This document shows, in pieces, positions 1 through 64,000 of a stretch of 64,000 nt of DNA. A program made the position numbers and the translations under genes. The notes beneath the pieces were generated by a model. That model made no database searches. It was not told the DNA's origin and saw only the letters and a list, made by a program, of their open reading frames with translations. How positions within the stretch are numbered: the stretch's first letter is position 1; each line of letters opens with the position of its first letter. Source of the stretch: Streptomyces sp. NBC_01750 (GTDB lineage: Bacteria; Actinomycetota; Actinomycetes; Streptomycetales; Streptomycetaceae); NCBI RefSeq assembly GCF_035918095.1, contig NZ_CP109137.1, forward strand, positions 372,001 to 436,000, read 5' to 3'.

Positions 1-841
1 GCTTCTGGAGTTGGGTCCACCAGCCGAAGTCCAGCATCGCCCATGCCTGCGGACACAACGGGGCCCGGGTTTTCGGCAGGTAGCCCGCACCGACCAGGGG
101 CCCGTGGAACCTCTTCGGGTCGCTCCCCTCGAGGTAGCAAAGGAAGTTGAAGACTCGTTGCTGGATGACGGGGTGATCGCTCGAGAGCCCCTCCAGCGTC
201 AGTTTGCCCTGCTCGCGGGCGATCTCGTCGAAAAGGATTGCGGCTGCCAGCGACGGATCCGGTCCAACCTCGTTGACGGTGTAGAACGACGCGAAGCCGT
301 CGGCGGCATCCTCCTCAAGGCCGGGGTTCGCAAGCAGAAGCTGACGCTGCAGAGCATGGCCCATCTCGTGGCCGAAGATGAACTGGGTCGACAGCGCGGT
401 CAGGTCGTCGGCGTTGAACTTGGCCTTGGGGAACAGCGCGGGACGCTTGACGGTCTTGACGACGTTGCTGAGGACCCCTTCGATCTGAGTCAGGAACGGC
501 GGGGGCACAAAGATCGTTCCACCGTCGGGCTGGGTGACCGCATCCGTAACCCCCGGTGGGACCTTGTCGGTGACTTTTACGACCAGGTCATGCGGAAGGG
601 CGACCGACTTGTTCACCCAGTCGGCGACCTGCTCGAGCACGCGGGACTTCCGGATCACCGCTACGGCCCGCCGGTCCTCCGGCTTGATCGCCTTGTCCTG
701 GTAGACGACCGTGACTTTGCCGTTCGCGTCAGCCTTGTTGCCATCTCCACTACACGAGGCGACGGCGAAGCTGGCGACGAGCAGCGCCCCCGCGGAAGCA
801 GTCCTCAACATGGCCGAGTACCCACCGCTGCTCAGCACCAT
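1..841 (-). CDS. DUF4344-type zinc metallopeptidase lipoprotein (3' end outside the window)
   Basis: The minus-strand frame is open from position 841 to the left edge, so the C-terminus is missing. The protein starts with a signal sequence ending in a lipobox (VASC), then a charged linker, so it should be a membrane-anchored lipoprotein facing outward. Near the middle lies FGHEMGHAL, an HExxH zinc-binding and catalytic motif, followed by EEDAADGFA. The HExxH plus EEDAAD pair is typical of the DUF4344 putative metallopeptidases. The start at 841 has a purine-rich AAGGAAAAGAG upstream. An alternative ATG at 811 gives a more compact signal peptide and is equally plausible. Substrate is unknown. 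Family call good; exact start uncertain. Confidence 0.8.
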   Translation of the reverse strand, partial: MVLSSGGYSAMLRTASAGALLVASFAVASCSGDGNKADANGKVTVVYQDKAIKPEDRRAVAVIRKSRVLEQVADWVNKSVALPHDLVVKVTDKVPPGVTDAVTQPDGGTIFVPPPFLTQIEGVLSNVVKTVKRPALFPKAKFNADDLTALSTQFIFGHEMGHALQRQLLLANPGLEEDAADGFASFYTVNEVGPDPSLAAAILFDEIAREQGKLTLEGLSSDHPVIQQRVFNFLCYLEGSDPKRFHGPLVGAGYLPKTRAPLCPQAWAMLDFGWWTQLQK

Positions 842-901
842 AGTCAGCTCTTTTCCTTGGTCAAGGCGTTGGGGCGGGCGGTCTCCGGAGCCACTTCCCG
901 A

Positions 902-944
902 TGCCGGAGGCAGGACTCGAACCCGGCACGCGGATTATGATCGA
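902..944 (-). tRNA. Possible tRNA 3'-half fragment (integration-site relic)
   Basis: Read on the minus strand, this stretch resembles the last 40 or so bases of a tRNA: a CAT triplet in an anticodon-loop-like context, a T-arm with GTTCGAGTC and imperfect stem, then CTCCGGC plus a discriminator A. No matching 5' half (a GCCGGAG acceptor strand or D-arm) is found upstream, so it is not a functional tRNA. Such 3' fragments are often left where an integrative element recombined into a tRNA gene. It could also be chance similarity. Confidence 0.35.
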
Positions 945-1172
945 CCGACCATCTGTCCACAATGGACCATCTACAGACGTTTCGTCCCATTGGTTCGACT
1001 TGGTGCGATCTTGCACCAAGGTGACGCGCCCCGAGTCTCCGGGGGCGGCGTTTCGCCCGCCCGAGCAGTGATTCTTCGGTTGTCCGGATCGACGCTCGAA
1101 CCCCGGAACATTCACCTTGAAGGTGCAGCGCGATGGCCGCTCATTCCCCCAATCCGTCCGGGCTGACGGCTT

Positions 1173-1615
1173 CTACGGTGCGGGCGTGTATTGGACGACC
1201 GTGGTCTGGCACGGCCCGTCGGCGAATACCTTCAAGGCCGCCAACTCGGGTGCGTCCGCGGCCGGCTGCCAGCGCAGTTGGGTCGCCACCACTCCCCCAC
1301 ATACCGGCAGTCCGCATCCGCGGCCGGCGGCAGCCACTCCGCCGGATCCTGATCCGCCTTGACCGGTTCGTCCGCGCAGTCACCGCGACCAGCGACGTCG
1401 CCGCCTTTGGTCGTTCGCGTACGCTTCACGCCGGGCCGAGGTCCCGGCGGAGGCGCCGGAGTCCCGGGCTTCGGCCGGCTGCACCATGTCGTCGATGTCG
1501 AGCGCGCCGGGGTCGGTGACTGCCTGCCGTCGTAGTAGTAGGAGAGCCACCCACCGAGGGCGCCCTCCTCGCTGGTGTTCCGCCTTGCCGCCGAGCCGCC
1601 TACGAGGACCGTCAT
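1173..1615 (-). pseudogene. Decayed HNH endonuclease (DUF1524/GmrSD C-terminal type)
   Basis: Pieces of one protein appear in three minus-strand frames. They are GGWLSYYYDG (around 1530-1560), then TDPGALDIDDMVQPAEARDSGAS and REAYAND (around 1400-1510), then KADQDPAEWLPPA with CRYVGEW (around 1290-1350), and finally VVATQLRWQPAAD to a stop at 1173. In order these match the usual secreted HNH family layout of DIDHMVPLAEAWDSGAS, REAYAND, KADQDPAEWLPP and EWVATKLRW. At least two frameshifts are needed to join them, and the catalytic His of DIDHM is Asp here. The gene is therefore dead. Family recognition is from memory. Confidence 0.6.
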
Positions 1616-1710
1616 AGGGCTCGCAAGGCAAGTTGATCCGGTCCGATTCGCTTCTGGTCTCAGGTGATCCGGTACGACTGGCGGGCGGCGGTCATCGCAC
1701 ACAACGTGGA

Positions 1711-2382
1711 TCAGCACACGAGGGAACGCGCGACGCGGAAGCCCACGTCGTCGACGTGGAAGGTCGGGTGGCTGCGGCGCCGCGCGGATGCCCGGCAGCT
1801 CCAGTGCTCGTCGAACCAGCCTCCGCCGCGTAGCACTCTGTAGGCGCCGTAAGCCTCGGCGTCGTAGATGTCCCAGCACCAGTCCCAGACGTTTCCGAGC
1901 ATGTCGTAAAGGCCCCACGGATTGGGCTGCTTGCCGCCCACGTCGTGGATCTGCTCGTGGGAGTTGCCGCGGTACCAAGCAATCTCGTCGAGCGGCCCGT
2001 AGTGCGGTCCGGTCGTACCGGCACGGCAGGCGTGCTCCCACTCGGCTTCGGTCGGCAGCCGGTACCCGTCGGCGGACGCATCCCACTCGATGCCTTCGGC
2101 GTCGGCATGGAGGTGGTAGGCGGGTGCGAACCCGTCGCGTTGGGACAGGGCATTGCAGAATCGGACCGCGTCCCACCAGGAAACGCTCTCAACGGGCATT
2201 GGGTCCCCCTGAGCGGTGCTCGGCCGCAGGCCGGTGACCTGTGCGTACAGTGCCTGGGTGACTGGGAACGCCGCGAGTTCGTAGGGCGCAAGCTCGACCG
2301 ACCAGCTGCGCTGTGTCCGCCGGTCCGACAGCGTTACCTGCCCCGGAGGGATGGCGATCATCTTTCCTGCGCTCGTATCCAT
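1711..2382 (-). CDS. SUMF1/formylglycine-generating-enzyme-like domain protein
   Basis: A 223-residue protein spanning almost exactly one SUMF1 (FGE-sulfatase) domain: an N-terminal MIAIPPG strand, ESVSWWDAVRFCNALSQRDG, YRLPTEAEWEHACRAGT, GLYDMLGNVWDWCWD, YRVLRGGGWFDE and a final GFRVARS. These are signature blocks of the fold, which modifies sulfatase cysteines in FGE but has other roles in standalone bacterial copies. No sulfatase gene is nearby, so the substrate is unknown. The start at 2382 (MDTSAGKM) gives the full first strand; an internal ATG at 2361 follows AGGAAAG and is an alternative. A TnsA-like remnant lies divergently upstream. Confidence 0.85.
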   Translation of the reverse strand: MDTSAGKMIAIPPGQVTLSDRRTQRSWSVELAPYELAAFPVTQALYAQVTGLRPSTAQGDPMPVESVSWWDAVRFCNALSQRDGFAPAYHLHADAEGIEWDASADGYRLPTEAEWEHACRAGTTGPHYGPLDEIAWYRGNSHEQIHDVGGKQPNPWGLYDMLGNVWDWCWDIYDAEAYGAYRVLRGGGWFDEHWSCRASARRRSHPTFHVDDVGFRVARSLVC

Positions 2383-2419
2383 GCGTAGATGATCGTACCG
2401 GCACCTGTTCTGGACGACC

Positions 2420-2870
2420 GCGCCGCCGACCTTCCACTGCGAAGTGAGGGGTCGCTCGATGCACTTCGCGCGGCTTTCCGACGAGACCGGCGTGGTCGTC
2501 GATGTCGCCCCGAGCGCCTTGTCGACGAGGAGGCCACCGAGGTCTTCCCGTCCACCGCGCGGATCTGTGAGTCGGTGGGATGGCAGTTCCGGCTGGTCGG
2601 GGACGTGAGCGAGACCTTCCGGGCGAATCTGCGCCGGCTGGCCCGCTACCGTCGTCCGCGCTGCTGCGGGGGTGCGGTGGCGGACCGGCTGCGGGAAGTG
2701 TTCGGCGAACCGCAGTTGCTTTTCGCCGGGGCCGAACGAGTCGGAGACCGGTTGATGGTGCCGCCGATGCTCTACCACCTGCTCTGGCAGCACGAACTGA
2801 CGGCGGATCTGGTCTCGGCCCCGCTGGGCTCCGGGACCGTTGTCTGCCTGCCGGGACGGGGCGGCCGTGA
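2420..2870 (+). pseudogene. TnsA-like heteromeric transposase endonuclease remnant
   Basis: Residues in two frames reconstruct the C-terminal two thirds of the actinobacterial TnsA-like transposon endonuclease. One frame gives MHFARLSDETGVVVDV; after a one-base loss near 2503 the next frame gives RPERLVDEEATEVFPSTARICESVGWQFRLVG, then NLRRLARYRRPRC, AVGD-like AERVGD and LYHLLWQHELTADL. The VVVDV strand and the CESVGWQ block belong to the nuclease core, whose partner would be a TnsB-type transposase; none is present. The N-terminus is missing and a further shift near 2850 would restore a stop at 2870. No activity expected. Confidence 0.6.
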
Positions 2871-2954
2871 GGCAGTACGCGGTTCAGCTGGGCGAGGAAC
2901 GTCTGCGCGCCCATGGCCGCCATGGCGGGCAAGGATCTGATGACGGACGGTGCT

Positions 2955-3671
2955 TCAGGTCAGTTCGACGGTGTCCCCGAGTCGTACACGTCCCGGCTGT
3001 GCGACCGTGGCCAGGACGTCCAGCCGCATGTCGTGTGCCTGTGCAATGACTCGCAGGATGAGCGGGGAGTGCGGCAGGTCCTGCTGGGCCTCGTTGGTCA
3101 TCACACATCGCTCGCTGGAGCGCTCGAATCGTATGCACAGGGCGCCGCCGATCCGGGCTGTGCTGCCGAACCACTCGTCCTCCACGAACGGAGGTGTGCC
3201 CGGCTGCGTCCGCACCAGCAGGTTCGGCCGAAACCGGCGCTCGTCGACCGGCACGCCGGGAACGGCCGCGCGGACCCAGTCGAGGGTGGCAGTGGTCAGG
3301 ACGCTGAGAGGGAGCTGGTCGAAGTGCGAGATCACGCCCTCGCGGGCCACCTCGACATCGTTTCGGTCAAGGTAGTGCCGCACATACGAGGTCGGGTCCA
3401 GTACCGGCTCGCCGCCCGGGTCCAACAGCTCGGGCACCTCTGTGGTCGCTCCCCCGGGGTATCGGGACTGCAGCTGCAACAGTCCCGGCATGCGCCGGAA
3501 CCGGCGTGTGTTCTTGCCCGAGCCGAACTTGCCCTCGGCGTCCCGGACTGCATAGAGCCGGTCGCCGACGAGGCCCCGGGCATCCACGGCGGCCTCGTCC
3601 AACAGCTCACCGCCGGTGGACTTGATGGGGTACCGCCAGATCCGCTCGATCGTGCCGAGCACCGTGCCCAT
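2955..3671 (-). CDS. MOSC domain protein with MOSC N-terminal beta-barrel
   Basis: A 238-residue soluble protein. The first part (GTIERIWRYPIKSTGGELLDEAAVDARGLVGDRLYAVRD) is the MOSC N-terminal beta-barrel pattern. The C-terminal half (DERRFRPNLLVRT, RIGGALCIRFERSSERCVMTNEAQQDLP, RLGDTVEL) is the MOSC fold, with the conserved Cys of the RCVM motif that ligands molybdenum cofactor sulfur chemistry in the family (MOCO sulfurase C-terminal and mARC-like proteins). It probably acts in molybdenum cofactor or N-hydroxylated substrate reduction; the partner reductase is not nearby. Full length for the compact form. Confidence 0.9.
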   Translation of the reverse strand: MGTVLGTIERIWRYPIKSTGGELLDEAAVDARGLVGDRLYAVRDAEGKFGSGKNTRRFRRMPGLLQLQSRYPGGATTEVPELLDPGGEPVLDPTSYVRHYLDRNDVEVAREGVISHFDQLPLSVLTTATLDWVRAAVPGVPVDERRFRPNLLVRTQPGTPPFVEDEWFGSTARIGGALCIRFERSSERCVMTNEAQQDLPHSPLILRVIAQAHDMRLDVLATVAQPGRVRLGDTVELT

Positions 3672-3696
3672 GCCAGTCCCTCCCGCGAGTTGATTG

Positions 3697-3930
3697 TCAG
3701 TTGGCTTCCGCGGCTACCCGCGCCCCGAATCCGATGAGCACCACACCCGTCACGCGGTCCAGCAGACGCCGGACGCGCGGCCGTTCGAAGACCGTGACTC
3801 CGGCAACAGTGCGCAGGGCGTCCGCCCTGCCGGAGGCGATCGCGCGCTTGGTGACCACGGCCATGTCCGGCCCGGGTACCACGGTCAACAGGGCGAGCAC
3901 TCCGGCCGCCATGGCTGTCTGCGTCCACAT
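3697..3930 (-). pseudogene. LysE-family translocator with internal deletion
   Basis: The N-terminus MWTQTAMAAGVLALLTVVPGPDMAVVTKRAIASGRADALRTVAGV matches the first membrane segment and PGPDM motif of LysE/RhtB amino-acid exporters. It joins directly to RRLLDRVTGVVLIGFGARVAAE, which matches the last helix. Family members have about 205 residues and six membrane segments, while this has 77 codons, so roughly the central 120 residues were lost in frame. It cannot be a working exporter. Confidence 0.75.
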
Positions 3931-4074
3931 GCGGCCAGTCTGCTTCGAAACGATCACACCTGGGATGTGACAACGGTCACGGTCCAACACACCCTCTGCT
4001 TCGGGTACTTCAGGCTGAGAACGCACCTGCGAAGGGATAGGCCTGGCGCCCCTCAAAGGAGCGCGGTCCTCCAT

Positions 4075-4554
4075 TTTCTGGTGTCAGGCCGAGGGTTCCT
4101 GTAGCGCCGGTCGCCGGTGAGAACCTGGGCACCGGCGGACCGGTCGGCAACACGGCATGGCAGACAGGCTGCGACAGCGCGCCACCGCACTGGAGTTCAT
4201 CGAACCCGAACGCAGCGACGGCGACCGCCGCCATTGTCCGCCTCTACGGCTGGGACCGATGGTCCGACATCGCTGCGCACTACGCGGGCGGACCCCGACG
4301 ATGCCCTCGACCTCTAGGGCACCCGTCTGTGCTGCCAGGCGGTCAAGCACATCGCGTGGACGTGAGGAAGAAGGCGGGGAAGTTCACCCTGCGCAGGCAC
4401 GTGTGCCCGGAACGCGGGCGGCCGGCTCTCAACGCTGCCTCCCGCCCGGAGTCTGCCGCGGGGCAGGCGGGTGATCGTCCGTCAAGCTCCGTTGTCAGTG
4501 CCTCCCCATAGTGTGGAGACATCACTCGGGGAGCCTCGGAGAAGGAGCAGAAAC
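4075..4554. other. Gene-poor stretch before the VWA gene
   Basis: No reading frame here shows a recognisable domain or a convincing start with ribosome binding site. A short plus-strand run reading AAIVRLYGWDRWSDIAAHYAGG (about 4210-4280) is protein-like but stops soon after and was not identified. The last 20 bases contain the AGAAGGAG ribosome binding site of the next gene. Confidence 0.5.
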
Positions 4555-5613
4555 GTGTCCGCCAACAAGATCCAGCACAAGGTGAATCACGTCGCGCTGG
4601 TAGTGGACTGTTCGGGTTCCATGCATCAGCACCAGAGTCAACTCGTCCGCGTCGTCGACGAGTTCGTGGCGGGCTTGAAGGCCGAGTCGGACAGCCTCGG
4701 TCATGAGACCCGGATCAGCCTCTACTCCTTCGACCACAAGGTGGAGAACCTGGTCTGGGACATGGACGTGAAGCATCTGCCGTCCATGCGGGGTCTGTAC
4801 AAGGTCAACAATGGCGCTACGGCCCTCATCGAAGCCTCTCTGAAGTCCCTGGACGACCTGGGCCACATCTGGGAGGCGTACGGCGAGCACAGCTTCCTCC
4901 AGATCGTGGTGACGGACGGCGAGGAGAACGCCTCCGGCGGCGACAGACGGCACGACGGCGACATGGCCATCCTCGGCCCCTGGCTCGACAAGATCGCGGC
5001 GAAGATGGGTGCGCTTCCGGGCCACTGGACTTCCGCGATCCTCGTTCCGAACTCCCTGGCGAAGCGAACCGCCCAGAACTACGGCTTCCCGGCCGGAAAC
5101 ATCGCCATCTGGGATGCGGATTCCCAGGAGGGTGTCGAGGAGGCGATCGGTACCGTGCGCGCCGCCGCCACCAGCTTCCTCCGTGGCCGCGAGCAGGGCG
5201 TGCGCGGCACGAAGAATCTGTTCGCGGTCGGCCAGGACATATCGGTCGACGACGTGCGGGCGAACCTCGAACCGGTCCCGGCCGACAGGTATCGACTCCT
5301 GAAGGTCGACACGGAGGTCGAGATTCGATCCTTCGTTGATTCGCATCCGGGCGTGACGTACGAACGCGGGTCGTGTTACTACCAGCTGGGCACCCGGGTT
5401 CAGGTTCAGCCCGACAAGGAAGTCATCGTGGTCGAGAAGGACACTGACCGCGCATACACGGGCGACGCGGCACGCAGTCTCCTGTTCGGCACTGGCATCA
5501 ATGGCACCGTCTCCGTGAAGGCGGGACGTAACCCCAAGTTGGAGGTATACGTGCAGAGTCGTTCGGTGAACAGAAAGCTCAAGCCGAAGACGCGTCTGCT
5601 CATCATGCTCTGA
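4555..5613 (+). CDS. VWA (von Willebrand factor A) domain protein
   Basis: A 352-residue cytoplasmic-looking protein with no signal peptide. The VWA fold fills roughly residues 10-230. DCSGSM gives the DxSxS metal-binding motif, GATALIEA supplies the MIDAS threonine, and VVTDGEEN the MIDAS aspartate, so the metal site appears complete. The last 120 residues form a second, unidentified beta-rich region. The GTG start at 4555 is chosen because AGAAGGAG lies 7-15 bases upstream and the frame before it has no family-like sequence. VWA proteins often pair with AAA ATPases or tellurite-resistance proteins, but none is adjacent. Its job is unknown. Confidence 0.85.
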   Translation: MSANKIQHKVNHVALVVDCSGSMHQHQSQLVRVVDEFVAGLKAESDSLGHETRISLYSFDHKVENLVWDMDVKHLPSMRGLYKVNNGATALIEASLKSLDDLGHIWEAYGEHSFLQIVVTDGEENASGGDRRHDGDMAILGPWLDKIAAKMGALPGHWTSAILVPNSLAKRTAQNYGFPAGNIAIWDADSQEGVEEAIGTVRAAATSFLRGREQGVRGTKNLFAVGQDISVDDVRANLEPVPADRYRLLKVDTEVEIRSFVDSHPGVTYERGSCYYQLGTRVQVQPDKEVIVVEKDTDRAYTGDAARSLLFGTGINGTVSVKAGRNPKLEVYVQSRSVNRKLKPKTRLLIML

Positions 5614-6032
5614 AATTCACGAGAAGGGCGTACAGCAGGTGGCCCAGGACCAGTTGCGAAGGGTCGGCCAGTCGTGGACCTCACCCGATGTCGGTTCCGC
5701 GAGCACGGTCGCGGACGGACTGACCCCCTCCTGGCGGAGATCAAGGCAATCGCCGCGATCACCACGACCAGCTTCGCCGCTCCGATCGCCCACCAGCGTT
5801 GGTCCGCTGACCTGCAATCACTCCGTTTTATTGAGACAGAAGGCCAGTCGCCTACCTTCGTTGAGACGCCGACTGGGTTGGATGGCAACGGACAGCTGCC
5901 CATTGTGTCCACCGAGCTCGCAGAGGTGGCTTTGTTCACGGGTCGTGGTCTGGCTCAACTTCTGTGATGCACGCACTCTCACTGACAAGTACGGGGCAGC
6001 AGATGAACCGCCCCGTTGCGGCAAGTCGATGG
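5614..6032. other. Intergenic stretch with an IS-end-like repeat
   Basis: No convincing gene. A plus-strand frame from 5674 (97 codons) lacks a ribosome binding site and matches nothing I know. Positions about 5949-5973 (TCTGGCTCAACTTCTGTGAT and flanks) recur almost unchanged at about 30889-30913, where they form one arm of a perfect hairpin. Confidence 0.4.
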
Positions 6033-6629
6033 TCAGTCCTGGGGCTCTTCCACTGGTCCTTTGCTCAGGAGTTGCTTCGCGGCCTCGATCGCTCTCCTGT
6101 TGAGTTCCTCGACGGAGACGCCCCAGCTCTCCTCCCAGCCGTCCAGGTTGTGCGCGCAGTGGACCAGTGCCTCCAGGTCTTCGGGATAGTCGAGGTCATA
6201 GGCGGTGTCTGCCCAGATGAGATGCGCTCCGGTGGCGGGGTTGAGGGACCCATCGGCGATCTGTTCGGCAATACAGTAGGCCATGGCCCACTTCGCGGCC
6301 CGGGGGTTATCCGGCGGGTTAAAGAGCAGTCCCAGTTCGTCCAGGACCTGGTCGAAGAGCTCAGGCGCTTCGGGCTCCTCACTCCGCAGGAGACCGGCGA
6401 GCGTGGAGCGTGAGGGACTGTGGACGCAGGTGACCAGTGCGTCCAGCCCCGCCTGGATGAGTCTGTCAGAACCGATGTGTCTGCCGAATGCCCTCTCGCG
6501 CGCAAGGTGGCTGAGTAGGTTGAGGGCGTCGTCCCGGGGGCATCTCGGGCTTCTTCGTCGGTAGCGGGGGGAACGAACTCTCGCACGGCCGTCGACGCTG
6601 TCGCCATCGAGTTCACCTGAACCTGCCAT
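6033..6629 (-). CDS. Hypothetical protein, possibly frameshifted near its N-terminus
   Basis: From about residue 35 the sequence looks like a real soluble protein (LLSHLARERAFGRHIGSDRLIQAGLDALVTCVHSPS, AKWAMAYCIAEQIADGSLNPATGAHLIWADTAYDLDYPEDLEALVHCAHNLDGWEES). The first 35 residues in this frame are Arg/Pro/Ser-rich like a shadow frame. The alternative frame from an ATG at 6607 reads MATASTAVREFVPPATDEEARDAPG and would join the body if one G were added in the CCCGGG run near 6540. So the gene either starts at 6629 as given or carries a one-base deletion. An ISL3 transposase fragment ends 5 bases upstream. Function unknown. Confidence 0.6.
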   Translation of the reverse strand: MAGSGELDGDSVDGRARVRSPRYRRRSPRCPRDDALNLLSHLARERAFGRHIGSDRLIQAGLDALVTCVHSPSRSTLAGLLRSEEPEAPELFDQVLDELGLLFNPPDNPRAAKWAMAYCIAEQIADGSLNPATGAHLIWADTAYDLDYPEDLEALVHCAHNLDGWEESWGVSVEELNRRAIEAAKQLLSKGPVEEPQD

Positions 6630-6634
6630 GACTA

Positions 6635-6842
6635 TCAGGACATGAGGACGCGCTTCCGGAGGAGTGGGAAGCCGGCGCGGCCGAACATCTGACGCTTGAG
6701 CATTTTGATGCGGTTGACGTGTTCTTCGACGACGCCGGAGCTCCAGGGCAGGGTTGGGTCGGCGGTGACGGCGTCGCGGTCGCGGTCGATGCCCGCGGCG
6801 AGGGTGGGCAGGTCGTCCTGGCGGACGGCGTGGAGCCACTGT
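6635..6842 (-). mobile_element. ISL3-family transposase, C-terminal fragment
   Basis: The minus strand reads QWLHAVRQDDLPTLAAGIDRDRDAVTADPTLPWSSGVVEEHVNRIKMLKRQMFGRAGFPLLRKRVLMS and a stop at 6635. The GVVE(G/E)HVNRIKMLKRQMFGRAGF block is the signature end of ISL3-family DDE transposases. Everything upstream of about 6842 is unrelated, so the element is truncated and cannot move by itself. Confidence 0.85.
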
Positions 6843-6972
6843 GCTGGAAACGGTCGGTGTCACTCTTCCCTCCACATTGGTGGATTTCGAAAGGATGAGG
6901 AGTGAACAGCGCGGTTCCCCTGGCAGGATGTGCCCGGGGCCAAGATGATCACGGGTGGGTAAGGTCTCCGTC

Positions 6973-7452
6973 ATGAGTGATGACTGGCGGATGGACCGGA
7001 TCGGAAGCGCATTGCGAGGAGAGAATCCCGCCGTTCTCAGGCGTCTCGAAGCGGGTTTCGCGGTGCTCGGGGACGTCCAGTTCTTGCCCGGCTATTCAGT
7101 GCTCTTGGCGGATGACGCGACTGTGCAGCGGCTGTCGGACCTGCCGAGGGCGAGGCGGTTGGCCTTCTTGTCCGACATGGATCAGTTGGGGGAAGCAGTC
7201 GAGCGCGCGTGCGCGCGACTGGATCCGGCTTTCCGTAGGGTGAACCTGGAGATTCTTGGCAATACCGATGGATTTCTCCATGCGCACGTGTGGCCGCGGT
7301 TTGAGTGGGAGCCGGCGGAACTCGTGAGTATGCCGGTGTGGCTGTATCCGCGCGAGAGGTGGAGCGACGAGCAGTTCGGGCTGAGTTCGCAGCACGATGT
7401 GCTGCGGGAGGCGATCGGCGAGGAGCTGGACCAATTGCAGTCCGCGCACTGA
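6973..7452 (+). CDS. HIT-family protein (diadenosine-polyphosphate-hydrolase-like)
   Basis: A 159-residue soluble protein. The block LGNTDGFLHAHVWPRFEWEP holds the HAHVW form of the histidine-triad nucleotide-binding and catalytic motif (HxHxx). Family members hydrolyse dinucleoside polyphosphates or nucleotide conjugates. The C-terminus is rich in acidic residues. The ATG at 6973 is preferred over a GTG at 6955 because the homologous part begins with the following DDWRMDRIG. It stands alone between an IS fragment and the carbon-metabolism block. Confidence 0.8.
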   Translation: MSDDWRMDRIGSALRGENPAVLRRLEAGFAVLGDVQFLPGYSVLLADDATVQRLSDLPRARRLAFLSDMDQLGEAVERACARLDPAFRRVNLEILGNTDGFLHAHVWPRFEWEPAELVSMPVWLYPRERWSDEQFGLSSQHDVLREAIGEELDQLQSAH

Positions 7453-7618
7453 CGGTGCGGGACCGCCGACCGAAGGCCGGCGGTCCCGGTGATCGGTGAC
7501 GGTCAGTAGGCGGTCATGGAGTCCTTCGCAGTGGCGTGATGCCGTGGACGCAGTTGGTGAGGGAGGGTCGGGTGGCTTCCTGACGCCGGGCTGCACCGCC
7601 GGACGGCGGGCTGACAGG

Positions 7619-10015
7619 TCAGCCGACCGCCTCCCCGCCGCTCGTCGCCGCGCCGCCCATGCGGTCGGCAGGGCGACGGCCCCTGGGCTGCTGCGGTTCC
7701 GGTTGTACGGGCACCGGCGGCAGGGGACGCTCCACGGGCCGGGACACCGTGACGGTGAGCGGCTCGCCGTGGTGCAGGATCTCCAGGGGATCCCCCTCCA
7801 CCAGGGTGTAAGCGGCGGCGGAGCTGCGGATGTCCACACGCAGCCTGCGCCCCCGCACCAGCACGGTGAACCGTAAGCCGGAGAGACGCTCGGGCAGCCG
7901 CGGGGCGAACCCCAGACTGCCCGCACCGCTCCCCCCGTCGTACTGCCGCATTCCGCCGAGCCCGAGCACCAGCGCCATCCAGGTGCCCGCAAGGGAGGCG
8001 ATGTGCAGACCGTCGCGGGTGTTGTGTTCCAGGTTCTCCAGGTCCATCAGGGCCGCCTCGCCCAGATAGGCATAGGCCAGGCGGAGGTGTCCCGTCTCGG
8101 CGGCCATGACGGCCTGGCAGCACGCCGACAGTGAGGAATCCCGTACGGTCAGCTGCTCGTAGTAGGCGAAGTTGCGGGCCTTCTCCTCGGCGGTGAAGGC
8201 GTCGCCGCAGGTCAGCATGGCGAGGACCAGGTCCGCCTGTTTCACGACCTGCTTGCGGTAGAGGTCGAAGTACGGGAAGTGCAGCATCAGCGGGTACTGC
8301 TCCGGGGAGGTGTTGTCGAAGTCCCACCGCTGGAAGCCCGTGAACCCGGCCGACTGCTCGTGCACACCGAGCGTCTCGTTGTACGGCACGGCGATCCGGG
8401 CGGCGGCGTCCCGCCACGCGGCGGTCTCCTCGTCGTCGACCCCCAGTTCCTCCGCGCGTTCGACGTGGCGCACCGCCGCCTCCGCGGCGGCCACCAGATT
8501 CCGGCGCGCCATCAGGTTGGTGTAGAGGTTGTCGCGGGCGATGGCGCTGTACTCGTCGGGGCCCGTGACGCCGTCGATATGGAAGACGCCCTCCGCGTCG
8601 TGGTGGCCGAGCGAGTGCCAGAGCCGCGCGGTGTGCACCAGCAGTTCCAGTCCCGGCCCCCGCTCGAACGCCTCGTCGCCGGTGGCGGTCACGTACCGGA
8701 GCACGGCGTCGGCGATGTCGGCGTTGACATGAAACGCGGCCGTGCCCGCCGGCCAGTACGCCGAGCATTCCGCGCCGGTGATGGTCCGCCACGGGAACGC
8801 CGCTCCGGCGAGTCCGAGCTGATGGGCGCGGTCCCTGGCGGCGGGCAGGGTCGCGTGGCGCCAGCGCAGGACCGGGGCGACGGACTGGGGGGCCGTGTAG
8901 GTGAGCACATGGAGGACGAAGGACTCCACGTCCCAGAACGAGTGCCCGTCGTAGCCGGTCCCCGTCAGCCCCTTGGCGGGGATCGCCCGTTCCTCGCCGC
9001 GGGCCGCGGCCTGCAGCACATGGAACAGCCCGAAGCGCACGGCCTGCTGGATCTCCGCGTCGCCGTCCACCTCGACGTCCGCGCCGGACCAGAAGTTGTC
9101 CAGATAGGCCCGCTGCTCGGCGAGCAGCCCGTCCCAGCCGGTGCTGCGGGCGGCGGCGACCGCACCGTCGACCTGGTCGTGGACGGCGGGCAGCGACCTC
9201 TCCGCGGACCACCCGTACGCCACGAACTTCACCAGCCGCAGCCGCTCGCCGGGCGCCAGGACGGCGGTGACCGTGAGCCTGCTGACGTCGGGCTCGCTCT
9301 CGGCCGACCAGGCCGTCCCCTCAGGGCCCTCGACGATGTGGTCGGCCGCGACCGCCACCCGCTGGCCGCTCTTCCTGGTGCAGTGCACCAGGCGCAGCCG
9401 CGTGTCCTGGGCGAAGTCCTCCTCCGCCTCGAGCGGGGACTCGACCGCGGCCGCGACCCGCGGGTCGCCGGTGTCGTTCGGCATCTGCTCGTTGGCGACC
9501 AGCTCGGACTGGACGGCCACGGTGGCCCCGCCGTCCAGCGGCTCCACCTCGTACGCGATCGCCGCGATGGCGCGCTGAGTGAACGACACCAGCCGGTACG
9601 AGGTGATGCGGACGGCCCGGCCGCCCGGGGAGGTCCATTCCACGGTGCGGCGGAGGACTCCTGTACGGAAGTCCAGCACCCGCTCGTGTGCCGTGAGTTC
9701 GCCGTACCGCAGGTCGTAGGGGTGATCGTCCACCAGCAGCCGGATGATCTTCCCGTCGGTGACGTTGATCAGCGTCTGACCGGACTCCGGATAGCCGTAG
9801 CCGGCCTCGGCGTAGGGCAGCGGATGCAGTTCGTGGACACCGTTGAGATAGGCGCCGGGAAGCCCGTGCGGTTCGCCCTCGTCGAGATTGCCGCGCCATC
9901 CGATGTGGCCGTTGGCGAGCGCGAACACGGACTCGCTCTGGGCGAGGACGTCGAGGTTCAGCTCGGTCTCGCGCAGGCACCACGGTTCGACCACATAGCT
10001 GGGATGGGTGATCAT
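7619..10015 (-). CDS. GH65 glycoside hydrolase / disaccharide phosphorylase
   Basis: A 798-residue cytoplasmic enzyme of family GH65 (maltose, trehalose or kojibiose phosphorylases). An N-terminal beta-sandwich (residues about 1-270) is followed by an (alpha/alpha)6 barrel and a small C-terminal sheet. The catalytic acid is Glu488 in DGVTGPDEYS, matching the Glu of characterised maltose phosphorylase; HSFWDVESFVLHVLTYTAP is the conserved barrel entrance. Phosphorolysis releases beta-glucose-1-phosphate and glucose. Its start overlaps the stop of the upstream HAD gene by 4 bases (ATGA), so the two are translationally coupled, matching the standard GH65/beta-phosphoglucomutase pairing. Exact disaccharide is not decidable from sequence alone. 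Confidence 0.93.
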   Translation of the reverse strand: MITHPSYVVEPWCLRETELNLDVLAQSESVFALANGHIGWRGNLDEGEPHGLPGAYLNGVHELHPLPYAEAGYGYPESGQTLINVTDGKIIRLLVDDHPYDLRYGELTAHERVLDFRTGVLRRTVEWTSPGGRAVRITSYRLVSFTQRAIAAIAYEVEPLDGGATVAVQSELVANEQMPNDTGDPRVAAAVESPLEAEEDFAQDTRLRLVHCTRKSGQRVAVAADHIVEGPEGTAWSAESEPDVSRLTVTAVLAPGERLRLVKFVAYGWSAERSLPAVHDQVDGAVAAARSTGWDGLLAEQRAYLDNFWSGADVEVDGDAEIQQAVRFGLFHVLQAAARGEERAIPAKGLTGTGYDGHSFWDVESFVLHVLTYTAPQSVAPVLRWRHATLPAARDRAHQLGLAGAAFPWRTITGAECSAYWPAGTAAFHVNADIADAVLRYVTATGDEAFERGPGLELLVHTARLWHSLGHHDAEGVFHIDGVTGPDEYSAIARDNLYTNLMARRNLVAAAEAAVRHVERAEELGVDDEETAAWRDAAARIAVPYNETLGVHEQSAGFTGFQRWDFDNTSPEQYPLMLHFPYFDLYRKQVVKQADLVLAMLTCGDAFTAEEKARNFAYYEQLTVRDSSLSACCQAVMAAETGHLRLAYAYLGEAALMDLENLEHNTRDGLHIASLAGTWMALVLGLGGMRQYDGGSGAGSLGFAPRLPERLSGLRFTVLVRGRRLRVDIRSSAAAYTLVEGDPLEILHHGEPLTVTVSRPVERPLPPVPVQPEPQQPRGRRPADRMGGAATSGGEAVG

Positions 10016-10755
10016 CGTGACTCCAGCAGTTCGGCGAGATCGTTCACCACGATGTCCGCGCCGTGCCGCCGGAGCTCAGCGGCCTGCCCGGTCCTGTCGA
10101 TTCCCACGACCAGGCCGAACTCCCCCGCACGGCCGGCTTCCACGCCCGCCAGGGCGTCCTCGAAGACCGCCGCGGCACCCGGTTCGGCGCCCAGGGCACG
10201 GGCGGCGGCCAGATAGGTGTCCGGTTGCGGCTTGCCCCGCAAACGCTGCTCCCTGGCGACGATCCCGTCGATGCGCTCCTCGAAGAGGTCCTCGATGCCC
10301 GCCGCGGCCAGCACATCACGGCAGTTGGCGCTCGAGGAGACCACGGCACGCCGCAGACCCGCGTCCCTGGCGGCGCTCACATACGCCACCGAGCCCTCGT
10401 AGGCCTCCACACCCTGCTCACGGATCTTTCGGAGCACCAGCGCGTTCTTACGGGTGCCCAGGCCGTTCACCGTCTCCCTCTCCGGCCCGTCGTCGGGCGC
10501 ACCCTCGGGGAGCTGGATCCCCCGCGAGGCGAGGAAGGTGCGCACCCCGTCCTCGCGCGGCCGGCCGTCAACGTACTCGTCGTAGTCGTGCACGGCGTCG
10601 AACGGCTCGAAGGGAACGCCCTCACGTTCGGCGCGCCGGCGGAGGTAGTCGTCGAACATCTCCTTCCATGCCGCCGCGTGCACCTTCGCAGTGCGCGTGA
10701 GGACACCGTCGAGGTCGAACAGGCAAGTGCGTACGTGATCCGGAAGCCCCAGCAT
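10012..10755 (-). CDS. pgmB: HAD-family hydrolase, beta-phosphoglucomutase-like
   Basis: A 247-residue HAD-superfamily protein. Motif I is FDLDGVLT (nucleophile and acid/base aspartates), motif II VVSSSANC, motif III the Lys in RGKPQPDTY, motif IV VFEDALAGVEAG, all intact. The large helical cap between motifs I and II fits the beta-phosphoglucomutase subfamily, which interconverts beta-glucose-1-phosphate and glucose-6-phosphate. Coupling to the GH65 phosphorylase supports this: the mutase would consume its product and feed the glucose-6-phosphate dehydrogenase gene located upstream. The symbol follows the family role and is inferred. A trehalose-phosphatase-like role is less likely. Confidence 0.85.
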   Translation of the reverse strand: MLGLPDHVRTCLFDLDGVLTRTAKVHAAAWKEMFDDYLRRRAEREGVPFEPFDAVHDYDEYVDGRPREDGVRTFLASRGIQLPEGAPDDGPERETVNGLGTRKNALVLRKIREQGVEAYEGSVAYVSAARDAGLRRAVVSSSANCRDVLAAAGIEDLFEERIDGIVAREQRLRGKPQPDTYLAAARALGAEPGAAAVFEDALAGVEAGRAGEFGLVVGIDRTGQAAELRRHGADIVVNDLAELLESR

Positions 10756-10911
10756 GCCGTCGAGGCTAGAAGGGTGAGGCGGTCACCGGGGGCGGCAGAT
10801 GCCATCCGCCGCGCCACGCGTAGCCCGTGGGGATGATGCGCCGGTGTCATCCGGAGCAGCCGCGGGCGCGGCCGGGCACCGGGCCCGGCCGCACGGGGTC
10901 GCTCGCGGGTG

Positions 10912-12369
10912 TCAGTGAGCGTCCGGCAGGCTCCACCGGTAGGGCGCGATGAGCCGGTCGACCGACTCGGGGCCCCAGGAGCCGGGTGCGTAGGGCTGGA
11001 CCGGCGGCGGGTTCTCCAGGAGCGGGGCGGATGCCGCCCAGAGCCGCTCGATCCCGTCGGAGCGGGTGAACAGGGACTGGTCCCCGAGCATCGCGTCCAG
11101 GATGAGGCGCTCGTATCCCTCCAGCGCGTACATAGAGTTGACGGAGTCGGCGTAGTTGAAAACCATCTCGGCCTCGCTCAGGCGCATGGCGGGTCCCGGC
11201 TCCTTCACCAGGAAACGGGCGGCGATCCGGCCGGGGTCATCGAAATCGATCACCAGTTCATTGTTCCGGGATTGAGTGCCGCACTGCGCGGCCAGGGGGA
11301 ACATGCGAAGCGCGGGCTCCCGGAAGCCGAGCGTCACGACGTGCCGCCCCTGACCGAGCGCCTTTCCCGAGCGCAGGTAGAAGGGCACTCCGGCCCACCG
11401 CCAGTTGTCGAGTTCGACGCGCAGTGCCACGAAGGTCTCGGTGTCCGACCGGGGGTCGACGCCCGGCTCGTCGCGATAGCCCTCGTACTGGCCGCGGACG
11501 ACCTGTGCCGGATCCAGCGGCCGCATGCTCTCGAAGACCTTCTCCTTCTCGTCCCGCAGGGGCTTCGCCGCAAGGGCGGTCGGGGGTTCCATCGCCACGA
11601 ACCCCATGAGCTGGAAGAGGTGAGTGACGATCATGTCCCGGAAGGTGCCGGTCCCTTCGAAGAACTGTGCGCGGCCCTCGATGCCGATCTTCTCCGGCAC
11701 GTCGATCTGCACATGGCTGATGTGGTCGCGGTTCCAGACGGGCTCGAGGAAGCCGTTGGCGAAGCGGAGGGCGAGGATGTTGTCGACGGACTCCTTGCCG
11801 AGGAAGTGGTCGATACGGAAGACGCGGGACTCGTCGAAGACCGCGTGGATCGTCGCGTTGAGGGCCTGGGCCGAGGGCAGGTCCGTACCGAAGGGTTTCT
11901 CCACGATGACACGGGCGTTGTCGGCGAGGCCGGTCGCGCCGAGCAGCTCCACGACGGAGCCGAAGGCCTTGGGCGGCACCGCAAGGTGGAACAGGCGCCG
12001 GGGGTTGCCGCCGACGGCCCGCTCGGCCTCCCGTACGGCCTCAAGGAGCGGCTCGGGGGCGTCGGGGTCGGCCGCGCCGAAGGACAGCGCGTCCTCGAAC
12101 TCCTGCCATGCCTTGCCCTCGGGCTGCGACCTGCCGAACTCGGCGACCGCCTCCCGTGCCCGCTTGCGGAATTCGTCGTCGCTGAGCGCGACCTGGGAGG
12201 GCGCCGAGCCGATGACACGGAAGCGGGGCGGCATCAGCCCCGCCTTGGCCAGGTGGAAAAGCCCCGGCAGGAGCTTGCGCCGGGCCAGGTCGCCGGTCGC
12301 GCCGAAGAGCACGATGACGTGGTCCTCCGGGACCGGGGGACGGCTTTCGGGCTGGGAAGGGCCGGCCAC
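10912..12369 (-). CDS. zwf: Glucose-6-phosphate 1-dehydrogenase
   Basis: A 485-residue enzyme that oxidises glucose-6-phosphate to 6-phosphogluconolactone with NADP+. The Rossmann motif FGATGDLARRKLLPGLF is at the N-terminus and the substrate-binding/catalytic motif RIDHFLGKE in the middle, followed by the conserved LALRFANGFLEPVWNRDHI. Length is normal. The GTG start lies three bases after the stop of the 6-phosphogluconate dehydrogenase gene (TGA ACC GTG), so the pair forms one operon and is likely translationally coupled. A 6-phosphogluconolactonase gene, the enzyme between the two steps, is not in this cluster. Confidence 0.96.
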   Translation of the reverse strand: MAGPSQPESRPPVPEDHVIVLFGATGDLARRKLLPGLFHLAKAGLMPPRFRVIGSAPSQVALSDDEFRKRAREAVAEFGRSQPEGKAWQEFEDALSFGAADPDAPEPLLEAVREAERAVGGNPRRLFHLAVPPKAFGSVVELLGATGLADNARVIVEKPFGTDLPSAQALNATIHAVFDESRVFRIDHFLGKESVDNILALRFANGFLEPVWNRDHISHVQIDVPEKIGIEGRAQFFEGTGTFRDMIVTHLFQLMGFVAMEPPTALAAKPLRDEKEKVFESMRPLDPAQVVRGQYEGYRDEPGVDPRSDTETFVALRVELDNWRWAGVPFYLRSGKALGQGRHVVTLGFREPALRMFPLAAQCGTQSRNNELVIDFDDPGRIAARFLVKEPGPAMRLSEAEMVFNYADSVNSMYALEGYERLILDAMLGDQSLFTRSDGIERLWAASAPLLENPPPVQPYAPGSWGPESVDRLIAPYRWSLPDAH

Positions 12370-12372
12370 GGT

Positions 12373-13404
12373 TCACCCCGCCTTCTCGGCGTGACCGCCG
12401 AACTCGCCGCGCATCGCGGACAGCAGCTTGTCGGTGAACTCGCCCAGCCCGCGCGATTCGTACCGCTGCGTCAGCGCAGAGATGATGACCGGGGCGGGCA
12501 CGCTCTCGTCGACCGCCGCCAGGACCGTCCAGCGGCCCTCCCCCGAGTCCGAGACGCAGCCGGTGAACGTGTCGAGCTCGGGCGAGCGCGCCAGCGCGTC
12601 GGCGACCAGGTCGACCAGCCATGAACTGACGACCGAGCCCCGGCGCCATACCTCGGCGACCTCGGCCACGTCGATCTCGTACTGGTAGGCCTCCGGCTCG
12701 CGCAGCGGGGCGGTCTCGGCGTCGACGGCCCTGCGGTGCAGGCCCGCGTCCGCGTGCTTGATGATGCTGAGCCCCTCGGCGACGGCGGCCATCATTCCGT
12801 ACTCGACTCCGTTGTGCACCATCTTCACGAAGTGGCCCGCGCCGCTCGGGCCGCAGTGCAGATAGCCCTCGGGCGCCGTCCCGTCGGCGCGGGTCCTGCC
12901 CGGGGTGGGCTCGACGCTCCCGGCGCCGGGGGCGATGGTGCGGAAGATCGGGTTCAGCCGTGCCACCGCGTCGTCCTCGCCGCCGATCATCAGGCAGTAG
13001 CCCCTTTCGAGGCCCCAGACGCCGCCCGAGGTCCCGCAGTCGACGTAGTGGATTGCGCGGGGTGCGAGCTGCTTCGCGCGGGCGATGTCGTCCCGGTAGT
13101 ACGAGTTGCCGCCGTCGACGACGGTGTCATCGGGGTCCAGCAGCGCGGCCAGCTGGTCCAGTGTCGGCTGTACCACCCCGGCAGGGAGCATCAGCCAGAC
13201 GTTTCTGGGTTTTTCCAGCTTGTCGACGAAGTCATGGAGCGAGGTGGCGGCCGTCGCCCCCTCCTTCTCCAGCTCCTGCAGGGCCTCCCGGTCGAGGTCG
13301 TAGACGACGCATCGGTGGCCGTCACGCATCAGCCGGCGCACGAGATTGGCGCCCATCCGGCCGAGCCCGATCATGCCGAGCTGCATGGGTGTGTCAGTGG
13401 TCAT
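12373..13404 (-). CDS. gnd: 6-phosphogluconate dehydrogenase (decarboxylating), short form
   Basis: A 343-residue protein with the nucleotide-binding motif IGLGRMGANLVRRLM and the substrate-binding block GPSGAGHFVKMVHNGVEYGMM containing the catalytic Lys. The length fits the short GndA-type enzymes (about 300-345 residues) rather than the 470-residue form; short forms may prefer NAD+. It oxidatively decarboxylates 6-phosphogluconate to ribulose-5-phosphate. Located 76 bases downstream of transketolase and immediately upstream of zwf. Confidence 0.95.
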   Translation of the reverse strand: MTTDTPMQLGMIGLGRMGANLVRRLMRDGHRCVVYDLDREALQELEKEGATAATSLHDFVDKLEKPRNVWLMLPAGVVQPTLDQLAALLDPDDTVVDGGNSYYRDDIARAKQLAPRAIHYVDCGTSGGVWGLERGYCLMIGGEDDAVARLNPIFRTIAPGAGSVEPTPGRTRADGTAPEGYLHCGPSGAGHFVKMVHNGVEYGMMAAVAEGLSIIKHADAGLHRRAVDAETAPLREPEAYQYEIDVAEVAEVWRRGSVVSSWLVDLVADALARSPELDTFTGCVSDSGEGRWTVLAAVDESVPAPVIISALTQRYESRGLGEFTDKLLSAMRGEFGGHAEKAG

Positions 13405-13480
13405 GTCCGGCTTCCCGTTCTTCAGAGCGCGGTAGTGACGGATGAGGGCGTTGGCGGACGGCTCGTGGCCGAGGTCCGGC

Positions 13481-15544
13481 TCATGTCGTCGCCTCCTGCC
13501 GGGACTCCACCAGTTCCCGTGCGACCTCGGCCACCCGCTGCGGGGTGAACCCGAACTTCGTGAGCAGTTGTCTCAGGGGCGCCGAGGCACCGTAGGTGTG
13601 CATGCCGACGACGGCTCCGCCGTCTCCCACGTAGCGGTCCCAGCCGAACGTCGATGCCTGCTCGATGCCGACCCGCGCGGTCACCGCCGGCGGCAGGACC
13701 TGATCGCGGTACTCCCGCGGCTGACGGTCGAACAGCTCCCAGCACGGCATGCTGACCACCCGGGCCCCGATGCCGTCGGCTGCGAGTTCGTCCCGGGCGG
13801 CCAGCGCCAGGGACACTTCGGATCCGGTGGCGAGCAGGATCACCTGTGGCTCGCCGGAGGGCGGGTCCGCCAGCACATAGGCACCGCGTGCGACACCCGA
13901 GGCGGCGGCCAGCCGCGTTCGGTCGAGCGTGGGCAGCGCCTGGCGGGAAAGGACCAGTGCCGCCGGCTCGTGGCGCAGGCCGGCGACCAGCCGCCAGGTC
14001 TCGACGACTTCGCCCGCGTCGCCGGGGCGGAACACGAGCAGTCCCGGCATCGCGCGCAGGCCCGCGAGCTGTTCGACCGGCTGGTGGGTGGGTCCGTCCT
14101 CGCCGACGCCGATGGAGTCGTGCGTGAAGATGTGGACGACCGGGATCTCCATCAGCGCGGACAGCCGGATGGCTGCCTTGGCGTAGTCGGAGAAGATGAG
14201 GAATCCCGACCAGTAGGGCCGCAGCTTGGTCAGGGCCATCCCGTTGGCGACGGCCGCCGCGGCGTGCTCCCGGATGCCGAGGTGGAGGTTGCGCCCGGAC
14301 GGGCTCTCCGGCTGGAAGTCTCCCGCGCCGTCGAAGGTGAGACGGGTCTTGGTCGACGGCGCGAGGTCGGCGGAGCCGCCGAAGAGCCAGGGAACGGTCT
14401 GCGCGAGGGAGTTGAGCACCTGGGCCGAGGAGTCCCTGGTGGCCAGGCCCTTGGGGTCGGCGGGGAAGTCGGGAAGCTTGCTGTCCCATCCGGCCGGGAG
14501 TTCACGGCGCTGCATGCGCTCCAGCTCGTCGGCGAGTTCGGGCCAGGCGTCGCGGTAGGCGTCGAACCGTTTCTCCCAGGCGGTGCGCAGTTGTGCACCG
14601 CGCGCACCGATGCCCTGGCCGAACCAGTCACGTACCTCTTCGGGAATCCAGAACTGCTCGTCCTCGGGCAGGCCCAGGAAGCGCTTGGTCGCCCGGACGC
14701 CGTCCGGTCCGAACGGTGCTCCGTGGGCCTTCGGTGAGTCCTCGACGGGTGAGCCGTAGCCGATGTGGCTGTGCACCAGGACCAGGGTGGGGCGCTCGGT
14801 CTCGGCCCGGAAGGTGTGGAAGCCGCGGGCGACGGCGTCGAGGTCGTTGGCGTCGGCGACGGTGGTCACGTTCCAGCCGTACGCGAGGAACCGGGCGGCG
14901 ACGTCCTCGGTGAAGGTGAGGCTGGTGTGGCCCTCGATGGTGACCCGGTTCGAGTCGTAGATCCAGCACAGGTTGGACAGCCGTTGATGCCCTGCGAGCG
15001 AGGCGGCCTCCGAGGCGACGCCCTCCATCATGCAGCCGTCCCCGGCGAGCGCGTACACGTCGAAGTCGAAGAGGGGGAAGTCCTCCCGGTTGTACCGCGC
15101 GGCGAGCCACCTGCCGGCCATCGCCATCCCGACGGAGTCGGCCACCCCCTGGCCGAGCGGCCCGGTCGTGGCCTCGACACCGCTCGTCCAGCGGTACTCG
15201 GGGTGACCGGGGCAGCGGGAGCCGAGCTGACGGAACGACTTCAGGTCGTCGAGCGTCACCGCCGGCCGTCCCAGCACCTCGTAGTCCGGGTCGACGGCAC
15301 GGACGCCGGTCAGATGGAGCAGGGACCACAGCAGCATCGAGGCGTGCCCTTCGGAGAGCACGAAGCGGTCGCGGTTGGGCCAGATCGGGTCCTGGGGATC
15401 GAACCGCAGGAACCGCTGCCAGAGGGTGTAGGCGACGGGCGCGATCCCCATGGGCGTGCCCGGGTGGCCGGACTGGGCCTTCTGGACGGCATCCATGCAG
15501 AGACCGCGGACGGTGTTCACCGACAGCGTGTCCAGGTCGGTCAT
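13481..15544 (-). CDS. tkt: Transketolase
   Basis: A 687-residue thiamine-diphosphate enzyme of normal length. Diagnostic blocks are [45 protein letters not shown] (the GDG metal/ThDP motif), [21 protein letters not shown] with the catalytic Glu, and [27 protein letters not shown]. It moves two-carbon units between pentose and hexose phosphates in the non-oxidative pentose phosphate pathway. It follows the universal stress gene after 158 bases. This is probably an additional paralogue, since a housekeeping tkt with tal and pgi is usual elsewhere in Streptomyces (inference). Confidence 0.96.
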
Positions 15545-15702
15545 GATCGTTCCCCGATCTCGGTGGGCTCAGGTCGGTCCGTCGCCCGGCGCGCCCGGCG
15601 ACGGCGGTCCGGCGTTGGGTGGGCCGCGCAGCGTTGGCGATCCTGCTCGGAGGATGCCGGGAGCGCCCGCTGCGACGCCCCACCCGCGACGGATGACATG
15701 CG

Positions 15703-16587
15703 TCAGGCGTGCGGAACGACGGCGACGGGACAGAGAGCGTGGTGGATCACCGCATGGGTCACCGAACCGATGTGCGCGCCCGATGCCGCCCTGCGCCGGC
15801 CGACGACAACAAGTCCCGCATCGGACGCGGCCTGGACGAGGTGGCCGGCCGCCCGCCCGGGAGCCGCCTCCTCGGACACCTTCACGCCCGGGAACCTGTC
15901 CCGGTGGGGACGCACCGCGTCCGACAGCGCCGACTCCAGCTCCGCCTTGGTCCCAGGGTCGGGGCCGCCGTGCCCGGCAGTCGCGGCATGGTGGTGAAAG
16001 CCCGGAAAGTGCCAGGTGTGCACGATGTGCAACGGGACGGCGTGTCGGGCCGCGAAGTCGAACGCGAAGTCGAGAAGTTCGTCCTTCACATCGTGTACGT
16101 CCAGACCGAGGACCACTTTTCGGCGTCCGTCGCCACCGGGGGTGCCGGCGCTTGCCTCGCGGTCGCCGTAATCCGGCCGTACGAGTACCACCGGGTGCTT
16201 GGCCTCCGCCACGACCTCCTGCCCCACCGAGCCGACGATGAAGCCGCCGACGGTGCCGAGTCCGGGCGACCCCAGGACGAGAAGGTCCGCGTCGGAGCCT
16301 GCGGCCAGCAGCGCCCTGGCGGGGGCGTCCTCGACCTCCTCCGTGGCCATGGCGACCCCCGACCGGCGCGCCCGGACGCGCTCCTCCATCGCGCCCAGCA
16401 GAGTCTGCTCCCGGTCGGTCCGGGTCTCGCGGGACGGCTTCACGGCCTGGAGCTGGTGCTCCTGCCACTGCGAGGCGTTCACCAGCCGGAGGCCGGTACC
16501 GCGCGCCGCGGCCTCGTCCGCGGCCCAGTCCACTGCCGCCAGGCACTCGTCGGAGTCGTCCACTCCCACAACGACGGGTCGGGACAT
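15703..16587 (-). CDS. Universal stress protein, tandem UspA domains
   Basis: A 294-residue protein of two UspA domains. The first starts PVVVGVDDSDECLAAVDWAADEA and ends GSPGLGTVGGFIVGSVGQEVVAEAKHPVVLVR, which carries the G-2x-G-9x-G(S/T) ATP-binding signature. The second starts KVVLGLDVHDVKDELLDFAFDFA and ends VGRRRAASGAHIGSVTHAVIHHALCPVAVVPHA. AAGGAGAG lies just upstream of the ATG. It is the first gene of the minus-strand carbon-metabolism block, which suggests that block is part of a stress, hypoxia or dormancy response (inference). Confidence 0.92.
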   Translation of the reverse strand: MSRPVVVGVDDSDECLAAVDWAADEAAARGTGLRLVNASQWQEHQLQAVKPSRETRTDREQTLLGAMEERVRARRSGVAMATEEVEDAPARALLAAGSDADLLVLGSPGLGTVGGFIVGSVGQEVVAEAKHPVVLVRPDYGDREASAGTPGGDGRRKVVLGLDVHDVKDELLDFAFDFAARHAVPLHIVHTWHFPGFHHHAATAGHGGPDPGTKAELESALSDAVRPHRDRFPGVKVSEEAAPGRAAGHLVQAASDAGLVVVGRRRAASGAHIGSVTHAVIHHALCPVAVVPHA

Positions 16588-16793
16588 GCTCTCTCCTTGC
16601 CTCGGGTTCTTGCGGCGGCCGCCACGAGAGCCGTCACGGGCATCCGCGCAAGAGGGCGCCTGATCAAGAAGTTACCCATGCAACGGAAATGTCGCGATTC
16701 AGGGCATCACAGACAGTGAACCGTGCCCTCCGCGGGCGGCAGGCACCGGTGGTCCGTGCGCGGACGGCCGGCCCAGTCCGTACCGACGAGGCC

Positions 16794-17003
16794 CTAGGTG
16801 TATTGCCCCGTGAGGCTGGGGACGCGGTTGGCGGGTGGTTTGCCTGCAAGCGCGGTGTGTCCGCGGTGGTGATTGTGGGAGTTCAGCCACTGCGGGAACG
16901 CTGTCGGCGTTCGGCTTCCGAGCGGTAGGGCCTTGTGTAGGCCCGTTCGTCGAGCAGGGTGGTTGGGGCGTTCGACCTTGCCGATGCTGAACGGAAAGTC
17001 AAC
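16794..17003 (-). mobile_element. IS481-family transposase, C-terminal fragment with frameshifts
   Basis: The minus strand ends with QWLNSHNHHRGHTALAGKPPANRVPSLTGQYT and a stop at 16794, the usual end of IS481 integrase-core transposases. Just upstream IGKVERPN, and in another frame TLLDERAYTRPYRSEAERRQ, match the preceding GKVERFNRTLLDEWAYARPYRSEAER stretch, so at least two frameshifts are present. The DDE core is missing. Confidence 0.8.
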
Positions 17004-17071
17004 GTTCACGTAGGTAGGCGGCAGCGCCGTTCGGCGGAGCCGGACGGTCGCACTGCGTTTCGGCTGGGCGG

Positions 17072-17298
17072 TCAGGCTGTGGTGGTGAGGGTGACCTGGT
17101 GGCCGAGGGCTTGGAGCTGGCGGACGAGGTCGCGGGTCTTGCGGGCGGGGTTGAGATGTCGCTGGTGCCAGTCGGCGCCGAGCTCCTGGTAGTGAGCGTC
17201 GGGGTTGTCGAGCAGGTGCCAGGTGATGACAAGGATGGAACGGGCAACCGCGACGAGGGCCTTGGCGTGGCCGCGGCGTTTGCCTTGGCGTTGCAACC
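17072..17298 (-). mobile_element. IS110-family transposase, C-terminal fragment
   Basis: The minus frame reads NRLQRQGKRRGHAKALVAVARSILVITWHLLDNPDAHYQELGADWHQRHLNPARKTRDLVRQLQALGHQVTLTTTA and a stop at 17072. It matches the end of IS110/IS116 transposases (AKALVAVxRSILVIxWHLL, R(D/N)xxRQLEALGxxVTL). It is fused at about 17298 to the 5' part of a SUKH gene, which it interrupted. Confidence 0.8.
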
Positions 17299-17616
17299 GG
17301 TTCCCCACGGAAGGACGGCCTCCGGGCCGGCGGAGATGCCCGGCGCACCGCCCTCCCTCTCCCACAGCTCGCGAAGTCCGGGAGCCATGCTTCCCATGTG
17401 GCAGTCGCCCAGGTTGGGGATGTCCACGGACAGGGGCGGGAAGACAACCAGTTCCCCGATGTCGCCCACGCCGCAGGTGTCCAGGAGGGACTTGTAGTCG
17501 CTCGGCAGTTGCGTACCCAGCGCGGCTTCCGCCGCCGCCCAGTCAATGCGCTCTTCGCCCCGGTGCTCCGCGGGGACTATCCGAAGCAGAGCGTCAACAT
17601 CGGCATGAATGGTCAT
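17299..17616 (-). pseudogene. SUKH (SMI1/KNR4) family protein, N-terminal fragment
   Basis: The sequence MTIHADVDALLRIVPAEHRGEERIDWAAAEAALGTQLPSDYKSLLDTCGVGDIGELVVFPPLS and on to LPWGTGCN matches the start of SUKH proteins (I-DW-xx-E--LG-xLPxDYK), a fold common among immunity proteins against polymorphic toxins. The reading frame runs into an IS110 fragment at about 17298 and the C-terminal part of the domain is gone. No toxin gene is visible nearby. Confidence 0.7.
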
Positions 17617-17677
17617 AGTTCCGGCTCCTTGAGTGCGGAGACCGCTCACAGTAACCAGAGGGTCTGACGCAGCGCCG

Positions 17678-17755
17678 GACCAGATCAACCGAGACAGCAC
17701 GTGGTATCCAGTCGCTGAGGATCCTCGACCGCCCGGGGTCTCAGTTGATCTGGTC
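17678..17755. repeat. Inverted repeat pair, 17 of 18 bases matched
   Basis: Arms at 17678-17695 (GACCAGATCAACCGAGAC) and 17738-17755 (GTCTCAGTTGATCTGGTC) are complementary except at one base and enclose 42 bases. The heptamer GACGCAG occurs just outside both arms (17666-17672 and 17756-17762). It lies in the 267-base gap between the SUKH remnant and the HTH gene. It could be a tiny non-autonomous element, the ends of a lost IS, or a regulatory site. Confidence 0.55.
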
Positions 17756-17883
17756 GACGCAGGTCGCCGTCGTCCCCGAAGAGCAGATCGTCTGAGACGG
17801 GACAGCCCGCACGTGGAGTGGAAGGGCTCGCGCCTCGATGATGCAGCGGTCCGCGACGATGGCTGGCCACTTATCCTCGGTGT

Positions 17884-18414
17884 ATGCAGCAGCGAGGAAA
17901 GCGGCCTGCAGTCCCCTCGACTGCGGTCGCGCGGCGCCGGATTGAGGATCAGATTCCGGTTCAGGACATCATCGACCGCTATGTGGTGGACGGTGAAACC
18001 GCCCGGAGGATAGCTGAGGGATACGGCCTGAATGAGCGATATGTCTTCAGACTCCTTGAGCGCCACGACGTACCCCGTCGAGGGACGCGAAAAGCTCTGC
18101 CCCTGTCCAACGGGGAGATCGCGCGCCGCTATCTAGAGGGGCGGGTGGAGATCCAGGCCATGGCTGCAGAGTTGGGCGTGAGTCGACACACAATCGCCAA
18201 GCGTCTGGACGAGGCCCGGGTGAAGCGTCCCGCGGGGCACCGAGGGCGAAACCTCCCGGACGCGGAGATTGCCGCACGGAACGAGGCAGGAGAGTCCGCC
18301 CGTGCATTGGCCGCGGAGTTCGACGTTTCACACTCAACGATCCTGAAGCGCGTGGCCCGGCACCGGGACGCAGAGCTCCAGCGCACGAACAGTGGTTCAC
18401 AGTCAAGTCGGTGA
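17884..18414 (+). CDS. Protein with repeated helix-turn-helix segments
   Basis: A 176-residue basic protein with three consecutive resolvase/Mor-like HTH segments: IIDRYVVDGETARRIAEGYGLNERYVFRLLERHDV, EIARRYLEGRVEIQAMAAELGVSRHTIAKRLDEARV and EIAARNEAGESARALAAEFDVSHSTILKRVARHRD. Each has the pattern acidic helix, turn, recognition helix. This suggests a DNA-binding protein, perhaps derived from recombinase HTH tails. There is no effector or catalytic domain. A TATCCT hexamer sits 6 bases before the ATG with no Shine-Dalgarno, so the mRNA may be leaderless. Target unknown. Confidence 0.75.
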   Translation: MQQRGKRPAVPSTAVARRRIEDQIPVQDIIDRYVVDGETARRIAEGYGLNERYVFRLLERHDVPRRGTRKALPLSNGEIARRYLEGRVEIQAMAAELGVSRHTIAKRLDEARVKRPAGHRGRNLPDAEIAARNEAGESARALAAEFDVSHSTILKRVARHRDAELQRTNSGSQSSR

Positions 18415-18607
18415 GACGTTCGAGCCTCCCGTTTGCACTAACCAGTGGTCACCTGAGGCTGTCCACTGACAACTTTGAGTGATAGATCGAGGTCACCGTT
18501 TCGCCCAGTTCTGGATCACGGTTCGGCGTGCGTACATCCGGCGTTTCGCCCCCGATCCGAGGGATAGGGTGGAGCCTTCCCACGACTGCTCCGGAGGTGC
18601 CTGCCCG

Positions 18608-21600
18608 GTGGCCGACAGCTTTGTTCACCTGCACAATCACACCGAATACTCGATGCTCGACGGTGCTCAGCGGCTGAAGCCGATGTTCACGGAAGTCGAG
18701 CGCCAGGGCATGCCAGCGATCGCCATGAGCGATCACGGAAACATGTTCGGCGCCTACGAGTTTCAGCAGGTGGCCAAGGGCTTCGAGGGCGTGAAGCCGA
18801 TCATCGGGATCGAGGCGTACGTCGCGCCGTCCTCCCGGCGCAACCGCAAACAGGAGTTCTGGGGCCCCGGCGGCGTCAGGGCGATGTCGGACGACGGCGA
18901 GGGCTCGAAGGACGTCTCCGGTGGCGGCCGCTTCACCCACATGACGATGTGGGCGCAGAACGTCAAAGGACTGCAGAACCTGTTCTATCTGGCGACCGAG
19001 GCCAGTTACACGGGCCAGTTCCCGGCCGGCAAGCCGCGTATGGACATGGAGCTGATCTCCGAGCACGCCGAGGGGATCATCGGGACGACCGGCTGCCCCT
19101 CGGGCGCGATCCAGACCCGGCTTCGTCTGAACCAGTACGACGAGGCCCGGGAGATCGCCGGCCAGTACCAGGACATCCTCGGGAAGGAAAACTACTTCCT
19201 GGAGCTGATGGACCACGGCCTGGACCTGGAGCGCAATGTCCGGGCCGACCTGCTGCGCCTGGCGAAGGATCTCGATATCCCGCTGCTGGCCACCAACGAC
19301 GCGCACTACGTTCTCGAAGACCACGCGGACGCGCACGACAACCTGCTGTGCATCGGCGTGGGCAAGAACAAGGACGACCCTGGCCGGTTCAAGTTCAACG
19401 GCACCGGCTACTACCTCAAGACCGCTGCCCAGATGCGGGAACTCTTCTCCGAAATCCCCGAGGCGTGCGACAACACACTGCTGATCGCGGAGCGCATCGA
19501 GTCGTACGAGTCGGTCTTCGAGAACGTCGACGAGATGCCGAACTTCCCTGGCGTTCCTGAGGGCGAGACGCAGGAGTCCTGGCTGCGCAAGGAATGCCTC
19601 AAGGGCCTCGCCATGCGCTACGGCAACCCGATCCCCACCGAGGTCCTGGAGAGGTTCGAGACCGAGATGTCGGTCATCGGCCCGATGAACTTCTCAAGCT
19701 ACTTCCTCGTCGTCGCCGACATCTGCCAGTACGCCCGCGACCAGAAGATCCCCGTCGGCCCCGGCCGTGGATCGGCAACCGGCTCGATCGTCGCGTACGC
19801 CACCCGTATCACCGAGCTGTGCCCGCTCGAGCACGGACTCCTCTTCGAGCGGTTCCTGAACCCCGAGCGCATCAACCCCCCGGATGTCGACCTCGACTTC
19901 GACGACCGCCACCGCGACCGGATGGTGCGCTACGTCGTCGACAAATACGGCGACGAGTTCACCGCCATGGTGAACACCTTCGGCAAGCTCAAGGCCAAGA
20001 ACGCGATCAAGGACACATCGCGTCTCATGGGTTACCCGTTCAGCCACGGCGAGCGGATCACCAAGGCCCTGCCGCCGGACGTGATGGGCAAGTCCATCCC
20101 GATCAGCGGGATCTTCGACGAGAGCCACCCCCGCTACGGGGAAGCCGGTGAGATCCGGGCACTTTACGAGAACGAGCCGGACGTCAAGAAGGTCATCGAC
20201 GGCGCCAAGGGCGTCGAGGGCCTGATCCGCAACACCGGTGTCCACGCGGCTGCGGTCATCCTGTCCAAGACACGCCTCACCGACCGAATTCCGCTCCACA
20301 TGCGCGCCAAGGACGGCGTCAAGATCACCGGCTTTGACTACCCCAGTTGTGAGGACATGGGGCTGGTCAAGATGGACTTCCTGGGGCTTCGGAACCTCGG
20401 CGTCATCGACCACGCGATCCAGAACGTCCGGGAAAACCGCGGCATCAACATCACCACCGACACAGTCCCGCTGGACGGCGCCCAGCCGATCCCACTGGAC
20501 GACGCCACCACCTTCCAGTTGCTGGCGCGCGGTGACACCTTCGGCGTGTTCCAGCTCGACGGCGGCGGCATGCGCACCCTGCTCAAGCAGATGGAGCCCA
20601 GCCGGTTCGAAGACATCGCAGCAGCCCTCGCCCTCTACCGGCCTGGCCCCATGGCGGCGAACGCACACACGAACTACGCGTTTCGTAAGACCGGCAAGCA
20701 GGAGATCCAACCGATCCACCCGGATCTGGAAGGGGCCCTGGAGCCGATCCTGGGCAACACGTTCCACCTGCTCATCTACCAGGAGCAGATCATGGCCATC
20801 GCCCGGCAGCTCGCCGGGTACACGCTGGGCGGCGCCGACCTGCTGCGGCGTGCGATGGGTAAGAAGAAGCCCGAGGTGCTGGCCGCGGAGTGGGACAAGT
20901 TCTCCGACGGCATGATGAACCAGAACGGCTATTCCAAGGAGGCCACCCAGGCTCTGTGGGACGTCATGCTCCCGTTCTCGGGCTACGCGTTCAACAAGTC
21001 CCACACCGCCGGATACGGGCTCGTCTCGTACTGGACCGCCTACTTGAAGGCGAACTACCCGGCCGAGTACATGGCCGCACTCCTCACTTCTGTGGGGGAC
21101 GACAAGGACAAGGCTGCGATCTATCTGGCCGACGCCCGGAAGCTGGGCGTTCAGGTGCTCCAGCCGGACATCAACGAGTCCGTGGCCAACTTCACCGCCA
21201 TCGGCGACGACGTACGGTTCGGGCTCCGTTCGGTGCGTAACGTCGGTGAGGGCGTCATCGAGTCCCTGGTGGCCTCCCGCAAGTCGAAGGGCAAGTACAA
21301 CTCCTTCGCCGACTTCCTCGACAAGGCCGACATCGGAGCCCTCAACAAGCGGGCCGTCGAATCGCTGATCAAGGCCGGTGCCTTCGACTCGCTCCAGCAC
21401 ACCCGCAAAGGGCTGTCCGCCGCACACGAGGACGCCATCGACGCCGTCATCCCAGTGAAGAAGCAAGCTGCGATCGGACAGGACGACCTGTTCGGCGATC
21501 TCGGAGGCGACAGCGACGAGCCGGTCTTCGGCCTGGACTTCCCCATCGACGACAGCGAGTGGCCACGCAAGCAACTGCTGGCCGCAGAGCGCGAGATGCT

Positions 21601-22198
21601 CGGCCTCTACGTCTCCGCACACCCACTGGACGGCACCGAGCACATTCTGTCCCGCAACCGGGACACCACGATCAGCGAACTCCTCGGCTCAGGCCGCACG
21701 GAAGGCGTCGTGCAGTTGTCCGGCCTCATCACCAGCGTCGATCGCCGGATGACCAAGCAGGGCAACCCCTGGGCGATCATCAATCTCGCAGACCGTGACG
21801 GCGAGATGGAGATCCTGTTCTTCCCGGCCACCTACACCCTCGTCCAGCACGCCCTGATCCCCGACTCCGTCGTCTCCGTCCAAGGACGCCTCAACGACCG
21901 TGACGGGGCAGTCAGTATCTTCGGGCAGGAAATTCAGACGCTGGACGTGTCCTCCGCAGAGAGTGGCGGGCGACCTCCGGTGATGCTCGCGTTCCCCGCA
22001 CACAGGGTCAACGAGCCGGCGGTGACTGAGCTGAAGCGCATCCTCAGCGCCCACAAGGGCGAGAGCCCCGTGCGTATGCGCATCCTGACGCCGCAGAAAA
22101 CAGTCATCTACGAACTTGGGTTCCTCGTCGATCCCACCTCAGTCGCCTCCGACATCAAGGGCACTTTCGGCCCGGACGCCTGGATGGGCCTTGCGTGA
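18608..22198 (+). CDS. dnaE: DNA polymerase III alpha subunit (DnaE1-type)
   Basis: A complete 1196-residue replicative polymerase subunit. The N-terminal PHP domain begins SFVHLHNHTEYSMLDGA with SDHGNMFG. The polymerase core shows VGPGRGSATGSIVAY and PPDVDLDFDDRHRDRMVRYV (catalytic aspartates of the PDxDxDF motif), then LYRPGPM, ADLLRRAMGKKK and SGYAFNKSHTAGYGLVSYWTAYLKANYP. Then come the helix-hairpin region (SFADFLDKADIGALNKRAVESLIKAGAFD), an OB fold (VQLSGLITSVDRRMTKQGNPWAIINLAD) and a C-terminal region. The GTG start at 18608 follows GGAGG by about 11 bases and gives the family N-terminus. An accessory neighbourhood of IS fragments suggests this is a second copy. It is translationally coupled to the DUF6300 gene downstream. 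Confidence 0.95.
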   Translation: MADSFVHLHNHTEYSMLDGAQRLKPMFTEVERQGMPAIAMSDHGNMFGAYEFQQVAKGFEGVKPIIGIEAYVAPSSRRNRKQEFWGPGGVRAMSDDGEGSKDVSGGGRFTHMTMWAQNVKGLQNLFYLATEASYTGQFPAGKPRMDMELISEHAEGIIGTTGCPSGAIQTRLRLNQYDEAREIAGQYQDILGKENYFLELMDHGLDLERNVRADLLRLAKDLDIPLLATNDAHYVLEDHADAHDNLLCIGVGKNKDDPGRFKFNGTGYYLKTAAQMRELFSEIPEACDNTLLIAERIESYESVFENVDEMPNFPGVPEGETQESWLRKECLKGLAMRYGNPIPTEVLERFETEMSVIGPMNFSSYFLVVADICQYARDQKIPVGPGRGSATGSIVAYATRITELCPLEHGLLFERFLNPERINPPDVDLDFDDRHRDRMVRYVVDKYGDEFTAMVNTFGKLKAKNAIKDTSRLMGYPFSHGERITKALPPDVMGKSIPISGIFDESHPRYGEAGEIRALYENEPDVKKVIDGAKGVEGLIRNTGVHAAAVILSKTRLTDRIPLHMRAKDGVKITGFDYPSCEDMGLVKMDFLGLRNLGVIDHAIQNVRENRGINITTDTVPLDGAQPIPLDDATTFQLLARGDTFGVFQLDGGGMRTLLKQMEPSRFEDIAAALALYRPGPMAANAHTNYAFRKTGKQEIQPIHPDLEGALEPILGNTFHLLIYQEQIMAIARQLAGYTLGGADLLRRAMGKKKPEVLAAEWDKFSDGMMNQNGYSKEATQALWDVMLPFSGYAFNKSHTAGYGLVSYWTAYLKANYPAEYMAALLTSVGDDKDKAAIYLADARKLGVQVLQPDINESVANFTAIGDDVRFGLRSVRNVGEGVIESLVASRKSKGKYNSFADFLDKADIGALNKRAVESLIKAGAFDSLQHTRKGLSAAHEDAIDAVIPVKKQAAIGQDDLFGDLGGDSDEPVFGLDFPIDDSEWPRKQLLAAEREMLGLYVSAHPLDGTEHILSRNRDTTISELLGSGRTEGVVQLSGLITSVDRRMTKQGNPWAIINLADRDGEMEILFFPATYTLVQHALIPDSVVSVQGRLNDRDGAVSIFGQEIQTLDVSSAESGGRPPVMLAFPAHRVNEPAVTELKRILSAHKGESPVRMRILTPQKTVIYELGFLVDPTSVASDIKGTFGPDAWMGLA

Positions 22199-22490
22199 GC
22201 GACCAGGAAGAAGCAATCGTTTCCAGCTCGCCGATCCTCCGAACTGCTCACCGTGCGGCGGACCGGGCCTGCTCCTGGCCCAGTTCCCGCACTCGTGGAA
22301 GAACGCCCGCGGCGAGGACGTGAACGGCCTTCGTGAAGCTGTGCTGTGCCCCGCTTGTGACTGCGGTGAGCCAGCCGCTGATGAGCTGTTGGCGTTGTTC
22401 GCTGTAGACGACCAGGTCGGGCTATCCAACGTCGAAGTGTTCGGCAGGCTCGTCGCGGCTTGGGTGGAGTCCGTACGCCAGAACGCGTGA
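22195..22490 (+). pseudogene. DUF6300 family protein, frameshifted
   Basis: A GTG at 22195 overlaps the dnaE stop (GTGA) and begins MSDQEEAIV in one frame. The frame one base over continues FQLADPPNCSPCGGPGLLLAQFPHSWKNARGEDVNGLREAVLCPACDCGEPAADELLALFAVDDQ to a stop at 22490. Joined, this is the usual DUF6300 sequence with two CxxC pairs (a zinc-ribbon-like small protein). A one-base loss in the GTTTCC run near 22220 would cause the break. If it is a sequencing error the gene is intact. Confidence 0.65.
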
Positions 22491-22633
22491 CTCTGCTCGT
22501 CAACCCCACAGCCGGTCAAGGCGCTGTCCAAGCGGTGTACGAGGCTTGGGGTTATCGAAAGGTCGGCGATCAGCAGCCGTTCCCTGACTCGCCTGTCTTC
22601 GCCTCCATGACGCGCACCGTGCACCAGTCCTGA
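22488..22633 (+). pseudogene. GNAT acetyltransferase, C-terminal fragment
   Basis: The frame reads VTLLVNPTAGQGAVQAVYEAWGYRKVGDQQPFPDSPVFASMTRTVHQS and stops at 22633. The block AxxLYExWGYxKVGDQQPFPDSPVFAAM is the end of a common Streptomyces GNAT family. The acetyl-CoA-binding part is absent, so only the tail remains. Confidence 0.65.
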
Positions 22634-22854
22634 CGCGCCCACGGCTTCACTCGCCCTTTGGATCCTGATCTGGCTGCGGTCCGAAGGCGCGCCGACACCG
22701 GGTATGGAGATCGGGTATGGAGATCGGCCACTCCGCCGCCTCATCCACGCTGCGCAGCGTCCCGGTTGCCCTGTCGGGGTCCTGATGCGACGTCCAACCG
22801 CACTCGAGGCCGTCGAAGACCTCGACGACCGTCTCTACGGCCGGGGCACGACGG

Positions 22855-23275
22855 TCAGCGCCCTTCAGCGTTGAGCTTGGCGATCTTCTCCGGCAGCTCC
22901 GCGAGCGAGTCGATGCGCATCGTCGTGGCCGCATCCGCGTCCGGGTCGCGCCGCTGGATCGTGCCCCAAGGACCACGCCGGATCAGGGCAGTCAGAAGCC
23001 CCGCCTGCACGGCCGGTCGAATGTCGTTGTCGAGCCGGTCCCCGACGTACAGAATCTCTCCCGGCTCGGCAGGCGTCGCGTCGATGACATGCTCGAAGAA
23101 CTTCACGTCCGGCTTCGACGCCCCCCAGTCGTCACTGGTGGCGATCATGTCGGAGGGAAGGTCCAGCCCCCGCAGCAGTCCGCCGGCCCGCACGGTCTGG
23201 TTCCCGGCGATGCCCACCCACAGCCCCGCCTCACGCGGAGAAGCCAGCGAGGGCCGGACGTCCGGGTACCAGGTC
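22855..23275 (-). pseudogene. HAD-family hydrolase, 5'-truncated
   Basis: The frame TWYPDVRPSLASPREAGLWVGIAGNQTVRAGGLLRGLDLPSDMIATSDDWGASKPDVKFFEHVI then EILYVGDRLDNDIRPAVQAGLLTALIRRGPWG to a stop at 22855 is the second half of a HAD phosphatase. Motif II (GNQT), motif III (SKPD) and motif IV (GDRLDND) are present. Motif I with the nucleophile aspartate is missing because the frame joins a methionine aminopeptidase fragment near 23270. It may be translated from an internal start but would lack catalysis. Confidence 0.75.
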
Positions 23276-23644
23276 GGCGGGACGGGGGGTGCCGACGGTG
23301 AAGCTGATCGCGGCGTCGCCGGTCCAGCCGTCGAGTTCGGCTCTGCAGTCGATGCTGACCGCGCCGTCGCGCAGGCGGTAGTCGTCGGGGATGCCGTGCA
23401 TGAGGGCGTCGTTGACGGAGGCGCAGATTGCCGCTGGGAAGGGGGTCGTGGCGAACGAGGGCTGGTAGCCCAGGAACGGAGAGCGCGCCCCAGCCTTGGT
23501 CAGGACGGTGCGGGCGGCTTCGTCGAGCTCGCGCAGGCGGCCCCCCGCGGCTGCCGATTGGCGGGCGGCTGCGAGGGCCTCGGCCACAACGCGTCCGGCT
23601 TCACGCATCGTCTCCAGAGCCGTGTCTGTCTTGATCTCCACCAT
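23266..23644 (-). pseudogene. map: Type I methionine aminopeptidase, 3'-truncated
   Basis: The protein begins MVEIKTDTALETMREAGRVVAEALAAAR and continues through SPFLGYQPSFATTPFPAAICASVNDALMHGIPDDYRLRDGAVSIDCRAELDGWTGDAAISFTVGTPRPAD. The metal-ligand aspartates (SIDCRAELDGWTGD) are present, but the usual GWHGD His is Thr, and the C-terminal His and Glu ligands are lost because the gene ends at the junction with a HAD gene near 23270. AGGGAG lies about 9 bases before the ATG. This cannot be the essential housekeeping copy. Confidence 0.75.
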
Positions 23645-23879
23645 GTGTCGTGACTCCCTGCGATGCGACGCCGGCCGCGAAGCGGTGGACCGCACCGCGC
23701 ACGGTGACGTCGTTGCATTCGAGCAGGTCGGCCACTTCGGGCACGGTCAGGCCCCGCCCCATCAGCCGGATGCAGTCCAGACGCAGTCCGGTACCCGGCG
23801 CGAGATCGCGTGCCCGCAGACGCTCACGCACCTCGCGTTTCTGGTCAGACGTCAATTCCACACGCAGGATCTTCGGCAT
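23601..23879 (-). mobile_element. IS630-type transposase, N-terminal HTH fragment
   Basis: The frame begins MPKILRVELTSDQKREVRERLRARDLAPGTGLRLDCIRLMGRGLTVPEVADLLECNDVTVRGAVHRFAAG, the winged-HTH N-terminus of IS630-type transposases. After about residue 75 it reads into the upstream region and start of the map gene in a wrong frame, with a stop at 23601. The DDE domain is missing. Confidence 0.65.
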
Positions 23880-24011
23880 GGACAGCCCCTCCCTGCCCTG
23901 CCCCATGCCCGAACCACAGCCCGCATCACCGAGGCCGTTGTGCGTGGGGAGGCTGCCGGCGGCTCGGATCAGCTCCGCGGGCACCGCTGCTGTATCTCTC
24001 CGGGGCTGTCG

Positions 24012-24392
24012 CTACGCGGCGCCCGCCACTGTCAGGACCGCGACCGGCAGGAGCAGAATCCACTGCGGCAGCCGCAGCAGTGGATTCGGCCAGCCGACCG
24101 ACAGCGTGACGACCAGGAAAGCGACTGCGTACGCGACGAAGTGCGCAGCCACGAACCACGCCACCAGGCCGGTCGCTGACGTAACGTCCGCCAGCGCGAG
24201 GTAGACCAAGGCGGCTGCGGAGAGCACCAGGTCGACGCTCACCATGTGCCACACGGCATGAAGGACGCGTTTGGGTTCGTCTGCGAGTCCGCAGGACAGC
24301 AGCGGGCGGACCACATCCCGGTGCCCGCCGACGATGTGCGCTGCGGCCACACCGAATGCGGTGATGCCCGCTGCGAGAAGCCAGCCGTTCAT
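24012..24392 (-). CDS. Small integral membrane protein, four predicted helices
   Basis: A 126-residue hydrophobic protein with helices at about residues 2-20, 47-68, 72-95 and 105-125. A conserved-looking polar segment (GGHRDVVRPLLSCGLADEPKRVLHAVWHMVSVD) sits between the first two. No known transporter motif is visible. Its start overlaps the tetR stop by four bases (ATGA), so it is co-translated with the regulator and is the likely regulated gene. Function unknown. Confidence 0.8.
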   Translation of the reverse strand: MNGWLLAAGITAFGVAAAHIVGGHRDVVRPLLSCGLADEPKRVLHAVWHMVSVDLVLSAAALVYLALADVTSATGLVAWFVAAHFVAYAVAFLVVTLSVGWPNPLLRLPQWILLLPVAVLTVAGAA

Positions 24393-24976
24393 CGGATCTC
24401 GATTCCTTTGGCTATGACAGCAGCCAGCCGGCCGGCCAGCTGAGGGTCGGGGTGTTCCCCGACCAGGCCGACGTGGAAGAACACGGCTCCTGCCAGCGTG
24501 TCCAGGACCAGATCCACGGGCGTGTCGGCCGCGATCTCCCCGCGCACCACGGCGCGCTCGAAGACGATCAGCAGCCGCTCCTTCGACGGGGCCAGGAAGT
24601 CGCTGCGGATGCGCGCCTTCAGCACCGGATCGGCGGCGAAGTCAGCGAGCAGCCCCGGGAGCGCCGCTGCGGCGGCAGGTGCGTGGAACTCGTCGACCAG
24701 GCCGCGCAGCAGTGCGGTCAGGTCCCCGGCCAGCGTTCCGGTGTCTGGGACCGGAGCACGGTCGGCGGTCGTGAACACGGCCTCGAAGACCAACTCCGGC
24801 TTGCCCCGCCACCGCCGGTAGACCGTGTCCTTGCCGACACCGGCACGGGCAGCCACCGCCCCGATCGATGTCGCGGCGTAGCCGACCTCGATCACCAGCT
24901 CTGTGGCCGCGCTGACGATCGCCTCGTGCGAGCGGGGATCCCTGGGACGTCCCCTGGAGGACGCAAAGGAGCTCAT
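24389..24976 (-). CDS. TetR-family transcriptional regulator
   Basis: A 195-residue regulator. The N-terminal HTH is clear: RSHEAIVSAATELVIEVGYAATSIGAVAARAGVGKDTVYRRWRGKPELVFEAVF. The rest is the helical ligand-binding and dimerisation domain with a TetR_C-like end (PVDLVLDTLAGAVFFHVGLVGEHPD). A perfect 28-bp palindrome lies 6 bases upstream of the start, which strongly suggests autoregulation. There is no Shine-Dalgarno between palindrome and ATG. Confidence 0.93.
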   Translation of the reverse strand: MSSFASSRGRPRDPRSHEAIVSAATELVIEVGYAATSIGAVAARAGVGKDTVYRRWRGKPELVFEAVFTTADRAPVPDTGTLAGDLTALLRGLVDEFHAPAAAAALPGLLADFAADPVLKARIRSDFLAPSKERLLIVFERAVVRGEIAADTPVDLVLDTLAGAVFFHVGLVGEHPDPQLAGRLAAVIAKGIEIR

Positions 24977-24982
24977 ACCGAT

Positions 24983-25010
24983 TTACCATACGGGTCGACC
25001 CGTATGGTAA
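24983..25010. promoter_or_regulatory. 28-bp perfect palindrome, TetR operator candidate
   Basis: The half-site TTACCATACGGGTC (24983-24996) is followed directly by its exact complement. On the minus strand TATGGT inside it is placed as a -10 box, 8 bases before the ATG at 24976, with TTGCTT 18 bases further upstream. The operator would thus cover the whole promoter of a leaderless tetR transcript. Confidence 0.8.
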
Positions 25011-25232
25011 GCAACCCCGGTCGGCGTGCCGATGGACATCACGGCTGCAGAGCATGCACACGCGCCATGAGACGAGCCGCGGCAGCGGCGCCAACCACAA
25101 CGCACTTACTCAAGACCGCTTAGGACCATCACACAGTCACCGACGCGATCAGCATCGTGAAGCTGGACAGCGGTGGCGCCCGCCTCCACATGGCAGGGGC
25201 TCATTCGATGCGAGCGGAAGCGTCCGACGCCA

Positions 25233-25682
25233 TCAGGACGCCACGGCGCTGTCCCGGCAGTCGGGGCACAAGCCCCAGAAGGTCACGGCGGCCTCCTGGG
25301 TCTCGTACTCCTTCGGCAACTGTGGCTCCATGCAGGGAGCCGCACCCACCGTGCACTCGACGTCACGGATGGCGCCGCAGCGACGGCACACGAAGTGGTG
25401 GTGGTTGTCGTGGTGCTCGATCTCGTAGCGAGACGGATGGCCGGGAATCTGCGTGCACCGGACCAAACCGGCGTCCGTGAGGGCGCGCAGTACGTTGTAG
25501 GTGGCCTGGAGGGACAGGCGGCCCGTGACTCGCTGGGCGCGCTCGCGTAGCGTGTCGGCGTCGAGGTGGCCGGGCGACTCGCAGACAGCCACCAGCATGG
25601 CCATGCGCTGGGCAGTGACCCGCATGCCTGCCGTGCGCAGCCGTGTCACGGCCAGCGCCATGGGCTCCTCGGCGGTCGTCAT
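25233..25682 (-). CDS. Fur-family metalloregulator (FurA/CatR-like)
   Basis: A 149-residue Fur-family repressor. The N-terminal winged helix is GMRVTAQRMAMLVAVCESPGHLDADTLRERAQRVTGRLSLQATYNVLRALTDAGLVR. The metal-binding dimer domain has HHDNHHHFVCRRCGAIRDVEC and a second CxxC (LCPDCRD). The overall pattern is closest to FurA/CatR-type peroxide or iron sensors that usually adjoin a catalase gene, but no catalase is present here. The ATG at 25682 overlaps the stop of the upstream kinase gene by four bases and follows GAGG, so the two are co-translated. Confidence 0.92.
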   Translation of the reverse strand: MTTAEEPMALAVTRLRTAGMRVTAQRMAMLVAVCESPGHLDADTLRERAQRVTGRLSLQATYNVLRALTDAGLVRCTQIPGHPSRYEIEHHDNHHHFVCRRCGAIRDVECTVGAAPCMEPQLPKEYETQEAAVTFWGLCPDCRDSAVAS

Positions 25683-26275
25683 ACTGCCTCGCTCTTCAGG
25701 GCGTCCAGGCCGTGCAGGTCGGTCTCGCCGATCCATGGTGTGTGCCGGCCGTCCAGGTCGGCTGTGTCCACGTCGACGGACAGCTCGAACCACACGCTCT
25801 TCCCCACGGCCCCGTACTCATAGCCCCACCGTGCGGCCAGCATGTCCACGAGTGCCAGTCCGCGGCCGTCCTCATCCTCGGGGCCGGAGTCGGTCGGGCA
25901 GGGAGGTTCCGAAGAGCCGTCGCTGACCTGGCAGCGCAGACCGGACACCCGCTCGAGGGTGAGGCGCAGCGGGCCGACCGCGTGACGCAGCGCGTTACAC
26001 ACCAGCTCGCTCGCCAGCAGCTCGGCGGTCGGGACGAGCTCGCTCACACCCCATCGGGGCAAAACGTTACGTATCGCGGCCCTCGCCACACCGCACGCGG
26101 TCGGTGACCACGGCAGCGGCCAGGGCCCGGCCACGAATGATTCCACGCAGTTCGCGGCCAGGGGCGCGTCGACGGCCCCGGAGGGTGCGGACAGAGCGGA
26201 GCGCTGAGGGCCGGCGGAAGCCGTATCGGCGATCGTTCCGCGCGTACGAGAGGCTCGGGGGGCTGTGCGGTCCAT
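25679..26275 (-). CDS. Anti-sigma-type ATP-binding protein (RsbW/SpoIIAB-like HATPase)
   Basis: A 198-residue protein with a HATPase_c fold in residues about 55-180. The N box is ELLASELVCNALRHA, the G1 box DEDGRGLALVDMLAARWG, and a final KSVWFELSV strand closes the fold. Such proteins bind sigma factors or phosphorylate anti-sigma antagonists. The first 45 residues are Ala/Ser/Arg-rich and the true start may be later; no clear ribosome binding site precedes 26275. Coupling to a Fur gene would tie the switch to oxidative or iron stress (inference). Confidence 0.82.
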   Translation of the reverse strand: MDRTAPRASRTRGTIADTASAGPQRSALSAPSGAVDAPLAANCVESFVAGPWPLPWSPTACGVARAAIRNVLPRWGVSELVPTAELLASELVCNALRHAVGPLRLTLERVSGLRCQVSDGSSEPPCPTDSGPEDEDGRGLALVDMLAARWGYEYGAVGKSVWFELSVDVDTADLDGRHTPWIGETDLHGLDALKSEAV

Positions 26276-26474
26276 GAGGGCGCGCTTTCGGGGGACGGTT
26301 GCAATCTCTCTTTCGACGGTACGGCTTTTCTGGAGTCAGTCAAGACTATGGAGTGCATCAACCTTCATGATTCTTACAAGCTACTGGAGAGGGTCGCATC
26401 CGGCTCTGGGCTCCGGAAGCCCGGCTATCCCGCCGGTGGACCCGGCGAGCGCGGCACGGCGGACGGCAGTACGT

Positions 26475-26851
26475 TCACGGGCGGCGGGCCTGGGCTTCGC
26501 GCGCCTCTGCTGCCCGAAGCTTGTCCTCGGCGGCCTGCTCCCGGCGCTCGACTTCCGACAGCGAGGCCTGGTCGGCCTCGCGCTTTGTGGTGATGAACTC
26601 GGTGAGCGCCTCGGAGCTGTCGAAGCCGAGGTCACCGAGGAGCTTCTTCACGGCGGCCCGCCCTGGGTCTTCTCACGGGCCAGCAGTCGGGACAGGTGCT
26701 CCTGCGTGACGCTGCCGTTGGGGGCGCCGCCGTCATCACCAGGCTTATTGGATTCGTCTTCCGGCGAGGCACCGAGTACCGGGTAGATCGGCCGACCATC
26801 GCGCCGGTACTCGAGCGGCGCCAGCGGCAAAGGAAGCGAACGGCGCGTCAT
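26475..26851 (-). pseudogene. Phage capsid-scaffold-like protein, frameshifted
   Basis: A first frame (26851-26648) reads MTRRSLPLPLAPLEYRRDGRPIYPVLGAS to NGSVTQEHLSRLLAREKTQGG. A second frame (26651-26475) reads VKKLLGDLGFDSSEALTEFITTKREADQASLSEVERREQAAEDKLRAAEAREAQARRP. Together they resemble the small coiled-coil scaffold-type proteins of Streptomyces prophages, in which QGGRAAVKKLL is continuous. Here four bases of a GGGC repeat seem lost near 26655, giving a GTGA overlap instead. Either two coupled small genes or one broken gene. The C-terminal part is shortened compared with what I recall. Confidence 0.5.
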
Positions 26852-27030
26852 GCACGAACCATCCAGTGGTCTCCAGCGCCCCTCGCGCCAATGATCAGTG
26901 AAGCGACCAGGCGGACCGGGCCGCTTTCCGATCGGGTCGCTTCTGCCCGGACGGGTAGCCGAGAGCACTAAGACGAGGCGGATCGAACGCCAGCTCCGGC
27001 CGCTGCGTCTGATCCCACCCATCCCTCCAG

Positions 27031-29127
27031 TCATCCAAGATGTTCGGAGTCGGGCGTGAAGGGCTGTGTGCGGGCGATGAGCAGGGCGACGTCATCGGGG
27101 TCGTCGGGACGCCGGAGTTCGTGAAGGAGCCGGTCGCAGGTTTCCTCCAGAGAGCGGTCGGGCCTGTCGAGCAGGTGGAGGAGGGTATCGAGACGTTCGT
27201 CGATGGGACGGTCGCGGGCTTCGACCAGGCCGTCGGTGTACAGGACCAGCTGGTCGCCGGGGGCGAGGCTGAAGTTGGTGGTTTCGAAGGGGACGCCGCC
27301 GACGCCTAGCGGAGTGCCCGTGGGCAGGTCCAGCAGTTCGGGCTGCTGGCCAGTGCGCACGAGGGCGGGAGGCAAGTGGCCGGCATTGGCAATGTGGCAT
27401 TCGGCGCGGTGTGGGTCGTAGGCGGCGTAGAGGCAGGTGGCGATGTAGTTCTCCAGTCCTGAGGTGATCTTGTCGAGGTGCTGGAGGACTTGGGCGGGGT
27501 CGAGGTCGAGGTCGGCGAAGGCGCTGGTGGCGGTGCGCAGGCGGCCCATGGTGGCTGCGGCGTCGATGCCGCTGCCCATGACGTCGCCCACGACGAGTGC
27601 GGTTTTGTCGCCGTCGAGCGGGAGAACGTCGTACCAGTCGCCGCCGACCTCGTAGGTGGCCTGTGCAGGCCGGTAGCGTGAGGCGATCTGCAGACCGGGA
27701 AGGTGGGGCGGGAGGTCCGGAAGCAGGCTGCGCTGAAGGATCTCGGCGGCGTTGCGCACGCTCTGGTGCGAGAGTGCGTTGTCGATGCACACGGCGGCGC
27801 GGGAGCCCAGCTCAGCGGCGAGGGCGAGGTCGTCCTCGTCGAACGGCAGCGGGTCGCGGGCACGGGTGAGCCCCAGAAAGCCGAGGATGTGGCCGCGGGC
27901 GGTGAGCGGGACCAGCATGTAGGAGTGCACGCCGGCGCGGGCCAGCAGAGCGGCAGCGTGGTCGTCGCGGGCGATGCGCGCCAGGTCGTCGTCACCCACA
28001 TGGGAGACCAGGATCGGGCGGCCGGTGCGTACGCATTGGGTGGCCAGGCGGTCGGCGCCGTAGGCGGCGGTCCGGCCGGGTGGGTCGACGGCCTGGACGG
28101 CTACGGTGGAGTAGGCCGCCTTCACCGCGAGGGCGCGAAAGACCGCGGGGCCGTCGCGGGGGGCAGGGCGGTCCTCGTCCAGGGCGGAGTCGAGCACGTC
28201 GACCGTGACCACGTCGGCGAGCTCGGGCACGGTGACCTCGGCCAGCTCCCGGGCGGTCTGTCCCACCTCCAGGGTGGTGCCGATGCGCGCGGAGCCGTCG
28301 ACGATCAGGGCCAGGCGCCGCCGGGCCTCAGCAGCCTCATTGGCTGCCTGATACCGGTCGGTGACATCCACCACCAGGTCGGCCACCCCGAGCACACGCC
28401 CCTGGGGGTCCTCAAGCCGGTACAGCGAGATCGACCAGGCGTGCTTGTCCGGGTCGGCGGGGGTATGACCGACGACAGTGGACTGGTCGACCATGGGGAT
28501 CCCGGTTGTCAGCACCTGCCGCATCGCCGACTCGGGCACCTCGAACTTCGCGGAAGTCATGATCTCGCGGTAGTGCCGGCCGAGGTGATCCTTCACGGGG
28601 ATACCGTGCATCCGCTCCAGGGCGGGATTGACGGCCACGTACCGCAGATCGGTGTCGAGGATGGCCAGCCCAATGGGGGACTGGGAGACCAGCCGGGTGG
28701 ACAGCGCGACATCCCGCTCCAGCTCACGCAACGTCGGCTCGTCGGTGGCGAGCCCGAGTGCATAGAAGTCGCCGCGGTCATCCAGCAGCCGCATGTTGCG
28801 GAACTCCACCAGGCGAGTACTGCCGTCCTTGTGCCGGATGGGGAACGCTCCGGCCCAGCTCTCACCAGTCCCCATGACGTGGGCGAACAGCTTGATCATC
28901 AGTTCCCAGTGCTGTTCGTGGACGAGCAGTGACGCCGCGTACTGCCCGAGCGCCTCTTCGGCGGTGTAGCCGTACAGGTCCTCAGCCTGCGGACTCCACA
29001 AGACGATGCGACCATCGGCATCCAGCAGCACAGCGGCGACACCGAGGAGGTCCATCAGTCCGCTCGGCTGCGACGGCCGTCCCTCCGGCTGACCGGCGTC
29101 GGCCGGTCTCCCATCGGCTGCGCTCAC
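27031..29127 (-). CDS. PAS-PAS-GAF-PP2C (SpoIIE-type) sensor phosphatase
   Basis: A 698-residue cytoplasmic sensor phosphatase. PAS1 (about 25-140) starts LLGVAAVLLDADGRIVLWSPQAEDLYGYTAEEAL. PAS2 (about 145-270) has IGLAILDTDLRYVAVNPALERMHG. The GAF domain (about 280-455) ends DEDDLALAAELGSRAAVCIDNA. A PP2C/SpoIIE domain (about 470-690) has GGDWYDVLPLDGDKTALVVGDVMGSGIDAA, LVLYTDGLVEARDR and DDPDDVALLIAR, which hold the metal-binding aspartates. Such proteins dephosphorylate anti-anti-sigma factors and control general-stress or developmental sigma factors. The RsbW-like kinase nearby at 25679 is a plausible pathway partner. Confidence 0.93.
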   Translation of the reverse strand: MSAADGRPADAGQPEGRPSQPSGLMDLLGVAAVLLDADGRIVLWSPQAEDLYGYTAEEALGQYAASLLVHEQHWELMIKLFAHVMGTGESWAGAFPIRHKDGSTRLVEFRNMRLLDDRGDFYALGLATDEPTLRELERDVALSTRLVSQSPIGLAILDTDLRYVAVNPALERMHGIPVKDHLGRHYREIMTSAKFEVPESAMRQVLTTGIPMVDQSTVVGHTPADPDKHAWSISLYRLEDPQGRVLGVADLVVDVTDRYQAANEAAEARRRLALIVDGSARIGTTLEVGQTARELAEVTVPELADVVTVDVLDSALDEDRPAPRDGPAVFRALAVKAAYSTVAVQAVDPPGRTAAYGADRLATQCVRTGRPILVSHVGDDDLARIARDDHAAALLARAGVHSYMLVPLTARGHILGFLGLTRARDPLPFDEDDLALAAELGSRAAVCIDNALSHQSVRNAAEILQRSLLPDLPPHLPGLQIASRYRPAQATYEVGGDWYDVLPLDGDKTALVVGDVMGSGIDAAATMGRLRTATSAFADLDLDPAQVLQHLDKITSGLENYIATCLYAAYDPHRAECHIANAGHLPPALVRTGQQPELLDLPTGTPLGVGGVPFETTNFSLAPGDQLVLYTDGLVEARDRPIDERLDTLLHLLDRPDRSLEETCDRLLHELRRPDDPDDVALLIARTQPFTPDSEHLG

Positions 29128-29311
29128 GCGGCGCTCCTTCCACCTGCCGGACCAGCTGGGCTGTCACCCCGCTGCGGTCCGTGGCCCGTCCACCTATCTG
29201 TGGGCCGCCCCTTTATCTGGTGAGTGCTTCGGCTTCCATGGTCCCCCCCGATCAGCCAACCGCACACGGCGTCCGTAGGGGCCCGTCGGACCCAGGCCGT
29301 TCAAAACGTGA

Positions 29312-29563
29312 TCATTCTTCGTGAGCAATCGCTGGGATCAGCGGCGCACCCGGTACATCGCGGTCTGCCTCAGGGAGACCGAGGTATGCGCGTACGGCAG
29401 CGTTGTCTCCGGTCGCGTCGGCGAGGCGGGCAGCAGCGTCGAAGGCGCATGCCTGGATCCTCTCGATCTCCGCCTGTGCGTCGCCGATGGGGTATCCGGC
29501 ATCGATCAGCATCCGCAGGCCGGTCGCCATGGACAGGACTCCGGCTCCGACGCCCTTGACCAC
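29312..29563 (-). CDS. Hypothetical protein, probably 5'-truncated
   Basis: From a GTG at 29563 the 83-residue product is helical and small-residue-rich (VKGVGAGVLSMATGLRMLIDAGYPIGDAQAEIERIQACAFDAAARLADATGDNAAVRAYLGLP). The frame is open further upstream to the stop of the zinc-ribbon gene and reads PAPGYLVGYLVGQGPGAAAILDEV, which is continuous with it. No ribosome binding site precedes the GTG. It is likely the tail of a longer gene cut by a deletion. No family recognised. Confidence 0.45.
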   Translation of the reverse strand: MVKGVGAGVLSMATGLRMLIDAGYPIGDAQAEIERIQACAFDAAARLADATGDNAAVRAYLGLPEADRDVPGAPLIPAIAHEE

Positions 29564-29632
29564 CTCGTCGAGGATGGCGGCGGCCCCGGGGCCCTGGCCG
29601 ACCAGGTAGCCGACCAGGTAACCGGGAGCGGG

Positions 29633-30748
29633 CTAGAAGAGGCCCGCGCGCATGTGCTGCGTGAGGTTCTCAAGGAGCTCCCGCAGCCACAAGCTGCGGA
29701 CGGCCGGCAGCCGGACCAGGGTGTGCTGGAACGCTCCCGCGTCGGCCCGGAACAGGTGAGGGGGCGCGCATAGCGGGTGGGTCGTCGCGCAGGACGCCGT
29801 CGGGCATGCCGCCCGACGCGGGGACAGGCAGATGCGGCTCGGGGAAGGCCAGCCACAACCACACCCCAACCGGCAACGGCACCAGGTGCGCGGAGGCAGC
29901 CGGGCCGGCCGAGTCGGCCGGGGCCCAGGCTTCCCCCGTCTGCGGATGGGTTGGCACGAGGAAGATGTCGGCTCCCTTGTCGGGGGCGGGCCGTCCCGGT
30001 CCGGCCAGGACTGCGCGCCGCGCCCCCGGGCCCGCGGGCAGCAGAGCGTCGAGGGCGCGTTGGAACACCTCCCCGACCAGACCGTCCGGGACCGTCACCG
30101 GCCGACCCTCCGAGGCCACCAGTAGATGAGCGAGTGCCCGGCCGGCCGCAGCCTCCCACTGCGGGCTCCACGACCAGAAGTGGTTCGACCCCAGCCGCGA
30201 CCCCCACGTGGCGATCGGCTCGAACGGAGGCATGCCCATCCCCTCCGCCACCAGCTCCGCCCAGGACAACGGTGCGGCGTCGGCGCCGTCGACGGGGAGG
30301 CAACGCACGGCGTCCGGTGCGAGCCAAACCGCTTGCCAGAGCGAGCAGTCGTCGATCCGGCTCGCCACGGGCAGGCCGCAGGCCTCGCAGGCCATGTTGG
30401 GGCCATCGGCCCCGTCGAGGCCGCAGCAGGCGCCGCCACGTTTTTCCGGGATCAGCAGGGTGCTGCGGGTATCCCCGGGTGCAATGACGATCGCGCCGGG
30501 TGCGCCATCGGACAGGGCGTAGACCGGCGCGTAGATACCGCGGGCGGCCGCCTCGTCCGGATGATCTCCTCCCACCTCCGCCACGGCGGCCCCCAGGGCT
30601 CCGGGTCCACGGCGAACGTGCCCGGTTCCATCAGCACGGGGAGCTGAATCCCGTTTCCGTACTTCTGACGGGCGTGGGCCGGAAGAGCGACCTGGGACAG
30701 CGAGGTGGTCAGCTCGGCACCGCACCCCGCACACACAAAAACGAACAA
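29633..30748 (-). pseudogene. CxxC zinc-ribbon hypothetical protein with two frameshifts
   Basis: The N-terminus MFVFVCAGCGAELTTSLSQVALPAHARQKYGNGIQLPVLMEPGTFAVDPEPWGPPWRRWEEI lies in one frame. The main body (DEAAARGIYAPVYALSDGAPGAIVIAPGDTRSTLLIPEKRGGACCGLDGADGPNMACEACGLPVASRIDDCSLWQAVW and on) follows after a one-base loss near 30556. The tail HLFRADAGAFQHTLVRLPAVRSLWLRELLENLTQHMRAGLF is in a third frame after a shift near 29780. Streptomyces genomes carry this as one long protein with two CxxC-type metal sites. Its function is unknown; this copy is broken unless both shifts are sequencing errors. Confidence 0.65.
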
Positions 30749-30862
30749 ATGTCCTCCGCCTGGGAAACAGAGACATCATCGCAGCTCGGCAGTGGCCAGC
30801 CAATCAGGTTTTCGGGATGGCCTGAGGGACAATCAGCCGTCACTCAGCGATTACAGCCCACA

Positions 30863-30902
30863 GAAGTTGAGCCAGAACCAGATACGGTTCTGGCTCAACT
30901 TC
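30863..30902. terminator. Perfect 17-bp hairpin, terminator or fused IS ends
   Basis: GAAGTTGAGCCAGAACC (30863-30879) is exactly complementary to 30886-30902 with a 6-base loop AGATAC. The right arm plus about 10 following bases recurs at about 5949-5973, so this is a dispersed repeat. There is no T-run, so an intrinsic terminator would be of the actinobacterial U-less type. Two head-to-head IS ends is the alternative. Confidence 0.6.
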
Positions 30903-30961
30903 CGTGACGCACGTACGGAGTGTGACGACCTCTGCCGAGTGGATGAGCTAGTCAACGGCGC

Positions 30962-31330
30962 ATGGACCGAAAGTCAGTCCTTGCGCTCTCCCGGCGGCTG
31001 CTTGCTCAAGTCTGCGTTCGCAGCACTGGCTCCGATCTCGATGAGGCGGAGATCGCGGTTCAGGGAGCCATCAGCCGGCCCCCGATGCCTGAGTCGGCGT
31101 CGGCCGAGCTCTTTGCGGTGGCAGAGAAGCTGCTTCCTGGCCTCGAAGGCAAGGCGGTCGGCGGCGGAAGCGACGGCAACTTCACGGCCGCGCTGGGGGT
31201 GCCAACACTCGATGGCCTTGGGGCAGTCGGGGGCGGTGCCCACGCCGACCACGAGTACCTGGTGATCGAAGCCATGGCCGAGCGGGCGAGCCTTGTTGCT
31301 GGACTGGTGAACGCGATTCAGAACACATAG
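30962..31330 (+). pseudogene. M20-family metallopeptidase, C-terminal fragment
   Basis: The frame from about 31030 reads DLDEAEIAVQGAISRPPMPESASAELFAVAEKLLPGLEGKAVGGGSDGNFTAALGVPTLDGLGAVGGGAHADHEYLVIEAMAERASLVAGLVNAIQ. GGGSDGNF and DGLGAVGGGAHADHEY are the C-terminal metal-binding end of M20 carboxypeptidase G2-like enzymes. The first two thirds, including the HxD metal ligands, are missing, and the first 20 or so codons of the frame are unrelated. Not active. Confidence 0.75.
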
Positions 31331-31389
31331 AGAACGAGCATGCACGACCTGTGAGCGATCACGCGAGGTCGCCATCTGTGATCCCCGAG

Positions 31390-31610
31390 ATCCGCGGGCG
31401 GCGCGAACGTCAACTCCACCGCCCCGTCGTACCGGGACAGACCCGCAAGGTCTGGGACTCCACCGCTGTCCACGGCGCGACATCAGCCACCGGCTCGACG
31501 CGGTACTCGTCCACCCACATCACCGGTGTTCGGCAGTCGCAGCCGAACGATCGCGTTGCCACCCGGATCCACCGCCCCGGGGCGGGTCACCGTACCGCTC
31601 CCGGCACGTG
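31390..31610 (-). pseudogene. Decayed paralogue fragment of the ChW-repeat protein N-terminus
   Basis: This DNA is a degenerate copy of about 32830-33010 within the neighbouring gene. Both contain GCGCGAACGTCAACTCCACC, then CCCGTCGTACCGGG, CACGGCGCGACATC or CAGGGCGCGACATC, ACCGGCTCGA, CGGTACTCGTCCACC and so on in the same order. Small indels break every frame here. It points to a tandem duplicate that was mostly deleted. Confidence 0.6.
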
Positions 31611-31626
31611 TCGGCCAGGGGCTGCG

Positions 31627-33117
31627 TCACACGGTGAACTTGACGGCCTCAAGCCAGAGCGAGTTGCTCAGGGTCCCGCCGAAGATCCAGTTGTCCCCGC
31701 CGGGTTCGTCGCAGCCCAGGCCGTGCCAGCCCTCGTTGTGGACGTGCGCGGTCTGGCAGACTGCGCCGTCGCCGACGTTGATGACGAACCCCAGCATGTA
31801 CGGGGCGTCCTTCTTCGTGCTGCCGATGTAGTTGTCGATGCCGTCGACCGCGCCCGACCACGGCGCATTGTAATGGCCCCGGCCGTTGCTCGACTTGGGG
31901 TCGTGGACGAAGGCGCTGGCGGCCGTGCCCTTGGTGTCGGACACCGCGATGTTGAGCTTCTTGATCGGCCTGTTCTGGCCCACCGTGCCGGCCATGGCGC
32001 CGTCGCACACCGGATCCGTCCAGCCCTTGCCCGTTACATAGGCCCGATAGCAGATGTGCCGGCCCGGGTCCTCCGCAGCCAGTTGCTCGACAGCAGTCGC
32101 CGCAGTGTCCTCCGGAGGCTTGGTCGTCTCCTTCGTCTTGCCTTCGTCCGTGGCCCCGCCACCACCACCTCCGCCGGCTTGCGTCGGAGTCGGGGACGCC
32201 GCAGAACTCGAGGGAGGCGGCGGCACCACGGGCTGGGCAGAGACCGAAGGGCTGGGCTCCAGCGTACTGATGCCCGCCTCCTGGAGCTTCTCCGCGGCGG
32301 CGCTGCGGACTTGGGGCTTGTACGCGATCCACAGCATCACGAAAGTGATCGCGAGCGCCATGAAGACGCCCAGGAAAGTGGCGAGCCAACGGGGCAGGAA
32401 CCCGCGCTGCACGTACGTTCCCTCGACGGGCTGAGGCCCGGTCCCGGAGCGCTGGATCGCGAGAGCGTAAGGGCGTTGCTCCTTCGAGCCGAACCAGATG
32501 ATATGCCGCGGCTTCAACGTCGCCTTGACGAAGACGGCGCGCCCCGGCTCGATCTGGATATTGCTGGGGTGGATGTCGTACGAGAGATGATCGCCGTTGT
32601 CGCTGCCGCTGATCGAGGCCGTGAGCTTGGTATTGCCCAAGTTGTCGACGGCGAGCTTGGGCCGCCCCCGGAAACGCCCCTTGACCGTCGGCGGCACCAG
32701 CTCCGCCCTCACCTCAGTGAAGGGCGTGATGATCAGGTTGCCCTCGGGGACCGTGGAGGCCTCGGGTTGCTCGGTCGGCGTGATCCGCACCGCATATGGG
32801 TTCGGCCCCGCCGTCGCATCCCGACTGCGCGGGGGCGCGAACGTCAACTCCACCGTGCCCGTCGTACCGGGGTAGAGCCGCAGCGTCTGCGGCTCCACCG
32901 TCGTCCAGGGCGCGACATCACCCACCGGCTCGAAGCGGTACTCGTCCACCACATCACTGGTATTGCGCAACCGCAGCCGCGCCTTGGTGCTGCCGCCGGG
33001 GTCCACGGTGCTGGAGGCGGGCTCCAGCGAAGTCCAAAGGCTCACGTGGGGACGGTATGCGGTGGGATCACGCCAGGTCACCAAGCCTTGGGGCACCACT
33101 GTTGCCTGAACAGGCAC
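31627..33117 (-). CDS. Membrane-anchored Ig-like protein with ChW repeats
   Basis: A 496-residue protein. Residues 1-240 are beta-rich Ig-like modules (SLWTSLEPASSTVDPGGSTKARLRLRNTSDVVDEYRFEPVG, VELTFAPPRS, GRAVFVKATLKPRHIIWFGSKEQRPYALAI). One membrane helix follows at about 243-265 (WLATFLGVFMALAITFVMLWIAY), then a long Pro/Ser/Thr/Gly linker. The C-terminal 130 residues hold two ChW (clostridial hydrophobic, conserved Trp) repeats: YVTGKGWTDPVCDGAMAGTVGQNRPIKKLNIAV and HVHNEGWHGLGCDEPGGDNWIFGGTLSNSLWLEAVKFTV. The ChW part should face outside and the Ig part the cytoplasm. Binding or sensing role inferred; ligand unknown. A sigma factor gene lies just upstream. Confidence 0.8.
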   Translation of the reverse strand: MPVQATVVPQGLVTWRDPTAYRPHVSLWTSLEPASSTVDPGGSTKARLRLRNTSDVVDEYRFEPVGDVAPWTTVEPQTLRLYPGTTGTVELTFAPPRSRDATAGPNPYAVRITPTEQPEASTVPEGNLIITPFTEVRAELVPPTVKGRFRGRPKLAVDNLGNTKLTASISGSDNGDHLSYDIHPSNIQIEPGRAVFVKATLKPRHIIWFGSKEQRPYALAIQRSGTGPQPVEGTYVQRGFLPRWLATFLGVFMALAITFVMLWIAYKPQVRSAAAEKLQEAGISTLEPSPSVSAQPVVPPPPSSSAASPTPTQAGGGGGGGATDEGKTKETTKPPEDTAATAVEQLAAEDPGRHICYRAYVTGKGWTDPVCDGAMAGTVGQNRPIKKLNIAVSDTKGTAASAFVHDPKSSNGRGHYNAPWSGAVDGIDNYIGSTKKDAPYMLGFVINVGDGAVCQTAHVHNEGWHGLGCDEPGGDNWIFGGTLSNSLWLEAVKFTV

Positions 33118-33259
33118 CTCATGGGTGCACGATCAGGCTCTGCTGCCGCGGAGGTGTTTCGGCCGCGGCGGGAGGGCTGTCCGTGGATCCGGGTGTGCCG
33201 CTGGGAGACGATGGTCGTCATTCGTGACGGTCCGCGGCTGCGCACCCGCAACTTGGGGC

Positions 33260-33781
33260 TCATGCCGAGCTGGAATCGAGGTCGCGGAGCTCCAGTTCCT
33301 GACGGAGGCGAGTGAGTGCCCGGTGCAGCGTGCTCTTGACAGTGCCGATCGACATGCCCAGGGCGGCGGCCGTCTCTTGCGTGGATATCTGCTCCCAGTG
33401 GCGCAACAGGACGACACTGCGCTGCCTCGGGGCGAGCACTCTGAGGGCGTCCATCAGCAGGGCACGGTCGGCGTGCTGTCCGGTGAAGTCCTCGACGGAT
33501 GCGTCAGGGAGCTGCTGCGTGAGGACCTCCTCCAGCTTGCGGGCCCGCCACCACTCGGTTCGCGTGTTGATCATCACGCGGCGCAGGTAGGCGTCCGTCA
33601 GGCGCTTGTCCGTGATGGCGTCCCAGCGGCCGTACGTGCGTACGAGCGCGGTCTGCAGCAGATCCTGCGCATCGAGCGGGTCGGCGACCAGACCCCGGGC
33701 GCTGCGCAGTAGCGCATCCTGCCGTGTACGTACGTACTCCTCGAATTCCAGCACCTTGTCCTGGTGCTTGGGCAGGTCCAC
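33260..33781 (-). CDS. SigE-family ECF sigma factor
   Basis: A 173-residue ECF sigma factor. Region 2 covers FEEYVRTRQDALLRSARGLVADPLDAQDLLQTALVRTYGRWDAI, and region 4 RQRSVVLLRHWEQISTQETAAALGMSIGTVKSTLHRALTRLRQEL with its HTH. Size and the DLLQTALVRTY motif fit the actinobacterial SigE-family class. It lies 142 bases upstream of the ChW/Ig membrane protein, which may be its sensor or a target. No classical anti-sigma gene with a zinc motif is adjacent. Confidence 0.92.
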   Translation of the reverse strand: MDLPKHQDKVLEFEEYVRTRQDALLRSARGLVADPLDAQDLLQTALVRTYGRWDAITDKRLTDAYLRRVMINTRTEWWRARKLEEVLTQQLPDASVEDFTGQHADRALLMDALRVLAPRQRSVVLLRHWEQISTQETAAALGMSIGTVKSTLHRALTRLRQELELRDLDSSSA

Positions 33782-33823
33782 GTGTCGGTTTCCTTACGTT
33801 GCCAATGGGTTGATCGCGGTGGC

Positions 33824-33925
33824 TCATGCCTCGAAGAGCCCAGGCAGGGCGGCGAGCTGGGCGCGAATCTGCTCGTACGGCGATATCGGGCGGGTGGTGT
33901 CCACACGAATGGCGGGGCCGGTCAT
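33824..33925 (-). pseudogene. Truncated duplicate of the gntR N-terminus
   Basis: The 33-codon frame MTGPAIRVDTTRPISPYEQIRAQLAALPGLFEA is a diverged copy of the first 27 residues of the gntR gene just upstream (MTALAVRVDTTSPVPPYEQIRVQLAAL). Its ATG overlaps the gntR stop (ATGA), so it could even be translated. It looks like a tandem duplication cut short. Confidence 0.7.
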
Positions 33926-34302
33926 GGCCAGTCCAGGGCCTTGCGGACGGCGGTCAGGATGGCTTCGGTGTCGGCGCCCAGAGCGCGGGCGGCTGCGGTG
34001 AAGTCCCCGGCCAGTGCGGCGAGTTGGACTTGGTCGGGGTGCTTCGGTGCGGGCGGGAGGGCTGCGACCCGGGTGCCTGCGCCACGGCGGGTGCGGATCA
34101 GTTTGGCGGTCTCCAGCTCGCGGTATGCGCGGGCCACGGTGCCCGGTGCCAGGCCCAGGTCGGTGGCGAGCTGACGCACGGTCGGCAGGCGCTCGTCCTC
34201 GGTAAGTCGGCCTGTGGTGATCAGGGCGGCGAGCTGGACGCGGATCTGCTCGTACGGCGGTACCGGGCTGGTGGTGTCGACGCGGACGGCGAGTGCGGTC
34301 AT
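33922..34302 (-). CDS. GntR-family regulator (YtrA-like, short)
   Basis: A 126-residue regulator. The winged HTH spans PPYEQIRVQLAALITTGRLTEDERLPTVRQLATDLGLAPGTVARAYRELETAKLIRTRRGAGTRVAA. A short C-terminal helical tail (LAALAGDFTAAARALGADTEAILTAVRKAL) replaces the usual effector domain, as in YtrA-type regulators of membrane or transport operons. Its start overlaps the membrane-protein gene stop by four bases. Two dyads upstream of the operon are probable binding sites. Confidence 0.9.
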   Translation of the reverse strand: MTALAVRVDTTSPVPPYEQIRVQLAALITTGRLTEDERLPTVRQLATDLGLAPGTVARAYRELETAKLIRTRRGAGTRVAALPPAPKHPDQVQLAALAGDFTAAARALGADTEAILTAVRKALDWP

Positions 34303-35072
34303 CGTCGGGCCACCCGGGGCACCACCACGGTGAACAGAGACCATCCCAGGGTGAACAGGGAGAGCAGGCCCAGGGGGTAGATCGCCATAGAGGTGACGGA
34401 GCCCATCATGCCGGCGCAGTTACTGTCCGCCAGATAGGTGGCGATCATCAAAACGACGACCAACAACAGGCCCGAGACCAACACCCCCCAGGCTGCGATG
34501 ATCGCCCACGAGCGGTCGCGGCGCTGCTGGTCGTCGCCCCCACGACGGGCGACACGGCGCAGGGCCCAGGCGCAGGCGACTGTGCCGGTGACGAGAGAGC
34601 CGAGGATCTGGCGGCTGTCGAGGATGCCGGGCCAGAGGATGACAGGTGGTTCGGTCCCGTCACAGCCGCCGTCAGCCATAGCCCCGATCGCCCGGTCCGT
34701 GGCGTCTTGGGTGGCCGTGACATCCCCGATGCCCACCAGCACGACGAGGAATACCGCCTGGAGGAGAAGTAGACGGGTGATACGGGGCGGCACGTGGTCC
34801 CGGACCCGGCGCGGGGTGAGACTGGCGGTGCGTACCGCCTCCCGAGGGCGGGGGGTGAGGGTGTCGCCGAGCAGGACGCCGCCCACCGCGCACAGACCGA
34901 CAACGGTGGCGAAGCTCACCAAGGGCACTCCCGCGTCGAAGAGGGGGTAATTGGTGATGTCCATGGTGGCCCACAGCGGTGCGGCCACGACGCCCACGGC
35001 CAGACCGGCCCAGCGGGCGTAGCGGTCGGCGCGGGCACGGAGGCGGGATTCGGGCCGGTCGGTACCGAGCAT
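34299..35072 (-). CDS. Multi-pass membrane protein in the gntR operon
   Basis: A 257-residue hydrophobic protein with about six helices: around residues 20-40 (YARWAGLAVGVVAAPLWATM), 52-70, 100-120 (LLLLQAVFLVVLVGIGDV), 155-172, 192-215 (IIAAWGVLVSGLLLVVVLMIATYL) and 228-250. Cys residues in loops (GGCDG, SNCAGM) could form a disulfide. No transporter signature is visible. It is first in an operon with the short GntR regulator, an arrangement usual for YtrA-type systems. Function unknown. Confidence 0.85.
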   Translation of the reverse strand: MLGTDRPESRLRARADRYARWAGLAVGVVAAPLWATMDITNYPLFDAGVPLVSFATVVGLCAVGGVLLGDTLTPRPREAVRTASLTPRRVRDHVPPRITRLLLLQAVFLVVLVGIGDVTATQDATDRAIGAMADGGCDGTEPPVILWPGILDSRQILGSLVTGTVACAWALRRVARRGGDDQQRRDRSWAIIAAWGVLVSGLLLVVVLMIATYLADSNCAGMMGSVTSMAIYPLGLLSLFTLGWSLFTVVVPRVARR

Positions 35073-35148
35073 ATGCGGACCCCAGTGAGTGGTGACGGCT
35101 GCGCGGCTTGCGCCCGGCGCTTGCGGACGCTGCCTGCCGCAAGCCCTG

Positions 35149-35213
35149 CTTGTATCGATCAGTTAGTACAAGATGCACCGGGGCGGAATCTTGTGTCAAT
35201 AGCTCGATACAAG
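35149..35213 (-). promoter_or_regulatory. Two 24-bp operator-like dyads upstream of the gntR operon
   Basis: Dyad 1 (35149-35172) is CTTGTA-12 bases-TACAAG. Dyad 2 (35190-35213) is CTTGTGTC-8 bases-GATACAAG, with one mismatch. The outermost arms CTTGTATCGA (35149-35158) and TCGATACAAG (35204-35213) also pair exactly. A TTGACA box (complement of 35195-35200) reads toward the operon within dyad 2, so a bound GntR protein would block the promoter. Confidence 0.65.
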
Positions 35214-35228
35214 TTGGGGCGAGTGGCC

Positions 35229-35399
35229 ATGCCCAGCACTTACAGCACGCCCTGGCCGGAACTGTCCGGCTACTCCTCCCAGTTCACCGAGGAGCCGCTT
35301 CGGGTCACGCCGCGCCGGCCGCGGCGGAGCGTCCCCAGCTGCGTGCCCAACCGGCCGACGGTGATCGGCCGGGGCTCACCCGCCGGAGGCCGGGCGTGA
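35229..35399 (+). CDS. Small hypothetical protein, doubtful
   Basis: A 56-codon frame (MPSTYSTPWPELSGYSSQFTEEPLRVTPRRPRRSVPSCVPNRPTVIGRGSPAGGRA) divergent from the gntR operon and overlapping the 3' end of the DUF5990 gene by 24 bases. The first half has normal composition, the second half is Arg/Pro-rich. The GAGTGG before it is a weak ribosome binding site. It might be a real small regulated gene or chance. Confidence 0.3.
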   Translation: MPSTYSTPWPELSGYSSQFTEEPLRVTPRRPRRSVPSCVPNRPTVIGRGSPAGGRA

Positions 35400-35885
35400 T
35401 TCAGCGCTCCGTTCGGCGGGTCCGGCGGGTTCGGCGGTCCAGGTGATATGCGGGGGCACAACCCGTGCGCACAGGGGGTTGCCGCATGCGTCGCTCAGCC
35501 CGAGGCGTCCGACCAGCATGCCGTCGCGGGCGGCGGCGGCGAGCACCTCCGCCGGGATGACGTCGAGCATGAGCTTGGCGCGGCGGAACATGGTGAAGAC
35601 GCCCGAATCGTCGACCGTGCCCCATGACAGGTAGATGAACCGGCGGCCCAGACGGTCCTGCACATAGGGGCCTTTGACGTCGATGCCGGTCGGCGAGGCG
35701 GTCGCGGTGCACTCCAGGGTCCAGGTTGCCGACTTGGCGTCGCCGGGCTGCGGCTCGAGGAGTTCTGCCGGACGGTCGCGGCGTTGTACGGCGACGTGGA
35801 TGTTGCCGTACACGGAGACGTTGCCGTCGGCGGGGGCCGGGCAGGTGAGGCCGGGCAGGTCGACGGCGTCGATACGGATGCGCAT
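35376..35885 (-). CDS. DUF5990 family protein
   Basis: A 169-residue protein matching DUF5990: MRIRIDAVDLPGLTCPAPADGNVSVYGNIHVAVQRRDRPAELLEPQPGDAKSATWTLECTA, then GPYVQDRLGRRFIYLSWGTVDDSGVFTMFRRAKLMLDVIPAEVLAAAARDGMLVGRLGLSDACGNPLCARVVPP. The fold is beta-rich and the function uncharacterised. The start MRIRI at 35885 fits the family; two ATG codons 30-36 bases upstream are possible. The last 20 residues are low complexity. Confidence 0.8.
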   Translation of the reverse strand: MRIRIDAVDLPGLTCPAPADGNVSVYGNIHVAVQRRDRPAELLEPQPGDAKSATWTLECTATASPTGIDVKGPYVQDRLGRRFIYLSWGTVDDSGVFTMFRRAKLMLDVIPAEVLAAAARDGMLVGRLGLSDACGNPLCARVVPPHITWTAEPAGPAERSAESRPASGG

Positions 35886-36177
35886 ACCGGCCATCATCCC
35901 GGCATCGTCCGCACCCGGCACGTCGCGGTCCGCCTGGGCCCACTCTCCCGATACGCAAGCCGACTCGTACTCCGTCAGGAGGAAGACGAAGGCGGACCGT
36001 CCCAGCGCCTCGGCGCGCGTCCCGGTCGACGGTCTTGCCTACGTAGTCGGAGCGTGTTGCTCGGCCCAACTCCGGGCGATGCGGCGGCAAGTGAAAAAGT
36101 TCAAGGAACTGCGGGCAATGTCAGCGGCGGCCACGTGCGGCCGGAGCGGCGCCGCGACGTGACCTGCGTCGCCAGGT

Positions 36178-36570
36178 TCAATGCCAGTACGAGGTCTCGC
36201 CCCCTGGCTGGTCGCTGGAGAGCCCCCACACGCACAACAGGACGAACACCAGCACGATCAACAGGAGACACCCGCATCCCGTGAGCAGCTCACGCAGATG
36301 GGCTCGCCGCCCTTGAGGGGTACCGGTCCGCCAGCTCGGGTCGATGGATGCTGTGCCGTTGCCAAGGGCATCAGCCAGGTGCAGCAAGTCCTCGGAGTGA
36401 TACACCCGCGTTGTGCTCTCTCCCCACGTGCCGTGCCCCGTCCGCGTCTCGCACCGTACCCCGTGAGCTTCGGCGACCTTGTGGACACAGCTTTGACGCA
36501 CACGACAGACCGCTGCGGCTTCTCGGGCTCTCAGCCAAGTGCGGCCGCAATTCTGCTCATCCGCCATCAT
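36178..36570 (-). CDS. HTH-plus-membrane-tail hypothetical protein
   Basis: A 130-residue protein. Residues about 10-70 (TWLRAREAAAVCRVRQSCVHKVAEAHGVRCETRTGHGTWGESTTRVYHSEDLLHLADAL) resemble a MerR/excisionase-type HTH. A single C-terminal helix (about 105-122, GCLLLIVLVFVLLCVWGL) would anchor it in the membrane with the HTH in the cytoplasm. It starts at a tandem ATGATG behind GGGGGCG. Tail-anchored HTH proteins occur in Streptomyces, but the target is unknown. Confidence 0.6.
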   Translation of the reverse strand: MMADEQNCGRTWLRAREAAAVCRVRQSCVHKVAEAHGVRCETRTGHGTWGESTTRVYHSEDLLHLADALGNGTASIDPSWRTGTPQGRRAHLRELLTGCGCLLLIVLVFVLLCVWGLSSDQPGGETSYWH

Positions 36571-37055
36571 CCACGCCCCCGTAACTCCTGTAGGGAGATA
36601 CCCAGTTGCCGACGCGATGAGCCAGAATGGCGAAGGCAGTCCGAGAACGGCCACGACAAGCGTGAATCCGTACTGCGCCGGATGGAGACCATCCCCTCGT
36701 GTGACCGGCCACAGCCGCCGCCGAGCACGCCCAAACCCGTTTGAACGCACGCCTGGTGCCGCATTGCGGTCAGCGGCTACCGGTGCCGCGAAACCGAGCG
36801 CCGGTGACCGACGCCTTCCGGAGTCGAGCATCAGCTGGTCACGACCATCGAGGAGCAGCGGCTCGCTGCCTGCCCGGCCGGGAATCTCGGGCCGGCCGTC
36901 ACCCTCTTTCCGTACCCACTGCGCGGACTGCGGCCTCGAGTACACCGGTCCGTGGCGGCTCATCCCCGGCCGGCGCTGGGTCTGTAGACGTTCTTCTTAC
37001 AGTCCCGGTTATTCATCCAGTGGGTTACCGAGACTCTTGCAGAAAGCCCCGGCGT

Positions 37056-37517
37056 TCACGCCGGGGATGAATGCATCTCAAGACTGCTCTGACGTGCACT
37101 TTGGAGCGGACGTTTTTGCTGTTCGATGTACTGGCGGACGATGGCCAATGGTGCTCCGCCGCACGATGCGGAGAGATACGAGGGTGACCACAGGTGCCCG
37201 TGCATGATGGCGCGGGTGATCCGGCCGGTGAACTCCTGCCGTATCCGGCGGGCGGAGACAGCCTTGAGGCTGTTGACCAGCTTCGAGACGGCGACCTTGG
37301 GCGGGTAGTTGATCAGCGGGTGGACGTGATCGCGTTCGCCGTTGAACTCTTTCAGCTCCGCTTCGAAGTCCTCGCAGACCTTGCGCATGATCTCTTCGCA
37401 GCGTGTCAGCATCTCGTGGTTGAACACCCCACGCCGGTACTGCGTCACGAAGACCAAGTGCACTTGCACGGCCGAAGCGACGTGCCTGCCATGCCTGTAG
37501 TCGTTCTCCTTATCCAT
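37056..37517 (-). CDS. tnpA: IS200-type transposase TnpA (HUH, Y1)
   Basis: A 153-residue Y1 transposase. The HUH motif is in ERDHVHPLINYPPKV, and the catalytic Tyr in AIVRQYIEQQKRP near the C-terminus. The core VSARRIRQEF and HLWSPSYLSASCGGAPLA also match the family. It acts as a dimer on hairpins at the element ends using single-stranded DNA. The usual HVHLLV is HVHPL here, a proline change next to the second His that might lower activity. Confidence 0.9.
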   Translation of the reverse strand: MDKENDYRHGRHVASAVQVHLVFVTQYRRGVFNHEMLTRCEEIMRKVCEDFEAELKEFNGERDHVHPLINYPPKVAVSKLVNSLKAVSARRIRQEFTGRITRAIMHGHLWSPSYLSASCGGAPLAIVRQYIEQQKRPLQSARQSSLEMHSSPA

Positions 37518-37544
37518 GAGACCAATCGTCGTAGGATCTGAGGT

Positions 37545-38789
37545 GTGCAGCTCCGCTACAACTACCGGGCCTACCCGGACGCCTCCCAGCGCCGGGCGCT
37601 GGCAAGTGCGTTCGGGTGCGCCCGCGTGGTGTGGAACGACTGCCTGCGCGACCGGAAGGAAGCGCACGCGGCAGGACTGCCGTACGTGAAGTCGACCGAG
37701 CTGTCCCGGCTGCGCATCACCCAGGCCAAGCGCACCGAGGAACGCGCCTGGCTCGCCGACGTGTCAGCGGTCGTCCTGCAACAGTCTCTGCGGGACCTGG
37801 ACACCGCCTGCAAGAACTTCTTCGACTCGGTCAAAGGCAAGCGGCAGGGCCGCAAGGTCGGCCCTCCCCGCTACAAATCGAAGAAAGACACCCGGCAGTC
37901 GGTCCGCCTCAACACCAACGCCTTCTCCCTCCAGGACGACGGCACGGTGTACGTGGCCAAGGTCGGCAACCTCAAGGCCAAGTGGTCCCGCCGGCTTCCG
38001 GCCGCCCCCACGTCCCTGACCCTCACCAAGGACAGCTCCGGCCGGTACTTCCTCAGCTTCGTCGTGGACACCGAACCGGACATCCTCCCCGGCCTGGAGA
38101 CCGAGGCCGGTGTCGACCTCGGCCTGTCCGCCTTCGCCGTCCTGTCCGACGGCAGCAAGATCGACAGCCCCCGCTTCCTGCGCCGCGCCGAGAAGAAGCT
38201 CAAGCGCCTTCAGCGGGAGCTGTCCCGCAAGGTCAAGGGGTCGAAGAACCGGGCCAGGGCCCGCCTCAAGGTCGCACGCCGGCACGCCAAGGTGGCGGAC
38301 CGGCGCCGGGACTTCCACCACAAGGCTTCCACGCAGATCATTCGCGACAACCAAGCGGTGTATGTGGAAGACCTTGCCGTGTCCGGCCTCGGGCGCACCC
38401 GGCTCGCCAAGTCCGTGCACGACGCGGGGTGGTCGGCGTTCGTCGGCATGCTGGAGTACAAGGCGGTCAGGCACGGCCGCACCTTCGCCAAGGTGGACCG
38501 TGCTTTCCCGTCCTCGCAGGTCTGCTCGGCCTGCGGATCCCGGGACGGCCCCAAGCCCCTGCACGTTAGGGAGTGGACGTGCGGCGCGTGCGCCACCGTG
38601 CACGACCGCGACCACAACGCAAGCCGCAACGTCCTCTTCGAAGGACGCCGAATCGTCGCCACCGGACGGGTGGAGACGCCAAACGCCTGTGGAGCGCCAG
38701 TAAGACGGGCACACGTGCCCGCACAGCGCGTTGAAGCAGGAAGCCCCCGGAAGGGTCAGACGACCCAGACCGGAACCCCTGGACTTTAA
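37545..38789 (+). CDS. tnpB: TnpB, RNA-guided RuvC nuclease of IS605
   Basis: A 414-residue TnpB (OrfB/Fanzor-Cas12 ancestor). The N-terminal HTH_OrfB segment is YNYRAYPDASQRRALASAFGCARVVWNDCLRDR. RuvC residues are Asp in VDLGLSAFAVL, Glu in VYVEDLAVSGL and Asp in HDRDHNASRN. The zinc finger CSACG...CGAC sits between the last two. All catalytic residues are present. The GTG start lies 27 bases from the divergent tnpA. Known TnpB proteins use an RNA from the right end to cut the excised donor site, favouring element retention. Confidence 0.92.
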   Translation: MQLRYNYRAYPDASQRRALASAFGCARVVWNDCLRDRKEAHAAGLPYVKSTELSRLRITQAKRTEERAWLADVSAVVLQQSLRDLDTACKNFFDSVKGKRQGRKVGPPRYKSKKDTRQSVRLNTNAFSLQDDGTVYVAKVGNLKAKWSRRLPAAPTSLTLTKDSSGRYFLSFVVDTEPDILPGLETEAGVDLGLSAFAVLSDGSKIDSPRFLRRAEKKLKRLQRELSRKVKGSKNRARARLKVARRHAKVADRRRDFHHKASTQIIRDNQAVYVEDLAVSGLGRTRLAKSVHDAGWSAFVGMLEYKAVRHGRTFAKVDRAFPSSQVCSACGSRDGPKPLHVREWTCGACATVHDRDHNASRNVLFEGRRIVATGRVETPNACGAPVRRAHVPAQRVEAGSPRKGQTTQTGTPGL

Positions 38790-38806
38790 GCCAGGGAGCA
38801 CGTCAA
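38640..38806 (+). ncRNA. Candidate omega/reRNA at the tnpB 3' end
   Basis: In characterised IS605 elements the TnpB guide RNA overlaps the last part of tnpB and the right end, with the guide copied from flanking DNA. Here the right-end hairpin (38777-38796) overlaps the tnpB stop and the element should end near 38806; the guide would then begin with GGCACTGCTG. Boundaries are inferred by analogy only. Confidence 0.4.
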
Positions 38807-38993
38807 GGCACTGCTGGTGCTACCAGGGCTCAGGCTCAGAGCTTGTTGGAAGAGCGCCTGAGCACAAGGCAACTTGCTCCACGGCCGCCCACGCAGGGCA
38901 CGGGCGTCAGCCCTCAGGGACTGGTGTGAACAGGCTCTCCCCCTGGGGGCCGGCCGAGGTGTTGGGGCCAGGCGGCTCGATGGCCGGCGCGGT

Positions 38994-39851
38994 TCAGACC
39001 TTGTCTGCTGCGACCAGCAGATACTGGAAGCTGCCGTCCTTGTAGGCGTCCAGGAAGGCCTTCTCGATGCCAGTGGCCAGGGGTGACTTGGCGCGCAGTT
39101 CCCAGTAGGGGATGGTGGCCGCGGTCAGGTCAATGACGCTGACGGGGACGAGGCGGTTGGCGGCCATTTCCTTGAAGTAGCTGCTGCGGGGATGAATGCT
39201 GCAGATGTAGTGGGCGTTGATCTCGCTGACAGCCCGGGACGGCAGTCCGTAGGCGTCGTTGTAGCAGCCGGTGATAGTGACATAGCGACCGCCGTGCTTG
39301 AGCAGCCTGGCGTATTCGGGGAACAAGAGGGCCAGGTCCACGTACATGGTGCTCTCGTTGTTCCAGATAGCCTGGAAACTGTCGCTCTCGAAGCCGGTGT
39401 GGAGCATGTTCTTGAGGTGGAAGCGGACCTTGTCCTCCACCCCGCGTTCCTCGGCCTGGCCGTTGGCAAAGGCGACCTGGGTTTCGGAGATGGAGACGCC
39501 GTCGACTCGGCAGCCGAAGCGGCTGTGGGCGACGAAGCTGCTGCCGCCCCTGCCCGAACCGGAGTCCATGAGGCGGTCCGCAGGGGTGATGTCGCCGAGG
39601 TGGGTCATCAGCAGGTCGGCCTGGGCGCATTCCAGGCGATGGAGCTCCGCCGTGAGGCGTTCCTGGCGGGTTTCTTCGGGGCCCTCGAGGACGGACCAGT
39701 CCACGTCGCCGACGCCGTAGTGGTGGTGGTAGATGCCGTCGACCTCGCCCAGGCGCAGGTTGACGGGGTTCCTCTCCTGGTTCCAGTAGGTGGCGACGGA
39801 CTTCTGGTAGAGGCTGCGCAGGGGATGGGTGGTGGTGTTCTGGACGGTCAT
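38994..39851 (-). CDS. gppmt: Geranyl diphosphate 2-C-methyltransferase
   Basis: A 285-residue SAM-dependent methyltransferase. Motif I is LMDSGSGRGGSSFVAH, followed by FGCRVDGVSISETQVAFANGQAEE and YVTITGCYNDAYG. The N-terminal YWNQERNPVNLRLGEVDGIYHHHYGVGDVDW is characteristic of GPP C2-methyltransferases. It converts geranyl diphosphate to 2-methyl-GPP, the substrate of the synthase encoded 32 bases upstream. Third gene of the 2-methylisoborneol operon. Confidence 0.95.
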   Translation of the reverse strand: MTVQNTTTHPLRSLYQKSVATYWNQERNPVNLRLGEVDGIYHHHYGVGDVDWSVLEGPEETRQERLTAELHRLECAQADLLMTHLGDITPADRLMDSGSGRGGSSFVAHSRFGCRVDGVSISETQVAFANGQAEERGVEDKVRFHLKNMLHTGFESDSFQAIWNNESTMYVDLALLFPEYARLLKHGGRYVTITGCYNDAYGLPSRAVSEINAHYICSIHPRSSYFKEMAANRLVPVSVIDLTAATIPYWELRAKSPLATGIEKAFLDAYKDGSFQYLLVAADKV

Positions 39852-39883
39852 GGGTTCTCCTTTTTGCCGGGTTCTTTACGGGT

Positions 39884-41182
<1,299 letters not shown>

Positions 41183-41360
41183 GCGAGGAGTGCCTTTCGG
41201 ACGAGGCGGGTGGACGCGCCTGCTGGTCGCCGGGCGTGCGAGGCATGCGGGGCATCCCTGCGTGGGCCGTCATACGTGGGCGAGGGCCCGAGCGGCCGCG
41301 GACGCTGCGCGCGGCCGGCCGTGCCGGGGCAGCGGGCGGTTGGGGTGCCTGTGGCTCCGG

Positions 41361-42773
41361 TCAGCGCCAGCGGCCGACTTCGACGTTCTCCAGGATGCCG
41401 AGAGCGTCGGGAACCAGGATCGCGGCCGAGTAGTAGGCGGTCACGAGGTAGGAGATGATCGCCTGCTCGTCGATGCCCATGAACCGCACCGACAGGCTCG
41501 GCTCGATCTCGTCAGGGATCCCCGACTGCCGCAGCCCGATCACGCCCTGGTCGTCTTCACCCGTGCGCATGCACAGGATCGAGGTCGTACGGGCTTCGCT
41601 GACGGGGATCTTCCCGCACGGATAGATCGGCACACCGCGCCAGGAAGGGATGCGGTGGCCACCGCTGTCCACCCGCTCCAGGGACAGGCCGCGCTTGTTG
41701 CACTCGCGGCCGAACGCGGCGATGGCACGGGGGTGGGCGAGGAAGAACTTGTTGCCGCGCCGCCGCGAGAGCAGCTCGTCCATGTCGTCGGGACTGGGCA
41801 CCCCTTCATGGGGCTGGAGGCGCTGCGCGTAGTCGCAGTTGCTGAGCAGCCCGAACTCCGGGTTGTTGACGAGCTCGTGTTCCTGGCGCTCGCGCAGCGC
41901 CTCGAGGGTGAGGCGGAGCTGCTGCTCTGTCTGGTTCATCGGATCGTTGTAGAGGTCGGCGACGCGGCTGTGGATTTTCAGGACCGTCTGCCCGATGGAG
42001 AGCTCGTACTCGCGCGGCTTGGGCTCGTAGTCGACGAAGGTGTGGGGAATGAGTGGCTCGCCCATGTGTCCGGCCGCGAGGTCGATCGCCGCCTCGCCGT
42101 ACCTGTTGGTGCGCTGCTGCGGGAGCTCCGCGACCGTGTCCAGGTGGCTGCCCAGCGACTGGGCGCGTGCGGCGAGGTTGTCGACGTCCCTCCTGGACAG
42201 CACCAGCACCGTGCAGGCGGTGGTGGCGCGGAACGTGCACTCCCAGACCGGCTCCGTTTCGGTCAGACACTGGTCGCCGAAGTAGGCGCCGTCGGCCAGG
42301 AATCCCAGAACGGCGTCTCCGCCGTACGGTCCGCTGCCAACTTTGTCGACGCGGCCGTGCGCCAGCAGGAAGACGCGGTCGTTCGCGTCGCCGGCACGGG
42401 CCAGCACCGTGCCCGGCGCGAAGTCGACCTGTTCGCAACGACCGGCCAGCTCGCCCAGCACCGCCTCGTCGCCGTACCCCCTGAGCGCCGGCAGCTCCCC
42501 CAGCTCGGCCGGGATGACCGAGACCCGCCCGGCGGTCTGCACGAACGTCACCCGCCCGTCGCCCACGGCATGGCTCAGCCGCCGGTTCACCCGGTAGGTT
42601 CCGCCCTGGACATCCACCCACGGCAGCATCCGCAGCAGCCACCGCGAGGAGGTCTCCTGCATCTGCGGAACGGACTTCGCGGTCGTCGCCAGGTTCCGCG
42701 CCGCGGACGTCGCCAGACTCTGCTGCACGGACGCTTGTGCTTGCACGGCTTCCCGGTCGGCTTCGACGGTCAT
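41361..42773 (-). CDS. Family 2B encapsulin shell protein with cyclic-nucleotide-binding domain (EshA-like)
   Basis: A 470-residue protein. The N-arm [46 protein letters not shown] and the C-terminal part ([80 protein letters not shown]) are the HK97-fold shell of Family 2 encapsulins. Between them (about 90-230) is a cNMP-binding fold ([36 protein letters not shown]). It was long annotated as a cyclic-nucleotide-binding protein of the 2-methylisoborneol cluster. First gene of the operon, 178 bases before the cargo synthase. Confidence 0.93.
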
Positions 42774-43059
42774 ATGTGATCCTCAGCTCTCCTGTAGGTG
42801 CCGACTTACCCTCCTTCTTAATCACTTCGCCTGTCATCACACGAAAGAAGGCGAATGCCCCTTTCCTGTCCGGGGTAGCCGGGCAACCGTGTCGTTTCTT
42901 CGCACGAATGTCCACGTGCGGTCGATCGTGGTCGGCGTCGTAGGTGAACTCGGGCGCGGGTGGAGCAGCTGATGGCGAGGGGCTGCAGCCGAAGCTGGAG
43001 CGCGGATCGCGGATCGCGGATCGCGGGTGAGCCTTGGGCGACTGGCTAGGCTGCTGGTC

Positions 43060-43635
43060 ATGAATCCGGCCATGACCGGCGGTGTGACCACTGAGCCCGC
43101 CATCCTTGACGCCATGGAGCTGACTTCCGATCCGGAGCTGGAGGCCGGGTTGGCGGAGTCGGCCCACCGGATCCTGGCGGACCTGGTCAGTGGAGGTGCC
43201 GCACTGGGTTGGGTCGAACCACCCTCGCGGGACGAGGTGGGGGAACTTCTCGGCCACGTCGTCTCTGCGGTGCGGGCCGGGGAGGCGGCCCTGCGTGCCG
43301 CTTACCTCGGACGTCGGCTTGTCGGGTTGGGGTACTGGCTCCGCTATGCCCGACCGACCCATCGGCCACATGCCGATCTGGAGAAGATCGCGGTAGATGC
43401 TGCTGCCCATGGTCGTGGCGTAGGTCGAGCGCTGACCGCTGCCTTGATCGCTGACGCCCGGGCGGCGGGTATCGAGGTCCTCACCCTGGACGCCCGTGGC
43501 GACAACACCAATGCCCTGCACCTCTACCGGTCGCTGGGCTTCACCCAATACGGCCGTCTCCCCGACTTCGTCGCCGTCGGTGAACGCCGCTACGACAAGG
43601 TCTTCTACATGCTGGACTTCCGCCAACAAGGCTGA
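43060..43635 (+). CDS. GNAT-family N-acetyltransferase
   Basis: A 191-residue GNAT enzyme. Motif A is ADLEKIAVDAAAHGRGVGRALTAALIADARAAGIEVLTLDA with the acetyl-CoA-binding GRGVGRAL. Motif B follows as DNTNALHLYRSLGFTQYGRLPDFVAVGERRYDKVFYML. The N-terminal 70 residues form the acceptor-binding part. The ATG at 43060 is preferred over one 33 bases earlier because the earlier part overlaps small CGCGGAT repeats. Substrate unknown. Transcribed divergently from the encapsulin operon, 286 bases away. Confidence 0.9.
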   Translation: MNPAMTGGVTTEPAILDAMELTSDPELEAGLAESAHRILADLVSGGAALGWVEPPSRDEVGELLGHVVSAVRAGEAALRAAYLGRRLVGLGYWLRYARPTHRPHADLEKIAVDAAAHGRGVGRALTAALIADARAAGIEVLTLDARGDNTNALHLYRSLGFTQYGRLPDFVAVGERRYDKVFYMLDFRQQG

Positions 43636-43978
43636 CCACTGCCGATATTCACGAGCCGCGGCGGTGCCGTACAGGCCGTGGGATGCGTGAAGCTGATCGC
43701 CACGAGATGCCGGCCAGGCTCCGGACGCGGTGCTCGTCCAGGGCTCCCTCCACCCACGACCAGACTTCGCCCATTCCTCGGCCTGTATGAGGCCCAGGTA
43801 GCGATATCCGCGCCACGCCATCATGCGCGCATTGTCCGTGTACCGTCGCGCAGAACTGGGTGGCCGACACGGCTTCCGAGCTGCGGAGATCGCCGTGAGT
43901 GACCGTTCGAAATGCGCGGGGGCGGGGGCGCTGGTTCGCTGGTGTGAGCCGCTCTCCCCGTCTCACCAAGGAGTGATC
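43636..43978. other. Gene-poor stretch after the acetyltransferase
   Basis: No convincing gene. A minus-strand segment around 43680-43790 reads GEVWSWVEGALDEHRVRSLAGISWRSASRIPRPVRH and is protein-like, but it has no recognisable start and I do not know the family; it may be a decayed gene tail. Confidence 0.4.
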
Positions 43979-44170
43979 ATGAGCGTTGCACGCGAGTCCG
44001 GCGGACGTGCCGAGCAGATGCGTCAGAAGGCCCAGGAGATGGAGCAGGCCGCGGAGCGCACCACTGACCCGGAAGAGCGCCAGCGGCTGAAGGACAAGGC
44101 CCGTCGGCTCAAGGAACAGAGCGAGCAGCAAAGCGGCATGGGCAGCGGGAACATCGACCCCATGATGTAA
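43979..44170 (+). CDS. DUF6381 family small protein
   Basis: A 63-residue highly charged helical protein (MSVARESGGRAEQMRQKAQEMEQAAERTTDPEERQRLKDKARRLKEQSEQQSGMGSGNIDPMM). It matches the Streptomyces DUF6381 family, which forms a helical hairpin or coiled coil with a GSG-(D/N)I tail. The start is fixed by AAGGAG six bases upstream of the ATG. Unknown function; such proteins are often induced with stress genes. Confidence 0.85.
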   Translation: MSVARESGGRAEQMRQKAQEMEQAAERTTDPEERQRLKDKARRLKEQSEQQSGMGSGNIDPMM

Positions 44171-44589
44171 CCGCGTCTGTGTACACCGGCCGGTGGCTGC
44201 CCCCGCGATCCTCCAGGCGCGCGAGAGGCGATTGGTTCTGTTGGCGAGAACGCTCGCGTACAGAACCAGGCCGCCGGCCGATCTTGTGCGTCTGGAGCAC
44301 ATTCTGGTCAGATCAGTCTGCGGAGAGGGCATGAAGCAGCTCGCCAACCTGTGAGTTGGGATGCGCAGGCGGCATCGGATGGCGCCACCGTGCTCACCAG
44401 TCCGTGGCCATCGATGACCCGGCGGCCGCCGGAACTTGCGTCCCCACGTGGTGCGCGGAATTTCCCCTCCGCCATCGTCGGCGCCGAGGGTTCACCGCCT
44501 CCCCTGGGCACATTCGCCCTCACTTCGTGGGCGGGGATCACCAGCCGTCAGCCCTCACGACACCACGCTTTGACGGTCAGTAGCCGCGA
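44171..44589. other. Gene-poor stretch before the DyP remnant
   Basis: No recognisable gene. A plus-strand run ending near 44354 (VLLARTLAYRTRPPADLVRLEHILVRSVCGEGMKQLANL and a stop) looks protein-like but lacks a ribosome binding site, and only about 50 codons are open. Confidence 0.4.
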
Positions 44590-45070
44590 ACGGCGCGTTC
44601 CACGATCGAATTGAAACCCATGAGCGCGGCCGGCCCAACTGGTTGACGTAGCCCATCAGGATCTCGCCGGCCTTGATGGGCGCCGAAGCCAGGCAGGTAG
44701 CCGTAGTGGTCGGGCCCCGGGAAGAGGTTGGCCATGTCTACGCCGCTGCCTTCGATGTCGGGTTCTCCGATGCCGTCGACGAACCCCCGGTGGGTGCGCC
44801 TGGTGGGCAGTTGCGGTGTGTCGACCCGGTAGATCACCGACACTCCCGGCAGATCGTGGTGGGTGGGCCCGGTGGGCGATGTCCAACACGGACCGTAGCG
44901 TGGCATCGTCCGGTGCGAACAAGGCCGGCGCCACATGGACGTCCATGCTGCCCAGGGGAGGTTCCCAGCGCTCGGGGCTGCTCTCGCCGACGTCACCGAG
45001 CGTCTCGGCGCGGGCGGCCAGCCGAATGAAAATGCCCTGAGGTCCAAGGGGGCCGTAGAGCCGGTATTTC
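44590..45070 (-). pseudogene. DyP-type peroxidase, frameshifted and truncated
   Basis: One minus frame gives YRLYGPLGPQGIFIRLAARAETLGDVGESSPERWEPPLGSMDVHVAPALFAPDDATLRSVLDIAHRAH. A second gives HDLPGVSVIYRVDTPQLPTRRTHRGFVDGIGEPDIEGSGVDMANLFPGPD. A third gives APIKAGEILMGYVNQ. Joined, they follow the DyP order, with GFVDGIGEP being the GxxDG-type catalytic motif and PIKAGEILMGY the next strand. The heme-ligand His region downstream is missing. At least two frameshifts plus truncation. Confidence 0.7.
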
Positions 45071-45228
45071 GGGTTACCGCACATGTGCCACCCCGGATCC
45101 TTGCGACGGTGCGCTTCGCCGCTCGGTTGGCGGTCTCGTGTCGCGGGGGGAACGGTCTTCGGTTGAAGTAGTGGCTGCGGCCGTGGGTGTGTGTTTGTCG
45201 GCCGCGGGCAGGCGCTGAGTGAGGCCAC

Positions 45229-45250
45229 ACAGCTCAGTCGACTGAGCTGT
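45229..45250. promoter_or_regulatory. 22-bp perfect palindrome upstream of the small basic protein gene
   Basis: ACAGCTCAGTC followed directly by GACTGAGCTGT. It ends 10 bases before the AAGGAGAGG ribosome binding site of the gene starting at 45272, so it would lie in the promoter or leader. Dimeric repressor site or an mRNA hairpin with no loop are the options. Confidence 0.65.
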
Positions 45251-45271
45251 CCGACGGTAAGGAGAGGTGTC

Positions 45272-45598
45272 ATGCCGGCAGGTTCCAGCCCCAAGCGGGA
45301 GCGTCAGTACGAGCACATCAAGGAGAGCGCCGAGAAGCGCGGCGCCTCCACGGGGCGCGCGAAGGAGATTGCTTCGCGCACGGTCAACAAGGAGCGGGCC
45401 AGGGCCGGTGAGTCGAAGACGGCCAGCAAGACCTCCACGCAGGACAAGAAGTCCGCATCCCAGCGCGGCGGCGAGCGGTCCCACAGCGGGGCGCAAGGAC
45501 CGACAAAGGACCAGTTGTACGAGGAGGCGAAGAAGCGCAACATCGACGGTCGCTCCTCGATGAACAAGCAGCAGCTGCGCAAAGCTCTGGGCCGCTGA
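45272..45598 (+). CDS. Small basic protein with Rho-N/SAP-like C-terminus ('plasmid stabilization' family)
   Basis: A 108-residue, very charged protein. The N-terminal half (MPAGSSPKRERQYEHIKESAEKRGASTGRAKEIASRTVNKERARAGES) is the common actinobacterial family often labelled plasmid stabilization protein. The C-terminus (GPTKDQLYEEAKKRNIDGRSSMNKQQLRKAL) is a Rho-N/SAP-like nucleic-acid-binding helix pair. AAGGAGAGG lies 3-11 bases upstream of the ATG. The family name is historical and not proof of a plasmid role; DNA or RNA binding is likely. Confidence 0.85.
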   Translation: MPAGSSPKRERQYEHIKESAEKRGASTGRAKEIASRTVNKERARAGESKTASKTSTQDKKSASQRGGERSHSGAQGPTKDQLYEEAKKRNIDGRSSMNKQQLRKALGR

Positions 45599-45784
45599 CC
45601 TTGTGCGCCACCGGCTGGGGACCGCGGCAGCCGGCATCGATCAGCTCGCTACGGCGCGCTGTTGAGTCCTCAGGCCGGCGTACCCCCTGCTTGCCTCTGA
45701 CGTCCTCGCACCCCGGGGGCGGCCCGGCCTTTGAAGCGTGAAGCGCGGCGGTCGGTCCGTGGACAGGTGTAGGGCGGCAGCTCC

Positions 45785-45995
45785 GCCGAGCATTGTGGCC
45801 GTGGATCACCGGCAGGCGGCGGACCTTGCGCTGGGCCATGCTTCGCAGGATCTCTTGTGCGTCGTCGTCGGTGCCGATCGTGACTGCCTCGCCCCGCGCC
45901 AGCTCGCCGGCCTTGACTCCCGAAGGGTCCTTGCCGGCGCACAGCACCTCATCTTCGGTGAGGTCGCTCTCCTTCGTTGCGTCATTTGTAGATCG
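45785..45995 (-). pseudogene. CBS-domain protein fragment
   Basis: The minus frame reads DLTEDEVLCAGKDPSGVKAGELARGEAVTIGTDDDAQEILRSMAQRKVRRLPVIHGHNARRSC, the middle of a CBS pair protein (GELARGEPVTIGxDDxxxEILRxMxxxKVRRLPVIDGH). The usual DIVVRCL motif upstream and the second CBS domain are missing or frameshifted. A relic of a nucleotide-sensing stress protein. Confidence 0.65.
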
Positions 45996-46249
45996 TCTTG
46001 TCGAAGCCACGCCGCCCCGCCCCGGCCGCGAAACCCGGCCGGTGAAGTCCGATGACCGGCAGATGATGGGAAGAAGTGCAGGTGAGCCGCCCGTGGTCAC
46101 CGACGGGGTGTGCCTACAACGAGCACATCTGGCCCACAAGGCGTATACGTGAAGCCGCTGGAAGTACAAACATGGTGTGGTAAGGCAAACCGTGCGGTGG
46201 CTGCGTTCCTTCCGGGTCGTGAGCGCGGCCCGGCAGCAGGAGATGCACC

Positions 46250-47350
46250 GTGAAAGTCCTGCAACCCACGCTGGCGAAGGTGCCATGGATGATCGTGGCG
46301 CTGGCCCTCATGGCTGGCGTCCTACTGGACCTCTTCGCGCCCCAGCCGTACACAGGACTCCCGCTGCTGGCCGCCGCACCGCTCGTCGCGGGCGCCACGC
46401 TCTCCTTCCGTTCCGCGCTCGCCGTCGTGTGTGTCACGTGCGTGATTTCGGTGGCGGTGGATATCGAACGCGGACGTCCGGCGACGCCATTGTTTGTCGA
46501 TCTGGCCGTGGTCGGCTTGATCGGCGTACTGGCTCTCGCGGTCAACCGGCTCATTGTGCGGCAAGGGCGCGATCTGGCGCTGGCCAGGGATGTCGCGGAG
46601 GCAGTCCAGCGGGCGGTGCTCCCGGACCCGCCGAAGGAGGTCGGGCCGCTGGCCGTGGCTGCGGGGTATACGGCCGCGCAGGCCGAGGCGCGGATCGGCG
46701 GTGATCTCTTCGCGGTGCAGGAGACGCCGTTCGGGGTGCGGATGATCATCGGGGATGTGCGGGGCAAAGGTATTGCGGCTGTCGCCTCCGTCTCGGTCGC
46801 GATCGGAGCGTTCCGTCAGGAGGCCGAGTACGCTCCCACCTTGGTCACGCTGGTACAGCGGATGGACGAGGCGCTGGCCAGGGCAGCAGCCGGGAGCGGC
46901 CCGGTGATCTCCACGGAGGACTTCACCACCGCTGTGCTGGCCGAGGTCTCCGCCGACGGCGAGGTGCTGAGCCTGGTGAACCGCGGGCATCCGCCGCCGT
47001 ACCTGGTTCACGACGGACAGTTCGTACGGCTCGACCCGCCCATCCCACAGCTGCCTCTTGGGATGGGGTTGTGCGATATCACCTCTGTCGGCTCCGTGCC
47101 TGTCGATGTGGTGCGGCTGCCCCCGGGGGCTTCGCTGCTGCTGGTGACTGACGGTGTCACCGAGGCGCGGGACAAGCGGGGGACTTTCTATGATCCGGTC
47201 TCCTCAGGGCGCATGCGCAGACGGTTCAGGGATCCCGATGCACTGGTGGATGCCCTCACCAAAGACGTAGACCGCTGGACCGAAGGCGAACACGAGGACG
47301 ACATGGCCATCCTGGTGGTCACCCGGCGCGGCCATCCCCGCGCCGCCTGA
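46250..47350 (+). CDS. Membrane PP2C (SpoIIE-type) phosphatase
   Basis: A 366-residue protein. The N-terminal 115 residues hold three or four membrane helices (VPWMIVALALMAGVLLDLF, GLPLLAAAPLVAGATLSF, ALAVVCVTCVISVAV, LFVDLAVVGLIGVLALAV). A linker helix with AEAVQRAVLPDPP follows, then the SpoIIE catalytic domain with AEARIGGDLFAVQETPFGVRMIIGDVRGKG, LLLVTDGVTEARDKRGTFYDP and EHEDDMAILVV holding the metal aspartates. It probably dephosphorylates an anti-anti-sigma factor in response to a membrane signal. The GTG at 46250 follows GGAG. Confidence 0.92.
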   Translation: MKVLQPTLAKVPWMIVALALMAGVLLDLFAPQPYTGLPLLAAAPLVAGATLSFRSALAVVCVTCVISVAVDIERGRPATPLFVDLAVVGLIGVLALAVNRLIVRQGRDLALARDVAEAVQRAVLPDPPKEVGPLAVAAGYTAAQAEARIGGDLFAVQETPFGVRMIIGDVRGKGIAAVASVSVAIGAFRQEAEYAPTLVTLVQRMDEALARAAAGSGPVISTEDFTTAVLAEVSADGEVLSLVNRGHPPPYLVHDGQFVRLDPPIPQLPLGMGLCDITSVGSVPVDVVRLPPGASLLLVTDGVTEARDKRGTFYDPVSSGRMRRRFRDPDALVDALTKDVDRWTEGEHEDDMAILVVTRRGHPRAA

Positions 47351-47712
47351 TCAGGAAGCGAGCTCCCACGGCGCCGCCTCGCCCACGGCTCCGCTACGGA
47401 AGCGGGTGGGGCGGTCAGCGGCTGGTCCGGTGGACGGTGCGAGGAGTGGTGTCGACGTGGGTCGCGGCGGGCGGGGGGACCCGCTCGACATGGCTGCGAT
47501 GGCCAGGCCCACTCCAGTACGGACGGGTGGACGAGAGCCGGCGGTCCCCACGGAGCTCAGAGTCCTCGACAACTCGTTCGAAAGGGAGTTTCCCGAGCCC
47601 TTCCGCCGCGCCACGGCGCGGACGACAGCCAGGCAGCGGCGGCGGGCAGCGTCCGAAGGACGCACCGGCCCGATGGGACACGCACGCTCGGGCAGCCGTT
47701 CGCGCGCCGGGG
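47351..47712. other. Gene-poor stretch
   Basis: No supported gene. A plus-strand stretch around 47500-47640 reads TGGREPAVPTELRVLDNSFEREFPEPFRRATARTTARQRRRAASE without a ribosome binding site or known family. Confidence 0.4.
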
Positions 47713-47904
47713 TCAGCGGTCGGCGATGTCCTCGCGGAGGCCGTCGGAGAACTCCCACCACGACAGCGGAAGCCAGTCGCCGTTGACAAAGGCATCGACA
47801 GTCGCGCCGCGACCACGGACAGCCACCGTCGTTCCGGCGGGGTACGTGGTGCCGGACAGGCCGGGCACGGGGACGAGCAGGGTCCCGAGTCGTTGTGCTG
47901 CCAC
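47713..47904 (-). CDS. Small hypothetical protein (63 residues)
   Basis: The product MAAQRLGTLLVPVPGLSGTTYPAGTTVAVRGRGATVDAFVNGDWLPLSWWEFSDGLREDIADR has a natural composition, with an SH3-like beta pattern suggested by V-R-G...V-x-A-F-V-N-G-D-W. GGGAGGG lies about 7 bases before the GTG start. Family unknown. Confidence 0.6.
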   Translation of the reverse strand: MAAQRLGTLLVPVPGLSGTTYPAGTTVAVRGRGATVDAFVNGDWLPLSWWEFSDGLREDIADR

Positions 47905-48076
47905 TTCTCGCCCTCCCTTTCCTCTTCGCGGTGCGACACCAGGGCGGATATTCCTCCCGAGATTACCGGGCCGTCTGTCGACGCAGGGCGGATAATCATG
48001 AGAGATGGGTCACCCGCGAAAATAGAGCGGGCGGGGGGAGAAATCATAAGTGCATTGCCGAGCGGAGGTAGCGGCC

Positions 48077-49210
48077 ATGAAAGCCGTCGTATACAAGGGA
48101 CCGTTCACCGTTGCAATCGAAGATGTTGAAAAGCCTAAGATCCAGCACCCGAACGACGTGATCGTACGGATCACCTCCACCGCAATCTGCGGATCCGACC
48201 TGCATATGTACGAGGGCCGTACCGCGGCCGAGCCCGGCATAGTCTTCGGCCACGAGAACATGGGAATCATCGAGGACATCGGCCAAGGCGTCACCGCGCT
48301 CAAGGCGGGCGACCGTGTGGTCATGCCCTTCAATGTCGCCTGCGGGTTCTGCACCAATTGCGTCGAGGGATTCACCGGATTCTGTCAGACCGTCAATCCC
48401 GGTTTCGCAGGCGGCGCTTATGGCTACGTCGCCATGGGGCCCTGGCCAGGCGGCCAGGCGGAATACCTGCGCGTTCCCTACGCCGACTTCAACTGCCTGA
48501 AGCTGCCGCCGGGAAGCGAGCACGAGACCGACTTCATGCTGCTTGCCGACATTTTCCCCACCGGCTACCACGGCTGTGAACTCGCTCAAGTCCGCCCGGG
48601 TGAGAGCGTCGCCGTGTACGGCGGCGGGCCGGTCGGGCTCATGGCCGCCTACTCGGCCATGCTGCGCGGCGCGAAGAAGGTGTTCGTCGTGGACCGGGTT
48701 CCCGAGCGGCTGGAGAAGGCCCGGGAGATCGGCGCGGTTCCGATCAACTTCGCCGAGGGCGATCCCGTGGAGCAGATCAAGGAGCAGACCGAGGGCGTCG
48801 GAACGGACAAGGGCGTGGACGCCGTCGGCTATCAGGCGATGGCGCACGGCGCCGACCGCGAGGAACCGGCGACCGTCCTGAACTCCCTCGTCGGCACGGT
48901 CCGGGCCACCGGAGCGCTCGGCGTGCCCGGCCTCTATGTCCCGGCCGACCCCGGAGGCCCTGACGAGCAGGCGAAGCACGGCATGCTCCTCGTCTCGATC
49001 GGCAAGCTCTTCGAAAAGGGCCTGCGGATGGGTACGGGGCAGTGCAACGTGAAGCGGTACAACCGGTACCTGCGCGACATGATCATCGAGGGCCGGGCGA
49101 AGCCGAGCTTCGTTGTGTCGCATGAACTGCCTCTGGGCCAGGCGCCGTCGGCGTACGAGAAGTTCGACAAGCGGATCGAGGGATACACGAAGGTAGTGCT
49201 GCACCCGTAG
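48077..49210 (+). CDS. Zinc-dependent alcohol dehydrogenase, glutathione-independent formaldehyde-dehydrogenase-like
   Basis: A 377-residue medium-chain dehydrogenase. The catalytic zinc site is CGSDLHMYEG and GHENMGI; the structural zinc loop is NVACGFCTNCVEGFTGFC; the NAD-binding Rossmann motif is VAVYGGGPVGLMAA. The length and long insert (GGAYGYVAMGPWPGGQAEYLRVPYADFNCLKLP) fit the glutathione-independent formaldehyde dehydrogenase branch, which can dismutate aldehydes with a tightly bound NAD. GGAGGT lies 8-13 bases before the ATG. Monocistronic, followed by a strong hairpin. Confidence 0.92.
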   Translation: MKAVVYKGPFTVAIEDVEKPKIQHPNDVIVRITSTAICGSDLHMYEGRTAAEPGIVFGHENMGIIEDIGQGVTALKAGDRVVMPFNVACGFCTNCVEGFTGFCQTVNPGFAGGAYGYVAMGPWPGGQAEYLRVPYADFNCLKLPPGSEHETDFMLLADIFPTGYHGCELAQVRPGESVAVYGGGPVGLMAAYSAMLRGAKKVFVVDRVPERLEKAREIGAVPINFAEGDPVEQIKEQTEGVGTDKGVDAVGYQAMAHGADREEPATVLNSLVGTVRATGALGVPGLYVPADPGGPDEQAKHGMLLVSIGKLFEKGLRMGTGQCNVKRYNRYLRDMIIEGRAKPSFVVSHELPLGQAPSAYEKFDKRIEGYTKVVLHP

Positions 49211-49656
49211 CGGAAGGTCCGACGGCTGCGCCGTACCAGCGGCCCGGCGTCGTGAATCAGCTCCTCTTGCTGCTCGGAGTGAGGCCAGTTATCGCTGCCC
49301 CAGCCGTCGGCCGTGCAAAGCGCGGCGGTGTATCCGGCGCGGCCGGAGCCTACGGGATGGCCTCGAGCACGTCGTCCGCGGCCGTCACGGTGGTCATGCC
49401 TCCTTCTTGGCGTCGGTCAGGAGCCTGGATGCGGCAGTGGCCCCGCCGGAGGCGGGGCCACTGCGTGAGAGGTAAGGGTGCGATGACGGCGGTGGTACGC
49501 CCAGGCATGGCTGGGCCGATGGGACGGAGTCGTGTCAGCTGTCGCTGAGCTGGGCTTCCTCGTCCTGAAGGTGCGGGGGTCTTTGCGGGTGAGGCGCTTG
49601 GTCATCACGGTGATGACTTCGTCGACGGCAGTTGTCGACGGCCGCTGTCGTCCGGA
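49211..49656. other. Intergenic stretch with terminator
   Basis: No full gene. A minus-strand micro-frame at about 49354-49399 (MTTVTAADDVLEAIP) follows a strong AAGGAGG but is only 15 codons, perhaps a leader peptide or gene remnant. A minus-strand run TKRLTRKDPRTFRTRKPS (about 49550-49605) is unassigned. The hairpin at 49435-49463 lies between the convergent genes. Confidence 0.4.
49435..49463. terminator. Strong 13-bp hairpin between convergent genes
   Basis: CAGTGGCCCCGCC (49435-49447) pairs perfectly with GGCGGGGCCACTG (49451-49463) around a three-base loop. It sits between the dehydrogenase gene and the convergent cytochrome P450 gene and fits a bidirectional, U-less terminator. Confidence 0.7.
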
Positions 49657-50901
49657 TCAGGCCGGAGTGGCCCGGCGCGGGCTCCCCGGGGTGAAGGTGA
49701 CGGGCAGGCGCTCAGGACCGCGCAGACCGCCGGGCCGCCAGCACAGCTCGCCGGGCGCCACGGCCAGGGCGAGGCCGGGAAGGCGGCGCAGGGCGGTGCC
49801 GATGGCGACCTGACCCTCCAACCGGGCGAGCGGCGCCCCGAGGCAGTAGTGGATGCCATGCCCGAATGCGAGGTGGGCGTTGTCCCGCCGGGTGATGTCG
49901 AGGCGATCGGGATCGGGGAACTTCGCCGGATCGCGGTCGGCGATGGCGGAGGCGATCAGCACGGTCGCGCCGCGTGGAATGGTTACGCCCGCGATGGAGA
50001 CGTCCTCGCGCGCGAACCGGGCGATGCCGGGGTTGACCGGTCCGTCGTAGCGGAGGAACTCCTCGATCGCGTCCGGCAGCAGCGCCGGATCGTCCCGCAG
50101 CATCTGCAGCTGTTCGGGGTGCGCGAGCAGCGCGGCGATGCCGCCGCCGATCAGGTTGACGGTGGTGACGTATCCGGCTGCCAGCAGCAGGAAGGACATG
50201 GCGATCAGCTCGTACTCGTCCAGCCGCTGCTCCTCGTCCCGGGCGGTGATCAGCGCGCTGAGCAGGTCGTCGCCTGGCCGGGCTCGTTTGGCATCGAGCA
50301 GCTCGGTCAGGTACGAGCGCATGTGCTGCCACGCCGCGTCCACCACGGCCGGGTCCGGCAGCTCCGCTCGGCGCAGGATCATGTCGTCGGTCCAACGCTG
50401 GAAGTCGTGACGGTCCGTCACGGGTACTCCGAGCAGTTCGCTGATGACGGTGACCGGAAGAGGCAGCGCGAAGTCCTCGACGAGGTCGGCGCGGCCGGCC
50501 GGCACGACGGCGTCGAGCAGTCGGTCGGTGATCGCCTGGACGCGGGGCCGCAGCTCGGCCACCCTCCGTGCGGTGAATGCCTTCGAGACCAGGCGGCGCA
50601 GGCGGGTGTGGTCGGGCGGGTCGGAGCGGAGCATGTTGCGCAGCATGGACTCGCGCTGCGTCGCGGGCAGCTGCCGCATGAGCCGGGGATCGGAAGCGTC
50701 GCGGATGTCGCTGCTCAGCCTCGTGTCGGACAGAGCTGCGAGGCCGTCCTCGTACCGCGTGACCAGCCAGGCTTCCAGGCCCCCGGCGATGACGGCGCGC
50801 CGCACGGGGCCATCCTCGCGCAGCTGCCGGTAGAGCGGGAAGGGGTCCGCCACGAAGCCCGGGTCTGCGTAGGGCAGAAGGACCGGCTGCTGGCTCATCA
50901 T
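49657..50901 (-). CDS. Cytochrome P450 (CYP107-like)
   Basis: A 414-residue bacterial class I P450. The heme-binding loop is FGHGIHYCLGAPLARLE with the Cys ligand, and the ExxR is in the K-helix EEFLRY. The I-helix reads LLAAGYVTTVN, where the usual AG(H/Y)ET acid is Val: the conserved acidic residue before Thr is replaced. The B-C region LRSDPPDHTRLRRLVSKAFT is typical. Start is at a tandem ATGATG behind GGGAGGC. No ferredoxin gene is adjacent, so redox partners come from elsewhere. Substrate unknown. Confidence 0.93.
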   Translation of the reverse strand: MMSQQPVLLPYADPGFVADPFPLYRQLREDGPVRRAVIAGGLEAWLVTRYEDGLAALSDTRLSSDIRDASDPRLMRQLPATQRESMLRNMLRSDPPDHTRLRRLVSKAFTARRVAELRPRVQAITDRLLDAVVPAGRADLVEDFALPLPVTVISELLGVPVTDRHDFQRWTDDMILRRAELPDPAVVDAAWQHMRSYLTELLDAKRARPGDDLLSALITARDEEQRLDEYELIAMSFLLLAAGYVTTVNLIGGGIAALLAHPEQLQMLRDDPALLPDAIEEFLRYDGPVNPGIARFAREDVSIAGVTIPRGATVLIASAIADRDPAKFPDPDRLDITRRDNAHLAFGHGIHYCLGAPLARLEGQVAIGTALRRLPGLALAVAPGELCWRPGGLRGPERLPVTFTPGSPRRATPA

Positions 50902-51039
50902 GCCTCCCGTAGTACGTCTTATGCCCCGGAAGTACGTTGCGATCATGCGCGGCAGACTTGCCGAGCTTGATGCTATATATCCCAGTATGTAGATCCCGGG
51001 ATTTCCGGTGGGGTGTTCCCCTTCCGGCTGTGCGGGGAA

Positions 51040-51068
51040 GGGGCCCCGGTATGGCGGACCGGGGCCCC
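51040..51068 (-). terminator. 11-bp hairpin downstream of the secreted-protein gene
   Basis: GGGGCCCCGGT (51040-51050) pairs with ACCGGGGCCCC (51058-51068) around a 7-base loop. It lies 54 bases past the stop of the minus-strand gene at 51122 and is the likely terminator. Confidence 0.65.
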
Positions 51069-51077
51069 TGGTCCAGG

Positions 51078-51132
51078 TCAGGCGGTGATCAGGCGGTGGT
51101 CAGGCGGTGGTCAGGCGGTGGTCAGGCGGTGA
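51078..51132. repeat. Five tandem 11-bp repeats at a gene end
   Basis: The unit TCAGGCGGTGG or TCAGGCGGTGA is repeated five times without interruption. On the minus strand each unit contains CCGCCTGA, so the stop codon region of the gene ending at 51122 has been copied five times. Confidence 0.85.
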
Positions 51133-51545
51133 CGGAGTACCACCTCGAGCAGATGGGCCCGGACTTCACCACACAGACCCGCATATTGAAGGTGTGCCCT
51201 TCGGGAAGGTTCCCGGTGTTGCAGTGGACTGCTGGGGCGGGGTCGCCCTTGGTGTTGGCGGAGACTCCGACGGCGAGTTCGGCGCGGATGTAGTAGCCGT
51301 CGCCCGTGCCGTCCTCGGCGCAGACGGTGTCACCGGTCTGGGCGCCGGACGGGTCCTGGTGCCACTTGCCGTCGCCGGCGAACTGGCCGTTGATGTAGGC
51401 GTAGATCGTCGTGCCGTTCGCGTTGGGAGACTCGCTGAAGGTGACCGAAGGTGCGGCGCTTGCGGTCGGCCCCGAATCCAAGGACAGCGCCGGTGAGCAG
51501 GACCCCGCCTGTGGCCATGGAAGCGATCCGCTTGGTTGTCTGCAT
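51122..51545 (-). pseudogene. Secreted small protein with a frameshift in the signal peptide
   Basis: The signal sequence MQTTKRIASMATGGVLLTGAVLGF starts at an ATG behind GGGGAG but continues out of frame. One base over, GPTASAAPSVTFSESPNANGTTIYAYINGQFAGDGKWHQDPSGAQTGDTVCAEDGTGDGYYIRAELAVGVSANTKGDPAPAVHCNTGNLPEGHTFNMRVCVVKSGPICSRWYSVTA follows, with a fitting signal peptidase site after ASA. A single missing base near 51474 would explain it. The mature part has four Cys, probably two disulfides. Sequencing error or real loss; unknown family. Confidence 0.6.
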
Positions 51546-51678
51546 TGGATGTTCTCCCCTGTAGTTGTGCGGAGGACGGCGTGCAGCACGGCGTCCAGGG
51601 CCTGGTCATGGCCGTACGCCTCCGGAAAGGATCCCGGAAGCTCGCCGGAGAGTCGTCAGCACTCGGTCCACAAGTCCC

Positions 51679-51822
51679 TTAGCTGTGAGTCGACTTCCCG
51701 AGATCGATTGCCTGGCGCCGGTAGTCCTTCGGCGAAAGGCTGTACGCAGTGCGGAAGGCGCGGCTGAAGTCGGCTGCGCGGGGGAAACCCCAGCGAGTTG
51801 CGATGCCGTGGAGGGAAGAGGC
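51679..51822 (-). pseudogene. AraC-family regulator, C-terminal HTH fragment
   Basis: The minus frame LHGIATRWGFPRAADFSRAFRTAYSLSPKDYRRQAID and a stop at 51679 match the second HTH of AraC/XylS regulators (IAxRWGFxxxxxFSRAFRxxYGxSPxDYRR). The upstream frame is unrelated, so only about 40 residues survive. Confidence 0.75.
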
Positions 51823-52061
51823 AGCCGGACGGCTACGGCCAGTACTCGATCGCGGCAGGAGCCAGGATGAGGCCACCGGCCGCGCCCCGCGCCGCCTGCC
51901 CCCGAGGGTGGTGGTCGGCATCGGGACGCGGCATGTCATCACGGGTCACGCCGATTTCCATGCCAAGGGCTGTCGGGCACCCCGTCGGCCATCGAGCTGG
52001 ACCGGCCGACCGACTCGTAACTCGCGCGTGGTGGATGACGGCCGCGTTTGCCTGGGAAACC

Positions 52062-52095
52062 TTGAAATGTCAGGCCCGCAACATACAGTCGCCCC
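52062..52095 (+). promoter_or_regulatory. Promoter for the leaderless gene at 52096
   Basis: A -35 TTGAAA, 16-base spacer, -10 TACAGT, then six bases CGCCCC to the ATG; the transcript would start at or next to the start codon. Confidence 0.55.
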
Positions 52096-52347
52096 ATGAG
52101 CGTTGACGTGACCTTGCTGCCTGCCACCATCCCGCATCGGCTTCACGAGGAGGACGTGGATCGGATCCGGCGCTTCGAGGACCGTACGGATGGAGGGAAG
52201 CTTCGGTTTGAGTACTCCATTCCCGACAGCGGTTCCCTGATCGTCTGGCGCGTGACCGACCCGCATGTCAACGCCGAGGTGGAGACCGTGTTCGGGCCGG
52301 CGGCATGGGAAGAGGTGCAGGGCGACCTTCACCGGTCGCTGCACTGA
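52096..52347 (+). CDS. Hypothetical protein, leaderless
   Basis: An 83-residue acidic protein (MSVDVTLLPATIPHRLHEEDVDRIRRFEDRTDGGKLRFEYSIPDSGSLIVWRVTDPHVNAEVETVFGPAAWEEVQGDLHRSLH) with an alpha-beta pattern and normal codon use. There is no Shine-Dalgarno. TTGAAA (52062-52067) and TACAGT (52084-52089) are separated by 16 bases and end 6 bases before the ATG, as in a leaderless actinobacterial promoter. Family unknown. Confidence 0.65.
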   Translation: MSVDVTLLPATIPHRLHEEDVDRIRRFEDRTDGGKLRFEYSIPDSGSLIVWRVTDPHVNAEVETVFGPAAWEEVQGDLHRSLH

Positions 52348-52574
52348 CAGATGCCCCCTGGCAAACGCAGCCAGAGGCACCAGCGCCTGATAGTCCTCGT
52401 ATAAATTCCCTTATGCCAGGCTCGTCCCGGTGACATCATCCGCCGCATGGATGCAGCCAGGAACCAAGGAACCTCGCAGGCCCCACCGCCCGCGAGGTCC
52501 TGGGCGAACATAAGCCGGCGAGGCGGTACAGCCGGACGAAGGCCAGAGGCCCGGCGGGCCGGTCCGCGAGCGCG

Positions 52575-52772
52575 TACCTGGGCGGTGGGCTCGCGGTACT
52601 CCTCTGCGGGACGCTCCGCTCGGCGCTGAGCGAGGAACTGCTGGTAGTGCTGGATGACGTCCTCGTCGAAGACCGCGACGTAGCCATAGGTGGTCTGGAT
52701 GTTGAGATGTCCGAGCAACGCGGCGCCGATATGGATGGGCAGGCCGCGGCGACAGAGGGCTACGACGTGCAT
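52575..52772 (-). pseudogene. Tyrosine recombinase (phage-type integrase), C-terminal fragment
   Basis: The frame reads ALCRRGLPIHIGAALLGHLNIQTTYGYVAVFDEDVIQHYQQFLAQRRAERPAEEYREPT. LLGHLNIQTTxGYVAVFDEDV is the C-terminal catalytic region, in which the usual (R/T)xxY nucleophile is the Tyr of TTYGYVAV. The core with the catalytic Arg and HxxR is missing upstream. A relic of an integrative element. Confidence 0.7.
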
Positions 52773-52913
52773 AGCGGCATGTTCCGTGCTTTGCGGTGCA
52801 GTTGATGCAGGCTGGCTCTCCGCGTCACCAGGACCCTGTGGTAGCCATATGGCTCAGGGTGCCGCTGCTCCGTATCAGCAGCATCGGCAGCGAGACGATC
52901 AAGGGGAGCAGCT

Positions 52914-55019
52914 GTGAGCACGGACGAACAGGCGGACGGCGAGAACGGCGACGTTCATGCGGAGCAGTCGGCAGCGAAACGATTCGCCGACTACCCTCGC
53001 CGCGCCAAGTCCGGCTGGCGACGGTGGATACCGTCGTGGAAGCTGGTGACCGTCCTCTGCCTGGGGTTCGTCGGCGGCGTGCTGGGAGTTGCGACCGTGG
53101 CCTACGCGCTGGTGGAGGTCCCGAATCCGACCAGGATGGCCCAGGCGCAGAGCAACGTCTACTACTGGGCCGACGGCGGGCAAATGGCCAGTACCGGGGG
53201 TGAGGTCAACCGCCAGATCATTGCGGTCGACCAGATCCCCGCCGCGATGCAGAACGCTGTCATCTCGGCGCAGAACAAGTCGTTCAGGACCGATTCCGGC
53301 GTCGACGCCATGGGCGTCGGCCGGGCCCTCGTGGACATGGTCGGGGGCACCGAGTCCCAAGGCGGATCCACGATCACGCAGCAGTACGTGAGGGCGACCC
53401 GCTTTTCGGGCGAGCCGCACTCCCTGGGCGGCAAGTTCCGGGAGCTCGTGGTGTCCGCCAAGGTGGGCAGCAATATGGAAAAGTCCACAATCTTGACGGG
53501 CTATCTGAACACGGCGTACTACGGCCGTGACGCATACGGCGTCCAGACCGCGGCCCATGTGTACTACGACAAGGACGCCAGGGACCTCAATGTGGGCGAG
53601 TGCGCGTTCCTCGCCACGCTGCTGCAGGGCGCGACCCACTTCGATCCGGCAGGGGCCGTCACGACCGACCCGGCCGCAACGCCTGCCGCCAACACGGCAC
53701 GTGCCAAGCAGCGTTGGGCGTGGATCCTCGACGAGATGGTCAAGGACGGGCAATTGGCCGCCCCCGAGCGCGCCAGGTTCACTCACTTCCCGATCCCCCG
53801 ACCCATCACGAAGGCCGCGAAGCCGGACGGTCAGGTCGGCTACCTCGTGGACCTCGCCACCGCGTACTTCCTCAAGAACAACGGGAAGGGCATCACGTCC
53901 GACGACCTGGCACGCGGCGGCTACGAGATCCACACGACGTTCGACAGGCGGAACGTCGCGGCGCTGGAGAGCGCTGTGCAGCAGGCCCGCAAGGCGCGCA
54001 TCAATCCCGCACAGCGCCCGGACACGGACACTCACGTCCAGTTCGGTGGCGCCTCGGTCAACCCGGCCACTGGGGCAATTGTCGCCGTGTACGGCGGTGA
54101 GGGCGCTGCCCAGCACATCGGCAACCATGCAGACGAGACGGGTGTCCGGGTCGGCTCGGCGTTCACACCCTTCGTATTGGCGGCTGCCCTGAGGGACGGC
54201 GTGCGCGATCCCGAGGGAAAGCCCGAACAGGGCCCGTCCGGCCGCACGATCGTCGATCCGGACAAGAGCCGGTACAGCGGCCTGAACAAGCTGAAGATCA
54301 AGAACTACGACGGTTCCCCCTGGAAGTCCGAGAAGGGTGAGGAGTGGCTCCAGGCCAATGACGGCGGTGCGTCGTACGGGGACATCACGCTGCGCGAGGC
54401 CATGGTCCGCTCCGTCAACTCGCCCTTCGTTCAGCTGGGTATGGACATCGGCATCCCCACGGTCCGGCAGGCAGCCGAAGATGCCGGGCTGCTGAAGTCC
54501 AGTCTGAACACCTCCAGCGTCCCCTCGTTCTCGATCGGTACCTCCTCGCCCAGCGTCATCCGCATGGCAACCGCCTACGCCACCTTCGGGGCCGACGGCC
54601 AACACTGGGAACCCTTCTCCGTCGAGCGAGTCAGCCACAACGGGCGCACCGTGTATCGCCACGAGGGCAAGCCCGCTCGGGCGTTCTCCAAGGCCGTCGC
54701 CGCCACCGTCACCGACGTCCTGCGTTCCGTCGTCGACGAGCCCGACGGCACCGGCAACAGCGCCCGGCTCCCCGGCCGCAATGCCGCCGGCAGGATCGGC
54801 ACCACGGACGGCAACAAGTCGGCCTGGTTCGTGGGCTACACGCCCCAACTGTCCACCGCGATCGACATGTACCGCCTCGACGAGAGCCAGACAGCCAAGT
54901 CCCGCCAGTTCCTGGGGATGTACGGCACCGGTGGGCCGGACAAGGCGCGGGGTGGTTCGCTGCCGTCCGAGATCTGGCGTACCTACATGACTCACGCCCT
55001 GGGAGCGCAGGCGCGGTAG
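52914..55019 (+). CDS. Penicillin-binding-protein homologue with degenerate active sites
   Basis: A 701-residue class A PBP architecture: cytoplasmic tail (1-40), one membrane helix (about 43-66), GT51 glycosyltransferase domain (about 75-290) and transpeptidase domain (about 370-670). The folds read through without a break: GGSTITQQYVRA, GYLNTAYYGRDAYGVQTAA, RSVNSPF (SxN), NKSAWFVGYTP. Key residues are changed. The GT51 catalytic Glu in AENxSF is Gln120 (ISAQNKSF). The transpeptidase SxxK is S415-A-F-T418, so the Lys is lost. The KTG box is R627-I-G629. It is probably a non-catalytic scaffold or regulator of wall synthesis (inference). The start at 52914 follows AAGGGGAG. Confidence 0.9.
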   Translation: MSTDEQADGENGDVHAEQSAAKRFADYPRRAKSGWRRWIPSWKLVTVLCLGFVGGVLGVATVAYALVEVPNPTRMAQAQSNVYYWADGGQMASTGGEVNRQIIAVDQIPAAMQNAVISAQNKSFRTDSGVDAMGVGRALVDMVGGTESQGGSTITQQYVRATRFSGEPHSLGGKFRELVVSAKVGSNMEKSTILTGYLNTAYYGRDAYGVQTAAHVYYDKDARDLNVGECAFLATLLQGATHFDPAGAVTTDPAATPAANTARAKQRWAWILDEMVKDGQLAAPERARFTHFPIPRPITKAAKPDGQVGYLVDLATAYFLKNNGKGITSDDLARGGYEIHTTFDRRNVAALESAVQQARKARINPAQRPDTDTHVQFGGASVNPATGAIVAVYGGEGAAQHIGNHADETGVRVGSAFTPFVLAAALRDGVRDPEGKPEQGPSGRTIVDPDKSRYSGLNKLKIKNYDGSPWKSEKGEEWLQANDGGASYGDITLREAMVRSVNSPFVQLGMDIGIPTVRQAAEDAGLLKSSLNTSSVPSFSIGTSSPSVIRMATAYATFGADGQHWEPFSVERVSHNGRTVYRHEGKPARAFSKAVAATVTDVLRSVVDEPDGTGNSARLPGRNAAGRIGTTDGNKSAWFVGYTPQLSTAIDMYRLDESQTAKSRQFLGMYGTGGPDKARGGSLPSEIWRTYMTHALGAQAR

Positions 55020-55333
55020 TCCCCACTTGGGACGACATTCGCCGCGTCGTCGTGGACGCCGCAAGCTGACGCAGGCGTCCGTTCCGCAACCCCGCTATTG
55101 CTGAGCCGCTGGGCGCCGGCAAACTTTCGCCGGCACCCGCAGACCGGGCGCCGTAGGCGATCCGCTCGTTCCACGCGAACGCACCGCTCGACCTGCGCCG
55201 GCGTCAACCAGGGCGCGCTTCCCAAGCCGACCAAAGCGAAGAAGAAGGCTCCGGAAAAGACGAGACCTCACTGTCAACCGCCAGACCACTGCGGGGAGTT
55301 CGGAGGGAGGAAGCCAAAGGTTAGGGTCGGATC
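55020..55333. other. Intergenic stretch, nothing recognised
   Basis: Open frames here are Arg/Pro-rich and lack ribosome binding sites. It presumably holds the terminator of the PBP gene and the promoter of the secreted-protein gene, but no clear hairpin or promoter is seen. Confidence 0.4.
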
Positions 55334-55774
55334 ATGAGAACACGTATATCCATGATTGCCGCCTCGGCCGCGTCCCTGGTGATGCTGACGGCCACCGGCG
55401 CGCAGGCGGTCACCGACGAGCACGACCACGCCACCGCGACCTCCGGGCCCAACTCGAATGCCTGTGTGGAGGACCCCTACGGGCACAGCAGGGCGTGCTT
55501 TGCCGCCGACGGCGACTGGTTCGCCCTGTACGACAAGAAGGCCGACGGCTATTCGGCCGTCGTCGAGTGGGTGATGGTCAAGCCCTCCAACAACGAGATC
55601 ATCCGGCGCGGGGAAATCTGGAACGCCTCCGGCGCGGGCAACTGGCGCTGGAAGAACAAGAACCTGACCGAGAACTACACGCTGGCGATGCGTTCGTGTC
55701 CGGGCAATCACACGTCCGGCGGCCACGACGTCAAGTACAACCTGTGCTCGGACTATGCGAAGTACAAGATCTGA
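55334..55774 (+). CDS. Secreted small protein, four cysteines
   Basis: A 146-residue protein with a signal peptide (MRTRISMIAASAASLVMLTATGAQA, cleavage after AQA). The mature part has a beta-rich pattern (NACVEDPYGHSRACFAADGDWFALYDKKADGYSAVVEWVMV, then IIRRGEIWNASGAGNWRWKNKNLTENYTLAMRSCPGN and NLCSDYAKYKI) with four Cys that could form two disulfides. It resembles widespread Streptomyces secreted proteins of unknown role. It follows the PBP homologue on the same strand. Confidence 0.85.
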   Translation: MRTRISMIAASAASLVMLTATGAQAVTDEHDHATATSGPNSNACVEDPYGHSRACFAADGDWFALYDKKADGYSAVVEWVMVKPSNNEIIRRGEIWNASGAGNWRWKNKNLTENYTLAMRSCPGNHTSGGHDVKYNLCSDYAKYKI

Positions 55775-55855
55775 CGGCACCGCACACGTGTGTGTGACAC
55801 CCGTCCCTTAGCGGCGGTTTCTTGGGATCGTCGCAACACATGCGTTGGTTCGATC

Positions 55856-56025
55856 AGGCCGCGAGCAGCATATGCAGGCGCTCGGCCCGGGCTTCCCGGC
55901 CGAGCGTCTTGCGTGGTCGGCCGTCGAGTTCGACGGCGACGGCTTCGAGGTGCCTTGGGGGAAGTGCTGTCGGAGCAGGCCGTCGGTGCACATGCATGTG
56001 TCACTGAACCGGCCGCGGGTGGTCT
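55856..56025 (-). mobile_element. IS30-family transposase, C-terminal fragment with frameshift
   Basis: One minus frame ends TDGLLRQHFPQGT and the next frame reads RHLEAVAVELDGRPRKTLGREARAERLHMLLAA and a stop near 55856. Together they follow the IS30 order NGLLRQYFPKGTDLS...VAxELNGRPRKTLGWxTPAExL. It provides the last codons of the neighbouring MFS reading frame, so the insertion replaced the original 3' end of that gene. Confidence 0.75.
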
Positions 56026-57296
56026 TCTGGGGTACTTCCCCGGTCGGGCGCACAAAAGGCCGTCTGCTGCGGCAGCTCACGCCGGTTACGCACCGGAGAG
56101 AGCACGACGGGCAGGTTGGCGAGCGCCAGGCAACAGCCGCCCACCCACAGAGCCGTGTGCACTCCGGCGAACTCACCGATCAGGCCCGCCAGACCGGAGC
56201 CGATGGCGATCGCGCCGGTGAGCATGAACCGGAAGGTTCCGTTCATACGGCCGAGGAGCAGGTCGGGCGTCAGGCGCTGGCGAAGGCTGACGCCCAGTAC
56301 GTTGCTGATACCCATCTTGAAGGTGGCCAGTAGCCATCCAGTACCGGCCAGCCAGAGCCACGGGCCGCGGTCGATGAGCGGGATGACCAGCGCGGTCGGC
56401 GCCACCCAGAGGCCGGCGAGGCCGAGGGTACGGCCGTAACCCAGGCGCCGCGCGAGGGGGCGGGCGCACCGCGCGCCGAGAAAGATGCCGACCCCGCCCA
56501 TTCCCAGGTACAGGCCCAGCACACCTGCGGACAGGCCGAGTTCACGGGTGAACAGAATCGGGAGAAGGGTGTTGATGGTCTGCGCGCCGAGATTGGTGAG
56601 GGACGCGGTGAGCGCGAGGGCACGCAGTTCCCTGTTCCGGAGGACGTGACGGAGCCCCTCGACGATCTGTGCCCCCAGCCGGGCCGGTCGCTGCCCAGGG
56701 GCCGGCGAGGGCGCCGGTGCACGGCGGATGCCGATGAGTCGTAGCGCCGAGGCGAGATAGAACACCCCCGCACCCATCACAGCGACCGGTGCCGTGAGCA
56801 ACTGTACGAGCCCGCCGCCCGCTCCCCTGCCCGCCACGTTGCTCGCGGCCTGGAGGGTCACCACCGCGGCATTCGCCTGCACCAGCTCCTCGCGACCGAC
56901 CAGTTGCGGCAGAAAGCTCTGGGAGCCCACGTCGAAGAAGACCGTGGCACAGCTGTTCAGCAGGACGACTGTGTACAGCTGCCCGAGCGTGAGGGCGTCC
57001 AGTGACCAGGCCACCGGCAGCGACACGAACAGGCCTGCCCGCGCCAGATCCGCGGCGATCAGTATCCGACGGTGCTGCATCCGGTCCACCCAGACGCCGA
57101 CGGGCAAACCGATGAGGAGAAAGGCGGCCGTGCTCAAAGTGGCCAGGAGCCCGACTTGGCCGGGGCTCGCGTCGAGGGAGGAAACAGCGATCAACGGGAC
57201 GGCGACATAGCCGATGTTCGTGCCCAGCTGGCTGAGCGCGGTGGCCGTGAACAGGGTGCGAAAGTCGGGTATCCGCAAGGGGTTCTCTGTGGGCAT
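56001..57296 (-). CDS. MFS transporter, probable drug exporter
   Basis: A 431-residue major facilitator with about 12 helices. After PLRIPDFRTLFTATALSQLGTNIGYVAVPLIA comes the loop-2/3 motif GLPVGVWVDRMQHRRILIAADLAR (G-x-x-x-D-R-x-x-R-R). The fold matches the enterobactin/macrolide-exporter type MFS (MefA-like). The last 27 residues (RRELPQQTAFCAPDRGSTPEDHPRPVQ) run into an IS30 relic and are not native, but the membrane part appears complete. Divergent from the ArsR/DUF5937 regulator with only 55 bases between starts, so that regulator likely controls it. Confidence 0.88.
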   Translation of the reverse strand: MPTENPLRIPDFRTLFTATALSQLGTNIGYVAVPLIAVSSLDASPGQVGLLATLSTAAFLLIGLPVGVWVDRMQHRRILIAADLARAGLFVSLPVAWSLDALTLGQLYTVVLLNSCATVFFDVGSQSFLPQLVGREELVQANAAVVTLQAASNVAGRGAGGGLVQLLTAPVAVMGAGVFYLASALRLIGIRRAPAPSPAPGQRPARLGAQIVEGLRHVLRNRELRALALTASLTNLGAQTINTLLPILFTRELGLSAGVLGLYLGMGGVGIFLGARCARPLARRLGYGRTLGLAGLWVAPTALVIPLIDRGPWLWLAGTGWLLATFKMGISNVLGVSLRQRLTPDLLLGRMNGTFRFMLTGAIAIGSGLAGLIGEFAGVHTALWVGGCCLALANLPVVLSPVRNRRELPQQTAFCAPDRGSTPEDHPRPVQ

Positions 57297-57351
57297 GACC
57301 GGAACGGTGCCGGGTGCCCGGCTCCCGTACCAATGATTTAGCCTCAGCAGA

Positions 57352-58344
57352 ATGGTGCATGAACAGCAGGCCGAAGGCGGCACGTTGGAGATCGAGTTCT
57401 CGGCCGAGGATGTGGCCCGTACGCGCTTTGCCGTCTCCCCGCTGTGGGAGGTGGTGGCCAGCGTGCGGGTGCTCAAGGGCGCCGACGAACAGGGCTTGCA
57501 CCGACGGTGGGCCGAGCAGGTGCGCCCGTTGCTCGCGGCCGCGAAGCTCGACCTCGCGCCGCTGTTCAGTCTGATCACCGTGCCCACCGTGGGCATCCCC
57601 GGCTTCTTGGTGCCGCCTCCCACCACCCCGCAGCCTTCACTCGAGGTGGAGCTGGCGGCGCTGCGGTCCACGCCGCCCGGGTTGCTGCACACGAAGTCGC
57701 CGGGGGCCCAGCCGGGTGTCGCCACGCTGCGCGAGGACCCGAAGCGCGGGCTCGCCCGACTGGCGGAGGTGATCGCCGCGTACTGGGATGTGGCACTCGC
57801 GCCGTACTGGCCGCGCATCCTCACCCTGTTCGAAGGCGACATCCTGCACCGGGCCAAGCACTTCGCCGAAGGCGGTGCCCGGCGCCTTCTCGACGACCTC
57901 GACCCGCAGCTCACCTGGGACTCGGGCACTCTGCAGATGGCCCGACGTTGCACCCGCGGGGCACTGCGGCTCGACGGCCGGGGGCTGTTGCTCGTCCCCT
58001 CGGTCTTTGTCTGGCCGCGGATCTTCTCCACCTTCGGCAGCGAGGACTGGCAGCCCACCCTGCGCTACCCGCCGAGGGGAATCGGCACCCTGTGGGAGCA
58101 GCGCCCCCGGCCGCACTCCCATGCCTTGGCCGGCGTGCTCGGTCGCACCCGTGCCCTGCTGCTGGCCGAGCTTGCCGCCCCCGCCTCCACCACCGATCTG
58201 GCCCGTCGCATCGGCCTGTCGCCGGGCGGTGTCTCCCAGCATCTGACGGCGCTGCGCACGGCAGGTCTGGTGAGCGCGCACCGCACCGGGCGAGTGGTGC
58301 TCTATGCGCGGACGAGCGTGGGAGAGACGCTGGTGCGTGGCTGA
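57352..58344 (+). CDS. ArsR-family regulator with DUF5937 domain
   Basis: A 330-residue regulator. The N-terminal 240 residues (LEIEFSAEDVARTRFAVSPLWEVVASVRVLKG, to LRLDGRGLLLVPSVFVWPRIFSTF) match DUF5937. The C-terminal HTH is RALLLAELAAPASTTDLARRIGLSPGGVSQHLTALRTAGLVSAHRTGRVVLYARTSVGETLV. Such proteins repress adjacent exporter genes. It shares its promoter region with the MFS gene. A second member of the family lies at 59071-60090. Confidence 0.9.
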   Translation: MVHEQQAEGGTLEIEFSAEDVARTRFAVSPLWEVVASVRVLKGADEQGLHRRWAEQVRPLLAAAKLDLAPLFSLITVPTVGIPGFLVPPPTTPQPSLEVELAALRSTPPGLLHTKSPGAQPGVATLREDPKRGLARLAEVIAAYWDVALAPYWPRILTLFEGDILHRAKHFAEGGARRLLDDLDPQLTWDSGTLQMARRCTRGALRLDGRGLLLVPSVFVWPRIFSTFGSEDWQPTLRYPPRGIGTLWEQRPRPHSHALAGVLGRTRALLLAELAAPASTTDLARRIGLSPGGVSQHLTALRTAGLVSAHRTGRVVLYARTSVGETLVRG

Positions 58345-58533
58345 CGTGTGTACCTCCGCAAGCGCTGCCATCGCGGCTCCCGGTACGACACGGACAAGCC
58401 GAGCCGCTCGCGAGGTGGTGGGCGCGAGCTTCCTGTTGCCGAACTCGCGCCGGCGGCTGCCCTTTGGGCGGCCCGAGGCCTTCGCCACCGAGCCGGGCTG
58501 CCGGATGTCCCCCGCACCCGGCAGCCCCTTCTC

Positions 58534-58956
58534 CTAGGAGCCCTTGTAGGAACCGATCGGGGTCGCGGTCCCGCAGGACGCAGAGCCCAGCTTCTGCACG
58601 GCCGAGATCTTGTCGTGGAGGTCGAACCAGTCACCGAGCTTCGACACCGAGTACCCCGGCCGTACGCAGTACTTGGCTCCCCGGTTGTAAGCGTCGACGT
58701 ACACGTACCAGGAGACGCTGTTGCGGTTCCACAGTGAGTCGAACCGGTCGTTGTCGCCGCCGAGAGCCGGGGCGGAGGACGTGTAGGCGGTGAAGATGCC
58801 GGCGTAGTTGTTGTCGGACCACGCGCACAGGCGGTTGTCGGCACACTGGCCGGGACTCGCCGACGCGGGCGCCTGGGCCGTGGCGAGGGCGATCCCTGCG
58901 GCGCCCAGGAGGACCGCCGCACGTTCCAGTGCGCGGCGCGGGCGGGACTTCCTCAT
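58534..58956 (-). CDS. Secreted peptidase inhibitor family I36 protein
   Basis: A 140-residue secreted protein. The signal peptide is MRKSRPRRALERAAVLLGAAGIALATAQAPASA. The mature part (CADNRLCAWSDNNYAGIFTAYTSSAPALGGDNDRFDSLWNRNSVSWYVYVDAYNRGAKYCVRPGYSVSKLGDWFDLHDKISAVQKLGSASCG) has the beta-gamma-crystallin-like I36 pattern (LCxW-x-Y-G...NDxxSSxWN...VYxxxNYxG) of Streptomyces metalloproteinase inhibitors. The start at 58956 is chosen for the compact signal peptide; an ATG 24 bases upstream is possible. Confidence 0.85.
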   Translation of the reverse strand: MRKSRPRRALERAAVLLGAAGIALATAQAPASASPGQCADNRLCAWSDNNYAGIFTAYTSSAPALGGDNDRFDSLWNRNSVSWYVYVDAYNRGAKYCVRPGYSVSKLGDWFDLHDKISAVQKLGSASCGTATPIGSYKGS

Positions 58957-59070
58957 CGGTGACCTCGTCAAAGCAGTCATGCACGTACTCCTCTTCTTCG
59001 GCCCAGTGCCAGCAACATCATGAATGCTGTGGGCATCCGGGCACCCGTGGCCACGCCCTTAAGCCACGAC

Positions 59071-60090
59071 TTAAGGGCCTGCGGGCACCGTCGCGCTCTC
59101 AGGTCCCGCCAGCAGTTCCCGGCCCAGGGCCGATGTCACGTGCAGCACGGATCCACCACGCCGGCTGGTGGTGATGAGACCCGCGCCACGCAGCGCCTTC
59201 GCGTGCTGACTGGCCGCTGCCGGGGTGACGCCGAGCCGCCCGGCCAGCTCGGTGGTGCCGCAGCCGTCCGCGACGATGTGCAGCGCCGCGGCCCGGGTGC
59301 GCCCCAGCAGGACGCCCAGGGCCTCGTCGGCGGCCGTGCCGTGGCCGTGCCACAGCGCGGAGCCGGACGCCGGGTCGGTCACCGTCGGGACGGTCAGCCG
59401 GGGCACCGACTCGTCGTCGTACGGGTCGTACAGCAGGCTGAGCTCACGCCAGGAGAACACGGTCGGCACGAGGATCAGGCCTCTCCCGCCCAGGTGGACT
59501 TCGACCGGGCGGGAGTGTCGCACTTCCAGAACAGGCGGGCGCCAGCGCACCAGTAGTGGGCACGCCGAGGACAGCAGGCCTTCGACGCCTTCTTCCAGGA
59601 ACGTACGGGCGTAGTGCGCGCGTACCGCTTCGAGGCGCGACCGGGATGCGGACCAGTACGGCTCGACGGTCACCCGATGACAGGCCACGAGGGCCGCCGC
59701 CAGCTGCCGTCGGGCCCCGGCGTCCCCATCGGCGACGCTCCGCGCCCAGGAGGAGTGGACGGAGTCGAAGGCGACTGCCTCCAGCTCGCGGCGTACGCGA
59801 GTGCGCGGAGCCCGCAGCAGTTCGTCGACGGCGTGGTCGATGTCGGGCGAGTCCCCGGCCAGCGCCAGCAGGTCGAGCCCGGGGCCACGGGCCGGCAGCA
59901 ACGCGGTGAGCGGCTTGGCGTCCTCCGTCAATTGCCCGGCCACCGTTGCGCGCCACCTTTGGAAAGGCACCGCGCAGGAGCGCCTGTTCAGCATCTCCAG
60001 GCTGTAATACGTCTCCGCCGCGGCCCCGATCGTGGGGGCCACTCGGGTGCGGGCGAGATCGTCCGCGGTGAAATGGATACGCAACACCAC
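59071..60090 (-). CDS. ArsR-family regulator, second DUF5937-type copy
   Basis: A 339-residue regulator with the same layout as the gene at 57352. It starts VLRIHFTADDLARTRVAPTIGAAAETYYSLEML, has the middle strand VHLGGRGLILVPTVFSWRELSLLY, and a C-terminal winged HTH AALHIVADGCGTTELAGRLGVTPAAASQHAKALRGAGLITTSRRGGSVLHVTSALGRELL. The two paralogues are well diverged, so it is not a recent duplication. Its target is not obvious; the I36 inhibitor gene lies downstream on the same strand. Confidence 0.9.
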   Translation of the reverse strand: MVLRIHFTADDLARTRVAPTIGAAAETYYSLEMLNRRSCAVPFQRWRATVAGQLTEDAKPLTALLPARGPGLDLLALAGDSPDIDHAVDELLRAPRTRVRRELEAVAFDSVHSSWARSVADGDAGARRQLAAALVACHRVTVEPYWSASRSRLEAVRAHYARTFLEEGVEGLLSSACPLLVRWRPPVLEVRHSRPVEVHLGGRGLILVPTVFSWRELSLLYDPYDDESVPRLTVPTVTDPASGSALWHGHGTAADEALGVLLGRTRAAALHIVADGCGTTELAGRLGVTPAAASQHAKALRGAGLITTSRRGGSVLHVTSALGRELLAGPESATVPAGP

Positions 60091-60325
60091 TGACCCCCGT
60101 CACGGTGCGGCGACACAGGCGGAATCCGTGTCACTCGCGGCGGCCGCTTCTGCGGCGACGAGAGAGATTGTCAGGTGTTCCCGGCGGCCCTTCAACGGCG
60201 TTTCCGGACCTTCCGCGCATCGGTGGGCGGCCGGCTCGCGTCCTGTGCCGCGGTGCGCGACGCAGGGGCGCGCCCATGAGCATCCCGGGCGCCTCGGTGG
60301 TGGAGCCGTCCGGCGCGCTTGGCCA

Positions 60326-61012
60326 TTACTCGTCTGCCGCGTAAAGGACCGACCCCGTGATGGAAAGATCGCCGCCGATCTGGGCTACCTGCGAAACGGT
60401 CACGTTCTCGAACGCGACCGTGCGGGTGGGAACGGCGGTGTGGGAGAGCCACGAGGGCAGGGCGTCGGGGGTCACGGTGACGCTGCGGTCCGCCGGGAGC
60501 GGCGCGCCGCCCAGACCGGTGACCGTGCCGGACAGCTTTCGGGTGTACAGCGTCACCACGCCTTTACCCTTGCCCTTGATCGTGGATGTGGTGGCGGGCT
60601 TGGCCCGCAGACGCACCATCACGCCGTCCCGGCCCGCTGCCAGATCGAGGTCGCCGATGTCCAGCGACCGGGCGGTGAACTTCAGAGCGCGCAGAGGCCC
60701 GGCCGCGGTCGGCACGGTGACCACGCCGTGGAAGGCGCTGCCGTGGAGAACGAGTCTGCCGGCCTGCAGCACCCACAGGACGTTCCCGGGACGGCCGGCC
60801 GTGGCATCGGCGCGTGTCGTCGCGCGGGCGCGGGGGCCGCCGGGGGCGAGCAGCGCAGTGGAGGTCGCTGGTGCGCCCATGAGCAGGGCCGTCGGCAGGG
60901 CAGTCAGCGCCAGCGTCCTGGTGAACGTCCGAGGCGACCGGCCGTTCACACGGATCTCCGGCCAGGCGCAGGCCGGGCGGCGGGCTCGGTGTGCGGCCTC
61001 GATGTGGCCCAA
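60326..61012 (-). CDS. Secreted/membrane hypothetical protein of the DUF6230-DUF6114 cluster
   Basis: A 228-residue protein. A positively charged N-terminus and one hydrophobic stretch (about 33-55, LALTALPTALLMGAPATSTALLAPG) form a signal or anchor. The outer domain is beta-rich (LWVLQAGRLVLHGSAFHGVVTVPTAAGPLRALKFTARSLDIGDLDLAAG, TLYTRKLSGTVTGLGG, AFENVTVSQVAQIGGDLSITGSVLYAADE). It lies 12 bases downstream of the DUF6114 gene and belongs to the same three-gene unit. This trio is common in Streptomyces and of unknown function. Confidence 0.8.
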   Translation of the reverse strand: MGHIEAAHRARRPACAWPEIRVNGRSPRTFTRTLALTALPTALLMGAPATSTALLAPGGPRARATTRADATAGRPGNVLWVLQAGRLVLHGSAFHGVVTVPTAAGPLRALKFTARSLDIGDLDLAAGRDGVMVRLRAKPATTSTIKGKGKGVVTLYTRKLSGTVTGLGGAPLPADRSVTVTPDALPSWLSHTAVPTRTVAFENVTVSQVAQIGGDLSITGSVLYAADE

Positions 61013-61024
61013 CCGGTCGGGTCG

Positions 61025-61573
61025 TCACTTGTCACTCTGACCTTCCCCCACTGGGGCGGCCGCGGAGCCGCGGTTCAGCGCGGGGCACGGCCCGGCGTTG
61101 CCCGTGGGCGGAGCCCAGGCACACGCCAGTGAACCGCCGATCAGCCCGGACAGCAGACCAAGGAAAAGGCCCCCGAAGTTCGCCACAGGGAATGAGACGA
61201 GGGCGAGCAGCAGGGCCGCGATCCCGGCGAACACCCGCACCTGCTGTTGGACCCAGAGGGTGATGCCCAGGACCATGAGCAGAATCCCGGTGATCAGGGC
61301 CCCGGCGCCGGCTGTGGTGGACAGTGCCAGCGGGATGTTGGCCACGGGCAGGTGCACGTAGGGGAAGTAGATGATGGGCAGGCCCGCCGCGAGGGTGAAC
61401 AGCCCTGCCCAGAAGGGCCGTCCGCGCCGCCACGCCCTGAATCTTCGCCTGGCATCGGCGGCGGCGACGCGCACATCCGGGCGTCTGTCGGAGAGATTGA
61501 AGAACACGGACACTTTCCATGGTGAGGAGCGAGCGGGCGGAGTGCGCGCTTCGCGCCGAGGGCTCAGAAGCAC
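61025..61573 (-). CDS. DUF6114 family membrane protein
   Basis: A protein of up to 182 residues with four helices: FWAGLFTLAAGLPIIYFPY, LSTTAGAGALITGILLMVLGITLW, VFAGIAALLLALVSFPV and GGLFLGLLSGLIGGSLACAW. The order and the FRAWRRGRPFWAGL start match DUF6114. The reading frame is open from a GTG at 61573 that overlaps the DUF6230 stop. A GTG at 61513 (VSVFFNLSD) gives a more family-like N-terminus, so the true start is uncertain. Transcribed with its neighbours. Confidence 0.85.
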   Translation of the reverse strand: MLLSPRREARTPPARSSPWKVSVFFNLSDRRPDVRVAAADARRRFRAWRRGRPFWAGLFTLAAGLPIIYFPYVHLPVANIPLALSTTAGAGALITGILLMVLGITLWVQQQVRVFAGIAALLLALVSFPVANFGGLFLGLLSGLIGGSLACAWAPPTGNAGPCPALNRGSAAAPVGEGQSDK

Positions 61574-62187
61574 TCGCGACGGCCTTGCTTGAGCCGCAGG
61601 TCGAGCTCGGGGATGTTGAGCGTGGCAGCCGAAACCGCGACCGCGGTCGTCCGCACGTCGGTCAGGACGGCCGAGACCGCCTGCTGTGCGACGCCGTTGG
61701 GGTCGAAGAATCGCGAGTCCCTGTCCTCCGGGTTGATCGGGCCCTTACTGACCGCGCCCGCCGCCACTCCGATGTCGAGGTCGTCGAGATTCGCCTGCCC
61801 GGCCGACAGGGACGTCGCGTCGATGAACATGTTCTTCGCCTCAGTCGGGCTCCGGTCCCCGCCGGTGAGCCTCAGCGTGTACGGGCCCAGGACCGGGATC
61901 GGCACCACCACGGACTGGCACAGCCCGCTGATCTTCGCGGACCGCAGCCCCGTGACCGCGACCGGCACGAGGGTGCCCTTCTTGGTCACGTCCACCATGC
62001 CGTAAATGCTCAGACCACGGACTTTGATCGTGTCCGCACCGACCTGGAACCTCTGGCCGGAGATGAAGAACGACGCGGCCAGCGCTCCTTGCGCCATGCC
62101 GATACCGAGAGCCGCAGCGGCCGTGACGCCCGCGCCGAGGACCACCGCGAAACGCTTCCAGCGGGTTCTGCCGAAGCCGTGCGACAT
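61564..62187 (-). CDS. DUF6230 family protein
   Basis: A 207-residue protein with an N-terminal anchor or signal (RTRWKRFAVVLGAGVTAAAALGIGMAQGALAA). A beta-rich exported domain follows: SFFISGQRFQVGADTIKVRGLSIYGMVDVTKKGTLVPVAVTGLRSAKISGLCQSVVVPIPVLGPYTLRLTGG, then NMFIDATSLSAGQANLDDLDIGVAAGAV. It is the DUF6230 pattern and carries one pair of Cys. GGGGGAGA precedes the ATG. First gene of the DUF6230-DUF6114-secreted-protein unit. Confidence 0.88.
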   Translation of the reverse strand: MSHGFGRTRWKRFAVVLGAGVTAAAALGIGMAQGALAASFFISGQRFQVGADTIKVRGLSIYGMVDVTKKGTLVPVAVTGLRSAKISGLCQSVVVPIPVLGPYTLRLTGGDRSPTEAKNMFIDATSLSAGQANLDDLDIGVAAGAVSKGPINPEDRDSRFFDPNGVAQQAVSAVLTDVRTTAVAVSAATLNIPELDLRLKQGRRECF

Positions 62188-62572
62188 TCCGTCTCCCCCA
62201 GTCAGGAAACTCCCCTGCCGAGGCCGGGCAGGGGAAGGCGACGATCCAACGTCTGGTGACGGATCCTAGGCTTCCTATGGCGCCGACCGACGGCACGTCG
62301 GTCGGGGCATACGAGTGACGTCTTTCCCGTTGGGGCTTTCCCCCAGTGCAGGCCCCCAGCGGGCGGAGTCCGGCCGGGGTCTGGCAGGTGTACGTACGCG
62401 CTGGACCGGCTCGCGCAGGCGTCCGCCAGACCACAGTGCGCTCGGGGTCAGCTTGTTCTTTGACCTCCGGCCCGGGATCGCTCCATGAACGTCTCGGGTC
62501 GTTTGACGGTTTTGCCGGCTGACGATCCGGACAGTCGGCCGCATTCCATGCGAGCGGACAGAGAACAGCCAG
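62188..62572. other. Intergenic stretch with one hairpin
   Basis: No gene is supported. The promoter of the DUF6230 unit should lie in its left part. A perfect 10-bp hairpin is at 62283-62305. Confidence 0.5.
62283..62305. terminator. 10-bp hairpin between same-strand genes
   Basis: CCGACCGACG (62283-62292) pairs exactly with CGTCGGTCGG (62296-62305) around GCA. It lies between the LysR gene end (62573) and the DUF6230 start (62187), both on the minus strand, fitting a terminator for the LysR transcript. Confidence 0.55.
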
Positions 62573-63411
62573 TCAAAGACGTGTTGCCACGCGGATCAGG
62601 TCGGCGACTGCGCAAAGTCGGCTCTGCGACGGCCATGCGATCACCGTTGTCACGGGCGGAGCATCCAGGACGGGCACGGCGGCGAGATCCCGGCGCAGGT
62701 CGGTGCCGGCGGACTCGGGCATGATCACGGTGGTACGGCCGAGCGCGATCAGCTGGAAGAGCTGCGTCAGGTTCCGTACCTCTGCCCCCGGTCCCTCCGG
62801 GTATCTGCCGCCAGGGCCGGGCCAGCGAGCCATTGGGAGTTCCGACAATGCGGTGACCTCGGCCACCCGAATCTGAGAGCGGCCGGCAAGTGAGTGAGAG
62901 GTGGGCAGGATCGCGACCTGTCCCTCGGTATACAGAATTTCGGTGTCGAGTCCGACCACCGAATCGAATGGCAAGTGCAGCAGAGCCACATCGGCTTGCC
63001 CATCCTGCAGCAATTTCCGGTGCTGATGCGCCTCGCAGAGCAACAGATCGACGGTGGCTGCGCCGGGCTCCGCGCGGTAGGCATCGAGCAGTTTGGCCAT
63101 AACTCGCCGGCGGTGCCGGATTTGACGGCGAGGACGAGGCGGGGGCGCCTTTGCGCAGCCTGCCGGGTACGCCGCTCAGCTGCGGCTACCGCGCTGAGGA
63201 TCGCGCGCCCCTCGGACAGCAGCACGGATCCGGCCTCGGTGAGCGTGACCTTGCGGCTGGTGCGCTCCAGCAGCGTGACCCCGAGCTGTCGTTCGAGCCG
63301 GGCGATGGCGCGGGACAGGGGCGGCTGGGCTATCTCAAGGCGCTGGGCAGCCTTGCCGAAGTGCAGTTCCTCGGCGATGGCGACGAAGTACCGCAGCTCG
63401 CGTATCTCCAT
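62573..63411 (-). pseudogene. LysR-family regulator with a frameshift
   Basis: The N-terminal HTH is MEIRELRYFVAIAEELHFGKAAQRLEIAQPPLSRAIARLERQLGVTLLERTSRKVTLTEAGSVLL, then RPRLVLAVKSGTAGEL. The frame changes at about 63099, where ...GEL should run into MAKLLDAYRAEPGAATVDLLLCEAHQHRKLLQDGQADVALLHLPFDSVVGLDTEILYTEGQVAILPTSHSLAGRSQIRVAEV to a stop at 62573. One missing base in GAGTTATGG accounts for it. All of the protein is otherwise present, so this is either a recent loss or a sequencing error. Divergent from the SDR gene, its probable target. Confidence 0.75.
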
Positions 63412-63516
63412 GGATTCACAGTAACTCCGGTGGACGGTCGATTGATGTCGCTCAGGTATTGCTGCATTACCGAGATGGTGTTAGTGCCTGGTCGAAGCGC
63501 AGCCATGCTCGCTGTC

Positions 63517-64000
63517 ATGAGTGAGAAGACAATCGCGCTGGTCACCGGCGCGAACAAGGGAATCGGGTACGAGATCGCGGCCGGGCTGGGCGCATTGGGC
63601 TGGAGCGTCGGTATCGGCGTTCGGGACGAGCAGCGCAGGATGGACGCCGTGGCGAAACTGCGCGCGGCAGGTGCCGACGCGTTCGGCGTGCCCCTGGACG
63701 TGACCGACGACGAGAGCGTGACCGCCGCAGCGCAGCTGATCGAGGAGCGAGCGGGACGCCTTGACGTGCTGGTCAATAACGCCGGCGCTGCAGGCGGTTG
63801 GCCGGAGGAGCCAACAACCATCGACCTCGAGACCGTGCGGCAGCTGGTGGAGACCAACGTCATCGGCGTCATCCGGGTCACCAACGCGATGCTGCCGCTG
63901 CTGCGCCACTCGGCGCACCCACGGATCGTCAACCAGTCCAGCCATGTCGGCTCTCTGGCCTTGCAGACCACGCCCGGTGTCGACCTCGGAGGGATCAGCG
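63517..64000 (+). CDS. Short-chain dehydrogenase/reductase (3' end outside the window)
   Basis: The frame runs from the ATG at 63517 to the right edge, 161 codons. The NAD(P)-binding motif is LVTGANKGIGYEIAAGL (TGxxxGIG), followed by LDVTDDES, VLVNNAGAAGG and IVNQSSHVGSLA (the catalytic Ser region). The YxxxK motif would come just beyond the edge. The wording TGANKGIGYEIA and VRDEQR resembles the carbonyl-reductase-like SDRs. Classic LysR-target divergent arrangement with 105 bases between the starts. Confidence 0.9.
   Translation, partial: MSEKTIALVTGANKGIGYEIAAGLGALGWSVGIGVRDEQRRMDAVAKLRAAGADAFGVPLDVTDDESVTAAAQLIEERAGRLDVLVNNAGAAGGWPEEPTTIDLETVRQLVETNVIGVIRVTNAMLPLLRHSAHPRIVNQSSHVGSLALQTTPGVDLGGIS

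Follow-up and report, generated by a model that had tools for sequence, protein, structure and literature searches.

The class A PBP gene at positions 52914..55019 (+) of the window, by which we mean the whole 64,000-nucleotide stretch of Streptomyces sp. NBC_01750 analyzed here, has lost key residues of both catalytic centers while retaining both domains. This loss had been proposed from the sequence-only reading of the same DNA, and it is borne out by Pfam matches, alignments and a structure model. We lean towards the interpretation that the gene is a duplicate of the core class A PBP from which the chemistry of both domains has gone, and that it is a silenced gene under relaxed constraint and of no essential role, although its reading frame is still unbroken.

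The gene is an unbroken ORF of 701 aa with a GTG start, and its earlier description as full length holds: in Pfam, PF00912 (GT51) scored 160.8 bits (cut-off 27), PF00905 (transpeptidase) scored 67.5 bits (cut-off 22.1), and a membrane helix is present. With GT51 and transpeptidase domains on one chain, the protein is a class A PBP paralogue by homology. The GC3 of the gene is 0.874, compared with 0.81 to 0.93 in the core genes. Overall, the ORF, the ribosome-binding site and the GC3 appear intact. The features outside the catalytic centers are as follows:

52901..52908, + strand: probable ribosome-binding site AAGGGGAG, read in the sequence 5 bases 5' of the GTG
53037..53111, + strand: membrane anchor helix, residues 42-66, a helix of low to moderate pLDDT in the model and hydrophobic by eye

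AlphaFold2, run with 49 sequences, returned a model with a mean pLDDT of 74.2 and a pTM of 0.63. Calculated per ten residues, the pLDDT ranged from 52 to 84 in the glycosyltransferase (GT) part (residues 101-270) and was mostly between 83 and 97, falling to 56 in places, in the transpeptidase part (residues 381-650). The best PDB matches of the model were S. aureus 3dwk, Listeria PBP4 3zg8 and E. coli PBP1b 3vma. The model has the class A PBP fold, which is favored by the input alignment; because this alignment consists of functional relatives, the model indicates that the sequence suits the fold and is not proof of folding.

We then located the residues of the two catalytic centers, as listed below.

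53271..53273, + strand: Q120 (CAG) at the position of the GT51 general-base Glu (family and PDB alignments)
53391..53396, + strand: R160-A161, where 119/119 functional homologues have K-N (alignment)
53430..53432, + strand: G173, where 119/119 functional homologues have R (alignment)
53442..53444, + strand: E177, the second GT Glu, kept (alignment)
54156..54167, + strand: S415-A-F-T418, replacing SxxK (family and PDB alignments)
54411..54419, + strand: S500-V-N502, the SxN motif, kept (alignment)
54792..54800, + strand: R627-I-G629, replacing KTG (family and PDB alignments)

When aligned with 3udf (A. baumannii PBP1a) and 4oon (PBP1A), Q120 fell on the Glu of the ED pair, SAFT on SxxK and RIG on KTG, and the same placements were obtained in the alignment with the best 120 of 4170 database homologues. 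These three replacements and the retention of S500 and N502 had all been read earlier and agree with the alignments, to which we add the GT-pocket losses K160R, N161A and R173G, absent from that reading. GGSTITQQ is also preserved in the alignment. Thus, among the features expected of an active class A PBP, the protein has SxN and lacks the GT general-base Glu, SxxK and KTG. A shifted motif, that is, a different Glu, SxxK or KTG at the active sites, had been named in advance as the alternative that would overturn this assignment. It was ruled out by the PDB and family alignments and by a residue scan, since no substitute was found near the active sites: there is no Glu in residues 98-146 and no Lys in residues 361-435, SxxK strings occur elsewhere in the whole 701-aa sequence only at 19 and 468, KTG is absent from the whole sequence, and the sole KSG, at 32, belongs to the N-terminal tail.

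The database search yielded 4170 proteins that passed the E-value limit, and the best 120 were aligned. When orthologues sharing the substitutions were counted among these 120, as had been suggested, only P0001 (Streptomyces sp. NPDC002668, 701 aa, 97% identical to the window PBP) had the losses; E, SxxK and KTG are all present in the remaining 119, which form the functional set used here. P0001 is the representative of a cluster of 7 member sequences, and the losses were read in this representative. Since P0001 comes from another strain and bears identical catalytic changes, a sequencing error was ruled out. The eleven catalytic positions (E120, K160, R173, E177, S415, K418, S500, N502, K627, T628 and G629) are all invariant in the 119 functional homologues. 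In total, 18 of the 188 positions invariant in this set are altered in the 701-aa protein; when each functional homologue was left out in turn, the altered invariants numbered at most 4 in any one, with a median of 0. The number of altered invariants is thus in excess of chance.

Within the genus, the best match in 198 other Streptomyces genomes was 63% identical, and six peptide patterns run against genome contigs led to 7 loci at 56-64%. We surveyed 18 Streptomyces genomes (from 37 searched) together with the host. The 18 genomes contained 87 GT51 places (13 already among the loci and 74 fetched), of which 86 were aligned after a 116-aa fragment, L186, was left out; L185 (336 aa, lacking a transpeptidase domain) is included in the GT counts and stands outside the 85 transpeptidase-bearing proteins. 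The GT Glu and the K160 equivalent were kept in 86/86 proteins, the R173 and E177 equivalents were kept in 85/86, with L185 as the exception, and the host's other five GT51 proteins retain all four residues. In contrast to the GT residues, SxxK was lost in 12 of the 85 transpeptidase-bearing survey proteins, as well as in host L003. The GT Glu is present in each of these 12, of which 11 depart from K[TS]G too. We also observed a transpeptidase-altered, GT-intact clade in 7/18 genomes (seven rows: L128, L134, L149, L154, L161, L163 and L165). In host L003 (region G000:C1:8060170-8060700), SxxK (here ATFE), SxN and KTG are lost and the GT residues are kept.

Passages of Ogawara 2016 (PMC6273383) report that, of 100 class A PBPs from Streptomyces, 13 are without SXXK, that SXN and KTG are for the most part conserved in these proteins, and that they are judged able to function as PBPs. 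For plasmids, 10 matches were obtained, of which 5 were read and 4 scored. In L189 and L190 (NZ_CP081497.1 and NZ_CP109039.1), Leu replaces the SxxK Lys and the GT Glu is kept; L187 retains the lysine of SxxK together with the GT Glu, but its KTG reads RTG and it lacks SxN; in L191 every motif is present, including the GT Glu. A further plasmid copy, L188 (NZ_CP108701.1), has its GT and transpeptidase parts annotated as distinct genes. On the survey, Ogawara and plasmid counts, transpeptidase loss is ordinary in the genus and GT loss is odd. The window PBP resembles the SXXK-less Streptomyces class A PBPs in having lost the transpeptidase lysine, and its SAFT is also found in survey proteins L179 and L128. 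However, the GT Glu and the basic pocket residues, which the window PBP lacks, are present in each of the 12 SXXK-less survey proteins and in host L003. Those of them placed in the tree lie outside the core clade, unlike the window PBP. The frequency of transpeptidase-altered, GT-intact class A PBPs (12/85) indicates that the GT half is normally kept, and loss of the GT center on top of the transpeptidase center looks rare in the genus on these sequences. We found no paper on a pseudo-PBP or PBP pseudoenzyme in open-licence PubMed Central text.

The host genome (G000) comprises 8.98 Mb in 3 contigs and carries 6 GT51 genes. Its core class A PBP, L005 (G000:C1:4482496-4484559), has the same GT51 and transpeptidase layout as the window PBP and is 65% identical to it over residues 9-696. 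Unlike the window PBP, L005 retains E, SxxK and KTG and extends into long tails at both its N and C termini. In a 23-row set, the window PBP fell within the core class A PBP clade with a support of 100, in a quick tree that gave long-branch warnings. As judged by these relationships, the window gene is a shortened paralogue of the class A PBP found genus-wide. Other shortened paralogues (P0010, P0011, P0023 and P0026; 751/752 aa, from other strains) keep the motifs and form a separate clade from the window PBP. Beside the 97% identity to P0001, the closest core PBP among the matches listed is 90% identical to that of the host, and transfer of the altered gene between strains is possible.

On contig C1 the gene is found at 0.42 Mb, which would be in a chromosome arm if the chromosome is linear. 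Its neighbors are an alcohol dehydrogenase, a cytochrome P450, a short ORF, an ORF with an integrase-like stretch, a second short ORF, an MFS transporter and a DUF5937/ArsR-type regulator. The DNA at about 52577-52746 resembles annotated site-specific integrases on three plasmids (Streptomyces and Kitasatospora), and one ORF overlaps it:

52329..52772, - strand: 147-aa ORF overlapping the integrase-like stretch, without a Pfam match

This ORF is probably not part of the PBP system. We compared gene order from 48 to 59 kb with 121 genomes including the host, scoring two candidate stretches per genome. Among the matches listed, the PBP gene was linked to one of its flanking genes in no genome other than the host, and no conserved partner gene was found; the MFS transporter and regulator are joined as a pair in G051 and G060. 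The named neighbors include no operon and no beta-lactam cluster.

We next examined selection with a two-ratio codon model (10 taxa, 685 codons). The estimated omega was 0.072 on the window branch compared with 0.082 in the background (likelihood-ratio test, P = 0.47), and omega 1 was rejected (P = 7e-48), although the branch value averages over time before and after the catalytic losses and is rough because fourfold sites are near saturation (the window gene differs from the nine others by 0.474 to 0.556, with saturation at 0.552 to 0.565). The window PBP and P0001 have come to differ at 19 amino acids since they split, and 4 of these differences fell on conserved positions (at least 97% conserved), compared with 10 of 890 in 22 functional pairs (Fisher test, P = 1e-4) and a neutral expectation of 37% (P = 0.11); the value is not unique, because one functional pair, P0095/P0099, supplies 4/29 changes at conserved positions. 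The catalytic positions were altered at 6/11 and the other invariants at 12/177 (P = 1e-4), in a comparison for which the changes were already known when the list was compiled and were the reason for choosing the gene. In simulations of neutral change up to 17 altered invariants (300 runs per setting, without indels), a mean of 1.2 to 3.6 stops arose and 5 to 32% of runs contained no stop, and the intact ORF is therefore compatible with relaxation. Taken together, the evidence on selection suggests that most of the branch was under constraint, which was probably relaxed later, at least in part.

Two simpler measures were set aside. Plain acceleration of the branch (0.61 and 0.58 in the protein tree) was dropped in view of the amino-acid differences, which are 0.348 to L005 and 0.374 to 0.400 to the other eight, against 0.12 to 0.345 among the functional pairs listed. 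Codon rarity (AGG at 160 and 627, ACA at 418) was too weak to serve as a clock, AGG accounting for 8 of the 47 Arg codons of the gene.

The residue losses, the changes at conserved sites since the P0001 split, the rarity and the integrase-like neighbor make a relaxed paralogue the most likely explanation. On this reading, a copy of the core class A PBP carried throughout the genus would have shed that protein's N- and C-terminal tails. Its GT domain is predicted to fail in lipid II polymerization, because the general base E120 and the pocket residues K160 and R173 are gone, and its transpeptidase domain would not be efficiently acylated by donor peptide or beta-lactam, because K418 is gone and KTG is altered. 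If expressed, the product would be a PBP-shaped, enzymatically silent membrane protein.

We also considered that selection might have kept the fold as a non-catalytic scaffold or regulator, as also suggested earlier, for instance one that associates with the core class A PBP or with proteins acting alongside it, which we regard as possible but rather doubtful. Several results that count against a relaxed paralogue speak for such maintenance: the branch-averaged omega is far below 1 and not above background, the losses are concentrated on catalytic residues, unlike the expectation of plain decay, and the ORF looks intact. An intact ribosome-binding site and GC3 likewise count against relaxation, as does the fact that 4/19 is neither clearly under the neutral 37% nor unique among pairs. 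Maintenance is further favored by the intact anchor and domains and by the identical losses in a second strain, within the P0001 cluster. However, the changes since the P0001 split fall on conserved sites, no partner gene appeared among the matches listed in 121 genomes, the distribution is sparse and the core protein's tails are missing, all of which argue against maintenance and leave relaxation as our preferred reading.

Weak residual glycosyltransfer or penicillin binding by the altered pockets appears improbable. E177, S415, S500, N502 and GGSTITQQ are retained, but the general base, two basic pocket residues, the SxxK Lys and KTG are all altered. We take positions 120, 160, 161, 173 and 177 to be E. 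coli PBP1B E233, K274, N275, R286 and E290; the equivalence of Q120 and E233 is presumed from the motif. On this equivalence, Q120 is the same Glu-to-Gln change at the GT general base as E. coli PBP1B E233Q, although the latter is laboratory-made and confined to the GT site, whereas the window PBP is natural and also has K160R, R173G and an altered transpeptidase site. In the passages concerned, E233 is called the general base (PMC8119973), and E233Q alone is described as giving a GTase-defective PBP1B (PMC7943195). Finally, the earlier suggestion of a decoy that soaks up beta-lactam is highly improbable on mechanism in spite of S415 and SxN, because a covalent decoy needs acylation and, with Thr in place of the SxxK Lys that acts as the serine's general base and RIG in place of KTG (motif roles as outlined in part of PMC8119973), covalent trapping should be poor.

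These results suggest that a doubly altered copy may represent the last step before a duplicate vanishes or, if it is maintained, a PBP role beyond catalysis. If kept by selection, it would belong to the cell-wall machinery without catalyzing any reaction, in a genus where the transpeptidase half of these enzymes has been lost repeatedly.
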